DNA from: Diadema setosum
Lineage: Eukaryota > Echinodermata > Echinoidea > Diadematoida > Diadematidae
Assembly: GCA_033980235.1 (NCBI GenBank)
Contig: CM067067.1
Location: forward strand, 25,767,603-25,831,602
Direction of reading: 5' to 3'
Length of the DNA: 64,000 nt
Shown: positions 1-64,000 of the stretch, one piece after another
How positions within the stretch are numbered: position 1 is the first letter of the stretch
Layout of the letters: each line of letters opens with the position of its first letter
Notes under the pieces: model-generated
The model's database searches: none
The model's input: the letters and a program-made list of their open reading frames with translations, nothing else
What the model was told of the DNA's origin: nothing
Translations under genes and position numbers: made by a program

Positions 1-431
1 TACCGAAATTGCATGGTGTCTCAAAACAACCGCAAGAAACATCGCATTGACCGATTACCATTCGTTACAATATTTCAGACATGGTAGCTGAAAAAAAAAA
101 AAACGTCTGTTATGCTACGTAACAACATGCTCAAACTGTCAAACTCAGTTGAACTCAGCATGAAACCGAGTCGCGAGTGCCGACGATCTCATTAAACAGT
201 AAGGGACACGTGAGTTCACTTTACCAGACACTATTATTAATGTCAGATGAAACAAGCTATGAAAGAGACAACTCTCCAAACCTTTGTGGTGGATGAATGG
301 GGGAGAAAAGGTTATCGCATCCATCCTCTCTTTGTCCCTCATAGCACTGCGAGTATAATCAGACAACGTACAATAATAGGTGCAGAAACGTACTTGGTAG
401 GCGTATCAACACGGTGCAGTTAAAGCCATCG
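1..431. other. Non-coding left edge, nothing recognised
   Basis: I see no coding signal, RNA gene or repeat structure here beyond a short A-run near 90. If the minus-strand exon at 432-629 is real, this stretch would be the start of its downstream intron. Confidence 0.3.
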
Positions 432-629
432 TCACTCGGACATGGGCGTGGTCCGTGGAGGTATTTCTTCCGAGGGTGATGGGGGCATCGGCGTAGTTGT
501 CGACAAAGTGTCTGATGACTTTGACGACGACGATACTATGACAATGATCACAATCGCGATTGTGATGACGAGAATGAGTAGGGCAATGAAAGCCGCAATG
601 CGGCGATTCTGCGGGTTCCTACAATCCAT
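432..629 (-). CDS. Possible first exon of a type II membrane protein (partial)
   Basis: The frame starts at an ATG preceded by a purine-rich AGGAGGAAA context and reads 65 codons. A short N-terminus with basic residues (about 1-11) is followed by a strongly hydrophobic stretch rich in Ile, Val, Leu and Ala (about residues 12-33). A Ser/Thr/Pro-rich segment with a TTTPMPPSPSEE stretch comes next. Cytoplasmic stub, signal anchor and stalk is the usual start of type II ectoenzymes such as M1 aminopeptidases, but no catalytic domain is visible. The remaining exons would lie left of the window. A GT that could serve as donor lies just before the in-frame stop (CCGA|GTGACG), but it is weak. The opposite strand is also open over most of this interval, so a chance frame is possible. 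The membrane-protein call is inference from composition only. Confidence 0.35.
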   Translation of the reverse strand: MDCRNPQNRRIAAFIALLILVITIAIVIIVIVSSSSKSSDTLSTTTPMPPSPSEEIPPRTTPMSE

Positions 630-2859
630 TTTCCTCCTCTTTAGTTACGGATATACTCCGCTTTGACAATGCACCACGAGAAAGAGGTACACGGTAAAAA
701 TTGCGTGGAAACGAATGCAAGATGTCCGGTGATGAACGCTCCCTGTGTAAATGGCGAGGGAAAAAAAAAACCCATTCCTGTATCCGACCGTTCGTACTCC
801 CAGTAATACATTAGCTTGTTGGGCGGCGTATGGAACCTTGTCCTCCTACCATGCTGCGTATCAAGCCATTTTTCAAGCCATAATATTCCTCTGCTGCAGG
901 CAGACTGGCGGCCATGATTGGAGCAACATGCGCATGTCAGCCTTGATTATAGTGCCGCTTACCGTGACCTTCCTTGAAACTTTAAAGGATGAGTGCACGC
1001 CCCGTCGAGCAAGTGAAAACAAGAAGAGGGGAGGCCCTGCCCTGATGAATGACTTAAAGTCATCACACTTTTATCATATTGCGGGGAGATGAAACGCAAG
1101 CAAGTTCTTTAAACAAAATTTCACAAGTTGTATGATAGAAGTGTAACTACAAGATACCATTATGCATTTCCTTTTTTCAAATTTATCATAATCCATCACC
1201 ATGGTATCATTGCAGTAAATTCCACATTATCCAGAAAACAATCAATCTACCTCCGAATTATCTGATTTGACAAGCGCGAAGCGGGAAGAATCTGCATGTC
1301 AGAATTATCATAATCATAGGCTGGAAGATTCCATGCCCAATGGGTTGAACGTTTGCTGTTACACCAAGCCTCTTTGCCACGCATATTACACTGAAAAGTC
1401 TCTTTTTTTTCTGACAGGATTGCCTCCCACAGTTAGCAGTCCCTCGCGTTTTGCAAATTCCGACTTTAATGCAACATGGCATCGGACAATCCCAGGTGCA
1501 GAGAAGGCCCTCGCCGATTCGAAAGGGCAGAATGCAACCGCTGTGAAGGCGATGAATACTGATGACCCAGGGAGGATAAAACTTGTCTTCACGTCCACTG
1601 GATATTGTACAGTTTTTTGTTACGTTCAATCTGCCGATGCTGGCTGGCTGGCCAAAAAGCAGTGTAATCAATAGACAGACACTGTTCAGTTGAAAATTTA
1701 TGTGCACAATATGTATGAGCAATAAATGTTAACACTCATTTATTGAGTACAAACTATATGTTTTCAATAAAATAGGTTTTGAACAAAACAACGTAAGTAA
1801 TTTCCTCGATAGAAGAGCAGTGCTAATTCTCGGCAGCCATTCACTGAATATTGTGTGTATACTCAAAGGCGTTTTCTATGCCCGCGAATGGCCAACAGAT
1901 ATATTGTCAGCATCTACAACGATTTATGACTTTTCAAGTAAATGGGTTTCTAAAAATTAGTTAACATGTTCTCATGGTCATGAATAACATGGCAATCTCT
2001 GCATGAAAATTATTGGATTCATACTTTTACTTTTTTTCTAAGTCATTGAAATACAGGCTTTTTCTCTCTTTTTTCTTTGACATTGTTGATACCGCTTCAC
2101 ACTCTCCAAACGCCGAGCGCAAGTGTGTGGACTGTTCAGATTGTTGTGTATTTTGCTCAGTAAAAAGGAGAAAAGTCAAGGACAATTTTCCTTCCCTAAA
2201 GTGAGGTCCTTCGTCAATATACAATGGAGGTCGAGGCAATACACTCTGTGATTTCAACAGCAATGTGTTCTTAAACGATGGCATTAACTGCATGCGAAAG
2301 ACGTCCCTATGATAAAAATTCATTGCCTATTTATGCCTAGGATTAATGATATACTGCACCACGTACCATATTAATAGTGAATTGCAATTAATAATTACGA
2401 TGAAGCCAGACCAAATAGAATGAAACATCAGCGCAGGACAACGTCAATAAAGAACATGCACATGCAGTTCATAAATATACGCATTCACATTACAACATGT
2501 TTCATGCCGTCCCATCTCTGATGGCCATTCACTCTTCTGATAGTGAACCCGTGACTCCGCCTTTTGCATGACCTTATCTAATCGACATTACTATGCTATC
2601 AATAGGTATGTCTTCCCGAGGGAGGTAGGTGATTATACGACCCGAGTGCTCGCAATATTACATTATTACTGTATTTTACGTCTTACCCAAGACCAGTTCA
2701 GCATAATATTATGCTAGTATTTTGTTGTTTCGTTGCTGCAGTATCACTTGCTTCCTAAGAAGACATCAGCGAAATATATGCCAAGGTCATAGAGCAGCTA
2801 TAGGCGTGAGATTTTGCGGGACTGTCAGTGTCAGAGGGATCAAAGTGACCAAGCAGAAG

Positions 2860-2861
<2 letters not shown>
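630..2861. other. Non-coding stretch, no recognised gene
   Basis: Both strands carry overlapping open frames at 1258-1722 with somewhat raised GC, but neither shows a recognisable domain or a good splice pair. Nothing else is structured here. Confidence 0.3.
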
Positions 2862-2895
<34 letters not shown>

Positions 2896-3041
2896 GGGGG
2901 GGGGGGTACCAAACCTCAAACAGGGAGGTTTGGCATTTTTAAGCTGTCGATCTTATGATCTGATATTTTGGGGTTGATATTCTGACAACAAAAAATGTCT
3001 AAATATGTGACTTTTCTGATGTTGGAAATCCATGTTTTGTG

Positions 3042-3074
<33 letters not shown>

Positions 3075-3098
3075 ATTTGTTTGTGCGTGTGCGTTTGT
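2862..3098. repeat. TG microsatellites with a G-run
   Basis: A (TG)n array at 2862-2892 runs into a 12-base G-run at 2895-2906. A second, less pure TG-rich array lies at about 3036-3098. Open frames across it only translate the repeat. Confidence 0.9.
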
Positions 3099-3552
3099 GT
3101 GTTTGTGTGACTTGGTATGTCTGCAGAGACTGAATATTACTGAATGATTATACATAGAAGACTTGACATAGATGTAAACGCACATTCTGTTAAGCACCTG
3201 TTCTTTTTATCGTGGTGCACGCTGATCTATGTTCACCATGCTACATTTGCAAACGTTGCCCTATGTAAGAAGTGAGGCAATTTCCTTCGGCACTTTACTT
3301 TGCCAACAACCAAGAACATTGCCGAGCACACTAATGTTAACTGCATGGAATGACTGTGAAATGAGCCAGTTATGAGCAGCGGGAGCAACTCAATATCTAG
3401 TGATTGGAATGTCCCCGTAATTTCATTTGAGTCCCTGGATCTCAAAGAGAGTGGAATGAAGCTAACGATGAATATATTTCTCCTCGAAAAAAAAAGCAGC
3501 ATTACAGTACAGAGTGATTTTCAATGACAGAGTATCCTTATGTGCATTCTTT

Positions 3553-3634
<82 letters not shown>

Positions 3635-3656
3635 GTGTGTGTATGTGTGTGTGTGT
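3553..3656. repeat. Compound (CA)n(TA)n(TG)n microsatellite
   Basis: A pure CA array passes into a pure TA array and then an imperfect TG array. The CA and TG arms are complementary around a TA centre, so the whole tract can fold back on itself. Confidence 0.9.
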
Positions 3657-3770
3657 CCGCTTGCATGAAGCATGCGAAATGTCATGGCAAGTAAAAATGT
3701 AAAAATCTAAAATTTCTATAAAGAAAAATTTCTCTCAGCGAGCCAATCATGTATAGAATATAACATAACA

Positions 3771-3945
3771 TAGAATAATAACAATAGAATAGAATAGAAT
3801 AAAATAGAATAGAATAAAATAAAATAGAGTAGAGTAGAATAGAATAGAATAGAATAGCATAGAATAGAATAGAGTAGAGTAGAGTAGAGTAGAGCAGAGT
3901 AGAGAAGAGTAGAGTAGAATAGAATAGAATAGAATAGAAAAGAAG
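3771..3945. repeat. AATAG pentanucleotide array
   Basis: About 35 copies of the AGAAT/AGAGT pentamer, with variants carrying G for A that cluster in blocks (3827-3840 and 3871-3920). The minus-strand frame across it encodes only Leu/Tyr/Ser repeats. Confidence 0.9.
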
Positions 3946-5001
3946 TTTCTTTTGACTTCATCACCTCATAAATCTCAGCTGTGATCTAACTGTGAGAGGC
4001 ACAAAGGTTGGCGTCCTCCCACTCTTGGACGTACAACAATATGCAGAGTGAAATCGGATATCAGCTGACGATAGCGTTCAGCGATACATCCGGTCTCTCT
4101 ATCTATATATACATTTTATCTTGCAAAGACCGCCCAAGGCCTATCACAGTAATAGCAGGCTCCCATTAATCTAGATCGACTGGGGGGTGGGGCTCAGTGG
4201 CAGGCTATAGTGACATGACAAATGCTTACTGTCGATGACATGTATATCACATACACGAGAGTAAGAGAAAATTGAAATTGAAAAATTGAAGGAAAAAAAA
4301 TCCTACCTAAATATGTATTTTCATACGTCAAACTTGCATGGTTTCTATGAAAGAGAGTGAGAGAGAATGGGGAGGGGGCACTTGATCGATTTAAATCTTT
4401 CTGTAAGGCAATATGGAAGAAATGAAGGGTATCATAGAAAGATGGTTTTACAGATTTACATTTCGTTCAGCTACCACAACTTTTGTTTCAGAATGAAGTT
4501 TGTGTGAGCAGATCAGTTTCAGACATTTTATGAGAAATGTTTTCTTTTCACTTTCTTGAAGGGGTACAGATTGCCATTAATCATATAAAATACCACCGTT
4601 TTGAATATAAAACGATTAATATTTCACTGGAGGTTTGTTGCACTCCCCTTCTGTCTGCATTGGTATATATATTAAAAAAAAAACTGATAGATTTGTATAG
4701 CTTGTAGACATACTCAATGATAGCAAATTCAAGTTATCCCGGCATTGACGTTAATTGACTCTGCATTGCCGAAAATGGCTCCGTTATCTACCTTAGATGT
4801 AGATGTATTTCAAACCCGAAAGCAGTGGAAACGCTCCGTGCAAGTAAACAAAGTAGAGTAACGTGATCTTCATCGAAAATTTTAGATATTTCTGCTTCAG
4901 CCGCGAATTTTCTTGAACCTATGTATCGAGTTTTGCACCAATCAAAAGCCATGATGAGGTTCTGAAGAGCTTTTACTACTTTGACCTTAGTACTGAGTGC
5001 A

Positions 5002-5002
<1 letters not shown>
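3946..5002. other. Non-coding stretch, nothing recognised
   Basis: Low-GC sequence with scattered short A-runs. I see no exon-like frame with splice signals and no repeat with defined ends. Confidence 0.3.
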
Positions 5003-5040
<38 letters not shown>

Positions 5041-5120
5041 AGATCCACACCCACACAGAAACACAGAACCACAGTGCACAGTGTGTGTGTGAGTGTGTAT
5101 GTGTGCGTGTATACACATAT

Positions 5121-5172
<52 letters not shown>

Positions 5173-5173
5173 A
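5003..5173. repeat. CA/TG arrays and a GAT trinucleotide array
   Basis: A (CA)n array at 5003-5040 is followed by TG-rich sequence at about 5080-5110, then a GAT array at 5121-5173. The Met-rich or Ile-rich frames here are translations of the trinucleotide repeat. Confidence 0.9.
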
Positions 5174-7263
5174 GAAGAACCGCACTCTTATACCGCCATC
5201 AATCCGTATAGAGTATTCAAAGGCTTCCGGCTCCCACAATATTAAACATGTCATTCACCCACTAACTATACTATAATTATGTACTACATACACCCATTAA
5301 ATCAACATTTCAGAAAAGCATTGATGTCTATATTGTAATGTTTTTTAGGCCTGTGTAATTCTGAATGTTATTAATTGAAAGTCAACTCTTATTATATTTT
5401 AATGTTATCGCAGTAAAGAATGATTAGTGTCCATTTATTTATGATTGTTAAGTGTTTCAATTGATATGTTCTGGTAAATGCGACAGACCACTCAGACACT
5501 CAATATGACATTGTATGACCACACGCGTTATATATAGATATCAGATACACACATAAGGTAATTATGTGTATGTATATTTGTATTATGTATATACCTTTGA
5601 TGTATGTATGTACAGTGCATGTATATAATATATATATTATGTATATATGTGTATATATATTACGTATTAATATGCGAAGACATTATTTGAAAGGCAGATG
5701 TGTACTTCAAAGTCAGTACCTTACAGTTTTGGGACACCATACCTAAATCCTTCCACAATGAATAGAGATCATAATACTATTGCTATCTTATCTACAGAGA
5801 GAAGGCGCAGTCAGGATTTGAGACATCCCAAACCCGGCGGGATCGCACGTACATGCAAACTATTTCAATAATGCCGCACAAGCGAGCAGGATGTTTGTGG
5901 TGAGCAAAATGTCTGTATCGTTGCTCACAGAGCATTATACAGTACATAGCCTATAGTTTATCTACAGGTAAAAAGTGACAGATCTATATAAGTTAATCAA
6001 TGTCTTTGCAAATTAATATAATATAATATCTAATATAATATATGCATATCGTATTATATATAATTAATCACAATATCGACGACCAGAAAGTGGTTTTGTT
6101 CCAATACTTTTAAATCAAGAGTGAGTCACTTAACCCCATACCTTTAAATCATGTAAACAAACTTTATAAGATAACATGTGTAAATCAAAGACGACCCACT
6201 CAGTGTCATGACGCTTCACTCTATATCTGCCATCTCCAATCTCCACTGATTGTCTTGGGTGTGATATTCTAACAGATTTTGTCTTGAAGCATATTGTTTT
6301 CTTGTTTGCCTTTAATATAATCCATTTCCATAATGTTCACATTAATACTGTCGAAGAAATATGTATCACAGTTAGGGCTATAGTTTTGCGCTTCCGGTCG
6401 GTTTTTACTTGCAGCATATTACACACTCTTGTTGATATAAGGTGCTACATGCACGCTAAAAAGTTAAAAAGAATTGTCTGATCTACTCTCGGAAGGTTTA
6501 AGCCATTATGGTAATTTAGAGAGGCAAGCATGATGTCTTTTTTTTTTACACATGGACACCCATGTAAAGGTACAACGTTAACAGAAACTTCTGAACATGC
6601 ATATGCACAGCTTTCATAGAAACTCTCTTTCATAAGCGTAACGCGTTCTCGAACTTTGACTAGCAAAAAAAAAATAAGAGAAAAAAACTCTTAAGAGCAA
6701 GATATATGTGTCTTATTACGAATGATGAATATTATTCATTATGCATGAATCACCGTCTTTTGTTGGCGTGCATTGAAAGGTCACATGGGTCATCTCTAAC
6801 GACCTACACAGAGCCGTATAGGAATGCGAAAGCGATGCGAAAGACATCTGATATCATTTAAGAGGCCAGACATTCTCAAAACACTGCACAGGGGTAGTAA
6901 GTGCAATGTATTAAAATCCTCATATATACCAAAGTGAAGTTTTTGCACGCAAAGCATGCAAGTTTGAAACTACAGCGAAGCAGTGTAGATTAACGGTAAT
7001 TGTTTTCAGTTATCAGCATCACAGAAAAGAAAACTTTTGACAGAATGACACTTCTTTGAATATTCCTGCCTGCCTCTGCATCCCTTCCCCCAAAAGAAAA
7101 GCACCGTCTAATATCAACCACAAAAATGTGATATATTCATACGTATCAGAAGCATAGTTACTTAGTTACACACTTAATAACTCCGAGTAGAAGTTTATAA
7201 CAGCCCTCACATCACATGCGTTTATACTTACGTATACGTACTTCGAAAACGTGATCACACCAT

Positions 7264-7264
<1 letters not shown>
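5174..7264. other. AT-rich non-coding stretch
   Basis: It contains an imperfect TATG/TATA tract at about 5555-5665 and ATATA clusters at about 6015-6065. No exon-like frame or terminal inverted repeat was found. Confidence 0.3.

Positions 7265-7309
<45 letters not shown>
7265..7309. repeat. TA microsatellite
   Basis: A pure TA array of about 22 units. The surrounding sequence to 7988 is non-coding with no recognised element. Confidence 0.9.
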
Positions 7310-7314
<5 letters not shown>

Positions 7315-7984
7315 AGACAGAAGCGTTGCGCAATATGATCATATTATCTTTGTAAAGAAGCATAGGCGAAGCGCTTACAGATTACGCCAAGTTATCAGTA
7401 TGGCTTGCAGAACGATATGAGCGATTGCCGCAGATCGCTTCTAAAATTAGACCATTGGTATTTCAAGCAGCTACGGCTTTAATAGAGCCCCGACTATCAT
7501 CATCATAACTCAGAACGTGCCAAGTCAACTCCGTCGCAGTGGTGTAACTCACGTCGCCTTAATCGACGTAATTTGCTCCTTGACACGAACCATTGTTCTT
7601 AACGCACTTTACAAATTTTTCACTATTTTGTCCGCAAACTGTTACTGCTGGATTGCACTTTTGAAATATTTCGTCAGAATATCCTTATGTCATCATAAAG
7701 AACAGAATTCTAGTCAGGGAACAAGTTCTGATTGCTTTTAGTGGCCAATGTCGACTTACCAATGAAAATACTCGACGTTCTCCTTGTTTCTAAATATCAA
7801 GATGTATTTGAAAAGTATGTCACTTGCTGCCCGCGGGCTACAAGGAATTGACCAAAATTATTGCACTATCAATGATATGTAGGAAATAAATTCATCGTTG
7901 TGCCTGTTAGCTAAATTCGAATAGTTTGGAAGGTCTCAAAGTGTTTGTGGCATTCGATGTGTCATGCAGCGTCACGACTGAGCA

Positions 7985-7988
<4 letters not shown>

Positions 7989-8028
<40 letters not shown>
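7989..8028. repeat. TA microsatellite
   Basis: A pure TA array of about 20 units, about 700 bp from the previous one. Confidence 0.9.
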
Positions 8029-8032
<4 letters not shown>

Positions 8033-8986
8033 ACCCCACCCATATCTCATGCAATTCTTTAACTCCTCCGCACCACGGGTAATTATAATTCCATGGACTT
8101 AAATTATAGCCAGATCTACAGCTCGCCAGGAAACCTACTGACCCTGGTCAAACCGCTATCTTTGCTTCTGAAGCGGATAAAACAGGCGCGAAATTCTCTG
8201 GTATCAGGTGAGGCCGTCTCCCTAAACTCGCAATGGGAGGGCCTGTAGCGATGTACACATATCCACACAGAATGGCGGCGACGATAGCAGTGGTACGTTC
8301 CATGTCAGTGTCTAAAGAGCGCATGTGTCCGTTGCCCACTTTACCATGAGGTTACCCGTGCATCCCGCCGTGTTTGGCATCTCGTATATGATTTCCGGTG
8401 GTGCCATTTTAAGTGGTATTCAGCAGCTGGTCCTCTGTCATGTACATCATTGGCGAGATTCATCAGGATAATCCTCTGTGTGGTGTTCCAACTTTTTATT
8501 CCAGTTTGTGGTAGCATGGTTCCTCGCTCCTCAACACACATTTTCCGTTCCGTTGTTTCATGATCCATAGATGGAAAACGTCTTGAGGTTTTGGTGTTAC
8601 GTTTCGGAAATTGTTACATGTTTACTCAGATTCTCTACAGCACACGTTTATACATTGTTATGGGTATATCAATGCATATCTATCAAAGGTATTTTTAACT
8701 CGGTACAAAAAATTATTCAAGTACAACCCGGTCATTTTCCATTTGCGTTGTGAATCTCAAGTTACCCAGTATCCATTATTACAGGAAACATCACGAGATA
8801 TTTAAAAACTGCTTGTGAAAACAATAGTAACTTTACGAGAAACCTCTCACTCTCACGTAACACACAAACACTTAAACTGAAGGGTAAGAATGAAGTAAAC
8901 AAAGTGTACGTGTAGAAATATCTACACCCTTTGATAGGAGGATTTTAATAAATTAAAACATCAACATAAAGAAGAGGTTGACTTAC
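8029..8986. other. Stretch with weak minus-strand coding hints
   Basis: On the minus strand an ATG near 8303 opens a 52-codon frame starting MERTTAIVAAILCGYVYIAT, which looks like a signal peptide. I find no matching splice sites and no known domain. A second minus frame lies at 8341-8568. I do not call either as a gene. Confidence 0.25.
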
Positions 8987-9028
8987 AGTGGCAGAAGATG
9001 TCTTGTGACGGCCGAGGCTTGGGTCCAA
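8987..9028 (-). CDS. Tentative 42-nt internal exon
   Basis: On the minus strand a TTCATTTCAG acceptor and a GTAAGTCAAC donor enclose exactly 42 nt, which are open in two frames. One frame reads LDPSLGRHKTSSAT. Both splice sites match consensus well, but I could not identify partner exons or a homologue. It may be a micro-exon of an unidentified gene, or chance. Confidence 0.2.
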
Positions 9029-11212
9029 CTGAAATGAAGAAAAAATAAACCCAGCTCGTAGGTATGAAAGCCGGGGAGTAGTAAGGGTTCTTGTCAGCTA
9101 TCCCCAAAGGTCACGAAGGAGGAGACCATTTACGCAACCATACCAAACAAGCTCGGTAGATGGGCGAGTGGGGGTGGCGCCGTAAATACTTCCTGAAGCC
9201 GTATCTCCTACAGCTTCCACGCAGCTTGATCGCGGCGGCTCGTCAACAATTCTTCGGGTCCCTTATCTCTCTGCATACGTCGGCGGTGCCTTGGCATCGC
9301 GGTGCCGCCCGCTTCTTGGTCCGAGTAGGAGTAGGGAATAGCTCTATACGATAACACTTTTTGGACCTACTAAGAATAGACCGGCTAGAGCCTCGCTGCC
9401 ATCGACGTATCCGAGTGGTGATCGGTATCTTGTGATGAAAACAAGGTTTGAGGTGCTGGTATGCAGACGTGTGTAGCCTGTCGATTGGAATGAGTGCATC
9501 GTGGGGGCAGGCGGATCTTGGGGCTGTGGACGTCAGCTCGATGGCATGCAAAGGTCGGGTCACGCAGAAGAGGGACCAACGAATTCGAACCGTACTGTGT
9601 CATCGCAACAATCGTCTGCTCCACAAAACGAGTCATACATCGGAACCTCGGTGATGAGGATGTAAGGAACACACCACCGAATCTCTAAATCTTTACCATC
9701 ATATTCTGTTGCAACCGAAATCCAACGTTGTTTAATTTCTGTGATTCCAAAGTAAACTCAGGGTTAACCAGAAAACCTTAGCGGCGACATTGCTGTAATT
9801 GTAAAATATTAATAAACACACGAATTATCTTGAATAAAAAAATTATGTGTATAATCAGACTAGACTGCAACTTTTGAAAATAGTATAGAAGAGTGTTATA
9901 ACGTGTAAGATAAAAAGGAGTGGTAAAATGGAAGCAAGTTACTTGATCTAATATAATTGGTTAGTTTTGCACAGAGTAATACAAAGGTAGCATACTCCAG
10001 TTAAACAATATAATGTACAAACTACTATGTCAGAGGAATGGGCAAGTTGATGTGCGGAGCTATATTTAAAACAAATGACAAAGAGTTTTATCAGATTACC
10101 AAATAAAGGTTGTTGGTTTTTATTTCATTTCACTCATCTGTCATTATAGGGGAAAACTGAGAAAAGACAAAAGAAAGTGGGGAAAGAAAGACAACGGGAA
10201 ACAGTGTAAGCAGGTGCTGGCATATCGAGATGGTGCTATAGATCATCTTTCCTATACCGATTTACGATGCTTATCTTTAAACAGAGTAAGAATGTTATGA
10301 CTACTACATTCATTTTGATCTGCATTCGTGCACCGCCCCTTTCTCCTCCCAGACCGTAAACTCCTTCTAGTGATGACGATAAAATCAGCAGGAGGTGCAA
10401 ACATCCATCACACATTGAATAGTGAACGCCCGCCTGCCCGCCCCGGTCTTGCCATTCCTAAAATGGAGCGCAGCGTACCAGTGACGTCACAGGTCCAGCT
10501 ATGCCCCTGCGTTAGAAACATGCGCCGTGTGCCAGTCCCTTTGCCGGCTGGCTGAAGGCATCATTCGCTGGCCACCATTCCGAATGCTGTATTTCAAAAC
10601 TGCCTCGCCCCTTTCACTGGCTAGTTTCTTAAACAGTGATTGACATGGACACTTCCGTTGAGGTGGGAATGTGTGTAGGTGTTGTGAGGAGGGTGGCCCA
10701 TCGAAATTGATAGTCACAAGTTATGAATAAGCGGTATGAGGACTCTACATCAGCTGTAGACGAACAGCTGAGAGAGTTGCGATGGTAAACAGCCCGGGCG
10801 AGGAGATCATAACAGAATAGAGAAGCACAGCGTCTGACACCTAGAAGAACAGTGTAAATTAGAAGTGGGCGTGCAAACAGAGTCGACAAGTCCTGGCAAA
10901 GCGTTTGTCCATTGGAGTAGTCCTTCAAAGCAGTAACCTTGATTTTTAAATCGTCTTAATCGATAGTCTCTCTCTCTGTGCGGGAAGGGTGTATTCTTAT
11001 TCCAATTATTATAGGTTCGGTTTTGTCTGTACTAAAAAGTTATACCCTAAACATTTACTTCAGCAATTTCATAAAATGACAGAATGCAACATTCATCAAG
11101 TACATGATAAGTCCAGGGATGACTGATAGAAACGTCTTTTTGAAGTCCACACAAAGTGTCGTATCGAATGCCATAAAAGTCATGATATGTATAGTCGCTT
11201 AGATTGAGACCT
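9029..11212. other. Non-coding stretch with two GC-richer blocks
   Basis: Blocks at about 9140-9660 and 10330-10760 have higher GC, and long frames are open on both strands, which suggests composition rather than coding. The second block contains a perfect TGACGTCA site. No repeat ends were found. Confidence 0.3.
10482..10489. promoter_or_regulatory. CRE-like palindrome TGACGTCA
   Basis: A perfect 8-bp cAMP-response-element core inside the GC-richer block. It is the site bound by CREB/ATF-type bZIP factors. No gene start can be assigned to it, so function is inference. Confidence 0.3.
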
Positions 11213-11359
11213 GGGACATTTCATGAAGCATTTTGTCGGTTATTTCTCTGACATACATTTTTCTCTCCGCCAATCAGATGTGAGGATTTCTGTAGCTTCT
11301 AACAGTTTGTCACAAAAAAAAAGAAGAAATATCTGACAAAACGATTCATTGAATGTCCC
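11213..11359. mobile_element. 147-bp MITE, GGGACATT family, copy 1
   Basis: The left end GGGACATTTCATGAAGCATT and the inverted right end GGGACATTCAATGAATCGTT form imperfect terminal inverted repeats, continuing into TTTTGTC on both sides. The interior shares the CCAATCAGATG..AGGATTTC block with the copy at 16142-16275, so two members of one non-autonomous family are present. Confidence 0.7.
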
Positions 11360-12038
11360 CAGATGTCTTCAGATGAAATTTTAAGAAAATTTGGAACCAA
11401 TGATGCTACTTGGGTGTATGTGAAATTGTTCGTCGTCGGAAGGACGTTGACAGCACACAGCCAATGGCTCTTCTTGTATGATATAGTTTTGATGTACTAG
11501 TATATCAAACTTTTTTTTTTTTTTTTTTTTGCTTCGGACCTATCGTTACACAATGGTCATATACTATTTGGCGTGATGCTGTTGCTTTAGGTATAAATAG
11601 GATTGCTTACATTGGCATCGGCCTTTCTTCTCTCGCTATGGTTGAGGTTGACTTGCGTTCATGTTTATGCAGCAACATGTAACAAGGTAATAAATCAGAA
11701 GACATCATTAAGAGCTCAGTGTCGGTTAGCCTGTTGACAAGACGTCAGGATGGAGCATCTTATAGAAAGAACGATTGGAACATGAAGACTGTCAGCTGAA
11801 CAATACTCGTGCTGAATTCTCAGTTTCTTTCTGTGCCTGTCTTCCTTTCTTCTTTCTGATGTATTTTGGTTTCTTCTTTTCATTCCAAATGTATTCGTGA
11901 TTCAAAGTCACTTTACGTGATTCCTTACGTGATTCAAATATCCTTTAAATATTATGAACTCATGTAAGCGTTATGTACATTACTCTGTATTACTATACTA
12001 ATAGAAGTAAAATCATTTTGAATTGAATTGAATTGAAT
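11360..12038 (+). other. Possible LINE 3' end with GAATT tail
   Basis: A 22-base T-run lies at 11509-11530. The stretch ends in a short TTGAA/GAATT pentamer tail (12018-12038). Such short tandem tails mark the 3' ends of some non-LTR retrotransposons. No reverse-transcriptase coding sequence is visible. Confidence 0.25.
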
Positions 12039-12119
12039 ATTCCTTTATTTCATTAATGTTTCTTTGTCTCTAAGTATTGATCACAAAACGTTTGCAAGGC
12101 ACTTGACAACCGGTACAGG

Positions 12120-12203
12120 TGCAATTCAATTCAATTCAATTCAATTCAATTCAATTCAATTCAATTCAATTCAATTCAATCCAATTCAATTCAATTCAAT
12201 TCA
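12120..12203. repeat. CAATT pentanucleotide array
   Basis: About 16 nearly perfect copies of CAATT with a single C-for-T variant. It is the reverse complement of the short GAATT tail at 12018-12038, about 80 bp away. The two tails therefore face each other and could be the 3' tails of two oppositely oriented insertions. Confidence 0.85.
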
Positions 12204-12905
12204 TTTATTTTCATTCTTTTTTTTCCCAATAAAACATAACACAGAATAAATCAGGAATGATATAATAAGCATATACATTCGACTTTGCACAGGATAAATG
12301 ATACAGATAAAGATATACATGCATACCGGCCAAACTACAAAGTTATGCTTCAGTTGAGAAGATAAAAACAATTGAGAGATCCACTAAAAAGAATGCTTGT
12401 ATGTTGTAAACCAACAAAAAAAAATATTATGAAATACTTATTTGCAAATACTTATATAGCACACAAAATAATTGAAGACAGGACGGAATAAAACAGGAGA
12501 AACACAACAACATGACACGACTTGACAGGTAAAATAGCTTGCAAAATAAACAGTCGGCAACTGGTAAGTAACAGATCGGCATCTGGTTGCAGATCAACAC
12601 TTGAGAATTTGAAGGTTTTCGTCACCCATAGGTTGTCGATAGTCGCCAGTGTTTTGGGGTTGCTCGAGGTCGGCGGCCAGTCTTCGCGTCTGTGTGACTG
12701 GCGCCTAAGATATGGCGTCACGTAATAAGGTTGAAGGAATGCTGACTGTAATGTCTTCGGTTAACAGGTGAGTCATAATTATTTCCCAACAGAGATTTCA
12801 TGTGGCTCATGCCGAAAGAATGTTTTATAGTATCGCACACAGGCCAGCATGCACAGTCTTGACACGTATTTTATATTAGACACAAACTATAAAGGGTACA
12901 TCGAT

Positions 12906-12911
<6 letters not shown>
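12204..12911. other. Non-coding stretch, nothing firm
   Basis: The T-rich segment and AATAAAAC after the pentamer array could be the 3' end of a minus-strand retroelement whose tail is the array. Overlapping frames at 12452-12725 have no recognisable product. Confidence 0.25.
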
Positions 12912-12940
<29 letters not shown>

Positions 12941-12991
12941 CTGTGTCTGTGTGTCTGTGTGTGCGTGTGTATGTGCGTGTGTGCATGTGTG
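12912..12991. repeat. TG-rich microsatellite
   Basis: A pure TG array followed by interrupted TGTC/TGCG units. Confidence 0.9.
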
Positions 12992-13093
12992 TGTTTAACC
13001 ATGCCTTGAAGGGAGAAAGTCATTGTAATTATTGTAATTATTGGTATACCTATATTGCAGAGCTCCACACAAACTTTTTTTCTGTGGTACCTT

Positions 13094-13470
13094 GGCCCGT
13101 TCTATTTGCAGGCACAAACCCTTGTTGGTCGTAGAGGAGTCTGCGCCAAGACTACTATATGCACCACTTCGGCACTGTCCCATAGGCCCTGTGTTGTAGC
13201 TTCGGCTGCAGTGCAGTTTTGCGTGTATTAGTCTTGGCACATGCAGACTCCTAATACGACCAACAAGGGTTTGTGCCTGCAAACTAGGCCCGTTCGGGCC
13301 ACTAAAATCCTTAAATTTGACATTTTGGTGGCCCAAGATAAAATGGAAACATATCAAGCCATTTTGAATCTTAGTTGCCTGATTCGGCCACAAAAACATA
13401 ACCTTTTGGGAAATTTGGTGGCCTGACATTAATTCTTAGTGGCCCCGGGCCACCGGGCCACCGCCACTGT
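13094..13470. mobile_element. Inverted-repeat element nested in a hAT-like fragment
   Basis: An inner element at about 13110-13276 has near-perfect inverted ends running from TGCAGGCACAAACCC through GTTGGTCGTA to AGGAGTCTGC and the matching right arm. GGCCCGTT occurs on both sides of it (13094 and 13288). The following sequence to about 13470 ends in GGGCCACCGCCACTG, a style typical of hAT-like non-autonomous elements. I infer an older element interrupted by a younger fold-back one. Confidence 0.55.
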
Positions 13471-13857
13471 CGAGCATTTCCAATTGATATTATTGTCAGT
13501 AATAAATTATCATCATCACCTTTAATCGTCCATATCACTACTAAGGTAGATTAGTATACGTTAGGGGTAAAGTTTGCCACAACACGTCAACGACGTTCTT
13601 TCCGTTATTATGATGTCTGGTCCTTCAAAAGGTTTTCTCCTTCTACGCTCTCACTGGACAGGACTAGCTATTCTTGAGACAATTCTCCACAAACCATTAC
13701 TGTTTGCAGAGTTTTATTTGACAATATAAAGCCATTCATCATTACATAAGTTATATTTTGATAAATAAACAATCTTGTGACGATGAGGCAGAAGAAGGAA
13801 TACACTAGTGTCAATGAGAGTATGAAAGGAAAAGTCCGTTTCGTGTTCAGTGCAACG

Positions 13858-13887
13858 TTTGATTTGATTTGATTTGATTTGATTTGT
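13858..13887. repeat. GATTT pentanucleotide array
   Basis: Six copies of GATTT. It may be the tail of a truncated retroelement, but no body is recognisable. Confidence 0.85.
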
Positions 13888-14027
13888 TTTTCCATAATGA
13901 TAATAAATGATAAACCAATGAAAGAACATTTAGATAACATTTACAAAATATAATATGAACAATGTATTAAAACAGTTCTTCTTGAACTGAAAAAAGAAAA
14001 AAAAACTTTTGGACGGAAACCTACCCC

Positions 14028-14066
14028 CCCCCAAAAAAAAAAAAAACACACACACACACACACACA
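14028..14066. repeat. C-run, A-run and CA array
   Basis: A compact low-complexity block directly beside the tail of the SINE at 14096-14773. Confidence 0.85.
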
Positions 14067-14095
14067 AACAAACATAGCTTGAACGTAGATATTGG

Positions 14096-14773
14096 TTGTT
14101 TGTTTGTTTGTTTTGCTTGTTTGTTTGTTCCATTTCCAACTGAGAAGACAGCTGGATAGCTCATATTCAGCTATGCTAAGCTGGTCTTCCATGGGGTCCA
14201 GTTGGATGTGAGGCGGGACCACTTCATCGGGTTAACACCCTGCTCTTTGCGATGAATGAATGAAGCGGGATCTTTTACGTGCATGAGTTGTGACTCTCTC
14301 ACACACGGGACCTCCATTTTGGCCCGAATTCACGAAGGTGGTACAAATGAAACCATGGTTTAAACCATGGACAAAACCATGGAGCGCCAAGTGTCGCACG
14401 GAATATTTCGTCACGAAATTGGTCATTTCGTCGACAAAATGAAAGTTTCGTTAACGAAATGATCATTTCATGGACGAAATGTTCATTTAGTTACAAAATA
14501 ATCATTTCATCGACGAAATGACTGATTTTGTAACGAAATATTCCATGCGACACTTGGCGCTCCATGGTTTTTGTCCATGGTTTAAACCATGGTTTCATTT
14601 GTACCACCTTCGTGAATTCGGGCCTTTATGTCTATCCGAGGGACAGAGTGTTTTGCCTCTTGCTAGAGGGGACGGTATGATTTACACACAACATTGCTCA
14701 GTCCATACTCGGGTTCGAACCCGGGTCGCTCGGGTTAGAGGCAGACGAGCTACCGACTGAGCCAACTCACCGC
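14096..14773 (-). mobile_element. tRNA-derived SINE, interrupted
   Basis: Read on the minus strand from 14773, a tRNA-like head carries a box A match TGGCTCAGTCGG and a box B match GGTTCGAACCC with normal spacing. The expected acceptor-stem partner of GGCGGTG is absent, so it is tRNA-derived and not a tRNA gene. A body follows and ends in an AAAC-type tail at 14096-14130. The body is split by the palindromic element at 14321-14624. Removing that leaves about 370 bp, a normal SINE length. Transcription by RNA polymerase III is known for such elements but not shown here. Confidence 0.7.
14321..14624. mobile_element. 304-bp palindromic MITE inserted in the SINE
   Basis: The ends GGCCCGAATTCACGAAGGTG and their inverted copy at 14605-14624 extend into arms of about 95 bp that include GGTTTAAACCATGG. 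The centre consists of repeated ATTTCGT/ACGAAAT units. The two frames starting with the same peptide on opposite strands are mirror translations of the arms, not genes. Confidence 0.8.
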
Positions 14774-14774
14774 C

Positions 14775-15890
14775 CTTTAAGTAACGAATACTGGCAAGAG
14801 GCGCGGAAAATGGACATAACAGTCATGACAGTTACTAAGTTTTGCCCTTCTGATAGTATCTACATAATTTCGACATACACTGATGAGCCCCTACGTAGTA
14901 AGGAATCCCACAATATGGGACCAGTGTAAACTATTGTTCTTTGCATGAATTGGGTTCTCGAGAAAGGTAAATGATAAGAAGAGATGGTGATTGTCTTGTG
15001 AGGTAATGATAAAAACTATCATTTTTAACAAATAAAAAAAAATAGATAGTGCTACTGGTGATGAGAATTTGAGAGTTCTTGTTTGTGTAGATTAAATACT
15101 CCTAAAGAGTTCCAAATATGACAATGATATAAATCACTTAAGTATGTCACTATTACAGGATATCATTAGACGGGGATAATCTACAAGCAATATATATGAT
15201 CATCATCGCTAATGAAGTATATTAATATCTTATCAAGGTATGGCTTAAATGACCTGTCCCAGGCATGAACACTGAGTAAGGTATGGGAGAATTAAGGTAT
15301 GATATTATGATACACATGTACCGACATTACTACAAGGAAAAGAAAAGAAATAACATTCAGTCAATACAGAATGTCTGTATACATTTCTTGATTTAAAAAA
15401 AAAAAATTGTACCTTTACGTGGCTAATGTGAATTTCCATGACAATCTATCGTCTGTTATTCAACCAAGATGTGAAAGAAAAGAATTTCAATCATTGGCAA
15501 ATGATATGGAAGACAATCGGATGAATTCTGAAGATCAGTAAATTAATGTATAAAACAATTAAAAGAGGGTCCAATAACGAGCCCAGTGAAACACTTCACG
15601 AATTTGAGAGAGTATGAGATTCAAAACCATGATATGAAACGAATCAATTTCTGTCAGAGAGGTAGTCAGTTAGTCCAACGAGGTGCACCTCCTCGACCAC
15701 TCCCAAGGCTTCCCCCTTATACTAAATGAGGTATTTTTTTTTTCAGAGAATATAACGATCGATGGTGCCAAAGGCTTAATTGACAAGAAGCGAGAAGTCA
15801 AACCAAGAGAGTTCCACAAAGAGCGGACAGAAGTACAAGCTCTGAAATTATGTAGTTTCACGCAGGCTCTGTATGTTTTCGCACAATAAT
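14775..15890. other. Non-coding stretch, nothing recognised
   Basis: AT-rich sequence with small A-runs. No exon pair or element ends were found. Confidence 0.3.
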
Positions 15891-15891
15891 G

Positions 15892-15938
<47 letters not shown>

Positions 15939-16074
15939 CGAAATCTTTGAGCATTTTAGGTTTTAATCTCATATATATATATATATAGCGAAATCTTTGA
16001 GCAAAGAAAATGGGTTTTCGCTATTTATTATTACAATTGTTTCTGGTCAGTTTTTCCTTCCTTGTTTCAATATA

Positions 16075-16110
<36 letters not shown>
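15892..16110. repeat. TA arrays with a duplicated 22-bp flank
   Basis: TA arrays lie at 15892-15937, 15971-15988 and 16068-16110. The sequence AGCGAAATCTTTGAGCA follows the first two arrays directly, so a unit containing array plus flank was duplicated. Confidence 0.8.
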
Positions 16111-16112
<2 letters not shown>

Positions 16113-16141
16113 CATTGTCCCATGCCCATAGGCATATCAGA

Positions 16142-16275
16142 GGGCATTTCATAAAGCGTTTTGTCCGACTAATATGTCGGATATATTTGCTCTCAACCAA
16201 TCAGATGCAAGGATTTCAGTACCTTATAACAGTCTGTCAGAAAAAAAAATCGGACAAAACGCTTCCTAAAATCCC
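16142..16275. mobile_element. About 134-bp MITE, GGGCATTT family, copy 2
   Basis: The left end GGGCATTTCATAAAGCGTTT pairs with the inverted right end GGACAAAACGCTTCCTAAAAT. The interior CCAATCAGATG block matches the copy at 11213-11359. The right end runs into a C-run, which blurs the exact boundary. Confidence 0.7.
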
Positions 16276-17520
16276 CCCCCCCCCCCCGACAAGGCAATGA
16301 TGTCATGCCCTCATAACTCTCCTATTACTTTTCCTAACCATAATTGGAACTTGGATCGAGACCAACGTTCATTGATAGATAATCAAGTCTTAATTGACAT
16401 GAACACAATTTGTCTCATTGCCTCGAGTCGGGGTTTGGATGATCTGTAATGGCCAATTTGCCGTACTGTAAGCTTCACTGCACATTCTTTGCAGTTTAAT
16501 GGATACATTCGCTTCATCTGTGCAATGACGTCATTGTCTCGAACGAAAGGAAGAGTAAATGCCACACGATGTACTGAGCCACGAGGCTGTCTTGTCGTGA
16601 TATAAATGGTGGCACATTCCTGTCTTGTAAACTTTCAGCATGCCGCACGACTGTATCATGCATGACGTCATGAAGGATAAAGCTCTCAAGCTATCATATA
16701 AAACGAAGAGTATCAATAAAAGTGATATAAAAAAAAAAGTGGAAACGAATTGACTCCAAAGACAAGCTTAAACGATATAAGGTTTACGTCATTTCTTTTT
16801 TTTTTTAACAATTTATATATTCCTGCTCTATTTTTTTTTTTGACCTGTATGGTTGCAATCGCTTGCCTGTCGGAACATTCATGAAGACATGCCGATTATG
16901 GAATGAAAGTAGGGATTGTGGAGACTTTCGATTTTCTATGTCATGGGCGATCAATATCGTATTTTGTTTAATGCACCAGGAAGTCGGACACTCATTAGGG
17001 AACCGAAGAATAAAGTTAGTATCAGTTTATAACAAAGTTCGTCCTCACACCACATCAGTCAAAATGTCTAAGGTGAATATCAAACTACGAAGAGAATATG
17101 TAAGGGATTTTATCAGAATCGGACGTATTGAAATAAGATTTTGATGGTGATGTCTCGTAAAGCATTCATAGCGGATGATAATCGGCGGCATAAAGCCAAT
17201 TTCGCAGAATTCCGCATGAATTCTTAATCAGTTTTGATTTTGATTTTCGTAGCTTTTTCTATTGCCATTATTATGATTGCTTTTAAACAAGGTAAAGAAC
17301 TTTTCTTGTCAAGTTTGGAATAATGTAAAACACGTAATTAAGTTCCCCACTCGCCTATCACACAGTGTTTATCCCTCATTCCTTTGTCTATTAGACAGTC
17401 CAGCAGCTTTACTGATTTCAGTGAAGAAATTAAAAATTATGTATGTAGATTTTGAACCGTGATATAGTAGAATTATTCAGAATGAATTGATGAATATATG
17501 TATTTTTTATAATATACATT

Positions 17521-17523
<3 letters not shown>
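16276..17523. other. Non-coding stretch with paired bZIP sites
   Basis: No gene is recognised. The only marked signal is a pair of ATGACGTCAT palindromes, listed separately. A 93-codon frame at 16863-17144 has no recognisable domain. Confidence 0.3.
16525..16671. promoter_or_regulatory. Two ATGACGTCAT palindromes 137 bp apart
   Basis: Perfect 10-bp palindromes at 16525-16534 and 16662-16671. Each contains the TGACGTCA core used by CREB/ATF-type bZIP proteins. Two such 10-mers so close are unlikely by chance, which suggests a regulatory region. The target gene is unknown. Confidence 0.35.

Positions 17524-17566
<43 letters not shown>
17524..17566. repeat. TA microsatellite
   Basis: A pure TA array of about 21 units. 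Confidence 0.9.
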
Positions 17567-17570
<4 letters not shown>

Positions 17571-17633
17571 CATATACATATTACCCTATATCATCAGAGA
17601 TTTAAAATGAGTACGGGTGCACGTCACGAGACC

Positions 17634-17870
17634 GACACCCAAGAGTCATACAACCTACGAGTTATATAGCCCACGAGTCATACAGCCCATGAGTTCGACA
17701 CTAAGCAAACAAGGCTCACGACACCGACACATCAAACCCCGTGTTGTATCTGTCGAACTCGTGTGCTGTTTCGGTCTCATGTCTCATGTCGGTCTCATGA
17801 GCTTTATTTGACTAGTGTCGAACTCGTGGACTGGATATAGGACTCGTGGGCTGTATGACTTATGGGTGTC
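17634..17870. mobile_element. Fold-back element with GTCGAACTCGTGG-type arms
   Basis: The left arm (17634-17702) and right arm (17814-17870) are inverted copies sharing GACACCCA, GCCCACGAGTC and GAGTTCGACACT blocks. Each arm itself contains degenerate repeats of an ACGAGTCATACAGCCC-like unit. No coding capacity is seen. Confidence 0.55.
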
Positions 17871-18322
17871 AGTCTTGTGGGATGACCCCATGGAATCTAC
17901 CTGCGACCATGCGAAGAAACTGTTGCTTTTCATCATGTACTCCCACATGATTGTCATTCATGAATCACACTTGTTTCTTTTATTTCAGCGATGGATCATT
18001 TTTGTTGGTTTTTGTATATCATATCATAGTACATGTAATACACTGATATATTATGATAGATTATTATTCTTATTATGTTTATCATTAAGGCAGAATTCGT
18101 TTTGATTTTATGGTCCAATGATAATGGAAACGTATTTGTTTGTTTGTTTGTTGTTGTTTTTTGCATGCATAAAAATACATCGGTAAATAGGCCTACGTCG
18201 AATGGATACATTATACAGAACGAAGGTGTAACATAAATACATAGGCATGATAGACATTATACAAAACATATACAACAATATTATGATATCAATATAAATA
18301 TCAGACATAGTATATGTCATTG

Positions 18323-18489
18323 TAGGGGCGAATCTAGGAATTCCGCAAAGGGGGGGGGGGGGGGGGGGGGCCTTTACAAAATCAAAGTGGCGCAGCCCCC
18401 CCCCCCCCATCCATTTTTTCTTTATATTTCTTTCGTTTTAACAAAAATTAAAGGGAGCGCCCGGTGCGCCCCTGTCTGGATCTGCCGTA
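18323..18489. mobile_element. Short GGCGRATCTAGG-type MITE, copy 1
   Basis: The ends TAGGGGCGAATCTAGG and TGGATCTGCCG are inverted versions of the GTGGCGGATCTAGG terminus also seen at 29126-29292, 46864-47024 and 47043-48747. The interior has G- and C-runs and a TTTCGTTTTAACAAAAATTA block shared with those copies. Confidence 0.6.
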
Positions 18490-18639
18490 AAATGCACTGG
18501 AGGAAATATTAATCTGTATCATGCCGTTTGTAAGTCATCATCGTGTTGTGCGTATATGCAGCTGTGTAAAATTCTGTCAAATCTATAATAACTATATTAA
18601 AGTTTTAAAAGATATGACTTTGGGGGTGCAATGTATAAT

Positions 18640-19175
18640 GCTGTTCGAAGCACCTCCTCAATTCTCTCTTCCGTTTCTCTTGTTCAGCGTGTAGGCATTC
18701 TCTCTCTTTTCTCTCTCTCTCTCCTTCTCTCCCCCATTTCTCTCTCTTTCTTTCTTCCTTTCCTTTTCTTCCTTAAATTTTGGTTTCGTCCCATTCCTTT
18801 CAATCGTATCGCCCTCAGTTTAGTTATGTCATGTTGTTGCGTCTCTGTTGTTTGTTTCATTTTGCCTAAATCATTTTTGTGTAATGTATTTGTAATTGTA
18901 GTGGTCCACAATCTACAAGCACTGCTTTTAAGTGGACCTCTCAGATCTCTTTTTTTCCTCCTCCTCAAAATATAACATTGTATTTCCCGCATGTACACAT
19001 ACTTTATTTCTGTATATTTGTTGACTGTCGTTTATCCTTCGCACTTTATACTGTATATAATTATGCTTATGATGGATTTTCTGATTTACCTTGTGTTACG
19101 TTTGAGAAATGAGAATGAAATAAATGAACTGAATTGAATTGCATTGAATTGAATTGAAATGGAATGAATTGAATT
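18640..19175 (+). mobile_element. Probable 3' end of a non-LTR retrotransposon
   Basis: A pyrimidine-rich, intron-free stretch ends in GAATGAAATAAATGAACTG followed by GAATT pentamers (19125-19172). A polyadenylation-like AATAAA directly before a short tandem tail is typical of 3'-truncated LINE copies. No reverse-transcriptase motif is present, so family assignment is not possible. Confidence 0.35.
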
Positions 19176-20029
19176 TGCATCAGCGCATACAGTCATCATG
19201 CATCTCTAAAGAAACGCAATGGTATCTTAAAAGGTCCAATAGAAGTGAAGTTGAGTACTGATGCTCTTGTTTTCTTTGGCAACCAGACTCAGTTAACAAA
19301 GTTTGCACACTATTGCCACAATTATATGTTGCTCATGCATTCTAAGCTGATATAAATGACTCCACATGGCCATGTTTAGTGCAGAATTCGGTACATTTCA
19401 TGCATTAGACTATAAACGCACATTGAAGTGCCATGCTTGAAAATGCCAGTCTTTGCTCAAGTGTAATGAAGTAAACAGAGTAAAATCAACTAAATCCTGT
19501 ATGGTGGACGCTTTATTGAAATCCAACATGACTTCCTAAAATAATAAGAAAGTTGTGAACTTAAGTTCTGAAGTTTCACTCGTTTCTAACTGCAGTTTAA
19601 ATGAGTCAAATAGGCCTAATGTCATTTTATAGCACACGTTCTGTAGTGTTTTTGCGTCAAAAGATATAATATCCAGGAACTAACTATAACAGTCCCTTCT
19701 CTCTTTGGGATATTGTTTGGATGTTGCGACATCTCTAGTCTCTCCGTTGTTTTATCTGTAGGCCCCTATGTTGAAACATGGATGTGTAGGCCTACTGAGT
19801 ATATGTGCAATCAGCACTACCGAAAACAATGTATAGTATCACCACGCTAGAGATCTGCATTTAAAATGGTCTTTCTAACATCTACTGGCCGAGCAATTTT
19901 CAATTTCTCCCCGTGTCCAATTTCTCCCCGGTCTCCCCTATTTTTTTTCAGGAGAAGGCACGGAAAGCGCGTTTTGCGAGAAGGGTGTCAGAAACATGAA
20001 GAAAAATCTCTGGCACTTTTGCCTCGTCC
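19176..20029. other. Non-coding stretch upstream of COMMD4
   Basis: No exon, element end or repeat is recognised. Confidence 0.3.
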
Positions 20030-20210
20030 TCTGACATTTCTACGTCTATTTTTTTTACCAATGATATTTTTGTCTCGGGCATTTTGACAACTGACATTTC
20101 GACCACTGACAACTCCACTTCTGACATGTTGATCCCGACGTCTGACATTTTTACCATTGACACTTTTACCTCTGACATTTTTACTTCTGACATTTTACCT
20201 CGACATTATT
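20030..20210. repeat. 15-bp minisatellite CTGACATTTTTAC-like
   Basis: About 11 degenerate units of a TCTGACATTTTTAC-type 15-mer. Because 15 is divisible by three, both strands read as open repeats: TSDIF-like on plus and MSEVK-like on minus. The frames are a product of the repeat. It ends about 350 bp before the COMMD4 start codon. Confidence 0.7.
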
Positions 20211-20228
20211 ACACCGAACCAATACCCT

Positions 20229-20290
20229 ATCACCATCACCACCACCACCACCCTCTCATATATTATCTCCCCCCCCCCCCCCCCCCCCCT
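20229..20290. repeat. CAC trinucleotide array and C-run
   Basis: A CAC array at about 20229-20253 is followed by a C-run near 20269-20289, both in the COMMD4 upstream region. Confidence 0.85.
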
Positions 20291-20557
20291 CCCAGCGCAC
20301 ACAGACATGGTTGTACACACACTGTACCTGGGACTGAGAAGACACGTCCCTCGCTCATGCATCTTCTCAGGGCTCGATGGGCGGCGGCGCTGCTGCACTC
20401 GCACTGCACTCGACACTCGTGATCCACAGAGAACGTCACCACACGTACGGTACACAGCTGCAGATCACTGACCCCCACCCACTCGACCTGATAGTGTATT
20501 GTGCTCGCAAGAGACACCCAGGTGTTTCTTCTGATTGTCATCGGGCGTAAGTGCAAA

Positions 20558-23500
20558 ATGGTGAGTACAGCCCCCCACTTTTTGCACCATTCATTACCAT
20601 TTGATTTCCATGAAACATACTTGTACTGCGTTTAGGCATAAACAACACGTCAAGCTAAACGTGCGGCAACTAGAATGTAGCCCCACCTATATGATTTTAT
20701 GCTGGGTATTGCAGCACCTACATTGCACCAGCTATTTACATTGCACCAGCTAAATTCATTTGTAGTACGGTACTTCAGCCAGTGGCAGTAAACTTAGTCC
20801 TATACCCGTACTCAGTACATAGTACACCATCACCCTAATTAAATTGTCAGATTTATCCTGATCTCATGATCCCCATGCATTAACATATTAAAGGGGTTGT
20901 ACACTGATGTTTTGTAGACGATGCTCCAGGATTAAACTTTTATACAGAAATTGGTAAATTAAAACTACCATTTGATTACCAACTTAAATTGGACAGCAAG
21001 TAATAAGATATTATGTTTAAAGATGTACAGACTACCAGTATAGTACCACCCCTATAAAAGGCTGAGGAAGTTGAAAAATTTGGGCCTGTGCTGCATTCTA
21101 GAGTCCTCTCCTAAATTTTAATAAATAGGGTATGCAGATTCTGGTTTCTTTTGATTTGGGTTAGGGTTATTAAACTGAGACCAGCAGCCCCAAATGCGAA
21201 GCCTAATGGGGCTGCGGACTGTAGCATTCAGGATCATGACGGGGGTAGTATCGCGGATAAATATCAACTTAAAATCAAAAAATTTCTTCAATTTTAAGAC
21301 TTACAGGTGAAGTTGAAGTGTTGACAACAGGTAACGTGCAATGTTTGGTTCTGCCAATAGTCCCTTTCTGTTTGAATTGATGACTTCAGACATCTTATCC
21401 GGTCAATGGATTTGAAATTTGTGCGCATGTGATGTGTGCGCATGCGCTGGCCGTCAATTCAGTGTAGCTCTCCCAGGTTCCTCTCGACCGAGTCACATTA
21501 AGTCATCAATTCGAACAGAAAGGGACTATTGGCAGAACCAAACATTGCACATTACCTGTTGTCAACACTTCAACTTCACCTGTAAATCTTCAAATTGAAG
21601 AAATTTTTCGATTTTAAGTTGATATTTATCTGCGATACTACCCCTGTCATGATCCTGAATGATACAGTCCGCAGCCCCATTACGCTATGCGTTTGGGACT
21701 GCTGGTCGCAGTTAGGTTAGGGTTAGCTTGATTTAGGGATTGGGTTAGGGTTTATGTTTGGGTTAATAATTTCTCTTATGTTCACCCTGTTGAAAATACC
21801 ACATCCCATTTACACTCAACCCCATCAAAACTTTTTCCCTCTTAGGATGTTGGACTAGAGATTGAAAAAAAAAATGGGATGGGGTAAAATATGAAAAGGT
21901 GAAGCTAATGGTACCAACACTATCAAGTAAGGATACCGGTAGTAATAGTATAGTACTACCTACTCACTGGACAAGATTGAGGGTGGTAATTTGGCTCACT
22001 TGGCAGCATGTCTACCTCCCAATAAAGATGACCAGGGTCCATCGATCTTCCATGCTGTAGTGAATCACAGGTATGCAGCTTGTTGAAAAACATGATTGCA
22101 AGAGCACAATTGATCATCACATTTATAACATTCTACCTCCCAACAGTGCTGAGTGGGGAGGGCTCTTCGCGATTAAAAATTATCCTACAGTCCTGATCTC
22201 AAAATATTCCAAAACACCTCGTCATCCTGGCAAATCTTGGTAGACCCTTTCAATGTATTGCTGGCAAATTCCAGATGGTGGAAGATGAATTTTGAGCCGT
22301 CCTTAGCACTACACTGTATGTTTCAGCTTTAAACAGGTCTTATTGTTCATGAACCTACAGATTTAAGAATATTATGTCTTCCTCACTTATTGAATATGAA
22401 TATCCTCTACGTAATCCTAAAGTGCTTTTTTATTTTCTTTTCCTTTCTGTGTGATTACAGAGGTTCAGGTTTTGTGGAGACTTGGATTGTCCAGACTGGG
22501 TCCTCGCTGAAATCAGCATTCTCAGTAAAATAGTATGTTTTACTTCCAAGCACATTCGTCTTTGCTGCTCTTTTCTAGAGGTGCAAGAAATGAGTAGTAT
22601 TTGTATGCATGTGATGGCATCCAATGTCAGCACCTCTTCAGTGGTTGGCTGTTTAGCTCTGTTTAAGTTGTCTTTATTGTAATTCCCTAATTACCTTACT
22701 GAAATTAATAAAAAGTGATGGAGAAAATAACAGTATTATTCAACATTATGATGTATAATGATCTGATCAAATTCATGGCCTGATCTTTTCCTTTTCTCTT
22801 TTGGAGTATCTTTTGGCCTACCTCCCTGTCCTTGGTTGTCATCTACATGTACACTATTTTATCAGTGTAACTATATTAGTCTCCATGTTGGATAATTCAT
22901 ACTATTTCTCCTGTTTCCTTTCTCTCTTCTGTGTAAGTCACTTAACTTTTATAATTTCAATTTGGAAACTGAAAACTAACATGTTTTTCAGCATTGACAG
23001 ATCTTTATATAGATTATCGCATTTCTCTTTTAGCCTTCCACAACTTTTGCAGTGTGATGAATTGCAATTCTCACAAACATCAGTTGAAAAAAGAAAGTGA
23101 AGGTAAAATCCTGCCTGAAAGAATAACCAACTTTCATTTGGTTGGAAATTCCAGAAAAACAAAATTGGTCAATGAAAGTTCAAATAGGTAAACAGTAAGT
23201 AAACTGATATGATCCCATATACCACTGACTATTTTTGCACAATATGCAGGCTAGAATTGATACACTGTCTCATCATTTTGTGTTTGTGTATTGATTTGCT
23301 CTTCACTTCTGCAGACCTCAATAAAGATGAAACAACTTTGTGGCCAAGTCATAAAGGACTTATTGGGAGAGAAAATTGATGTAAGTGATGAGAAATGAAA
23401 TGAAGTGCTGTGTTGCTATGCCAGTATACCATACAGTCCCAAGTGCTCTTCTGGGACAAGTTGGGAATAAGACTAGTACCCAATTTGATTTGCTGTTCCA

Positions 23501-26500
23501 ATTAAAAGAGGCTAGAGTTCAGTTTCCTCTGTACTACTCAAAAGTTAAAAAATGGGCATGCATATCACCCAATACATACACAAATAATGTTTAGTCTGGC
23601 CATAAGTCATGTGCTGCCGTTCAGCATTCTATGTAGTTCTACAACTAGTAAGATGTAGGGAATACCCATGGCTTCAATTTTGGCTTATTTATTGGGTTTC
23701 TGCCATTGGCAAAATAAAAATTTTAATTTGTATATGACAACTTGATGTAATTGTGTCCCCAACCAGTTTCTTCAATTCTTTTAGCATTGAAAATATCAGG
23801 CTTCTATGCGTCCTCCGAATGATTGTCCCAATAAAGCCATGTTCCCATTTATTTGCATCCCAGGTTAATAATGTTGGCTGTATATTTCTTAAGAGAATAT
23901 TTGAACTACTTCAGTGCTTTACAGTAATTCCTCTGCCCGTCCCTATGTAATCTGTTTGTTGATTAGTTGCTGTTCATATATTTGAAGTAAATCAGACAGT
24001 TTCAGAAAGTGTGCACATTATTTTGGTATACAAATGTAACATGTGAAATATGGCATCAATGTACTTACATGCCTCAGAGGACAATTTAAATGTCAGAACT
24101 ACAATGTAGCAGATATGGTGCTAACAATGCCAATGATAGTAATAATTGATATTACGGTAATACTGTCTGATTTTATGCTCAAATGTACACTATAAATATC
24201 TTCCTCATGAATACAGAAGGGATGAATGGGGTGGGCGGGGGGGGGGGTACTTTCATCATCTGGATTTTGTGTCCCGTGTTAAGCTCTGGCAAACATTTCA
24301 ACAAAGGATATCCTGTTAATATCTATTAAAACATTCATGAATAATGCAGATAATTTAGTTGTGATATATCCTTTCAGCTTGACAGAGCAAACCATTGTTT
24401 AGAATTCCTAAGAATTGGCAAATTCACTACATGAAATTCTTATAGAACATGTAGTATACAACATAAGTAATATCATCTGCGTTAATTTTTTTTTTTTTTT
24501 TTTAATGCTGAAGTCTTAGTCATAGAGTTACAATCATCATTACAGCCACAAAGCTCAAGGAGGGATGGGGCTGAGGTTAGACACCTTTATTTGCATGTGA
24601 CTGTTTTCAAAATATGCGAGCTATGCACAATGTGAAAATTTTAAAAATTCAAATATTTAGATTACTTTATATGTGTGCAATGTGGCAAATTATCCAGTGA
24701 ATCATGCATATGCCTTTTGTGACATGAAGAGTATAAGTTACTTAAACATATGCTGTGATTCAATTCTTGGCTTTCTTTGCAGTATGAAAAAGTTTACAAG
24801 TTGACAGCTGATGCCAAATATGGTGAGAAGCATTCATTTCCAGTGTTTTCATTCTACCAGTATTTTGATCATCTGCATTTGTCATATTATGTTGTACTTT
24901 TAACTCTTAATAATGTTTACGTATGAGAATGTTGGTAGCATTATTTCTGGCCCATTAGTTAATACTTTTGATGGATATTAACTTTTGAGCATCAAGTGTT
25001 CCCCACTGAATAATCCTGTTTGTTACTTTAGTATTTTGTAGTTTAGATTTTAGAATAGTAAAGGTTTGGAACATTTACTGTTGCAGAAATGGCATCTTTT
25101 GCAATTGGAATCAACACTCATAGCTATAAAAAAATTATCTTGCTCACTCATCCCCCCCCCCAAAAAAAAAAAACCAAACCAACAACAACAGGAAAAACCA
25201 AAAAATGCAAGCCAAAATGATGATTTGAATGAAGTAAAGAAATACTACTTTTGGTTTCTATCATAATGCTGAATCTTCTACCAGTTGTTCAATGGATGTG
25301 CATTAAATGGGATAATTACCAGGCTATTATTTTGTCTACAATCTGTATATCATCAGCATCTTAAATGGGCCTTGACCATGATTTGTCATTTAGAATTCTA
25401 ACATAAAGGAATGTAAAGCAAATCAGCTTTGGTATTCATGCCGTAATTCCAAATCACATTATATGGATACATATGTGGAATGTTGTTCAGATTCCTTCCA
25501 TAAGGGAATCCAAGGACAACATCCACACGTGGATATGCTAATTTTTGTTTCCCCAACATTTATTCATTCTTTCTTTTCCCTGTCTTAACTTACTGAAAGA
25601 GATACCTCTCTGTTGTTAAATCAGCTCTTGATGTTTCACCAGTATACACATATGTATATAAATACACATAATCTTGTTTGTGGTGTTCTTATTGTGCATG
25701 TGCAGAGCCAGGGGATGTGAAGGCTAGTATTGCTGCCTTGACATTCATCTTGACCAGTGCAGCCAAGTACAACGTAGATGGGGAATCTTTGTCCAATGAA
25801 CTGCAACAGTTGGGTCTTCCCAAAGGTAGAGTACACATTGCAGCATTTAAAGGATAAGTTCACCTTCATTAACATAAGGATTGAGAGAATGTAGCAATAT
25901 TATTAGAACACATCATTGAAAGTTTGAGGAAAATCGCACAATCCGTTCAAAAGTTATGAATTTCTGAAGTTTTTGTGCAGTCACCACTGGATGAGAAGAC
26001 TACTGCAGTGTATGATGTCACATGCGTACAACAATATAAGGAAAATATAAAGAGAATTTCACAAAATTTCATCTTTTGAAAAAAAGTACACATTCCCTTG
26101 ACTCGTTATTGACATATGTTATGGGTAATATTATTCACATTGCCTTTAGAGAGAGGCAAGTCAAGTGCTCTTTTATTATGCGAAAAAGAGTGAAAATATG
26201 TTGAATTTTCTTTATATTTTCTTTATACTGTTGTACTCATATGACATCACGAGCCTTAGTAGTCTCCTCATCCAACAGTTCTAACACAAAATTTTAAAAA
26301 TTCATAACTTTTGCATCGATTGTCCAATTTTCCTCAAACTTTCACTGATGTGTTTTACTAATATTGCTGCATTCTCTCAATCCTTATATTAATGAAGGTG
26401 AACTTGTCCTTTAAGGCATGATGCATGGTTTGCTTTACAGGACATACACTGTGTAAAATGATATACATGATAAAGCTGCTGTAGCTACAGCTGAAATGAT

Positions 26501-29500
26501 GTTGTTAACAGATAATGATATACAGGGTTCTCGCGGTAATGGAAAACCTGGAAAAGTCATGGAATTTTGACAATGTTTTTGCAGGCCAGGAAAAGTCATG
26601 GAAAATGCAAAATTATAAATATATCCTAGAAAAGGCATGGAAATTGGTAAATTTGTATATCATTTTAATACCTTTTAGTGATTTTCGTTCATGCAATGTT
26701 ATTTTGTTTTAGAGGAAAGCATTTCATTGAATAAAATCTGACCATCTCGTTCCGACAGTATTTGTGTGGTACACACAACACACTTTACATGGATACTATT
26801 TATGAAATTGATTTCCATTTATTTAAGACCGACCACTTTGATCTTCATAAAGTTACTGTCCAAAAAAAAGGGTCCTTGATATCTAAAATTTTGCATGGAA
26901 AAGTCATGGAAAAGTCATGGAATTCAATTTTGAACCCTGGATCATATAGTAGGAGTAGTATGAAAATGATACCAATGACAAAGTGAGATGCATGTTGGGG
27001 AATACCAGCATATTTCATCAGAGCTAAGATTGCACAGCATGAGCCAGAAAAAGGTGATTTGAGGTCTGTGTCAGATGCGCATTCCTTGATGGCTCATCAA
27101 AGATATGCTAGTATGGTGTATTATGATCATTTGGTATGCTGCATTGTTTTGAAAAAAAAAAAAAAAGCATAAAAGAGTAGGCAGAGCAGGATATGTTCAA
27201 CACTGTGACACAATTTTTGTAAACCAGAAAATTGCCTGGCATGTTGATGATGAACTCACATAGCAAATCACATACTTGCTGAAGTTTTCATAATGACACA
27301 TGTACATGGGAGGAAGGTCATGAGCTGAAGTGATGGAGTTTTGGTGTGACAGTCATAATAATGAGATGTGATTTTTTATTTGATGAATTCTAATTTTGTT
27401 TATTATGCAGAGCATTCTACTGCCCTCAGCAGGTCCTATGGTGACAAGAGGGACAAGATGCAAGAACAGCTGAGGTCACAGAGCCTCAGATGTAAGTCAT
27501 TGTCAACCCTTTATAAAGACATGTTTCATGGGGATATCATGTAGAGGGAAGGCTGGCCCAGCTCAGATATATTTGAGAATCCCTGTAACAAATTCTCGGT
27601 ATCGCCAATGTGCAGAAAACATCTGCGCATGCTGAAGAGCCCTGTCACAGATGCACTGTGGGATTCCTTGGTGCCATTGTTCGCTTCCTGGTGTTTCGCG
27701 CAAGTCACAGTTCTCATATGATTCAATGGATTTATTTGTCTGCTTTTCCATTGTTACCCTTTTTTTTTTTCTTGGCTATGATTCAGCTTAAAAGAGTTGA
27801 AAGTTTCAAAATATTGCTGATCTGTGGTCACTAGAGTCATGATTCACTACTGCAAGGCTTCAATGTGCTAGTCACATGATGGAAAGCGAAGAAATCTTCA
27901 AAAAAAAAAAAATACCCCTGGATAAAGCAGAGCGTGATCTGAGTGCATGTAAAGCCAAAAACAGGGCAAGTTTGTCCCCTGAGCTATCCCATAACGCATC
28001 TAAAACGCTGCTCTGCGGACAGCACCTAGGTATTGGTGATACCGAGAATTGTGTACAGCTTTATCATTTATCTCTATGTAAGTACATACACAGCCAAAGA
28101 ATCTTGTAGAGTTGACTGTTACCGATGAGCGTGTGCTATGACTTAATGAGGCACATAAATTAGCTGACGGGCACTATTTGTGGTTTTCAAATGTACCCTT
28201 GTGGGTAGTGAAAGATAGATTTAATCCAGCCATTCATGAATCCCCATGCTACCGGATCTTTATGTGCCCTGGCATTTAGCTGTTTCTTGCCATGCTTGCT
28301 CACCTGTAGTCCATGAATTCCTCCAAATTTGACCTAACTGAAAGTAAGCAAGCCTACACCAGAGCAACAATGTGCCTCAGTCCATCGGAAAGGTGACACA
28401 ATAGGTATTTAGGGCATTAGATAATCTCTAATTCATTGGCTCCTACCCGACATCTGTGGTAGTCATTTGAAATCATGAAAGCACTCCAGCAGGCATGTCA
28501 GTAGAAGAATAAAACATAGTAAGGGTTAACCAGCCATGTCCTGAAAACCACATTTCTACACGTGGTTAGGTTCCATATCCCATAATAGGTATTAACATTC
28601 ATTGATAGTGTCCCATAGGATGGAATAGATACTTCTCTTTCGTTTGGGCCATATTTTGGTCATAGTACTGTTGTTCATTTTGTTCACAAAACTATAGAAA
28701 GCTTCTTCATTGCTACATTTATGACAGATCTTTAGATTGGCAACCCATTCTTCAAGAATGAAGTTCATGTTTCTGTTTCAAATTGGCAAATTTGTAGATT
28801 TTCTCCCCCTGATTTTGTGTAGATTTAATGAATTAAACAAGTTCCATCTAATAAATCTCCTTTGAATATAGAATACGCTGAAAAAAAAATCAAGTGTTGT
28901 CAGTTTAGTGAGGACAATATGGTATTATCTGCAGGAGAATAACTGCAGGACTTCAGAAATGTGAAAGCAGTATTTCTCAGTATTACTAAATTGTTTTTTT
29001 CTATCTTGTCAAGTTGAATTATATTACACAGAGCCATCAAAGATGAGCCACCGTCAAGTAGAATTTCAGCCATGTTTCAACGATCATAGGGCCACTTCAA
29101 ACATTAAGTGTGTAGACAGCTAATGCAGGGGCCGATCCAGGAATTCCGTAAAGAGGGGGCGCGTTTACAAAATTAAAGGGGGGCGTACGCACCCCTCCCC
29201 CCATTTTTTTCTTTGTATTTCTTTTGTTTCAACAAAAAATAAATGGGGGGGCGGGCATGCACTAGTTGCGGTCCTCCCTGGATCCGCCACTGTGATGCTA
29301 TATTTTTTTAATATTTAACCCGTTGATGACGAGTCCGGAGTATACTCGGGCAAGCGTCTATGGGAAATGCGTGTTGTAGCAATTATATCAAACCGTCCTC
29401 AATGGGTTAAATTGTTGATTCTGTGGAGCCTGCATACTTGCAGAATGTCTTGTGTCACTTTCGTATATGAATTCTTAATGCTACTGCTTAGCGATATTAG

Positions 29501-31167
29501 TGGTTTTGTGCTATACAAGGTGACTTGCTTGCACATCAGTCTCACAACATTTGTAAGCCATTTAGCCCACCTTGTTTGAATACACTGATGTCATATTTTT
29601 CTGTGTTGTGTGAGGTGAGGCTAAGAAAAATGTTATTGAGGGAGGTTGCTATATGGGTGACCGAATCTTGAACAGACAGAGGTCTTGAGTGTGAATATGG
29701 CACTTGCCTTTGTCAGTAGAAAAGATGTTTTTGCCCACAATATCTCTACTCACCAAGGTGCAAAACTGGAGCAAAGTGTCCCTACTAAAGTTCTTGGGAA
29801 AGTTTAACAGAAGAGCAATAACATCATTTGATTGACGTATTTGGGGTGGGGTTAGGTTTACATCCTTTACTTTTATACAGAAACAATCAAATTATTCTGG
29901 TAGAAGAAAAATGATTAATCCATTGCATTTTCTAACCCACAGTATCCAAGTTTGACTCCGTTGATTGGAGAGTGGACTACATTCTCGGCTCCAGTGAGAT
30001 TCAGGCTATCAATGAGCCTAGTCTACAACTCAGACTCAAGCTGCGCAACCCTGACACAGACACCGTGGATGTCGCCTCCTTTTCAGTCTCATCGGACAAG
30101 TTCCGGATTCTCATAAATGGTAGATATGTTTGTAAATTGTCATTTCTCCACTTTTAGACTGATTTGTTGCTTGTTTTCAGTTGTGATACCTTCTTTGTTA
30201 TCATTTTAGTGAATCACATTTTAGCAAAGTTTTATCTCTTTGCCATAATAAGTAATATGTTAACTATTACCCATATGCATAATGTACTGTTATAATGTCT
30301 CCCTACCCTCCCCCCCCCCCAAAAAAAAAATGCATACAAGTTTGATATGTTGTGATGATTATTGCATACTTTCAGATGAGTGATTTGATTTGATATAAAC
30401 CCTTTGAAGACTAAACCCGAGTATTCTTGGACTGGGGTAATTGGGAAGTTCCTGTTGTAGGAGAATCAGTCCATCTTCACAAGTTAATGAATAAAGGGAA
30501 GTACAGTACAGTCATATTTTGCTCTTTTGGCAACACCGAGACTTAGAGGCAGATAGCACATATAGATGGAGGTTATGAAGTTCGCTACAAAGTTCACAGA
30601 CTTTCCACAAGAATTTTGCAAGACTTAAAGTCTGATGTCATGTTGCATGTCACTGCTAGCAAATTCCTGCCTTGATAGTGAATCACACAATAACACATGA
30701 CTACCTGTAGTGTCTGTTAATGTGTTTAAGGCACCTTTATGTCGCCTGAAAGCAACAACAAAATTAATGATTTCACCTCAAGCATTCTCTTTGGTTGACA
30801 GTGAATGATAAAAGTACATGGTTTTCTGTAATATTTATTCAGTGCTTTACCCCAAATCCAGCCATGGTGAAGTCCTTTCAAGGAACGGTGTAAAGAATTG
30901 AATGATCAAACTGAACTGGGTTAGTGGGTGTCTTGAACTAAGAGAATGCATTGAAAGTGAAGGTAATTGGCACCCCACGTTGACTACATACATTGTTGTT
31001 CTCCTCTTCTCTTAATTTGTGCATGGATGGTACTGTTGAGATATGCATGATTTATTTAGCATACCGTGCATCATTTTTTTAACTTCCTTTTGTTTTGTTT
31101 CTGTGTGTATTTTCTCTGTCCTGTAGAGCTTAGGCAGACTCTGACACTGATGGAGGGACTGTCATGA
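20558..31167 (+). CDS. COMMD4: COMM domain-containing protein 4 (complete, eight coding exons)
   Basis: Exons: 20558-20560, 22461-22532, 23315-23380, 24783-24822, 25706-25825, 27411-27491, 29943-30119 and 31127-31167. Every intron has a GT donor and AG acceptor. The joined frame is 600 nt, giving 199 residues, the length I recall for vertebrate COMMD4. Exon 1 contributes only the ATG. Exon 2 encodes [19 protein letters not shown], a stretch diagnostic of COMMD4, followed by LTADAKY, the [17 protein letters not shown] block and the C-terminal COMM domain starting near residue 131 with [12 protein letters not shown] and ending in a Leu-rich helix. COMMD proteins assemble as a ring in the Commander complex with CCDC22/CCDC93 and support endosome-to-surface recycling with Retriever. 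No premature stop or missing block is seen. The 5' UTR start is not defined. The name is established by similarity, and pathway membership comes from family knowledge. Confidence 0.96.
20561..22460 (+). other. COMMD4 intron 1
   Basis: This 1.9-kb intron begins GTGAGTACAG directly after the start codon and ends GTGATTACAG. It contains the 541-bp fold-back at 21173-21713 and short TTAGGG-like runs on both sides of it. Splicing here decides whether the ATG joins the rest of the frame. Confidence 0.85.
21173..21713. mobile_element. 541-bp fold-back element in COMMD4 intron 1
   Basis: The left arm begins AACTGAGACCAGCAG and the right arm ends CTGCTGGTCGCAGTT. The arms are about 220-240 bp each and stay similar through GGGGCTGCGGACTGTA, AAATATCAACTTAAAATC and CAATGTTTGGTTCTGCCAAT. 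A spacer of roughly 80-100 bp separates them. No coding capacity is seen. In the COMMD4 pre-mRNA it would form a long, nearly perfect hairpin. The flanks carry TTAGGG-like units (about 21158-21170 and 21712-21730). Confidence 0.8.
22533..25705 (+). other. COMMD4 introns 2 to 4
   Basis: Between exons 2, 3, 4 and 5 the sequence is AT-rich with a G-run near 24230 and a T-run near 24488. No transposon ends or nested genes were found. The longer frames here (for example 22801-23100) are chance frames in introns. Confidence 0.6.
25851..26410. mobile_element. 560-bp palindromic TTAA element in COMMD4 intron 5
   Basis: TTAA duplications lie at 25847-25850 and 26411-26414. The termini are AGGATAAGTTCACCTTCATT and its near-exact inverse. 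The arms continue through AAAGTTTGAGGAAAAT and GTTATGAATTT to a short centre. The TTAA target with 5'-AGG...CCT-3' ends suits piggyBac- or Kolobok-type transposases. No transposase is encoded. Confidence 0.85.
26523..26939. mobile_element. 417-bp hAT-like MITE in COMMD4 intron 5
   Basis: The ends CAGGGTTC and GAACCCTG are perfect 8-bp inverted repeats. The interior repeats GGAAAAGTCATGGAA several times near both ends. The flanking 8-mers ATGATATA and ATCATATA are similar but offset by one base, an imperfect candidate for the hAT-type 8-bp duplication. Confidence 0.65.
27583..28058. mobile_element. 476-bp TIR element in COMMD4 intron 6
   Basis: The left end CTGTAACAAATTCTCGGTAT and the inverted right end CTGTACACAATTCTCGGTAT pair over about 28 bp, continuing into TCRCCAAT. 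The arms show further weak similarity inward (GATGCRNTNTGGGAT). No coding sequence is seen. Confidence 0.65.
28059..29125 (+). other. COMMD4 intron 6, remaining part
   Basis: Unstructured AT-rich intron sequence. No element ends or exon-like frame were recognised between the TIR element and the MITE at 29126. Confidence 0.4.
29126..29292. mobile_element. Short GTGGCGGATCCAGG-type MITE, copy 2
   Basis: The ends CAGGGGCCGATCCAGGA and CTGGATCCGCCACTG are inverted repeats. The interior carries the TTTGTTTCAACAAAAAATAA block shared with the copies at 18323 and 46864. Confidence 0.65.
29311..29411. mobile_element. About 100-bp TTTAACCCGTTGA MITE
   Basis: The left end TTTAACCCGTTGATGACGAG and the right end CCTCAATGGGTTAAA are imperfect inverted repeats around a GAGTATACTCG palindrome. 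A diverged relative of the left half appears at about 30398-30430 in intron 7. Confidence 0.45.
30120..31126 (+). other. COMMD4 intron 7
   Basis: A C-run/A-run at about 30310-30330 and a diverged MITE fragment near 30398. Otherwise unstructured. It ends with a pyrimidine-rich tract before the CCTGTAG acceptor. Confidence 0.6.
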
Positions 31168-31241
31168 GAAGAATACAGGGGAGGATTATTGAGATATATT
31201 TTTATGCAGACTAATTATTTGACTTCATGGTGCATTTGAGA

Positions 31242-31905
31242 TACAGTCAAACCTGTGTTAGTGGCTACCTGCTATACAAAACCACTAGAAACTCCCACAG
31301 AAGACCATGCATACAGCCACACAACTAACCAATTGTCGACCAAGACTTACTGTAAAACGAGGAATGTTCGCGTTCATTTTAATTTCGCGCATTTCCCGAG
31401 CTCCAGGGTTCGCGAAATTAAAATGCAAGCTTAAGTTCTTGTCTAAACTATATGCATTGAATGCCAGTGGCAATTCGTGAAAATTTTATGCCGCGAATAT
31501 ATCCTGTTTTACAGTATGTTTCACTGTGTAAGAGTGGTGGCACAATCCAAGTTCATCATCTCTTGAAGTATAGCTACTATTCTTCTGATAATAGCTTGTC
31601 CTTTTCATGTTAAATCACCTTTTTTAGGGCACACCGAATTGTTACTGAGAGTAAAAGAAAGTAACAATAACAAATATCTACCCAACAGTAACTGGTTTTC
31701 CCACTTATGTGGTAACATTTTACAACTCTCTGCATAGGAGTGTGTCTGACAGACTTGTCTGTGTCTGACAGACTAGTCTGAGAGAATGAATGTAGTGATA
31801 ACATAAAATCTGTCGCAAATATGTCAATAGTGGCCACCTGTGTATGGAGGTCTTTTTTGTGTGTGTGCTTCAGTTGAATAATGGCTGTGTATAGGTTTGA
31901 TTGTA
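31242..31905. mobile_element. TIR element just downstream of the COMMD4 stop, with nested MITE
   Basis: The ends TACAGTCAAACCTGTG and GTATAGGTTTGATTGTAC pair as TACARTCAAACCT inverted repeats. GTGGCYACCTG follows on both sides. It starts 75 bp after the stop codon, so it probably lies in the 3' UTR. The 165-bp element at 31350-31514 is inserted within it. Confidence 0.55.
31350..31514. mobile_element. 165-bp TA-flanked MITE with TTCGCG ends
   Basis: The termini CTGTAAAAC and GTTTTACAG are perfect 9-bp inverted repeats flanked by TA on both sides (31348-31349 and 31515-31516), as in Tc1/mariner-type insertions. Inner blocks ATTTCGCG and CGCGAA are also inverted. Confidence 0.75.
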
Positions 31906-32731
31906 CTTAAGTAAAACCCATGTATCATGAGTTTAAATTTCATTCTATGACCTAGGAAGAGGTGTGACTTGTGTCATTTCAGTGATACATCAAGTTCTGT
32001 TGTCTCTTCTACTAGTATCATGGTTGAAGAGTCCCGGTGAAGAGTGCTCACAATCTTGTCCCGCTGAAATGACTGAAACAATGTTGAGGAATTTCATTCT
32101 TCCTGTAGCATAAAACTGTAATAACTGAAACAGCAGCGGTGCTACCTAATTTCTGTAACAATGTGTCAACAATGCTGTGCCAGTGCTCAGAGGGAGCTTT
32201 ATTTGACCGCTCAGAAAAACATGGAGTACTATTTTTACCTCCAAACTACCACAGCTTTGTAGATTTTCTCTTGTGTTGAAAATGGGAATTTTGTTACCAA
32301 TCTGAACATTTGTGATCTTTCTACATTAAAAGTGACACTAAGGACAGTGTTTCACATACTGTATTTATGTAATGCTAATGTCCAAGCTTTGACATACTGT
32401 CGCCTGCATGGCAGAAGGGTCCAAGCACAAAATTTCACCCCCAAATCAAATTTCTGTTTGTGACATAATTTGACAGAGTTTTGAAAACTTTTTTGTAGAT
32501 ATCTTGCCATCATCATTTTTTTTGTGTGTGATTTTTTTTTTTTTTTTTGAGCCTCCAAGCCCTAGGGCCCTTCTGCCATGCAGGTGACTACATCAACCTG
32601 TGGGAATTCATCTTCCCAATACATGTAGTAGTTTATGGCTGCCTGTTGGCCAATGATGAAAGTCCACAGTGCTGTTATTATGCCAGAGTGCCTTGCGCGA
32701 GATTGAAAAAAAAAAAATCATCCAGCATTAA
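31906..32731 (+). other. COMMD4 downstream sequence, possible 3' UTR
   Basis: An ATTAAA hexamer near 32325 could serve as a polyadenylation signal. Canonical AATAAA motifs appear only much later (near 34919 and 35350). The transcript end cannot be decided from sequence. A T-run lies at about 32528-32549. Confidence 0.3.
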
Positions 32732-33288
32732 AGGGAAGATAAACCCCAGAACAATGTGGATTGAGTGAAAGCAGCAACATTAGTAGAACACATCAGTGAA
32801 AGTTTGAAGAAAATCGGACAATCGATGCAAAAGTTATGAATTTTTAAAGTTTTGGTGTTGGAACCGCTGGATGAGGAGACTACTAGAGGTTATGACGTAT
32901 GAGTGGACTACAACATCAAGAAAATATAAAGAAAATACTACAAAAATCCATTTTTCATGAAAATTACAAATTCCATCAACTTGATATTGACATATGTTAA
33001 GGGTAGCAATTATTCCCCCTGCTTTCTGAAAGCGGTTGGTCCACTGCTCTTTCATAATTCTAGAAAAGTGAATTTTTGTTGAATATCCCTTATATTTTCT
33101 TTGTATTGTTGTCCACTCATACGTCATATCCTCTAGTAGTCTCCTCATCCAGCGGTTCCAACACCAAAACTTTAAAAATTCATAACTTTTGCATCGATTG
33201 TCCGATTTTTCTCAAACTTTCACTGATGTGTTCTATTAATGTTGCTGCTTTCACTCAATCCACATTGCTCTTTGGGTTTAACTCCCCT
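32732..33288. mobile_element. 557-bp palindromic TTAA element, relative of the 25851 copy
   Basis: TTAA lies at 32728-32731 and 33289-33292. The ends are AGGGAAGATAAACCC and GGGTTTAACTCCCCT. The interior shares AGAACACATCAGTGAAAGTT, GTTATGAATTTTTAAAGTTT and CTGGATGAGGAGACTACT with the intron 5 copy, in both arms. No transposase is encoded. Confidence 0.85.
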
Positions 33289-33292
33289 TTAA

Positions 33293-34186
33293 ATTGAAAT
33301 CCATTGTCTGTGGTCAAGGTTCAGCAAGATTGTAGGTAGGTACCACCTAATGAGAATGTGAAGAAATTGTAGTAAAACAAGTAGTGATCATTTCTATATA
33401 TCTATATGACTACATATTTTGCTATATTTATCATAGTTGAAGATCTAATGTCTGTTCTCACACCGTATAATGCAAAGATATGTGTTGTATTGTATGTGAT
33501 ATTTCCTACCTGGGTGTAACATCTAGAGATTAATTTGATCCTCGATGTTACTGTCTAGTTTACCATGCAGATGTTAGGGTTGTTTGTGTACATGACTACA
33601 AAGAATTGCATTTTGAAATGTATGGTATGGATTATGTTTCTTGAATACAGTCCTGTTAGTTTAAAGTAAAGTTTCAGTGTGAAATGATTGGTGAAGAATG
33701 AAAATTTATATAGTGATGAAATTTATAGCAATTATTCATTCAGTTAAGGTTATACATGTAGTACATGAACTTATTCAATTAATTAGCAAGTGTTTATAAT
33801 AGTGTCCCATACAGCAGGACAGGATGTGTCACAAATTATAACAAAGGAGCATTCTCATATCAGTCATACTTGTATGTAAATACTCAGCACAATTAATCTT
33901 GACTACTATGATATAAAGATTTATTGTTATATTGTTGTTAGCTATTTTCATCACCAGTCTGATCTTCATGTTTTATATAAATTTAAATCTTTGTACATTC
34001 CGGGGAAGTTTACTGTTCAAACAAGAATTCTTCCAAAAGAGGGAGTCACCTTAATGGAAATGAGTGAAACAAGGAGGTAGATAAGGGAAAACTTCAAGCA
34101 AACACTTACAGAAAGTCTATTGGCAATGTCTAAATGATTAGAAATTTCCATGAGACTTTTTTGTCAAGGAACTAAGATGCTACTTG

Positions 34187-34191
<5 letters not shown>
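33293..34191. other. Non-coding stretch, nothing recognised
   Basis: AT-rich sequence without element ends, splice-like frames or repeats. Confidence 0.3.
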
Positions 34192-34221
<30 letters not shown>

Positions 34222-35007
34222 GCAATTCCGCAGTTAGGTGGACATGACATGGATAAAAGAAATGTGCCTCTTTATCTTACCCTTTAATCTAGGTATCAAC
34301 TAATGCCATGGATGTTCACCAATCATTAGGGTCTTTCAAATTCAGTAGATTTTATTTTTCGTATTCATTGATTTTGTGAGATCTAAAACCATCATTTAAA
34401 ATGTACATGTGGGACTGGGGACGCTGAAATTCACTTAAATGCAAATTACAGTGGGTTCCTTTGAAATTTTTTCCTCAAAGTTTTGCTAAAGGGTAAAAGA
34501 TGAATACATTTAAATACTCCAGAAGTCATGTGACATTTTGTCAATTACAAAAGGGTGAAATGACCTGCGGAATTACTCCGGACAAATGTAACGTTACTAA
34601 CCGTAACGTTACTAACCATGCTTTTGGGGGTCTAGCTAAAAAATTATTGGTCGAACTGCTAAAAAGATTTGCATGAACATTTGTCATGATGCAATAATTG
34701 AAATTAATGCAACACTTTGTTTGAAGTAACTTGAATTTTTGCACACTTTTTGTTACAAGACATTGATTTTTTTGTCATGTCCTTTTTTCGTAACGTTACT
34801 AACCAGCCCTTTAAGTTGCTATAGCAATTCTAATATTTCTTGGATTGTGTTCATTCTTTTCTGTATCATAAACCTGGGAAGGATGAACATGTTTTTGACA
34901 TAATTTTGACTTGAAGTGAATAAATGGTAATTTAGTGGTAAAAACAAATATCTAAATTTGTTCAAATGTAACGTTACTAACCGCGGAATTGCCCATATAA
35001 ATGTATA

Positions 35008-35057
<50 letters not shown>

Positions 35058-35098
35058 ACTGTATATATATATATACATATATATATACATGTATACTG

Positions 35099-35140
<42 letters not shown>
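34192..35140. repeat. TA and TATACTG/CATG-TATA arrays
   Basis: A TA array at 34192-34219 is interrupted by the transposon at 34220-34994. It resumes at about 34996-35140 as TA arrays alternating with repeated ATGTATACTGTATA and TACATGTATACTG blocks. The arrays on the two sides were probably one tract before insertion. Confidence 0.8.
34220..34994. mobile_element. 775-bp TIR element inserted in a TA array
   Basis: GGGCAATTCCGC at 34220-34231 and GCGGAATTGCCC at 34983-34994 are perfect inverted repeats, extending to GTTAG with one mismatch. Four copies of TAACGTTACTAACC lie inside, one touching the right end, together with another GCGGAATT. There is no open frame of useful length, so it is non-autonomous. 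Both flanks are TA repeats, so the target duplication cannot be defined. Confidence 0.8.
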
Positions 35141-36760
<1,620 letters not shown>

Positions 36761-36818
36761 CATAATTTATGCTATGCGTTGTTGCTATCGTTCCAGCTGT
36801 TTTGTTTAATTGTGGTTG

Positions 36819-36830
36819 TTGTTGTTGTTG

Positions 36831-36919
<89 letters not shown>

Positions 36920-36920
36920 G
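36819..36920. repeat. GTT/ATT trinucleotide array
   Basis: Six or so GTT units lead into about 28 ATT units. It is the inverse of the AAT array at 36421-36533. Confidence 0.95.
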
Positions 36921-39145
36921 CTTTGTTTTGCTTTTACTTGCATTAAAGGGGCCGGAGTGAAGGGGGAATGGAGATGGAAATGCACGTTTGCTGACATCGC
37001 ATTGCCTACTTCGGCAATTATGCACATCACTCTGATTTATACGATGAAATTGTGTGAAAAAGTGAGCATGTTTGTGTGTGGGGGGGGGGTGGAAAAGTAT
37101 TTCGTTTGAATGTGTGTGTTGACGTGTGAGAGTGTGTGTTCGTGTGTGTGTGTCCATGTACGCGCTTGAATATTACTGAAACATATGAGTCGAAAATAAA
37201 AACAACGTGGTGGTTTGTGCAAAATCTGTTCAATATAATTATGATCACAATGAATGATTACAGTACAGTAATTATAATAACAATTCAAGACAATAATATG
37301 TAATAGTAATAATGATAAGAAGAAGATGAAGGAAAAAAAAATCTCTATACATCACAAAATCTTGAATACTCAAATAATACAATCTCTCTTTGATGGTAAA
37401 TTTTCCAACTGGCACCGACAACGCGCAACACTCCAGCTGTACACAATACTGTTGAATGCAATATAACGATTCGTCATAATTATTCATGTATATTTAAGCC
37501 GTACGTGCATTCTAAAGTTTGCCAATTTGCTTTCTTGAAGAGTCAACAGTCAAAAGTATAGCATACAATACGTGATAGAGGTCTATATCGTTTGGAACGT
37601 GTACATACACTCCATATGGAAAACCAATCACGGCTCATTTTCTTTTCGATTTCGTTGCATTCAGCATTTCAGTTCTGATATCAATGTGTGGTTTACACCT
37701 AGATTGTATATTCTCTTTGACCATAACGTTTGAAACGCATGTCTCCACCCCTCGTGGAGACATCATAGTATATTTTATATTCTTGTTTAATATCTCTTAG
37801 ATTTATTATGTTCGTTTTATGTTAGTATTGTCTGGGGCAAATTATTTGTTGTAAATTGTATAGGGTCCCATTTTTTTTCTCTCTCTCTCTTCTTTCTTTA
37901 AAACACAACAACAACGTATGTATAATGGGGCCTTTCAGAAACATTATACAAGTAACACTCCATTATCGTCTGTATGTGAAAGAAATACAACAAACGAAAC
38001 AGCAATGTGTTTCAATTAGTGTGAGATCCACCATAATAAAGAATCGAGAATACATTAATGAAAACCTGTTTTTTAGATAGGTCAGTGACTATCTCTGTTT
38101 ATTGTAAATGAAAATAGCAAGATAACCTTTTTGATACAGCTCCCAACTAATTTATTGCTATTCATGGATTGCAGCTTTTGACGAATCATGACACACAGAC
38201 GATTAGCAAAGTGATGAGATCGAAGCGGACTAGTGAGTTTTGATCCGTGGTGCCATTGGAGAATGATGAGAATAAAATGGATTAAAAGAAAATCAAATGC
38301 AGAAGTGCTGCATGTGGCTGTAATTTTTGGGACACGTACGCACAGAACTCTACACACCATGGCGTGTAAATCTAGAGTTCTGTGGTCGTACGGAAAAAAT
38401 AGCCGTGGCGAAAGATCATCCACAATGCTGCCCTCTTGCGACAGAAAAGGCTGGAAAAAGATAACTGCATCAACGATCGCCGACGTGCAGTGATGTAAAA
38501 GGCAAAAAAGATAGAGGGATTGCAACTATCCTTTTAGACAATTACATGATAATCAGTGCAAACATTTCCAGTGTATTCGTGGTCAGATTTGACATGTTAA
38601 TATATAATATAAATAATCAGTCATAATATAGTATAAAGGCCTACAATCGACAATTTTATCTGCCTCTCTCTAGATGGACATAATCCAAGGATATCTGAAA
38701 ACTTGGGATCGTCTGTGGTATGATTTAGGGTTATTTTCCCTTGGTGTGTGTTCGGGGGGGGGGGGGGTTTCACAAGACAGAATTTCCAATGTAGCTACGT
38801 ATATCTATACATGACCTGATTTTTCTGTGATCGTTGATCATCAACAGTCCAACGTCCTTTGCTTGGCAGCGACAATAACTCTTCATATCTCCAGAGAATG
38901 TTAAACTGCAACCAGCGCTTCTAACTGCCGTCTCGAGTGTATAATCATCAAGTTCTTACATGCGAAAAATGATTGTGCGCTTGGGTTACTGCTGCGAATA
39001 CAGCGTGTAAAAATTATACTTATTTCCTGAGGTGAGACTGCTAGCATGCGCGACACTGCCGAAGATAAATACGCAGCTTGATATTCGGCTTTAGGACACA
39101 CACTAAAAACCCCGCACGTAAAACTCGTTGAAAAAAAAAAAAAGT
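36921..39145. other. Non-coding stretch between SINE and minus-strand gene
   Basis: It contains TG-rich sequence at about 37070-37155, a perfect 9-bp stem hairpin at 37740-37762 (TGTCTCCAC/GTGGAGACA), a G-run near 38754-38767 and an inverted repeat at about 38330-38395 (CAGAACTCTA). The 147-codon minus frame at 38082-38525 has no recognisable domain. TTTATT near 38097 could be the minus-strand polyadenylation signal of the next gene. Confidence 0.3.
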
Positions 39146-42100
39146 TCATTTCTTTCTTTTCTTGCCGGACTTCTTTCCCGATTTTGCAGATTTCTTCGAC
39201 TTTCCAGATTTGCTCGATCTGGATGACTTGGACGATCTTCCGCGGCCTTTCTTGTCAGCTGATGGCAGGTTTTTGGGCTCCACGTACTCCACACGAGGTC
39301 CCTGACATTTTTTCTGCATGCGCATCAAGAAAAAGAGTACAAAAGCGGCATAATCACTGTACAAAACTTCCATGCATAGGATCAAAAGTTAATTTTTGTA
39401 AATTCGACTTCGTGAACGGATTCTTATCATCATGAGGGTAATGTTGGGATATAAATTATGTATACTGTCCAACCGACAATTATCATATAGCTGTCTACAT
39501 TATAATTTTCAGTGAAATGACATATTATTTTTCAATACTGCTACTTCTCAAAGAAGAAAAAACCCAAACAGGATCCACTGTGTAGTAATTTTATACATAG
39601 TAGTAAAAATTAGCTGTTGCAGCCTGCGTGGAATCATAACAATGTGATTTCGTGGTATTATCTATATGGTTACATTATTCACATAATTTTTAATGATAGT
39701 GTGATGAAACTACAAACGCTCATGAATGAAGAAATGAATTCAGTCACGTCCGAGTACCTTTTAACAATGACAATCATGATAGTATATTTCTGCCGAGGGG
39801 TCCTTCGTACTTGACAAAAATTATGTCTTTCTTTCACCATTATACACCGACTTTTCGAAAATTATTCTGGCTAAGCTCGAAAGATGGCTAATGTGGCTGA
39901 CTTGAGATGAAGTGAGAAATGACAAACAGCTAGGAATTCTCACGAACTCACCTGGTTACAAGTGCGGCACCTCGCCGATTCCAGCATGATCCCCGTAAAG
40001 TCCCCCCTCATGCAGGCCTTGCAGTATCGTGTACCGCACCATTTGCACTGGTAAGTCTAGATCAAAATCACGGACATGGTGTTCATCCATTAAAATGGCA
40101 TTAACATAGCACAAAGTGTACCCATTCAGCATAAAATTACACTACATTCTGTATAACACAAGCATATTATGCATAATAGGTACATGCTATCATACAGATT
40201 TTTAACACGTATGCAATTTATAATATAACTTACTCCCGACTTGTTTCGCATTAGTTTGTAGTTGATCTCGGAAATGATCTTTGCCTACTGTACTGTGCAT
40301 CACGATGTTCAAATAGCATTGACAGCAATGTTGTTGATTCATCAAAGCTTTTCATCACCACCACGTCGATCCTCTCTCAGGTCGCGAGTTTGCGACTCGA
40401 AAGACTAATAGAATGGCTTGCGCTCCCATCAAGAAGGCGACTCATTGGACAACTTCCGAGATTATCTCCTATAAGTTAATGTGACAACGTATTGCCCGAA
40501 AGTCGCGTTGCGGAGACGTCTCCCCGACGTCTCCACATCGTCGCCGGTAAGTCGCAGCGGACCGGCTCCGCAAGGAAAATCTTTAAATCGCGGACAAATT
40601 TATTTTTAAGCTCCGTGACTTTCCTGCAAATGAAGAGACGTCGGGGAGACGTTTCTGAGACCTGCTGGAGACTCGAAAATGTCTTTTGAAAAGAGAAAAC
40701 AAGGCAAGTGCCAAAATGTGTCTCGCCCATTCGCGTAGAAGAAATTAATGTTTTGTAACTCCCGGAAGTTCGTTGACCCGCCTATGACCTCTGACTTTGT
40801 GGTGACCTTCAACTCTCCAAGGGACATTTACCAGCCAAGTTTGGTCACAAACGGACCTATGAACCAAAAGTTATGACCCAAAATAGAAACGTGCCATAAA
40901 AACTTAACATTGGGCTCTAAAAGTTCGTTGACCCATGCTTGTGACCATTGACATTGTGGTGACCATCCACTCCCTAAGGGACATCTACCATCCAAGTTTA
41001 GTCACAAACGGACCTATGGATCAAAAGTTATAACCCATAATAGAAACGCGCCATAAAAACTTAACATTGGGCTCTAAAAGTTTGTTGACCCCTGTTTGTG
41101 ACATTTGACCTTGTGGCGATCATCCACTCCCCAAGGGACATCTACCATCCAAGTTTAGTCACAAACGGACTTATGGATCAAAAGTTATGACCCATAATAG
41201 AAATGCGCCATAAAAACTTAACATTGGGCTCTAAAAGTTCGTTGACCCATGCTTGTGACCATTGACCTTGTGGTGACCATCCAATCCCCAAGGGACATCT
41301 ACCATCCAAGTTTGGTCACAAATGGAGTTATGGATCAAAAGTTATGACCCATAATAGAAACGCGCCATAAAAACTTAACATTGGGGCCCTAAAGTTCATT
41401 GACCCTGCCTGTGAGCTTTGACCTTGAGGTGACCTTCATATATGGTAAAATGTGAAACTTTGTATGACCCCTCTTCCCTCGAAGTTTGATTGCAATTGAA
41501 GCCCAGAGTAAAGAGTTATTGAAGTTTTTGTAGCGTTACGGACAGACGACGGACGGACGACGGACGGACTACGGACGGACAGACGCCGCAGGCGATCCCT
41601 TAGTCTCCCCTCACCTCAGCTGGGCTCGACAAAAATAGCACATGTTCGATTCTCTCGTCACTCCCCTGAAATCCAGCTAGTCTCCAGGACGCGTCGCGGT
41701 GATGTCTCCGCGACCAGAGCGAGACTCGAGTCGCCACCAGGTCGTCACTTTAGTCTCCAAGCCAATGAGATACATACCCACTATCAGATGAAAAAGAGTG
41801 ATCGATGCAGCAACATAGTCCTGTAATCAAGCGCGCCGGAACACTTCTGTTTTTTTTTTTTTTTTTTGTGAAGGGGGGGGGGGGGAGGCAAGATCTCGAC
41901 GGGGGCACATTTATGTGACGATGTAAGATTCTCGGCGACGGAGCGAAGCGAGAGTGGGGGAGGATGTGGGAGGTTTTTGTAAAAACAAGGTATAAAAGTC
42001 GCGTTTATAGAGCATTTTAAATTGAATTTCTAGAATTTAAACATAGTAAAAGGAATCACTGCGAAAAGACTAGGCTATGATCATGACTTATGAAAACCAT

Positions 42101-44864
42101 TCAGTGAGCGAGCCACTTTCACTTTGCCATTCGTCTGAAATGTATTGATGATCGCATTGTTCGAGCAAATATTTTTATACTGCTAGAAAGCAGAGAAGAA
42201 AAGGGAAAATGTAAGGTTTTCTAAAGGTATATTAAATTTTCAGCGGGCACACTCGAGGATGCGAGGCTACCATCTATACACTAAATTTACTCATAAGTTA
42301 CTATTAGTGTATAATAATGTATATTGTTAGTGTATTATTATTTTCGCCCCATTAGGGGCGAAAATTTCGCATTTTCAGTAATGAAATTGACAACTTTTAG
42401 ACAAGAAATGCCTTTATCGTTCATTTTTTTTTCTTGAGATAATTTATTATATTATTTGTTACAGGTGGCACTTTTTGCCTGTATTCTCCTGGTCATCAAC
42501 GTATTCTTTCTATTTTTTATTTTTCTTCTTCTTTTTCTTCTTCTATTTTCTTTTTTTTTTCTTCTTTTTTTTTTCTTTTTTTTTTTAGAGATGAACGGGG
42601 TTGGGAGTTGTTTTTCAAGTAAGAAAACATGGAAATAATCATAATTTTCTTTCAGAGACAATTAAGTTCGTAATAGGACGTTTGAAACATCCTTTAAAAA
42701 GTGTAATTGATTTGGATGCCCATCATATAGAAATAAAAGCACAGAAAAGGGAGAAGTACTTTTTAATAGTAATGCATCGTCGATCGTGCAGGATAATGAC
42801 CAGTTCGTGGCATATCTTACCTGAAAAAAAAAAAAATCAGTGATTTCACAGATCCTAATCTCTGCCTAGCCTAAAGATGTCATTATGTTACCCGGAGAAA
42901 GAATACAAACTACGCGTGTAACAGAATATAGCATGAAGAATGTGCAGGGAGATGCACCTCCCTGTGTATGCGTGCCAGACTCAGGCTCTTGCCGAGACAC
43001 GAGAAAAACGTAAAATAAAATTGTTGCCCATGACTATCACTAAAGCGCTTATTGACAACTGAGAACAGCCAATCCGATCAGGATAGAAGAGTTCCTTTTG
43101 TAATCTTGATTTGTCGTGTATTAACCTGCATTATCTTCTCACAAGTTTATATCCATAGGAGCTGGATTTTTGGGGTGGTTTTAACGGCTTCACAATAAGT
43201 GACGTACAGCTGTTTTCCAAAACATGCGAACTGCTAGCTAGACAAAGGGAAATCATACAAATCTATGTACAAACTTTTTATATCCACAGTAAGTCATCCT
43301 CTCTGAACGTTGTCTGCTTTTTGATGCTGAGTGACCGCAACAAATTCAATAGCTTGAGAGTGGGAAATTAAGCTTCAAGTTGCCTATGTTTCAGAGGAAA
43401 TTTGCCCTATTTATGCTTATAGTAGCGTTTGCGATTATTTTGAATTGTGTTTATGGACCGGGAGGTATCTCGTGCACTGCAGGTCTGATTCGTTTTGCAC
43501 TTATACATTCTATGAATACAATCTCCTGTATATTTGAAAACTACATTACATAATCTTTTGCAGCTGTTGCAACAAATAGTATAATAACCATAGGTAAAAT
43601 GAAAGCAAGAATATTAAAAGTCTTTGGCCATATCAGCATCTTTTTTCAGTGAAGGGACCGTAAAATGGCCGTATAGAAGTTATTTTATTTTTCGTGATTG
43701 AAACCCCCTTCGTTGTCTAAAAATTCACGTTGGGGACAATAATGTATGTACTCACCGTGTCTACCGTTGGACAGCCCCATCGACACATATTGCATATAAC
43801 GACTAAGAGGTATAAAAATGCAAGTTTTTTCTTTTCCAACACAGTACGTCGTGAACTCAGATCACGTCGAGAGGTGACATCAAGGCAGAGCAGTTGTTAT
43901 AGAACCAGTTATTACAGTGCTGATGGGTCATTTCCAAAGTCACCCTGTTGTAACTGGTCGTAAAAATGGAGATCCTTGTGCAGGATCTGGAAGAATTTAG
44001 CTTCACATCGCTGTGCGAGTCTGGTGTAATATTACAAGCTCGTTTAGACCAGTGACTGGAGAGAAGTGCAAATATTATGGCTTGTTGGCATCCACACAGG
44101 GTATGATTGAAACCTTCGTGAAGCTATTATTCTTCAGGTCCCGGATAGGAGCTCTCGACCTACGGACTGCCCCGTGCGACGCGTCTCTGGTTGCTACGCA
44201 CTGCTGGGTTCGCGATAGAGGTACAGGGCCTAAGAAAAAACATTGTTATTGTCCCAGGTGCGTGCATATCAAACTTTAAAGGGGTCTCTTCGCTCTCTCA
44301 CTAGAAAATCGATCGAAATATTCCGTCTTCGTACTTAATCTTTTGGCAGACGAGAGAGGACCCCTTCCTCCCCATCCTATACCAGTCCATCATTCCGCGA
44401 TATGAACATAATATCTCCCTTTTTTAGCGCCACTTGATTTCTGATTGTGTATCCTCGCAAGAAGTTCCACTTTTTCCACCAAGTATTGAATAAAAGAAAG
44501 GAAAGCAAAGTTCTCCATTCTGCAACATACAGCTGTGAAGTTAACCCTGAAATGTGGACTGTCATGAATGTTGCCTATAAGAATTAAGGTTACGTATACA
44601 TGTAGTGTCATGATGTAGCTTTGTTCTTTGATTCTCAAGCCACCTTTCACATTCTGCAAATATGCTTTTGCTTCAATCTTTTATCTTTGCTACGATTCAG
44701 ACTTTGCACAAAGGAGAAGATATTTGGGGTAGAAGAAGACAGAGGAAAGAGAGGGAGGGAGAGAGAGAGACTGCGAGTAAATATACGATTATGTCATATT
44801 ATACACTTGCTTGTGGTATAGCACTGTTCTGAATCCTTTCATACCAATTTTTTTTACATTACTT

Positions 44865-44897
<33 letters not shown>

Positions 44898-45149
44898 ACA
44901 CACACTATATAACATGATTATATTTATATGCATGTATATCGATAATACATGTATAGAGATGCCCTCTTGTGGATATTTAAGACCGCACACAGAATCGATT
45001 GCCGGAGACTGCATTTCGCTGCCTCATTAGAATGACAGCGGGCATTCTTTTAGAGAAGGTCGATCGCCTGTAGCAGCGAAGCACTCAACAAGAGGGTATC
45101 ACAGTCACCATTTACTTAGGTTTTGTAGGTGCTCACCATTCATTACCAT
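39146..45149 (-). CDS. Small zinc-finger protein with FYVE-like cysteine spacing (four-exon model)
   Basis: Minus-strand exons: 45137-45149, 43756-43802, 39952-40056 and 39146-39313. All introns are GT-AG, phases agree, and the total is 333 nt, giving 110 residues. The cysteines are C8-x2-C11, C24-x2-C27, C32-x2-C35 and C50-x2-C53, the eight-cysteine order of FYVE-like cross-brace zinc fingers, though the basic RR/KHHCR lipid-binding motif is absent. Exon 3 reads YQCKWCGTRYCKACMRGDF. After NQKKCQGPRVEYVEPKNLP the last 30-odd residues are almost only Lys, Ser, Gly and Arg, a likely disordered or nucleic-acid/lipid-contacting tail. The last two exons are the best supported. The 13-nt first exon is the weakest. 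Exon 3 could instead start at 40047. I do not recognise a named orthologue. The function is unknown and a zinc-binding role is inference. Confidence 0.55.
40492..40690. repeat. Inverted repeat with GAGACGTC blocks
   Basis: GCGGAGACGTCTCCCCGACG near 40510 is matched by an inverted GACGTCGGGGAGACG near 40640. This explains the mirror-image frames on both strands. A related GTCGCGG/GTCTCC-rich stretch recurs at about 41680-41760, so this and the tandem repeat between them may belong to one larger element. Confidence 0.5.
40766..41400. repeat. 157-bp tandem repeat, four copies
   Basis: Units begin AAGTTCGTTGACC at 40766, 40921, 41078 and 41235, with a degenerate fifth at 41392, giving periods of 155, 157, 157 and 157. 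Each unit carries AAGGGACATCTACC, CCAAGTTTRGTCACAAA, CAAAAGTTAT and CGCCATAAAAACTTAACATT. No frame stays open across it. It lies in an intron of the minus-strand zinc-finger model. Confidence 0.9.
41538..41584. repeat. GGACGGAC satellite-like run
   Basis: Repeated GACGGAC units directly after the degenerate last copy of the 157-bp repeat, ending GACAGACGCCGC. Confidence 0.85.
41640..43755. other. Non-coding stretch within intron 2 of the zinc-finger model
   Basis: It contains a T-run/G-run at about 41852-41886 and a long pyrimidine tract at about 42500-42590. No other exon or element ends were found. Confidence 0.3.
44865..44905. repeat. CA microsatellite
   Basis: A CA array with one CATA interruption. 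Confidence 0.9.
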
Positions 45150-46793
45150 TCTTGTCCTTTAATCGTTAGAGCTCGTTGGAGTTAAAAGGAGAATTCCTTG
45201 TTCTTTGTCTGGTACCAATCGATGCGAACACAAATCAATATGATATTCTGCAAGACGAGAAAGTGAAGCGAAACTATACGGTAATTGTCCCTACGACTCA
45301 TAATGGTCATTAGTTTCACTTCACTTATCATGTTTGGATAAAAGTTACACGTATTACACGAATCAATACGACAGACCTCATTCCTAATTTCGAAAAAGCG
45401 AAATTAAACAAAGTAGAAGCCTGGTATGACAGAGTTATGTTCATACTTCCATATATTCGGGCATCCACATGTATGTGATATCAGCTTCGTGTATAGTTTT
45501 ATAACATTATAAAAACGCAAATTATACTTACATTTTTTCTACATGCCACTTACAGCAGAGGTATAAAAAGAAGACAACTATCAGTGATCGAGGTGACATG
45601 TCAGCAAAAAGAAAAGTTATCAGAAAATGACTGCTGTCTATTATCCAGATATAAATTCGAAAATCATCTTTATACAAAACGCGAGATTATACTAGCTGTC
45701 ACAGTAGTCTTTATGGTTAACAATAGTATTGTTAATCTATTCAGTCACCCATTTTAAGTATATCTGCCGCCATGTGACTTACCACAACCCCTTCTCGGTA
45801 TAGTTTAACATCTTTATTTTAAAAGAAAATGTGAATGATGCAGCAAACACAATCACTGCATGACAATCGTGTGTCGCTTTGCATAATATTCAATTCATGG
45901 TTTAGGTATTCAATCATCTTCGTAGCTGAGTGGCTGAATTGCGATATTTATACTCCGTGTGCGCAAAGAAAGCATCTGATGTTGAAAGATTAACGTGCTA
46001 AAGTGAATGAGTAAGAGAACAATACTGTCATTAAAGATGTAAATATTATCACAGTGAGTTCATGACAATGCTTCGTCATACTAGCCTCTGAAGCTGTCTT
46101 GAAAAATTCGACATGACAATGGAGACCCGAGTTTAATTTGTAACATGCAATATCGTATACACAATAAAATTTCCTAACATTATTCCTTCATCTCTCTCTC
46201 TTCTTCTTCTTGTTTTTTTTTTTCTTCTTCTTCTATCTCTCTCTTCCCCTCCTCTCCTCTCCCCCTCTCTCAATTATGTTTCATATACTTATATCTTTAC
46301 GTAATGGTTTCAAAAAATGTCCCTCCCCTTGCAACCTGAGGTATTATACCTAGAATCACCACATTCTTGATATCATGTGATATGACTTTCTATTCATATT
46401 CTATACGTTGATATGGCAAATAATTCACGATAATGATAATAATGATAAAATCTTATTTTACAATTTACCCTAGAATGTTTTCATTCCATCAAACTTGTAT
46501 TTTCCCGGACTTTTGTATTGTTTCAGTAACACTCCGTTCTACTGTCCCGCTGTAGCGTCTGTTTCTATGGTTTCAATGTGGTAAAACACTATAAGACGAG
46601 ACACTGCAACAAAATATATCAAAATAATGAAAACGTGTGTGAATATAAAATGACCCTGATTTAAATGCAATGTTAAATTGGTTGATTGTAATCAAGTGTA
46701 AATTTCATGAGGATCTCTCGCGCCTCAATGAACGATACTCTGTATCACTCTGCAAACGACTCAACGCCGAATGATGTGACCATTACGGCAAAT

Positions 46794-46798
<5 letters not shown>
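45150..46798. other. Non-coding stretch, possible promoter side of the zinc-finger gene
   Basis: If the minus-strand first exon at 45137-45149 is right, its 5' UTR and promoter lie here. No TATA-like element at a convincing distance was found. A CT-rich run lies at about 46193-46270. Confidence 0.25.

Positions 46799-46863
<65 letters not shown>
46799..46863. repeat. CA microsatellite
   Basis: A pure CA array of about 32 units. It abuts the MITE at 46864. Confidence 0.95.
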
Positions 46864-46865
<2 letters not shown>

Positions 46866-47024
46866 AGTGGTGGATCCCCGCGGGGTGTAGCGGCCGCCCC
46901 CCCCCCCCCTTTAATTTTTGTTAAAACAGAAGAAATAAAAAGAAAAATGGGGGGTGCGCCCTCCCTTTAATTTTGTTAAGGCGCTCCCACTTTACGAAAT
47001 TCCTAGATCCGCCCGGCGCCCCTG
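46864..47024. mobile_element. Short GTGGNGGATCYAGG-type MITE, copy 3
   Basis: The ends CAGTGGTGGATCC and CTAGATCCGCCCGG are inverted. The interior GTTAAAACAGAAGAAATAAA block is the reverse complement of that in the copies at 18323 and 29126. Confidence 0.65.
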
Positions 47025-47042
47025 CACATGTGCACATCCCAG

Positions 47043-48747
47043 CAGTGGCGTATCTAGGGAAAACGGCGCCCGGGGCAAGCACGAAAATTGCGCCCCTAAT
47101 TTATTGAAAAAGTGTTCAACCCCAGCACCATCCCGGTAGAGACTTTAAAACAAAGTCCACATGATGCTTTTTCAAGCACTTAAAAGGGATCTTTTGAGGG
47201 TGGTTTAAATGTAATGAATTTTGATAGATTTTGGCGAGCGAGCGCAGCGAGCGAGCCGAAAATTTTTGTATTTCAGCTTACAAAACATAGAATTCTTGTC
47301 ATTTTTTGCTTACCAAATCTTACAATTCTAATCAAGATATAGTGACGGCCTTATAGATAACGATTTATACCAAAAAACTGAGGACTTTAAAAAATACTCT
47401 AAAATAGTGCGCGCGAGTGAGCTGAAATTTGTATATGTCCTCGTCATCATCACGTATTGTTCATATCTTTTTTTATATAAATTTTGGCGAGCGAGCGCAG
47501 CGAGCGAGCCGAAAATTTTTGTCTTTCAGCTTACAAAACATGGAATTTTTGTCATTTTTTGCTTATTATATCTCACAATTATAGTGACGACCTTATAGAC
47601 AACGATTTATACCAACATACTGAAATTTGTATATTTCTGCGTCATCATTACGTTTTTTTTTTTCTTATCTTTTTTTTTGCGCCCCCCTCTCCCGTATGTT
47701 CGAAACCGTTGGCGTCCTCTTTTGATCCAATCGGCGATCGCTTCAGAACGAATGAAATTGCAGTCGCTGCTCCGTGTAACATTTTTCCTGCTAAATATAA
47801 AATGACATGAGTGAACACGATAGACATTATCATTTTGTTCGCGTCATCGTCACGTTTTGTTCTTATCTTCTTCTCTTTTTTTTTATACAAATTTTTGCGA
47901 GCGAGCGCAGCGAGCGAGCCGAAAATTTTTGTATTTTAGCTTGCAAATCATGAAACTCTTGTCATTTTTTGCTTATTAAATCTTACAATTCTAATCAAGA
48001 TATAGTGACGGCCTTATAGATAACGATTTATACCAACAAACTGAGGACTTGAAAAAATACTCTGAATTAGTACGAGAGAGTGAGCCGAAATTTGTATATT
48101 TCCGCGTCATCGTTACGTTTTGTTGTTATCTTGTTTGATTCGGGGTTTTTTGCGCCCCCCCCCCCCCCCCACCGTATGTTTGAAACCGTTGGCGCCTTCT
48201 TCTGATCCAATTGGCGATCGCTTCAGAACGAAAGAAATTGCAGCCGCTGCTCCGTGAAACATTTTGCTTGCTAAATATAAAATGACATGTGTGAACACAA
48301 TAGACACTGTCATTTTGTCATCATCACGTTTTGTTCTTACCTTCTTTTTTATATAAATTTTGGCGAGCGAGCGCAGCAAGCAAGCCGAAAATGTTTGTAT
48401 TTCAGCTCACAGAACATGGAATTTTTGTGTGAACACAATAAACATTGTCAATTTGTCCGCGTCATCATCATGTTTTTTTTTTTTTTTTTTATCTTGTTTG
48501 ATTTGGTTTTCTGCCCCCTCCCCCCTTCCGGGCGAGTTTTTTTTTTCCCTTCTTCTTCTCCTTTTCTTTTTTTCTTCTTCGTTTTTTTTTTTTTTTTTTT
48601 CCTTTTTTTTCTTCTTCTTCTTCGTTTTTTTCCTTTTTTTTTTCTTCTTCTTCGTTATTTTTTTCGTTTTTTTGCGCCCCCAAGGAGTGGCGCCCGGGGC
48701 ACGTGCCTCCCTTGCCCCCCCCCCCCCCCCCCCTAGATACGCCATTG
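47043..48747. mobile_element. 1.7-kb TIR element with internal tandem-like repeats
   Basis: CAGTGGCGTATCTAGGG at the left and CCCTAGATACGCCATTG at the right are inverted repeats with one mismatch. Inside, a block beginning TTGGCGAGCGAGCGCAGCGA recurs near 47231, 47484, 47894 and 48360. A second block containing CCGTATGTTYGAAACCGTTGGCG recurs near 47690 and 48172. The right part is a long pyrimidine tract (48537-48675). No transposase frame survives. The Lys/Glu- or Phe-rich frames translate the tract. Confidence 0.75.
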
Positions 48748-48793
48748 CATCTTGTTCTGCGTCTATAGATGCTCCCTTCACGTCTTAGTTCAC

Positions 48794-48877
48794 ATTCTAG
48801 AGACGATGATCATCTAATTTCAACCTCGAAACCGTATTCTAGAGACGATGATCATCTAATTTTAACCTCGAAACCCG
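48794..48877. repeat. 42-bp direct tandem duplication
   Basis: Two copies of a unit beginning ATTCTAGAGACGATGATCAT, at 48794 and 48836, differing at about two positions. Confidence 0.85.
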
Positions 48878-50744
48878 TAGTTTTAATGCAGTCCAAATTG
48901 TTCGCGAGAGGTAGCAGACTACATTTTCTGCGTGTTCTCACATACCGGACATAATATTTATCCGCACCGATTACACACGAAGGCAGCAAAAATACAGATT
49001 AACTCTTGAGATTAACCCATGATTTTAGTATCTGAATAGAAAAATTAATCAGGATTATCTCATACGAACAGCGCATACTAGAAGACACGCACTTATGGGA
49101 AATAGAGTGGATTCATAGAATTATATTATGGCGCGTAGTCACACCTTTTGGCTTGTGTGCGTGAAACGTTCGACAAGCTGGCGACAGAAGAAGTTTTATA
49201 GTGAAAAGAATTTTCTGTAGTGTTATAATTTGGCATAAAAGAAAAGCAGTATGATAATTTTTTTATAACTTTTTTTTATGTAACTTAATTTGTATTTATT
49301 TTAGATACATCATTTGTCTCATAACTTAACACATCATATCTTAAATAATTAAAATGAGGAAGTACTAGTTTGGCAACTTTGACCGAAATCCCCGACTGAA
49401 ACTACCTCATTGACAAATTACGCTGCCGTGTTGTTTATCGCAGAGCCATTGACGCTTATTGCCTGCCAGATAGGGCCTACGTTGTTTACCCCCTGACATG
49501 AAATGGGTCCACATAACATTGCAAGACACTCGTCGCTCGTCCCCACGGCCCCGTAGCCATCGCGCGCTACTATAGCACACTCACCCAGGCCATCGCACAC
49601 AGCAGTGACTGCACTGTCGGATGGCTTACGAGTTACGAGAACAAGCAACTATCTTGGCTCATTCACTATTGGTGAGTGACTGTCTTGATGCTGTTACATA
49701 ATGTATGCGTGTAAACTTATTCCATGATTGTCTGTCTTGTGGCTGCCGTTGGTAATTTTAGCCTTAAAATCTTAATAATCTTAGTGAACACGGTCATGGT
49801 GAATTGCCTGAAAAGCTCAAGTGTCTCCCGTCACCATTTGCATTGCAATTGCGTTGGTCACTCAGCTACCACTGCGGTCACTGCACGTCCTAACTTTCTA
49901 CTTGTTAGTGTACTGTATTGGTTAGGCCTAAATTTTAAATTACTGCAGGTCTGCACCTCACGCTGGCAAAGAGGTTCTAAGGGTTTAAGTCGGGGGCCAC
50001 TACCTAAAGGCTAAAGTCTCCACCAGACAGTCACATCGCGCATCGCATGTAACACGCGCTGCGATCGGAGATCAGCTGGGGCGACATATTTTCATCGCTC
50101 TCAAGACATTCCTAATTCACCTTTTTCCTCCATAAAAACACAAATAACTTAGGTCTAGGCCTAATTGTAATCCAGATTTGTACTTTCGATTTCATGTGTA
50201 ACACTACAGTACAGGTGAAAAAAACATAGACAAGTGCAAGAATGTTTTTGATTTCGAATGGATTTCAGGTGGCAGATTAAAGATTTACAAAGTTTTTCAA
50301 ACGCAATGATGCACAATGCATCCTATTCCTAGAATCCTACATTGAAGTGTGTGTATAATGTGAGGTGCGCTATGGGCGGCAAACTATTAAAATTCAGTGC
50401 CTATCATTAGTTCGCCAACCTGGGAGTGCATAGGAAATACATGCAAGTGGCGACTATATGGTAATTGACGTTATGAAATACATGTACCTCTGCCAAGGGA
50501 GGAGGTTAGAGTCTACTCTGTAAAGGCAGCAAGCGGCCCATAATTCAACCGTAATGGCGTCCAAAATTTGATTGCCCGCTAGGCCCTACATCTAAAACCT
50601 ATGCTTTTGCGTATGGTCAAATTTTGGCACGGGAGGTCGAACCTTGGACACTTCGCTTTACCGTGGCGTTGGTTTGTTTGTTTGTCCATGTGCAAAATAG
50701 ATTCAAACTCTGAAGTGGTGAATGGATTTGGATGAAACTCGTTC
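48878..50744. other. Non-coding stretch with a GC-richer block
   Basis: A GC-richer block at 49420-49660 contains good donors on both strands (ATTG|GTGAGTGAC on plus near 49671; CCTGG|GTGAGTGTG on minus near 49583). It could be an untranslated first-exon or promoter region, but no coding exon can be tied to it. Confidence 0.3.
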
Positions 50745-51795
50745 AATTGTGCACTCTACGGCCCTATATTATCGGTGCGAGATTTTACCCTAATCGAGCA
50801 GTGCTCGCGAAAATCGAGTAGACCTATCAGGCACCGCGGGTTCGACAGCATGTCTTCTGGTACTGTACTGTGTGCATGTGTGTGAGATTTCGCATTTGGA
50901 TGCAGTGTGTATGTGTCAACGTGGGTGTGCTTGATGAAAGCACTATACGGTACGCCACAAGCGCGAGCAGAGACAAACGGGGTGCTGTGCATAGTTGGCA
51001 CACAACGGAAAGCAACGAGTGGTAAACTTTCGTCCTTCAATCATGATTTTAAAGAATGCTGCATTACATCTTAAGCAGGGGATCATTAATTAACCTACAT
51101 GTATAGCAGAGGACATTCTACAGTATGTCCACTCATGGCCTTGGCAAAATTATTCTGTGAAATGATAATAAAAAGCCCCCCAAATCTTATCCCAACTCAT
51201 CAGTTACTGTTAGTGTTCATATTGTCTACACAGCACAGTTTACCATTCTACTAGCCCAACCAGATACAGTGCGACGCACCAAGCACGCACTTGTGTACAG
51301 CGACAGGACTGTGTATACCGATTTAAGGGCAGCCAATACATGGACACACACACACAGAAGCCTCGCCCGCCGTGTGGTTGGGTTTTTGCGCGATTTGTGA
51401 TGGGGTTGGATCGGAATAGAAATATTCACGTAACTGTTGTGGCTAGCTAGGATGTTCAAAAATGGAATCTACTGTATCACAGACTACTGCCAACTTTCTC
51501 ATACTTTTCGTCATGATCATTGCAATTTTCTGCGATGAAACATTACAAATGTAAAGCTCGATAATCCTGCAGCAGAGAGTAAAGGCACACGATAGCACAA
51601 TCCCATGTGTCGGCTCCGCAGTTCACCAAAGCGCAGTGAGTGAGGGGGGCTTTTAGTGACCTTATCACTTGTCAAAGTGCACTCCATACAGCAAGAGAAG
51701 CTCGCCAGCTGCTCAGTGCGTGGTGGTTGATGGGATATCACCATGGAGTACGGCGAATGAGGTACCGATAATATAGGGCCGTAAAGTGCACAATT
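50745..51795. mobile_element. 1.05-kb TIR element
   Basis: The left end AATTGTGCACTCTACGGCCC and the right end, inverse AATTGTGCACTTTACGGCCC, pair over 32 bp with one mismatch, both continuing to TATATTATCGGT. No transposase-like frame is found, so a non-autonomous DNA transposon is the likely identity. Confidence 0.65.
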
Positions 51796-53129
51796 TCCGA
51801 AACTTACAGGAAAGATTGAGAATGACACAAGAAACAGATGATTAAATTGTGGTAGTCATGCACTTTATGGCCCAAAGTGCATGATTGCCTAAATTTTGGT
51901 AGTGATCCATGATTTGTGGATTTTATAAAGGATTTTCAATATTTTGGCAGGTAGGGTCAATGAACGTGGGAGTTCAAGCTGCGCATTTTTTAGGTTTTCA
52001 TACGCGCACTAGAGTGCGTCTAGTTTCTGCTGGGGTGAGGTGCGCCACGCGACTGGATATTGATGACGCAACAAAAGGCTTCCATGTTGGGAAATCGGGC
52101 GACTTACAGCATGCATACAATGTAACGGTAGTACGTACATGTATGGGTGGAAATCGATCACTGATCTCTGTGGAAGAACAAGTGGGTAGAAATAAGCTGC
52201 TTGGCGGAGGTCTGCGCTCTCAGACTATCAAGAGTGCTTCTCTTGTTTCTACTGTGTTCTACTTCTTAAGTTCGAGACCACCTATATGTAAACTTTACTT
52301 GATATTTAGAACGTCTACAAGGAACTGTAGGAGAGTGGGCATGGATCGTGTCGCCAGATGCTTTTTTTGATAATTTTTTTGGTGGCTCTGAATTCTGTAC
52401 TCATATCAGAGGATGAAATTTCTGCCAAAATAACACTAATGTTTATAGTTATTCACAAAGCCCTGAAAATTACAAATTTCGCAAATTATGTAGACCTGCG
52501 GCACCCGCACCAAGGTTCAACCTCCCGTGCTAAGGTTCAACCGCGCGCAAAATCACATAGGTTTCTAACAACATGTTACGGACGGCGTTGTAGTCGAATC
52601 AGGGGGGGCTTGCATTAGGGTCTAAATTATTCACTCCACCCCTCCCCCTCCAATTTTTGGAAAATAGACTTGAAGTTAACCCCTCTAACCAGTTACAAAA
52701 AGTTATTTTGTAGCACAGTGTAAAATTGCATTAATTCCGGACACAATTTTCACAATGGAATATACAAGTGCATGTAAATTATAATCAATGTCTTTCACAT
52801 CTTGTCCATGCACCGGAATTTCGATTCATACCCACAATTCACCATACATATTTGTACCAAGCAGACGACAGAGAAAATTGGCAAATGAGGCTCAAATTTC
52901 GTTTTGCACAGTAAAAGGTCTAACATGAAAATTTTTGAACAATTAAATGTGATAGAACCTTGTGATACAATGTAGTTTGACATCTTCTTAGTAAATCTGA
53001 GGTGAAATTTGAAATTTGTAGTGTTTCTACATTTTTGTGTTGCATTTTTTGGCGATTTCGACCCCTATACAGCGCTCAGTGAGGCTGGTCTATGAAGTCC
53101 TGTGCATATTGAATGTCATCTGTATGCAG
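51796..53129. other. Non-coding or undetermined stretch
   Basis: A 153-codon plus frame at 51909-52370 is the longest here. It contains no recognisable domain and its composition is not clearly coding. I leave it uncalled. Confidence 0.3.
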
Positions 53130-53217
53130 AGATGTGTGCGTCCAAAATTACCATGCTGTCCGGTTATTGTGGACAAGGCCAAGGCTGTAGGGCAATTGGC
53201 AAGGCCAAGGGACCAGG
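53130..53217 (+). CDS. Tentative internal exon, unknown gene
   Basis: Bounded by TCTGTATGCAG and CCAGG|GTAGGG. In the open frame it encodes MCASKITMLSGYCGQGQGCR followed by AIGKAKGP, a Gly/Cys-rich segment with an SGYCGQGQGCR core. The exon begins with two bases completing a codon and ends with two bases. That is exactly the phase needed to join the exon at 53846. I do not recognise the protein. Confidence 0.3.
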
Positions 53218-53718
53218 GTAGGGGTTGTATTTTAGGGCTGTAATTTACACAATTTTGACTTCGAAAGAACTCTAACCCTATTAAAATGTCATTTGTAAAG
53301 AATTCTCAGTAGACCATCTAGGCCCCTATTCAACTAATGATATGGTAGCTTAAATACAGTGTACATGTGTATGTTGTTGGAATGAGCAAATTCGGGGCAC
53401 ATTCCATTATGGGATGTAATAAGACTACGTACTGCAAGTTCAAAGTCGGTTTAAAATTAACTGTACAAATTGCTGCAAGCAGGTGTTGTATATATTGCAA
53501 TGGATTTGCTCTGATAGTGATGAAGATAAGAGGGTTATGGAGGAAGTCAAGGAACTACCAGTAGTTTAAATATGAGAGACAGGTGCAATTATGATCCAGG
53601 TGTTGAGAGTACATACCCATGTACTCTAAAGAAGAATGCAACACAATGATCAACTTTCTTTGTTTAGCCTACATTGAGTTTGTTAATTTCACATTACATG
53701 CTCACGAGGTGTAGGCTT

Positions 53719-53845
53719 TCTCTCTCTCTCTCTCTCTCACCATCTCCCTATTGCTTTTCTTCACTTTTCTTCTCTCGTCTTCTTCTTTTCCTTTTTTCTT
53801 ACTTTCTTTCATTCTTCTTACTGCTTGTGCTGACCTCTGGCACAG
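53719..53845 (+). repeat. CT-rich tract before a candidate acceptor
   Basis: A CT array (53719-53739) and a long pyrimidine-rich tract lead to CTCTGGCACAG. It is either simple sequence or a strong polypyrimidine tract for the exon at 53846. Confidence 0.7.
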
Positions 53846-53981
53846 ACAGCATGCCGTTGCACAGAGTGAAGGAGCGCATGCTGCCCTGGTAGGAAAGATG
53901 CGCTCAGACCGGGTATTCAATGTAATGAATTTTGTTGTGGGTTTGAACGTACGTGGACGCTTTTTTGCATCCATTGAGATG
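53846..53981 (+). CDS. Tentative internal exon, phase-compatible with 53130-53217
   Basis: Acceptor GGCACAG, donor ATG|GTGAGTTGG. Joined to the exon at 53130 it reads through 45 codons without a stop, including SDRVFNVMNFVVGLNVRGRF. The 136-nt length fits the phase. The minus-strand frame over the same interval is a shadow. No homologue is recognised. The retrotransposon at 55608 would lie in the next intron if the gene continues. Confidence 0.3.
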
Positions 53982-54131
53982 GTGAGTTGGGGAGCATGTG
54001 AGTGTCTAAATGAGCCATTATGATCTCCATACTCTTGAACAACGCTTGTGAGCCTTGTGTAATATTTTGTGCTTCAGGGTATACAGTTGGGTATGCACTC
54101 GAACCTACAAAGATACACACACACAGACATA

Positions 54132-54341
54132 CTGTACGAGCTGATATTTTCGCGTACAGACATTTTCGCGAATTGCTACTTGGAGGACATTTTCGCGTGT
54201 TGTTAATTTCGTGGTTGCGAGGGTCTCACATGTTTTTATTTTCGCACGTTGTTATTTTCGCGTGATGTTATTTTCGCGGTTCAAAGGCGATTTGCGAAAT
54301 TCGCGAAAATAAAACCACCTCGAAAATTTCAGCTCGTACAG
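54132..54341. mobile_element. 210-bp TA-flanked MITE with TTTTCGCG repeats
   Basis: The ends CTGTACGAGCTGATATTTTC and their inverse with one mismatch are flanked by TA at 54130-54131 and 54342-54343. The interior repeats ATTTTCGCG at least six times. The style matches the TA-flanked element at 31350-31514 but the termini differ. Confidence 0.8.
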
Positions 54342-54615
54342 TACTGAAGTAGACATGCACCAACACTTCTCAAAGACTTCTTTCAATTTGCCATATTCAT
54401 TGTAGACTCTAAAGGTATTGATTTTCAGTTCCTGGTTACTTTGTATGACGCATAATATTAGACGACTAACTTCAGTTTCAGACTGGGGTCTCGTGAAGAG
54501 TGATGATGTTTTTAGCAACGACATGAAAGGCAATGATTTATGGCAAGTTAAATGAAGTTGGGCAAGAAATGCAGTTGGTAGAATGCACATGACTAAGACA
54601 AATGCAGACACACAT

Positions 54616-54891
54616 ATGTGACCCGCTACAACAAAAGGATCCTATTAAAAGTCGCTGATGGGTGAGCCGAGAAAATAGAGTTTGAAGTCAGATCACCAAA
54701 TCTGTCAAAACGTTCGGATTTCTGTTTTTAACATAATTTTGTACTCTAATGTACATTTGTATTTTCTATCATCTGCCGAAATTTCGAAGCTAAATGATCA
54801 AAGGAAAGGCCTGAAAATAGCATTTTTTTCTGGGCCATGGTTGGCTCGCCCGTCAGCGACTTTAGGATCCTTTTGTTGTAGCGGGTCACAT
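54616..54891. mobile_element. 276-bp MITE with long ATGTGACCCGC ends
   Basis: Inverted arms of about 50 bp begin ATGTGACCCGCTACAACAAA and continue AGGATCCT..AAAGTCGCTGAYGGGYGAGCC on both sides with few differences. The interior is AT-rich and non-coding. Confidence 0.8.
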
Positions 54892-54988
54892 GCATAGTTT
54901 CTAAACTTCTTCAACTGGCTTCTTTCAACGTGCCACAGCACATGTTGTATAGCTCCCACGTCGAGTCGCGGTTATGACTTGAAAGATA

Positions 54989-55301
54989 CTGTATAAGCAG
55001 TTACATTCGCGAGGGTTTAAGTTTAGTGAATTTAACAACTCACAAAAATGTTGCCATGCGCTAGGGTAATAGCGCATTGACAATTTACCCTTGGTGTCAA
55101 TTCACGAAAACAACATCTCAGGAAAATGTCTATGACCTGCTCATTTGCGAAAATACCTGTACGCGAAAATAACAGCTTGTACAAGGGTATTAGTGCATTT
55201 ACAATAAGCATTGGTTTCAATTCGCGAAAACAACATCTTGCGAAAATGCTGTGACCTCATTTGCAAAAATATCCATATGTCAAAATAACAGCTTTATACA
55301 G
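54989..55301. mobile_element. About 313-bp MITE with an internal duplication
   Basis: The end CTGTATAAGCAGTTAC pairs imperfectly with the right end, inverse CTGTATAAAGCTGTTAT. Inside, a roughly 120-bp unit is repeated in tandem (starting GGGTAATAGCGCATTGACAA and GGGTATTAGTGCATTTACAA). Both copies contain TTCRCGAAAACAACATCT. CGCGAAAAT blocks link it in style to the TTCGCG elements. Confidence 0.6.
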
Positions 55302-55602
55302 TGTATACAGTATGTAGCGTAATGCAACCCTGCATTCACCTGTAATGTTAGATGGCAAACTTCAGTTTCAGATCATGCAGGCAGTGTAAGCTGCTATCTC
55401 TTGTGAAGAGTGCATTTGTTTTGAACAACAATATAAAAGTCGCCATCCATATTGATGCTTTCAGACAACCGATTTGATTGAAATTCATGCGAGTAATTGG
55501 AAAAAAGCAACACTTGTATTGCTGTCTGTATTTGGAAAGGTAGTGATTGCTGTCATGGCTGATCTCATATCTCTGCCATGTGTAATGACAATTTATTTGA
55601 TT
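55302..55602. other. Flank of the LTR retrotransposon
   Basis: Unremarkable AT-rich sequence that served as the insertion target. The 5-bp duplicated site GAGTA follows at 55603-55607. Confidence 0.4.
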
Positions 55603-55848
55603 GAGTATGTCACAAATGTACACACAAGTAGTTATGTACAAGTATCAAGGCTGTATGCATGGTTGTTTTAATGTGTATGTACACAGGTGGACCAGAATAA
55701 TGGAGAACATTCTATATGATATAGATATAGTACATACAGGCTGACCAGATCAGTGGAGAATTTTCTACATGGTATACAATGTAGCTACAGTACATGTATG
55801 CATGTGACAGGAAATACATTATAGCTCACTCAATCTAGAATGATTTAA

Positions 55849-56207
55849 AGGCACAATTTACCTTTTGCATATGAAACAAAAACCCAGCATTAGTGCTTTA
55901 AAATAGTTCTAAAATGTGATTTAGGGATAGAAACAACCACTGTAAAAATTTGAATCCGTGTAATTGATGTCAAGTGTTGTTAAATACACAAAATATAAAC
56001 AATAGTTATAATAAAAATGTTTCCAGACTAAAGCGTATACAGTTACGGTTTATTGAGAAAAACACTGATATCTCCTTATATTTTAGGCTTTATTGCAAAA
56101 ATTTTATATGGTAGGATGTTTTATGATACAACAGACCTACACATATGAATCAAATGTGATATCTTGAACATTTTTGAAATCACTGCTCCCAAAGGTAAAC
56201 TGGACCT
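55849..56207. mobile_element. 359-bp TTAA-flanked MITE inside the 5' LTR
   Basis: TTAA lies on both sides (55845-55848 and 56208-56211). The ends AGGCACAATTTACCTTT and, inverted, AGGTCCAGTTTACCTTT differ at two positions. It is absent from the 3' LTR, where the empty site GATTTAACCC is intact. The insertion plus one TTAA copy is 363 bp, exactly the LTR length difference (1517 minus 1154). It sits in U3 upstream of the TATA box. Confidence 0.95.
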
Positions 56208-56424
56208 TTAACCCATTCCAGAAAATTCTGGGAAGTGCTGGCTGAGTGAGGCACTGCCCTTGTAGCCCAATGTGATTGGTAGTTAATTTTGGCAATGATG
56301 TTATGCACATATTAGGAAATGAGTCATCCAGGATTCCTGGAATTTGGACTTGCTAGTATGTTCAGGTATGTAGCCCCAGGTTGGAGAAAATTACAGAATG
56401 TACTAGAAAGGGGTGAATGGATAG

Positions 56425-56432
56425 TATATAAG
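56425..56432 (+). promoter_or_regulatory. LTR TATA box (5' LTR)
   Basis: TATATAAG in the context ATGGATAGTATATAAGCCGG, repeated at 62745-62752 in the 3' LTR. Transcription is expected to start about 25-30 bp downstream, which sets the U3/R boundary near 56455. Confidence 0.6.
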
Positions 56433-57128
56433 CCGGAGAAATTCTGCAGTAGGGAGAGTACCCAACACCTCTGCTCTGAGAGTTACGTCACTTCTGGCTC
56501 TGAAGGGACTTGTTAAAGTCAGTCCTGTGTTACCTGCTGACCTGCTATACAAACTGTGTTTGTGGAGATAAGGCCTGGGAGACATTTTGCCTGCAGAGAA
56601 TTAATTTGCCTACATTGGAGATAGACTCCATATTTTAGTGTCAACGGACATTATTACGGCAAAGCTGTGACGGGCTGGATTCCTTGCTGGACATTATAAA
56701 GTGAATCATCATTCAACGCATCAACTGGACGTGGTCGTCATAACGTTTGGATTTTGCACGTTTCGCCGTGGACATTTAGTATCGTGGACTTTGCCCCGGA
56801 TTTATAACACGGATTATTGCAACCAGCGCCTCGGGATTTACGTCGGAGGAATCATTCATTGGTGCGTCGCGGATCATTCATCTGTGCAATCGAACATTGT
56901 ATCTGGACACTACCGGGGAACTGTAGGGACTTTGTTCTTTATGATTTGGATGCATGTAAGTGATTCCATGACCGATTTGTAATTGTTTCTATTGATCATT
57001 ATTGTACTGATGTGAAAACCGATTACGAGTCTGTACCCACAATATCACTGTTAATAAATCGCCTGAACATTAGTTGATTGTTTCTTTTTGTGCGATCATT
57101 CTCAGAGTGATTGTGGTCGTAACAAAAT

Positions 57129-57146
57129 TGGGGGCTTGTGTCCGAG
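57129..57146 (+). other. Primer-binding site
   Basis: TGGGGGCTTGTGTCCGAG begins four bases after the LTR end. Its first eight bases match the proline-tRNA-type site known from gamma-retroviruses, with differences later. The primer tRNA is therefore probable but not certain. Confidence 0.5.
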
Positions 57147-57265
57147 AAGTGAATTTAAAGCCAAAACTTAGAATTTGGAACGTTCCGGAATCCAGAATAT
57201 TGGTACAGACAAAATACCAGTGAGTTGATTGTTCAATTGCATATTGTGTGTAATACATTGTGACA

Positions 57266-60200
57266 ATGTCAATCAGTACAATGGATGTTCAGGCATTTGT
57301 TCAGAGGACAGATTTGTCCCTCAAAGATTTGCAAAGGTTACGCAAATGTGATTTGACTGCTATTGCACAGCATTTAAATGTTGATGTTCCACAAGGTGTA
57401 AGAAAGGCAGAGATTCTTGACTTAGTAGCTGGTCACATGGAGCTCAAAGAAGAAATTGACACTCCAGTTCAAGCTCAAATTTCAGATCAAATACGGCTTG
57501 AGCTTGCTAAATTGGAAATCAAGGAGAGAGAAAGAGCAAGGGAACTAGAACTAGAGAAAGAGAAGATGAGATTAGAAATGGAAAGAGACAGAGAACAAAG
57601 AGAAATAGAAAGAGAGCAAAGGGCTAGAGAAATGGAATTGAGAGAAAAGGAACTGGAAATTAAGAAATTCGAAGTGGAGCAACAAGTGAAATTGCGTGAG
57701 ATGGAAATGGCTCATGCACATACTGTTGAAAATCGTGAAAGGGCTCCTCCTGAATTTGATTTGGCCAAGAACATTCGATTGGTGCCAAAGTTTGAAGAGA
57801 ACAGAGTTGATGCATACTTTGTGTCATTTGAGAAGGTGGCTAACAGTTTGAAATGGCCACAGGAATTTTGGCCCATGCTCCTTCAAAGTGTGTTTGTCGG
57901 CAAAGCAGCTGATGTGTACTCATCTCTCTCTGAAGAGCAATCACGTGACTATGCTACAGTCAAGAAGGCAGTGTTGAATGCTTATGAGTTGGTGCCAGAG
58001 GCATACAGACATAAGTTCAGAAATTCGTACCGCAAACCAGGCCAGACACATGTTGAGTTTGCTCGTGAAAAAGAAATGATGTTTGATAGGTGGTACAGAT
58101 CCCTGAAAGTGGATCAGGATTTTGATAACCTACGTGAGGTTGTTCTCTTGGAAGAATTCAAAAAGAGTGTTGCTTTCAGTGTGAGGTCGCATTTGGATGA
58201 TCACAAAGTGACAAGTTTGCATAAAGCAGCTTTGATGGCTGATGAGTATGAGCTGACCCACAGAAATGACAACAGACCACCTTTCAGGAATTTCTCTGGA
58301 AATAAGAGAGACAAAAATCAGTCGAGCAATCCAAAGAATGCTGGTTCTGAAAAAGGCACGAGTTCTGAAACTTCATCGGCACCAAAGCCTCAATCTGACA
58401 AAGGGTCCAGTACAAGTGCAAATGTCATCAAATGTTTTCACTGTAATAAGACAGGGCATGTAAAGTCACAGTGTTGGAAGTTGCAAAACAAAACGAAGAA
58501 GGACATGGGATTTGTCATGTCAAAAAGTGTCCTACCCGAAAATAGTGTCCCGTTCAGTGAAACACAGGCCATTGAAAGTCGATCTCCCAAATTCAAAGAT
58601 AGGACTAAGCAGGTGGATGAGAGCTATCGTTGCTTTTTGTTTGATGGTGAGGTGACCCCATGTACTTCTGGTGAGGCAGGTAAACCAGTAGTCATCCTGC
58701 GGGATACGGGGGCCTCTCAGTCGTTGATGGTGGATGGTGGTATGACTTTTCCACCAGATAGTGCAGTAAATGCAAAAGTCTTGATTCAGACTGTTGATGG
58801 CAGTTATATGTCAGTACCACTGTATAGAGTGGATTTGAAGTGTGACCTAGTTTCTGGTCCTGTCACTGTTGGAGTTGTTCCTGAGTTGCCCATGGTAGGC
58901 ATTGATTTCCTGTTGGGGAATGACTTGGCTGGGGACAAGGTGGTTGCGTCTCCAGTTGTTTCGGATAAACCAGTGGTGGTTGCTGAAACTGAGCAGTTGC
59001 AGGAGGAGTTTCCTGGGATTTTCCCAGATTGTGTTGTGACTAGGTCTCAGGCTCGTAGAGCTGTTCAGGATGATGCGGATTCTGTTGATGTGGAGGAGAA
59101 TTCCGGTGTTTGGTTGGCAGAAACCTTTTTCAAGGATTTGAATGATGGGGTTGCTGTATTAGGCTCCGAGGCTAACAGTGATGGGCTGTTTAGCAAGTCT
59201 TCCTTGGTTGAAGCACAGCAGGCAGACTCTGAGTTAAAAGGCTTGTCTCAGACGGCGTGTTCTGAGGCTGAGGCTGAAAAGGTCCCTGAGTGCTATTATG
59301 TCAAAGATGGCATTTTGATGAGGAAGTGGAGACCTCCCCATAGGCCAGCTGATGAGGATTGGACGGTGGTCCGTCAAGTTGTTGTCCCTCCCAGTTACCG
59401 CGGTGAGATCTTGAGGATTGCTCACGAGTTACCAGTTGGCGGCCATTTAGGCATCAGAAAGACAAAGGATCGGATCATGAGGCATTTCTATTGGCCAGGG
59501 TTGAATGTGGATGTGGCCGAGTTTTGCAAGACTTGTCACACATGTCAGGTGGCTGGTAAGCCACAGCATTCAGTGAAGCCGGCGCCGTTGATTCCGATAC
59601 CTGCGTTTGATGAACCATTCAGTCGGGTTTTAGTCGACTGTGTTGGACCTTTGCCTAGGACTAGGTCGGGTCATAAGTACCTCTTGACAATCATGGATAT
59701 GTCTACACGGTTTCCAGAGGCTATCCCATTGAGAAATATCACTGCTAAGACTGTGGTAGATGCTCTAGTGCAGTTTTTCACTAGGTATGGGTTGCCCAAG
59801 GAAGTGCAGTCTGACCAAGGGTCAAATTTCATGTCAGGCATATTTCAAGAGGTGATGTATTGTTTGGGTGTGAAGCAGCTGAAGTCGTCAGCTTATCATC
59901 CCCAATCCCAAGGTGCGTTGGAGCGCTACCACCAGACCCTAAAGACAATGATTAGGGCATTTTGTGAGGAGTATCCCGAGGATTGGGATAAGGGCATCCC
60001 TTTCCTGCTGTTCGCAACAAGGGACTCCCCAAATGAGTCGACGGGTTTCAGCCCATTTGAGTTGGTGTACGGTCATGAAGTTAGGGGCCCACTGAAGCTC
60101 ATCAAAGAGAAATTCATGACTGAGGATGATGAGGTCCACCTACTTGACTATGTGTCAAAGTTTCGTGAAAGGCTTTCAAAGGCTTGTGAGGTAGCTAGGG

Positions 60201-61975
60201 AACACTTGAAAGTGTCACAAGATTCAATGAAGAGAAAGGCAGACAAAAATGCCAAAGCCCGAACCTTCAAACCAGGTGACAAAGTTCTTGTACTGCTGCC
60301 CATACAAGGTGAACCACTGAAAGCCAAGTTCAGTGGCCCATACTGTGTCAAAAAGAAACTCAATGATGTGAACTATGTGATCAGTACGCCAGACAGACGA
60401 AAAGATCAGAGGGTGTGTCATGTAAACATGCTGAAAGAGTACTATGAGAGAAAGGCTAGTCAGCCGGTAGGCGTAGCTCAGGTGGTAGAAGAAGAAGTAG
60501 ATGAAGAGGGAGAAGCTCAAGATGAGAATGGAAGTGAGCCCTCTAGTGCCAGGTTGTCTAACTCAGAGATGTTAGGGAAAGTAGATGAGGCACTGAACTA
60601 CCTACCTGAAAATCAGAGGAAAGATGTGACTAGTCTGTTACATGAGTACAAAGAAGTGTGTAAAGACAAACCAGGTTGCACCCCTCTGGCTGTACATGAT
60701 GTTGATGTAGGAGATGCTGACCCTATCAAGCAAAACCCTTACAGGTTAAACCCGAGCAAACTGCAAAAAGTAAGGGAAGAGGTTCAATACATGCTAGACA
60801 ATGACATAATAGAACCGAGTAAAAGCAGTTGGAGCTCCCCAATCGTCATGGTGCCCAAACCGGAGGGGTCTCAAAGATTCTGTATAGATTACAGAAAGGT
60901 GAATGCCGTGACGAAAACAGACTCTTTCCCCATTCCCAGACTAGAAGACTGCATTGACAGGGTCGGAAATTCTGCATATGTCAGTAAAATAGACCTTCTA
61001 AAGGGATACTGGCAAGTGCCCTTGACCGACAAAGCCAGGGAGATTTCTGCCTTTGCCACACCAGATGGCTTGTTCCAATGCAAAGTAATGCCATTTGGCA
61101 TGAAAAACGCTCCGGCCACCTTCCAACGGCTGACAAACCAAATCATTGCCGGGCTTGACAACTGTGTAGTATACATTGATGACATTCTAGTGTATAGTGA
61201 CACGTGGCAGGAGCACATTACACACTTGCGGCAACTTTTTGATCGACTCAAGGAGGCCGGATTGGTGATTAATCTGGCAAAGAGTGAATTTGCAAAGGCC
61301 AAAGTGGTGTATCTCGGGCATGTAGTCGGTCAAGGACAGGTATTGCCAAGAGAAGCCAAGGTAGAAGCTATACTAGGCTTTCCCATCCCCCAATCCAAGA
61401 AGGAGTTGCTCAGATTTCTGGGCATGGCTGGTTTCTACAGGAAATTTGTACCAAATTTCAGCACTGTAGTCACCCCCCTAACAAACCTGCTGAAGGGCAA
61501 GGCAAAGTACACCTGGACTGATGAGTGTCAAAGAGCCTTCGAGAAACTAAAAGCAGTCCTTGCTAATGAGCCTGTTTTGGCAGCTCCTGACTTCCAAAAG
61601 CCATTCAAAGTGGCAATAGATGCTAGTGATGTAGGAGTGGGAGCGGTTTTGCTCCAAGAAGATGAAGAAGGCACTGAACGTCCGGTTAGCTACTTTTCCA
61701 AAAAGTTGAACGCATACCAAAAGAAGTACTCAACTATCGAGAAGGAGGCTCTCAGTCTCATCCTTGCCCTCCAGCAATATGAAGTGTACTTGACCAATAG
61801 CAAAGGGGAGATCACGGTCTATACTGACCACAACCCCTTGGTCTTTTTAGACCGGTTCAAAATGAAGAACAACAGATTGTTCAGATGGAGCATGATGACG
61901 CAGCCATATGCACTCAAAATCAAACATGTGGCTGGCAAAAATAATGTAATTGCTGACGCTTTGTCAAGAGTGTAA
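57266..61975 (+). CDS. Gag-Pol polyprotein, domain order Gag-PR-INT-RT-RNase H
   Basis: A single frame of 1569 residues from the ATG at 57266 (A at -3); a GTG six bases upstream is in frame but not a likely start. Residues about 25-58 form a SAP-like helix pair, 64-155 a charged coiled coil, and about 165-335 the capsid, whose end (240-332) resembles SCAN. A CCHC knuckle is at C390-x2-C393-x4-H398-x4-C403. The protease motif DTGAS starts at D480. The integrase has H720, H727, C757, C760, then D791, D850, E886 (DD35E) and a GPY motif at 1024-1026. Reverse transcriptase has D1243 and YIDD with D1305/D1306. RNase H has D1452, E1492, D1521 and D1564, and the protein ends five residues later. All catalytic residues are present. 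The single frame means Gag and Pol are made without a frameshift. Family assignment is established knowledge; activity is inference. Confidence 0.96.
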   Translation: MSISTMDVQAFVQRTDLSLKDLQRLRKCDLTAIAQHLNVDVPQGVRKAEILDLVAGHMELKEEIDTPVQAQISDQIRLELAKLEIKERERARELELEKEKMRLEMERDREQREIEREQRAREMELREKELEIKKFEVEQQVKLREMEMAHAHTVENRERAPPEFDLAKNIRLVPKFEENRVDAYFVSFEKVANSLKWPQEFWPMLLQSVFVGKAADVYSSLSEEQSRDYATVKKAVLNAYELVPEAYRHKFRNSYRKPGQTHVEFAREKEMMFDRWYRSLKVDQDFDNLREVVLLEEFKKSVAFSVRSHLDDHKVTSLHKAALMADEYELTHRNDNRPPFRNFSGNKRDKNQSSNPKNAGSEKGTSSETSSAPKPQSDKGSSTSANVIKCFHCNKTGHVKSQCWKLQNKTKKDMGFVMSKSVLPENSVPFSETQAIESRSPKFKDRTKQVDESYRCFLFDGEVTPCTSGEAGKPVVILRDTGASQSLMVDGGMTFPPDSAVNAKVLIQTVDGSYMSVPLYRVDLKCDLVSGPVTVGVVPELPMVGIDFLLGNDLAGDKVVASPVVSDKPVVVAETEQLQEEFPGIFPDCVVTRSQARRAVQDDADSVDVEENSGVWLAETFFKDLNDGVAVLGSEANSDGLFSKSSLVEAQQADSELKGLSQTACSEAEAEKVPECYYVKDGILMRKWRPPHRPADEDWTVVRQVVVPPSYRGEILRIAHELPVGGHLGIRKTKDRIMRHFYWPGLNVDVAEFCKTCHTCQVAGKPQHSVKPAPLIPIPAFDEPFSRVLVDCVGPLPRTRSGHKYLLTIMDMSTRFPEAIPLRNITAKTVVDALVQFFTRYGLPKEVQSDQGSNFMSGIFQEVMYCLGVKQLKSSAYHPQSQGALERYHQTLKTMIRAFCEEYPEDWDKGIPFLLFATRDSPNESTGFSPFELVYGHEVRGPLKLIKEKFMTEDDEVHLLDYVSKFRERLSKACEVAREHLKVSQDSMKRKADKNAKARTFKPGDKVLVLLPIQGEPLKAKFSGPYCVKKKLNDVNYVISTPDRRKDQRVCHVNMLKEYYERKASQPVGVAQVVEEEVDEEGEAQDENGSEPSSARLSNSEMLGKVDEALNYLPENQRKDVTSLLHEYKEVCKDKPGCTPLAVHDVDVGDADPIKQNPYRLNPSKLQKVREEVQYMLDNDIIEPSKSSWSSPIVMVPKPEGSQRFCIDYRKVNAVTKTDSFPIPRLEDCIDRVGNSAYVSKIDLLKGYWQVPLTDKAREISAFATPDGLFQCKVMPFGMKNAPATFQRLTNQIIAGLDNCVVYIDDILVYSDTWQEHITHLRQLFDRLKEAGLVINLAKSEFAKAKVVYLGHVVGQGQVLPREAKVEAILGFPIPQSKKELLRFLGMAGFYRKFVPNFSTVVTPLTNLLKGKAKYTWTDECQRAFEKLKAVLANEPVLAAPDFQKPFKVAIDASDVGVGAVLLQEDEEGTERPVSYFSKKLNAYQKKYSTIEKEALSLILALQQYEVYLTNSKGEITVYTDHNPLVFLDRFKMKNNRLFRWSMMTQPYALKIKHVAGKNNVIADALSRV

Positions 61976-62290
61976 TATGGAGAGTATCAAAGGTGAAAAG
62001 TTTTCACCGCATATCATTTACATTGTATGTGTTTAGCATATCCATTAATGTATGCAAAAAGTTTGACATGATTGTATAAGTTTCAAGAATACAAGCAATA
62101 TCAATGTAGATGGTATCCATGAAAAGAGAACATGGAAGTAATGAGGCTATTTAAAAGGCCTGTGATAGTATGTGATTATGGTTGCTTGATTTGGATTTTA
62201 CTTCACATTCATTGTAAATAACAATGAGAAAGTGTGAAGGTAAAAGAAACCCTTGCTACAGCAAGGCTTTCTTTTTCCCATGGGGGATGG
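61976..62290 (+). other. 3' non-coding segment and polypurine tract
   Basis: There is no env frame between the stop codon and the 3' LTR. The last nine bases, GGGGGATGG (62282-62290), form the polypurine tract expected to prime plus-strand DNA directly before TGTCAC. Confidence 0.7.
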
Positions 62291-63444
62291 TGTCACAAAT
62301 GTACACACAAGTAGTTATGTACAAGTATCAAGGCTGTATGCATGGTTGTTTTAATGTGTATGTACACAGGTGGACCAGAATAATGGAGAACATTCTATAT
62401 GATATAGATATAGTACATACAGGCTGACCAGATCAGTGGAGAATTTTCTACATGGTATACAATGTAGCTACAGTACATGTATGCATGTGACAGGAAATAC
62501 ATTATAGCTCACTCAATCTGGAATGATTTAACCCATTCCAGAAAATTCTGGGAAGTGCTGGCTGAGTGAGGCACTGCCCTTGTAGCCCAATGTGATTGGT
62601 AGTTAATTTTGGCAATGATGTTATGCACATATTAGGAAATGAGTCATCCAGGATTCCTGGAATTTGGACTTGCTAGTATGTTCAGGTATGTAGCCCCAGG
62701 TTGGAGAAAATTACAGAATGTACTAGAAAGGGGTGAATGGATAGTATATAAGCCGGAGAAATTCTGCAGTAGGGAGAGTACCCAACACCTCTGCTCTGAG
62801 AGTTACGTCACTTCTGGCTCTGAAGGGACTTGTTAAAGTCAGTCCTGTGTTACCTGCTGACCTGCTATACAAACTGTGTTTGTGGAGATAAGGCCTGGGA
62901 GACATTTTGCCTGCAGAGAATTAATTTGCCTACATTGGAGATAGACTCCATATTTTAGTGTCAACGGACATTATTACGGCAAAGCTGTGACGGGCTGGAT
63001 TCCTTGCTGGACATTATAAAGTGAATCATCATTCAACGCATCAACTGGACGTGGTCGTCATAACGTTTGGATTTTGCACGTTTCGCCGTGGACATTTAGT
63101 ATCGTGGACTTTACCCCGGATTTATAACACGGATTATTGCAACCAGCGCCTCGGGATTTACGTCGGAGGAATCATTCATTGGTGCGTCGCGGATCATTCA
63201 TCTGTGCAATCGAACATTGTATCTGGACACTACCGGGGAACTGTAGGGACTTTGTTCTTTATGATTTGGATGCATGTAAGTGATTCCATGACCGATTTGT
63301 AATTGTTTCTATTGATCATTATTGTACTGATGTGAAAACCGATTACGAGTCTGTACCCACAATATCACTGTTAATAAATCGCCTGAACATTAGTTGATTG
63401 TTTCTTTTTGTGCGATCATTCTCAGAGTGATTGTGGTCGTAACA
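62291..63444 (+). repeat. 3' LTR (1154 bp)
   Basis: The uninterrupted LTR, with its TATA box at 62745-62752, AATAAA at 63373-63378 and terminal CA at 63443-63444. It carries the empty site for the MITE found in the 5' LTR and so shows the original structure. Confidence 0.95.
63373..63378 (+). terminator. Polyadenylation signal of the retrotransposon
   Basis: AATAAA in CTGTTAATAAATCG, also at 57053-57058 in the 5' LTR. It is the only canonical signal in the LTR and sits about 65 bp before the LTR end, as expected for the R/U5 junction. Confidence 0.65.
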
Positions 63445-63449
63445 GAGTA

Positions 63450-64000
63450 ATATGTTGTTTCCCCGTGTGTGTGTACTGGAGGCAGGGCTCGACCTTAGCG
63501 GGAGCCCGGGGACCATTGGCTCCCCAGAATCGCTACGGGCTCCCCAGAAATGTATGAAAAAAGCCCGGCTGGCTCCTTAAGTTTTTTTGCCGTATAGCCT
63601 CATCACGTTTCAAGACTAGACAGAATCATAGTTTATGTACACAATCACACTATTGACGAGCGCGAGCAGCCTCGGCGCGCGCAGCGAGCCCTGACGCTCG
63701 AAGTTATTATCCCTGCAATTGCAATATAGACTACACACTGAACATATTTCATTCTCCAGCCGGCCCACGTTGCCCGCATGTGTGTGTGTCTGTGCATGGT
63801 AGCTCCATGGTCTGTGTGTACCCGACGTGTGTATGTACGTGTTCCTATCTTCTATATATATAATAGGCGAAGTTGTTGTTGTTGTCGCGGCCTTATGTAT
63901 TTCCTGTTTTATTCCGGCGTTGCTGGATTGTCTATCTCCTCCCGAGCCGTCGGCTCCGGGGAGCTGCGACCGGTGCCGTCGGCCGCGGGAGAGTATCCTG
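63450..64000. other. Right flank, possible hAT-like element end
   Basis: CAGGGCTCGACCTTAGCGGG near 63484 resembles the terminal sequence of widespread hAT-type elements, followed by repeated GGCTCCCCAGAA. No matching right end lies in the window. A GC-rich block with AGCGAGCC-type repeats lies at about 63657-63700. No gene is recognised. Confidence 0.35.

What the first reader, a model, noticed from the sequence alone, without database searches (positions are those of the whole stretch)
57266..61975. Intact Ty3/gypsy-type element with integrase placed before reverse transcriptase
Direct reading gives the order CCHC, DTGAS protease, H2C2 plus DD35E integrase with GPY motif, then RT (YIDD) and RNase H at the very C-terminus. 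Canonical Ty3/gypsy elements put integrase last. The RT, RNase H and GPY motif are gypsy-like, so this is not a Ty1/copia element. It fits the published Gmr1-like group of deuterostomes. The copy has no stop, frameshift or missing catalytic residue over 1569 codons. That is rare for such elements and makes it a good type copy for studying how the swapped order works.
Basis: partly seen in the sequence, partly recalled or inferred. Interest (0 to 1): 0.9.

Follow-up and report, generated by a model that had tools for sequence, protein, structure and literature searches.

The report
Young Gmr1-type retrotransposon, swapped pol order
This is a complete, recently inserted jumping element of a known animal family whose enzymes sit in an unusual order; many near-identical copies lie in the same genome, so the copy is typical rather than rare.

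Summary
Window 57266-61975 is one open frame of 1569 codons: Gag (SCAN-like capsid, CCHC), protease, integrase, reverse transcriptase, RNase H. Against Ty3 Gag-Pol the two blocks match in exchanged order. The true unit is 55608-63444, with 1154-bp LTRs differing at 2 of 1154 sites and a GAGTA target duplication.

The arrangement is the published Gmr1 group, also reported from crustaceans and an annelid. This copy is not rare: 30 of 30 scored matches in its genome, itself included, have no internal stop, and 9 of 20 other copies show no LTR substitution. It is not pristine: a 359-bp insertion splits its 5' LTR.

Added here: the same genome holds canonical-order gypsy elements; profile comparison places the swap breakpoints in linkers. 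A hairpin holds the U-rich box before the polypurine tract, and a 61%-identical relative keeps it with three two-sided pair changes, counted by eye. Verdict: new member of a known kind.

The parts
55603..55607 (.). 5' target-site duplication GAGTA
55608..57124 (+). 5' LTR (TG...CA), 1154 bp plus 363 extra bp
55849..56207 (.). 359-bp insertion in the 5' LTR with inverted ends AGGCACAATTTACCTTT / AGGTCCAGTTTACCTTT and TTAA on both sides; absent from the 3' LTR; resembles a nonautonomous DNA transposon
   Evidence: boundaries read by eye, a 5-bp TTTAA duplication is also possible
57129..57146 (+). putative primer-binding site TGGGGGCTTGTGTCCGAG; resembles a tRNA-Pro primer site by recall, not confirmed
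   Evidence: one search found no match to a strict tRNA-Pro pattern
57266..61975 (+). single Gag-Pol frame, 1569 codons plus stop
57746..58300 (+). capsid region (residues 161-345); Pfam SCAN at 244-333 (57995-58264)
   Evidence: outer limits from conservation
58427..58474 (+). CCHC zinc knuckle (residues 388-403)
   Evidence: below the curated cut-off
58676..58975 (+). aspartic protease (about residues 471-570), DTGAS at 480-484
   Evidence: sequence reading; invariant columns
59336..60460 (+). integrase: H2C2, DD35E core, GPY-bearing C-terminal part (residues 691-1065)
60692..61513 (+). reverse transcriptase (residues 1143-1416)
61514..61972 (+). RNase H, ending ADALSRV before the stop
62242..62275 (+). 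hairpin holding the U-rich box, 6 nt before the polypurine tract
62282..62290 (+). short polypurine tract GGGGGATGG
   Evidence: sequence reading
62291..63444 (+). 3' LTR, 1154 bp, uninterrupted
63445..63449 (.). 3' target-site duplication GAGTA

Best explanation
A complete LTR retrotransposon of the Gmr1 type (Ty3/gypsy), one of many young copies of a recently active family, in what is probably a sea urchin. Inferred life cycle: RNA is made from the LTR, translated as one Gag-Pol polyprotein, assembled into particles, cut by the protease, copied by RT/RNase H from a tRNA primer and a polypurine tract, and inserted by integrase with a short target duplication. The swapped order should not matter once the protease has released the enzymes. 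The swap is best read as one old exchange of two modules, [N-terminal extension + integrase] and [pre-RT segment + RT + RNase H], with joints in linkers. Shown here: anatomy, order, multiple copies, low LTR divergence, purifying selection, linker homologies. Inferred: every biochemical step, and that the exchange happened once.
For: Domains and order. Ty3 alignment: query 1143-1568 to Ty3 585-1008, query 693-1067 to Ty3 1077-1452. 30 of 30 scored own-genome matches without internal stop, window copy included, out of 4216 first-look candidates. All 20 other copies fetched have two LTRs matched end to end; 9 of 20 have no LTR substitution; 18 of 20 have a 4-bp target duplication by reading the printed flanks. 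Mean dN 0.010, dS 0.065, ratio 0.16, and 0.03 in RT, over 210 pairs of 21 copies. Of 152 proteins of this type (query included) 151 have integrase core and RT, integrase first in 151 of 151; of 123 canonical ones 121 have RT first and 2 are cut short. The integrase-first set is separate in the RT-RH tree (23 against 22, support 0.98) and the integrase tree (26 against 20, support 0.88). Linker homologies E=7.6e-28 and 3.5e-10.
Against: No labelled cod Gmr1 sequence was obtained, so membership was tested by order, domains and separation from canonical elements, not by a tree with the type element. The canonical set was gathered by similarity to one host element (L032), so the sister group is unresolved. 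Homolog lists show only the 120 best per query, which favours one order. No expression data. The host is inferred from named relatives. The primer tRNA was not confirmed.
Confidence: 0.95

Rival explanations
1. A Ty1/copia element, in which integrase before RT is normal.
For: Domain order only.
Against: Pfam gives RVT_1, RT_RNaseH and H2C2 and no RVT_2 at E<=1; the best solved relative is Ty3, collinear within each block.
Confidence: 0.01
2. The order is an assembly or sequencing error.
For: None found.
Against: 30 of 30 scored loci of the own genome match along the frame; 151 of 151 relatives with both domains have integrase first.
Confidence: 0.005
3. A canonical gypsy element rearranged recently in this host.
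For: The host also holds canonical-order gypsy elements.
Against: Integrase-first elements form a separate group in the RT-RH and integrase trees, and occur in sea cucumbers, molluscs, a fish and a sponge, so the swap is old.
Confidence: 0.01
4. The swap arose by tandem duplication and deletion and left a remnant of the pre-RT motif (E-x-P-x-LFP) after the protease.
For: Weak: 15-16 columns, E 0.0088 (Prob 4.6) and 0.023 (Prob 2.1); the score of 18.1 exceeded 26 control comparisons, whose best was 16.8.
Against: The protease-integrase linker does not match the canonical protease-RT linker (Prob 0.6).
Confidence: 0.1

Closest known systems
Gmr1 group (Goodwin and Poulter 2002; paper not read, cited in passages of PMC8220671, PMC6238403, PMC3587641)
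   Same: Ty3/gypsy enzymes with integrase upstream of RT; SCAN-like domain in gag (PMC3424704 and PMC4131045, passages)
   Different: A family in an unnamed, probably echinoid, genome; not compared with the type sequence
Gmr1-Gmr4 of Tetraodontiformes (PMC11117352, passages)
   Same: Joint Gag-Pol of 1506-1634 aa; young copies with LTRs
   Different: LTRs there 337-518 bp, here 1154 bp
LGF3 of Lamellibrachia (PMC8220671) and GyRex4 of shrimp / Saugg1 of bream (PMC3587641), passages
   Same: Placed in or near Gmr1 by those authors
   Different: Other hosts; not aligned here
Ty3 of yeast (PDB 7q5b, 4ol8)
   Same: Homologous RT-RNase H and integrase blocks
   Different: Integrase last

Membership tests
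Gmr1 group | Integrase lies upstream of RT | tested here: met
Gmr1 group | RT, RNase H and integrase of Ty3/gypsy type | tested here: met
Gmr1 group | SCAN-like domain in gag | tested here: met
   PF02023, 29.9 bits against a cut-off of 27
Gmr1 group | RT and integrase group with the type element (cod Gmr1) | not tested
   No labelled type sequence obtained; only separation from canonical elements was tested
LTR retrotransposon | Paired LTRs with TG...CA ends and a target duplication | tested here: met
LTR retrotransposon | Primer site matching a host tRNA | tested here: inconclusive
   Resembles tRNA-Pro by recall; strict pattern gave 0 matches; looser pattern not answered
Ty1/copia | Copia-type RT (RVT_2) | tested here: not met
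   Not among the 13 families at E<=1

The most novel reading that the evidence does not exclude
Gmr1-type elements carry a conserved cis-acting hairpin that holds the U-rich box just before the polypurine tract, a structured plus-strand priming site. Here the stem is AAAAGAAA / CCUUGC / loop / GCAAGG / UUUCUUUU; the loop is UACG in 20 of 20 other copies and UACA in the window copy. In a 61%-identical relative (L029) seven lower-stem pairs are the same and three upper-stem pairs differ on both sides, counted by eye. I saw no description of it in one paper listing.
Probability: 0.35. Interest if true: 0.4.

Novelty: new member of a known kind. Interest (0 to 1): 0.22.

Why it matters
The order itself is published, so the locus is not a discovery. 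Its use is practical: a genome with many young copies of a swapped-order family beside canonical-order elements lets one compare how the two arrangements are expressed and processed in the same cells. The linker mapping gives a concrete model, in which whole modules moved with their own upstream segments and no enzyme was cut. The hairpin, if it holds across the group, would be a new cis signal. Molluscan, crustacean, annelid and sponge members make 'a group of deuterostomes' too narrow.

Tried and rejected
Remnant of duplication: the post-protease motif against the pre-RT segment is weak, dropped. RNA element in the stretch of low synonymous diversity (codons about 585-705; the lowest 90- and 120-codon windows fell below all 500 codon permutations, the lowest 60-codon window did not; chosen after the fact): three folds there gave z -0.31, 0.05 and -0.77; left unexplained, recombination among copies is as likely. 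Rfam: no match in the window at gathering scores. Relatives in viral contigs: none. Hairpin further afield: L029 has z -0.48, L030 folds into a different hairpin with z -0.78, L031 has a U-rich box but no like hairpin in the fold; so the case for L029 rests on pair changes and not on energy, and the tool alignment A2 does not put L029 in register. tRNA-Pro not confirmed. Copies of the 5' LTR insertion and copia elements in the host: searches not answered.

Full report
Translating 57266-61975 gives 1569 residues and a terminal stop; it is the only ORF of 200 aa or more in the window. Pfam places SCAN, CCHC (below cut-off), H2C2, integrase core, Integrase_p58_C, RVT_1 and RNase H in that order. 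No protease family was reported, but DTGAS is present and its D and T are invariant among 15 relatives. phmmer against solved structures ranks Ty3 first. The alignment to Ty3 Gag-Pol shows exchanged blocks: residues 1143-1568 match Ty3 585-1008 and residues 693-1067 match Ty3 1077-1452. The frame stops one residue after the RNase H end motif ADALSR, where Ty3 and L032 run on towards integrase.

The finding's coordinates cover only the frame. The element runs from 55608 to 63444. Its LTRs begin TGTCAC and end GTAACA, are 1154 bp, and differ at 2 of 1154 sites once the insertion is set aside. GAGTA flanks both sides. The 5' LTR carries an extra 363 bp that the 3' LTR lacks. Read as 359 bp with AGG-type inverted ends and a duplicated TTAA (by eye), it looks like a nonautonomous DNA transposon that arrived after the element itself, since both LTRs are made from one template (established knowledge). 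It lies about 220 bp upstream of a TATATAAG box (sequence reading); its effect is unknown.

The copy is not exceptional. The window lies in an 886-Mb assembly of 96 contigs. Of 4216 first-look candidates 30 were scored, the window copy among them. All 30 match without an internal stop at 97-100% protein identity; 28 of 30 cover residues 1-1569, one begins at 9 and one ends at 1559. The other 4186 were not scored, so the number of broken copies is unknown. I fetched 20 of the other 29. All 20 have two LTRs matched end to end, so none has the insertion (5' LTRs 1130-1175 bp); 9 of 20 have no LTR substitution, 8 of these no difference at all; by reading the printed flanks 18 of 20 have a 4-bp target duplication, L009 and L024 none. 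The window copy's duplication of 5 bp is the odd one. L025 ends its frame early in the RNase H tail, and L009 lacks the usual start, so it was read from an internal Met. Over 210 pairs of 21 copies mean dN is 0.010 and dS 0.065, a ratio of 0.16 and 0.03 in RT, which fits spread under selection for working enzymes.

The order is a property of a clade. Two protein searches returned 152 distinct proteins including the query (120 best of 2416 and of 1766). One lacks RT; the other 151 have integrase first. An RVT_1 scan of the own genome scored 150 of 13578 candidates. Three stretches chosen from it hold gypsy elements: L032 has protease-RT-RNase H-integrase order, collinear with Ty3; L034 has RT and RNase H before the start of H2C2; L033 is cut before any integrase. 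Of 123 canonical proteins (120 and these three) 121 have RT first and 2, L033 and L034, are cut short. With every sixth sequence of each set and the three loci, less those lacking a domain, the integrase-first group is separate in the RT-RH tree (23 against 22, support 0.98) and in the integrase tree (26 against 20, support 0.88). A tree of 15 sequences, the window and 14 relatives with names, puts the window with Lytechinus and Diadema elements on integrase (0.92-0.95); its RT-RH place has support 0.28 and its capsid place is unresolved. The best-scoring named relatives are Lytechinus and Diadema, so the host is probably an echinoid; that is inference. A protein of the sponge Dysidea avara from a 65-Mb contig (P0076) has the same order.

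How the swap was made can be bounded. Profile comparison shows that the second half of the Gmr1 protease-integrase linker is homologous to the canonical RNase H-integrase linker (Prob 96.7, E 3.5e-10, 82 columns), and the Gmr1 integrase-RT linker to the canonical protease-RT linker (Prob 99.8, E 7.6e-28, 111 columns); part of each match is the adjoining domain (151 Gmr1 sequences, 119 and 99 of 121 canonical ones after length filters). So the modules moved with their own upstream segments and the joints fall in linkers. The first half of the protease-integrase linker has no detected canonical counterpart. A suspected remnant of the pre-RT motif there did not hold up.

Two side observations. 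First, a hairpin at 62242-62275 lies 6 nt before the polypurine tract (z -4.1 for 47 nt of the window; z -2.9 in L010). In 20 of 20 other copies the loop reads UACG, in the window UACA; L018 has one stem mismatch. In L029, a 61%-identical relative, seven lower-stem pairs are the same and three upper-stem pairs differ on both sides, by eye; its folding energy is not unusual (z -0.48), and L030 and L031 do not show the same hairpin. One paper search (15 of 57 listed, listing only) showed no counterpart in titles or abstracts. Second, synonymous diversity is low across codons 585-705; I cannot explain it.

Literature, as seen: passages of PMC8220671, PMC3587641, PMC4131045, PMC8556966, PMC3424704, PMC2774666, PMC6238403 and PMC11117352. 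They state the Gmr1 order, its presence in crustaceans and an annelid, the SCAN link and young fish copies. The 2002 founding paper was not read. A search for Gmr1 with sponge and gypsy held 4 papers (listing); the Gmr1 passages I saw in two of them do not mention sponges.

Verdict: correct observation, known kind of element, ordinary in its genome. Interest is low, with modest value from the linker mapping and the hairpin.

Noticed in passing
window 55849-56207: TTAA-flanked 359-bp insertion with inverted ends inside the 5' LTR, absent from the 3' LTR and from the 20 other copies fetched.
   Followed up: partly
window 62242-62275: Hairpin holding the U-rich box before the polypurine tract; UACG loop in 20 of 20 other copies, UACA here.
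   Followed up: partly
window 59018-59380 (codons 585-705 of the frame): Synonymous differences among 21 copies are about five times rarer here than the mean of the frame.
   Followed up: partly
L029 1-6369: A contig filed under a bacterial MAG is a whole animal-type retroelement with a 129-bp terminal overlap (one-LTR circle or collapsed LTRs); probably a eukaryotic contaminant.
   Followed up: partly
L030, L031: Contigs filed under a Heimdallarchaeota MAG encode Gmr1-type proteins, so they are probably animal contamination.
   Followed up: no
window 54133-54173 and 55143-55183: Inverted repeat of 41 nt, 88% complementary, 969 nt apart, just upstream of the element; perhaps another mobile element.
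   Followed up: no
database protein P0076 (Dysidea avara): Gmr1-type order with SCAN in a sponge, outside bilaterians.
   Followed up: partly
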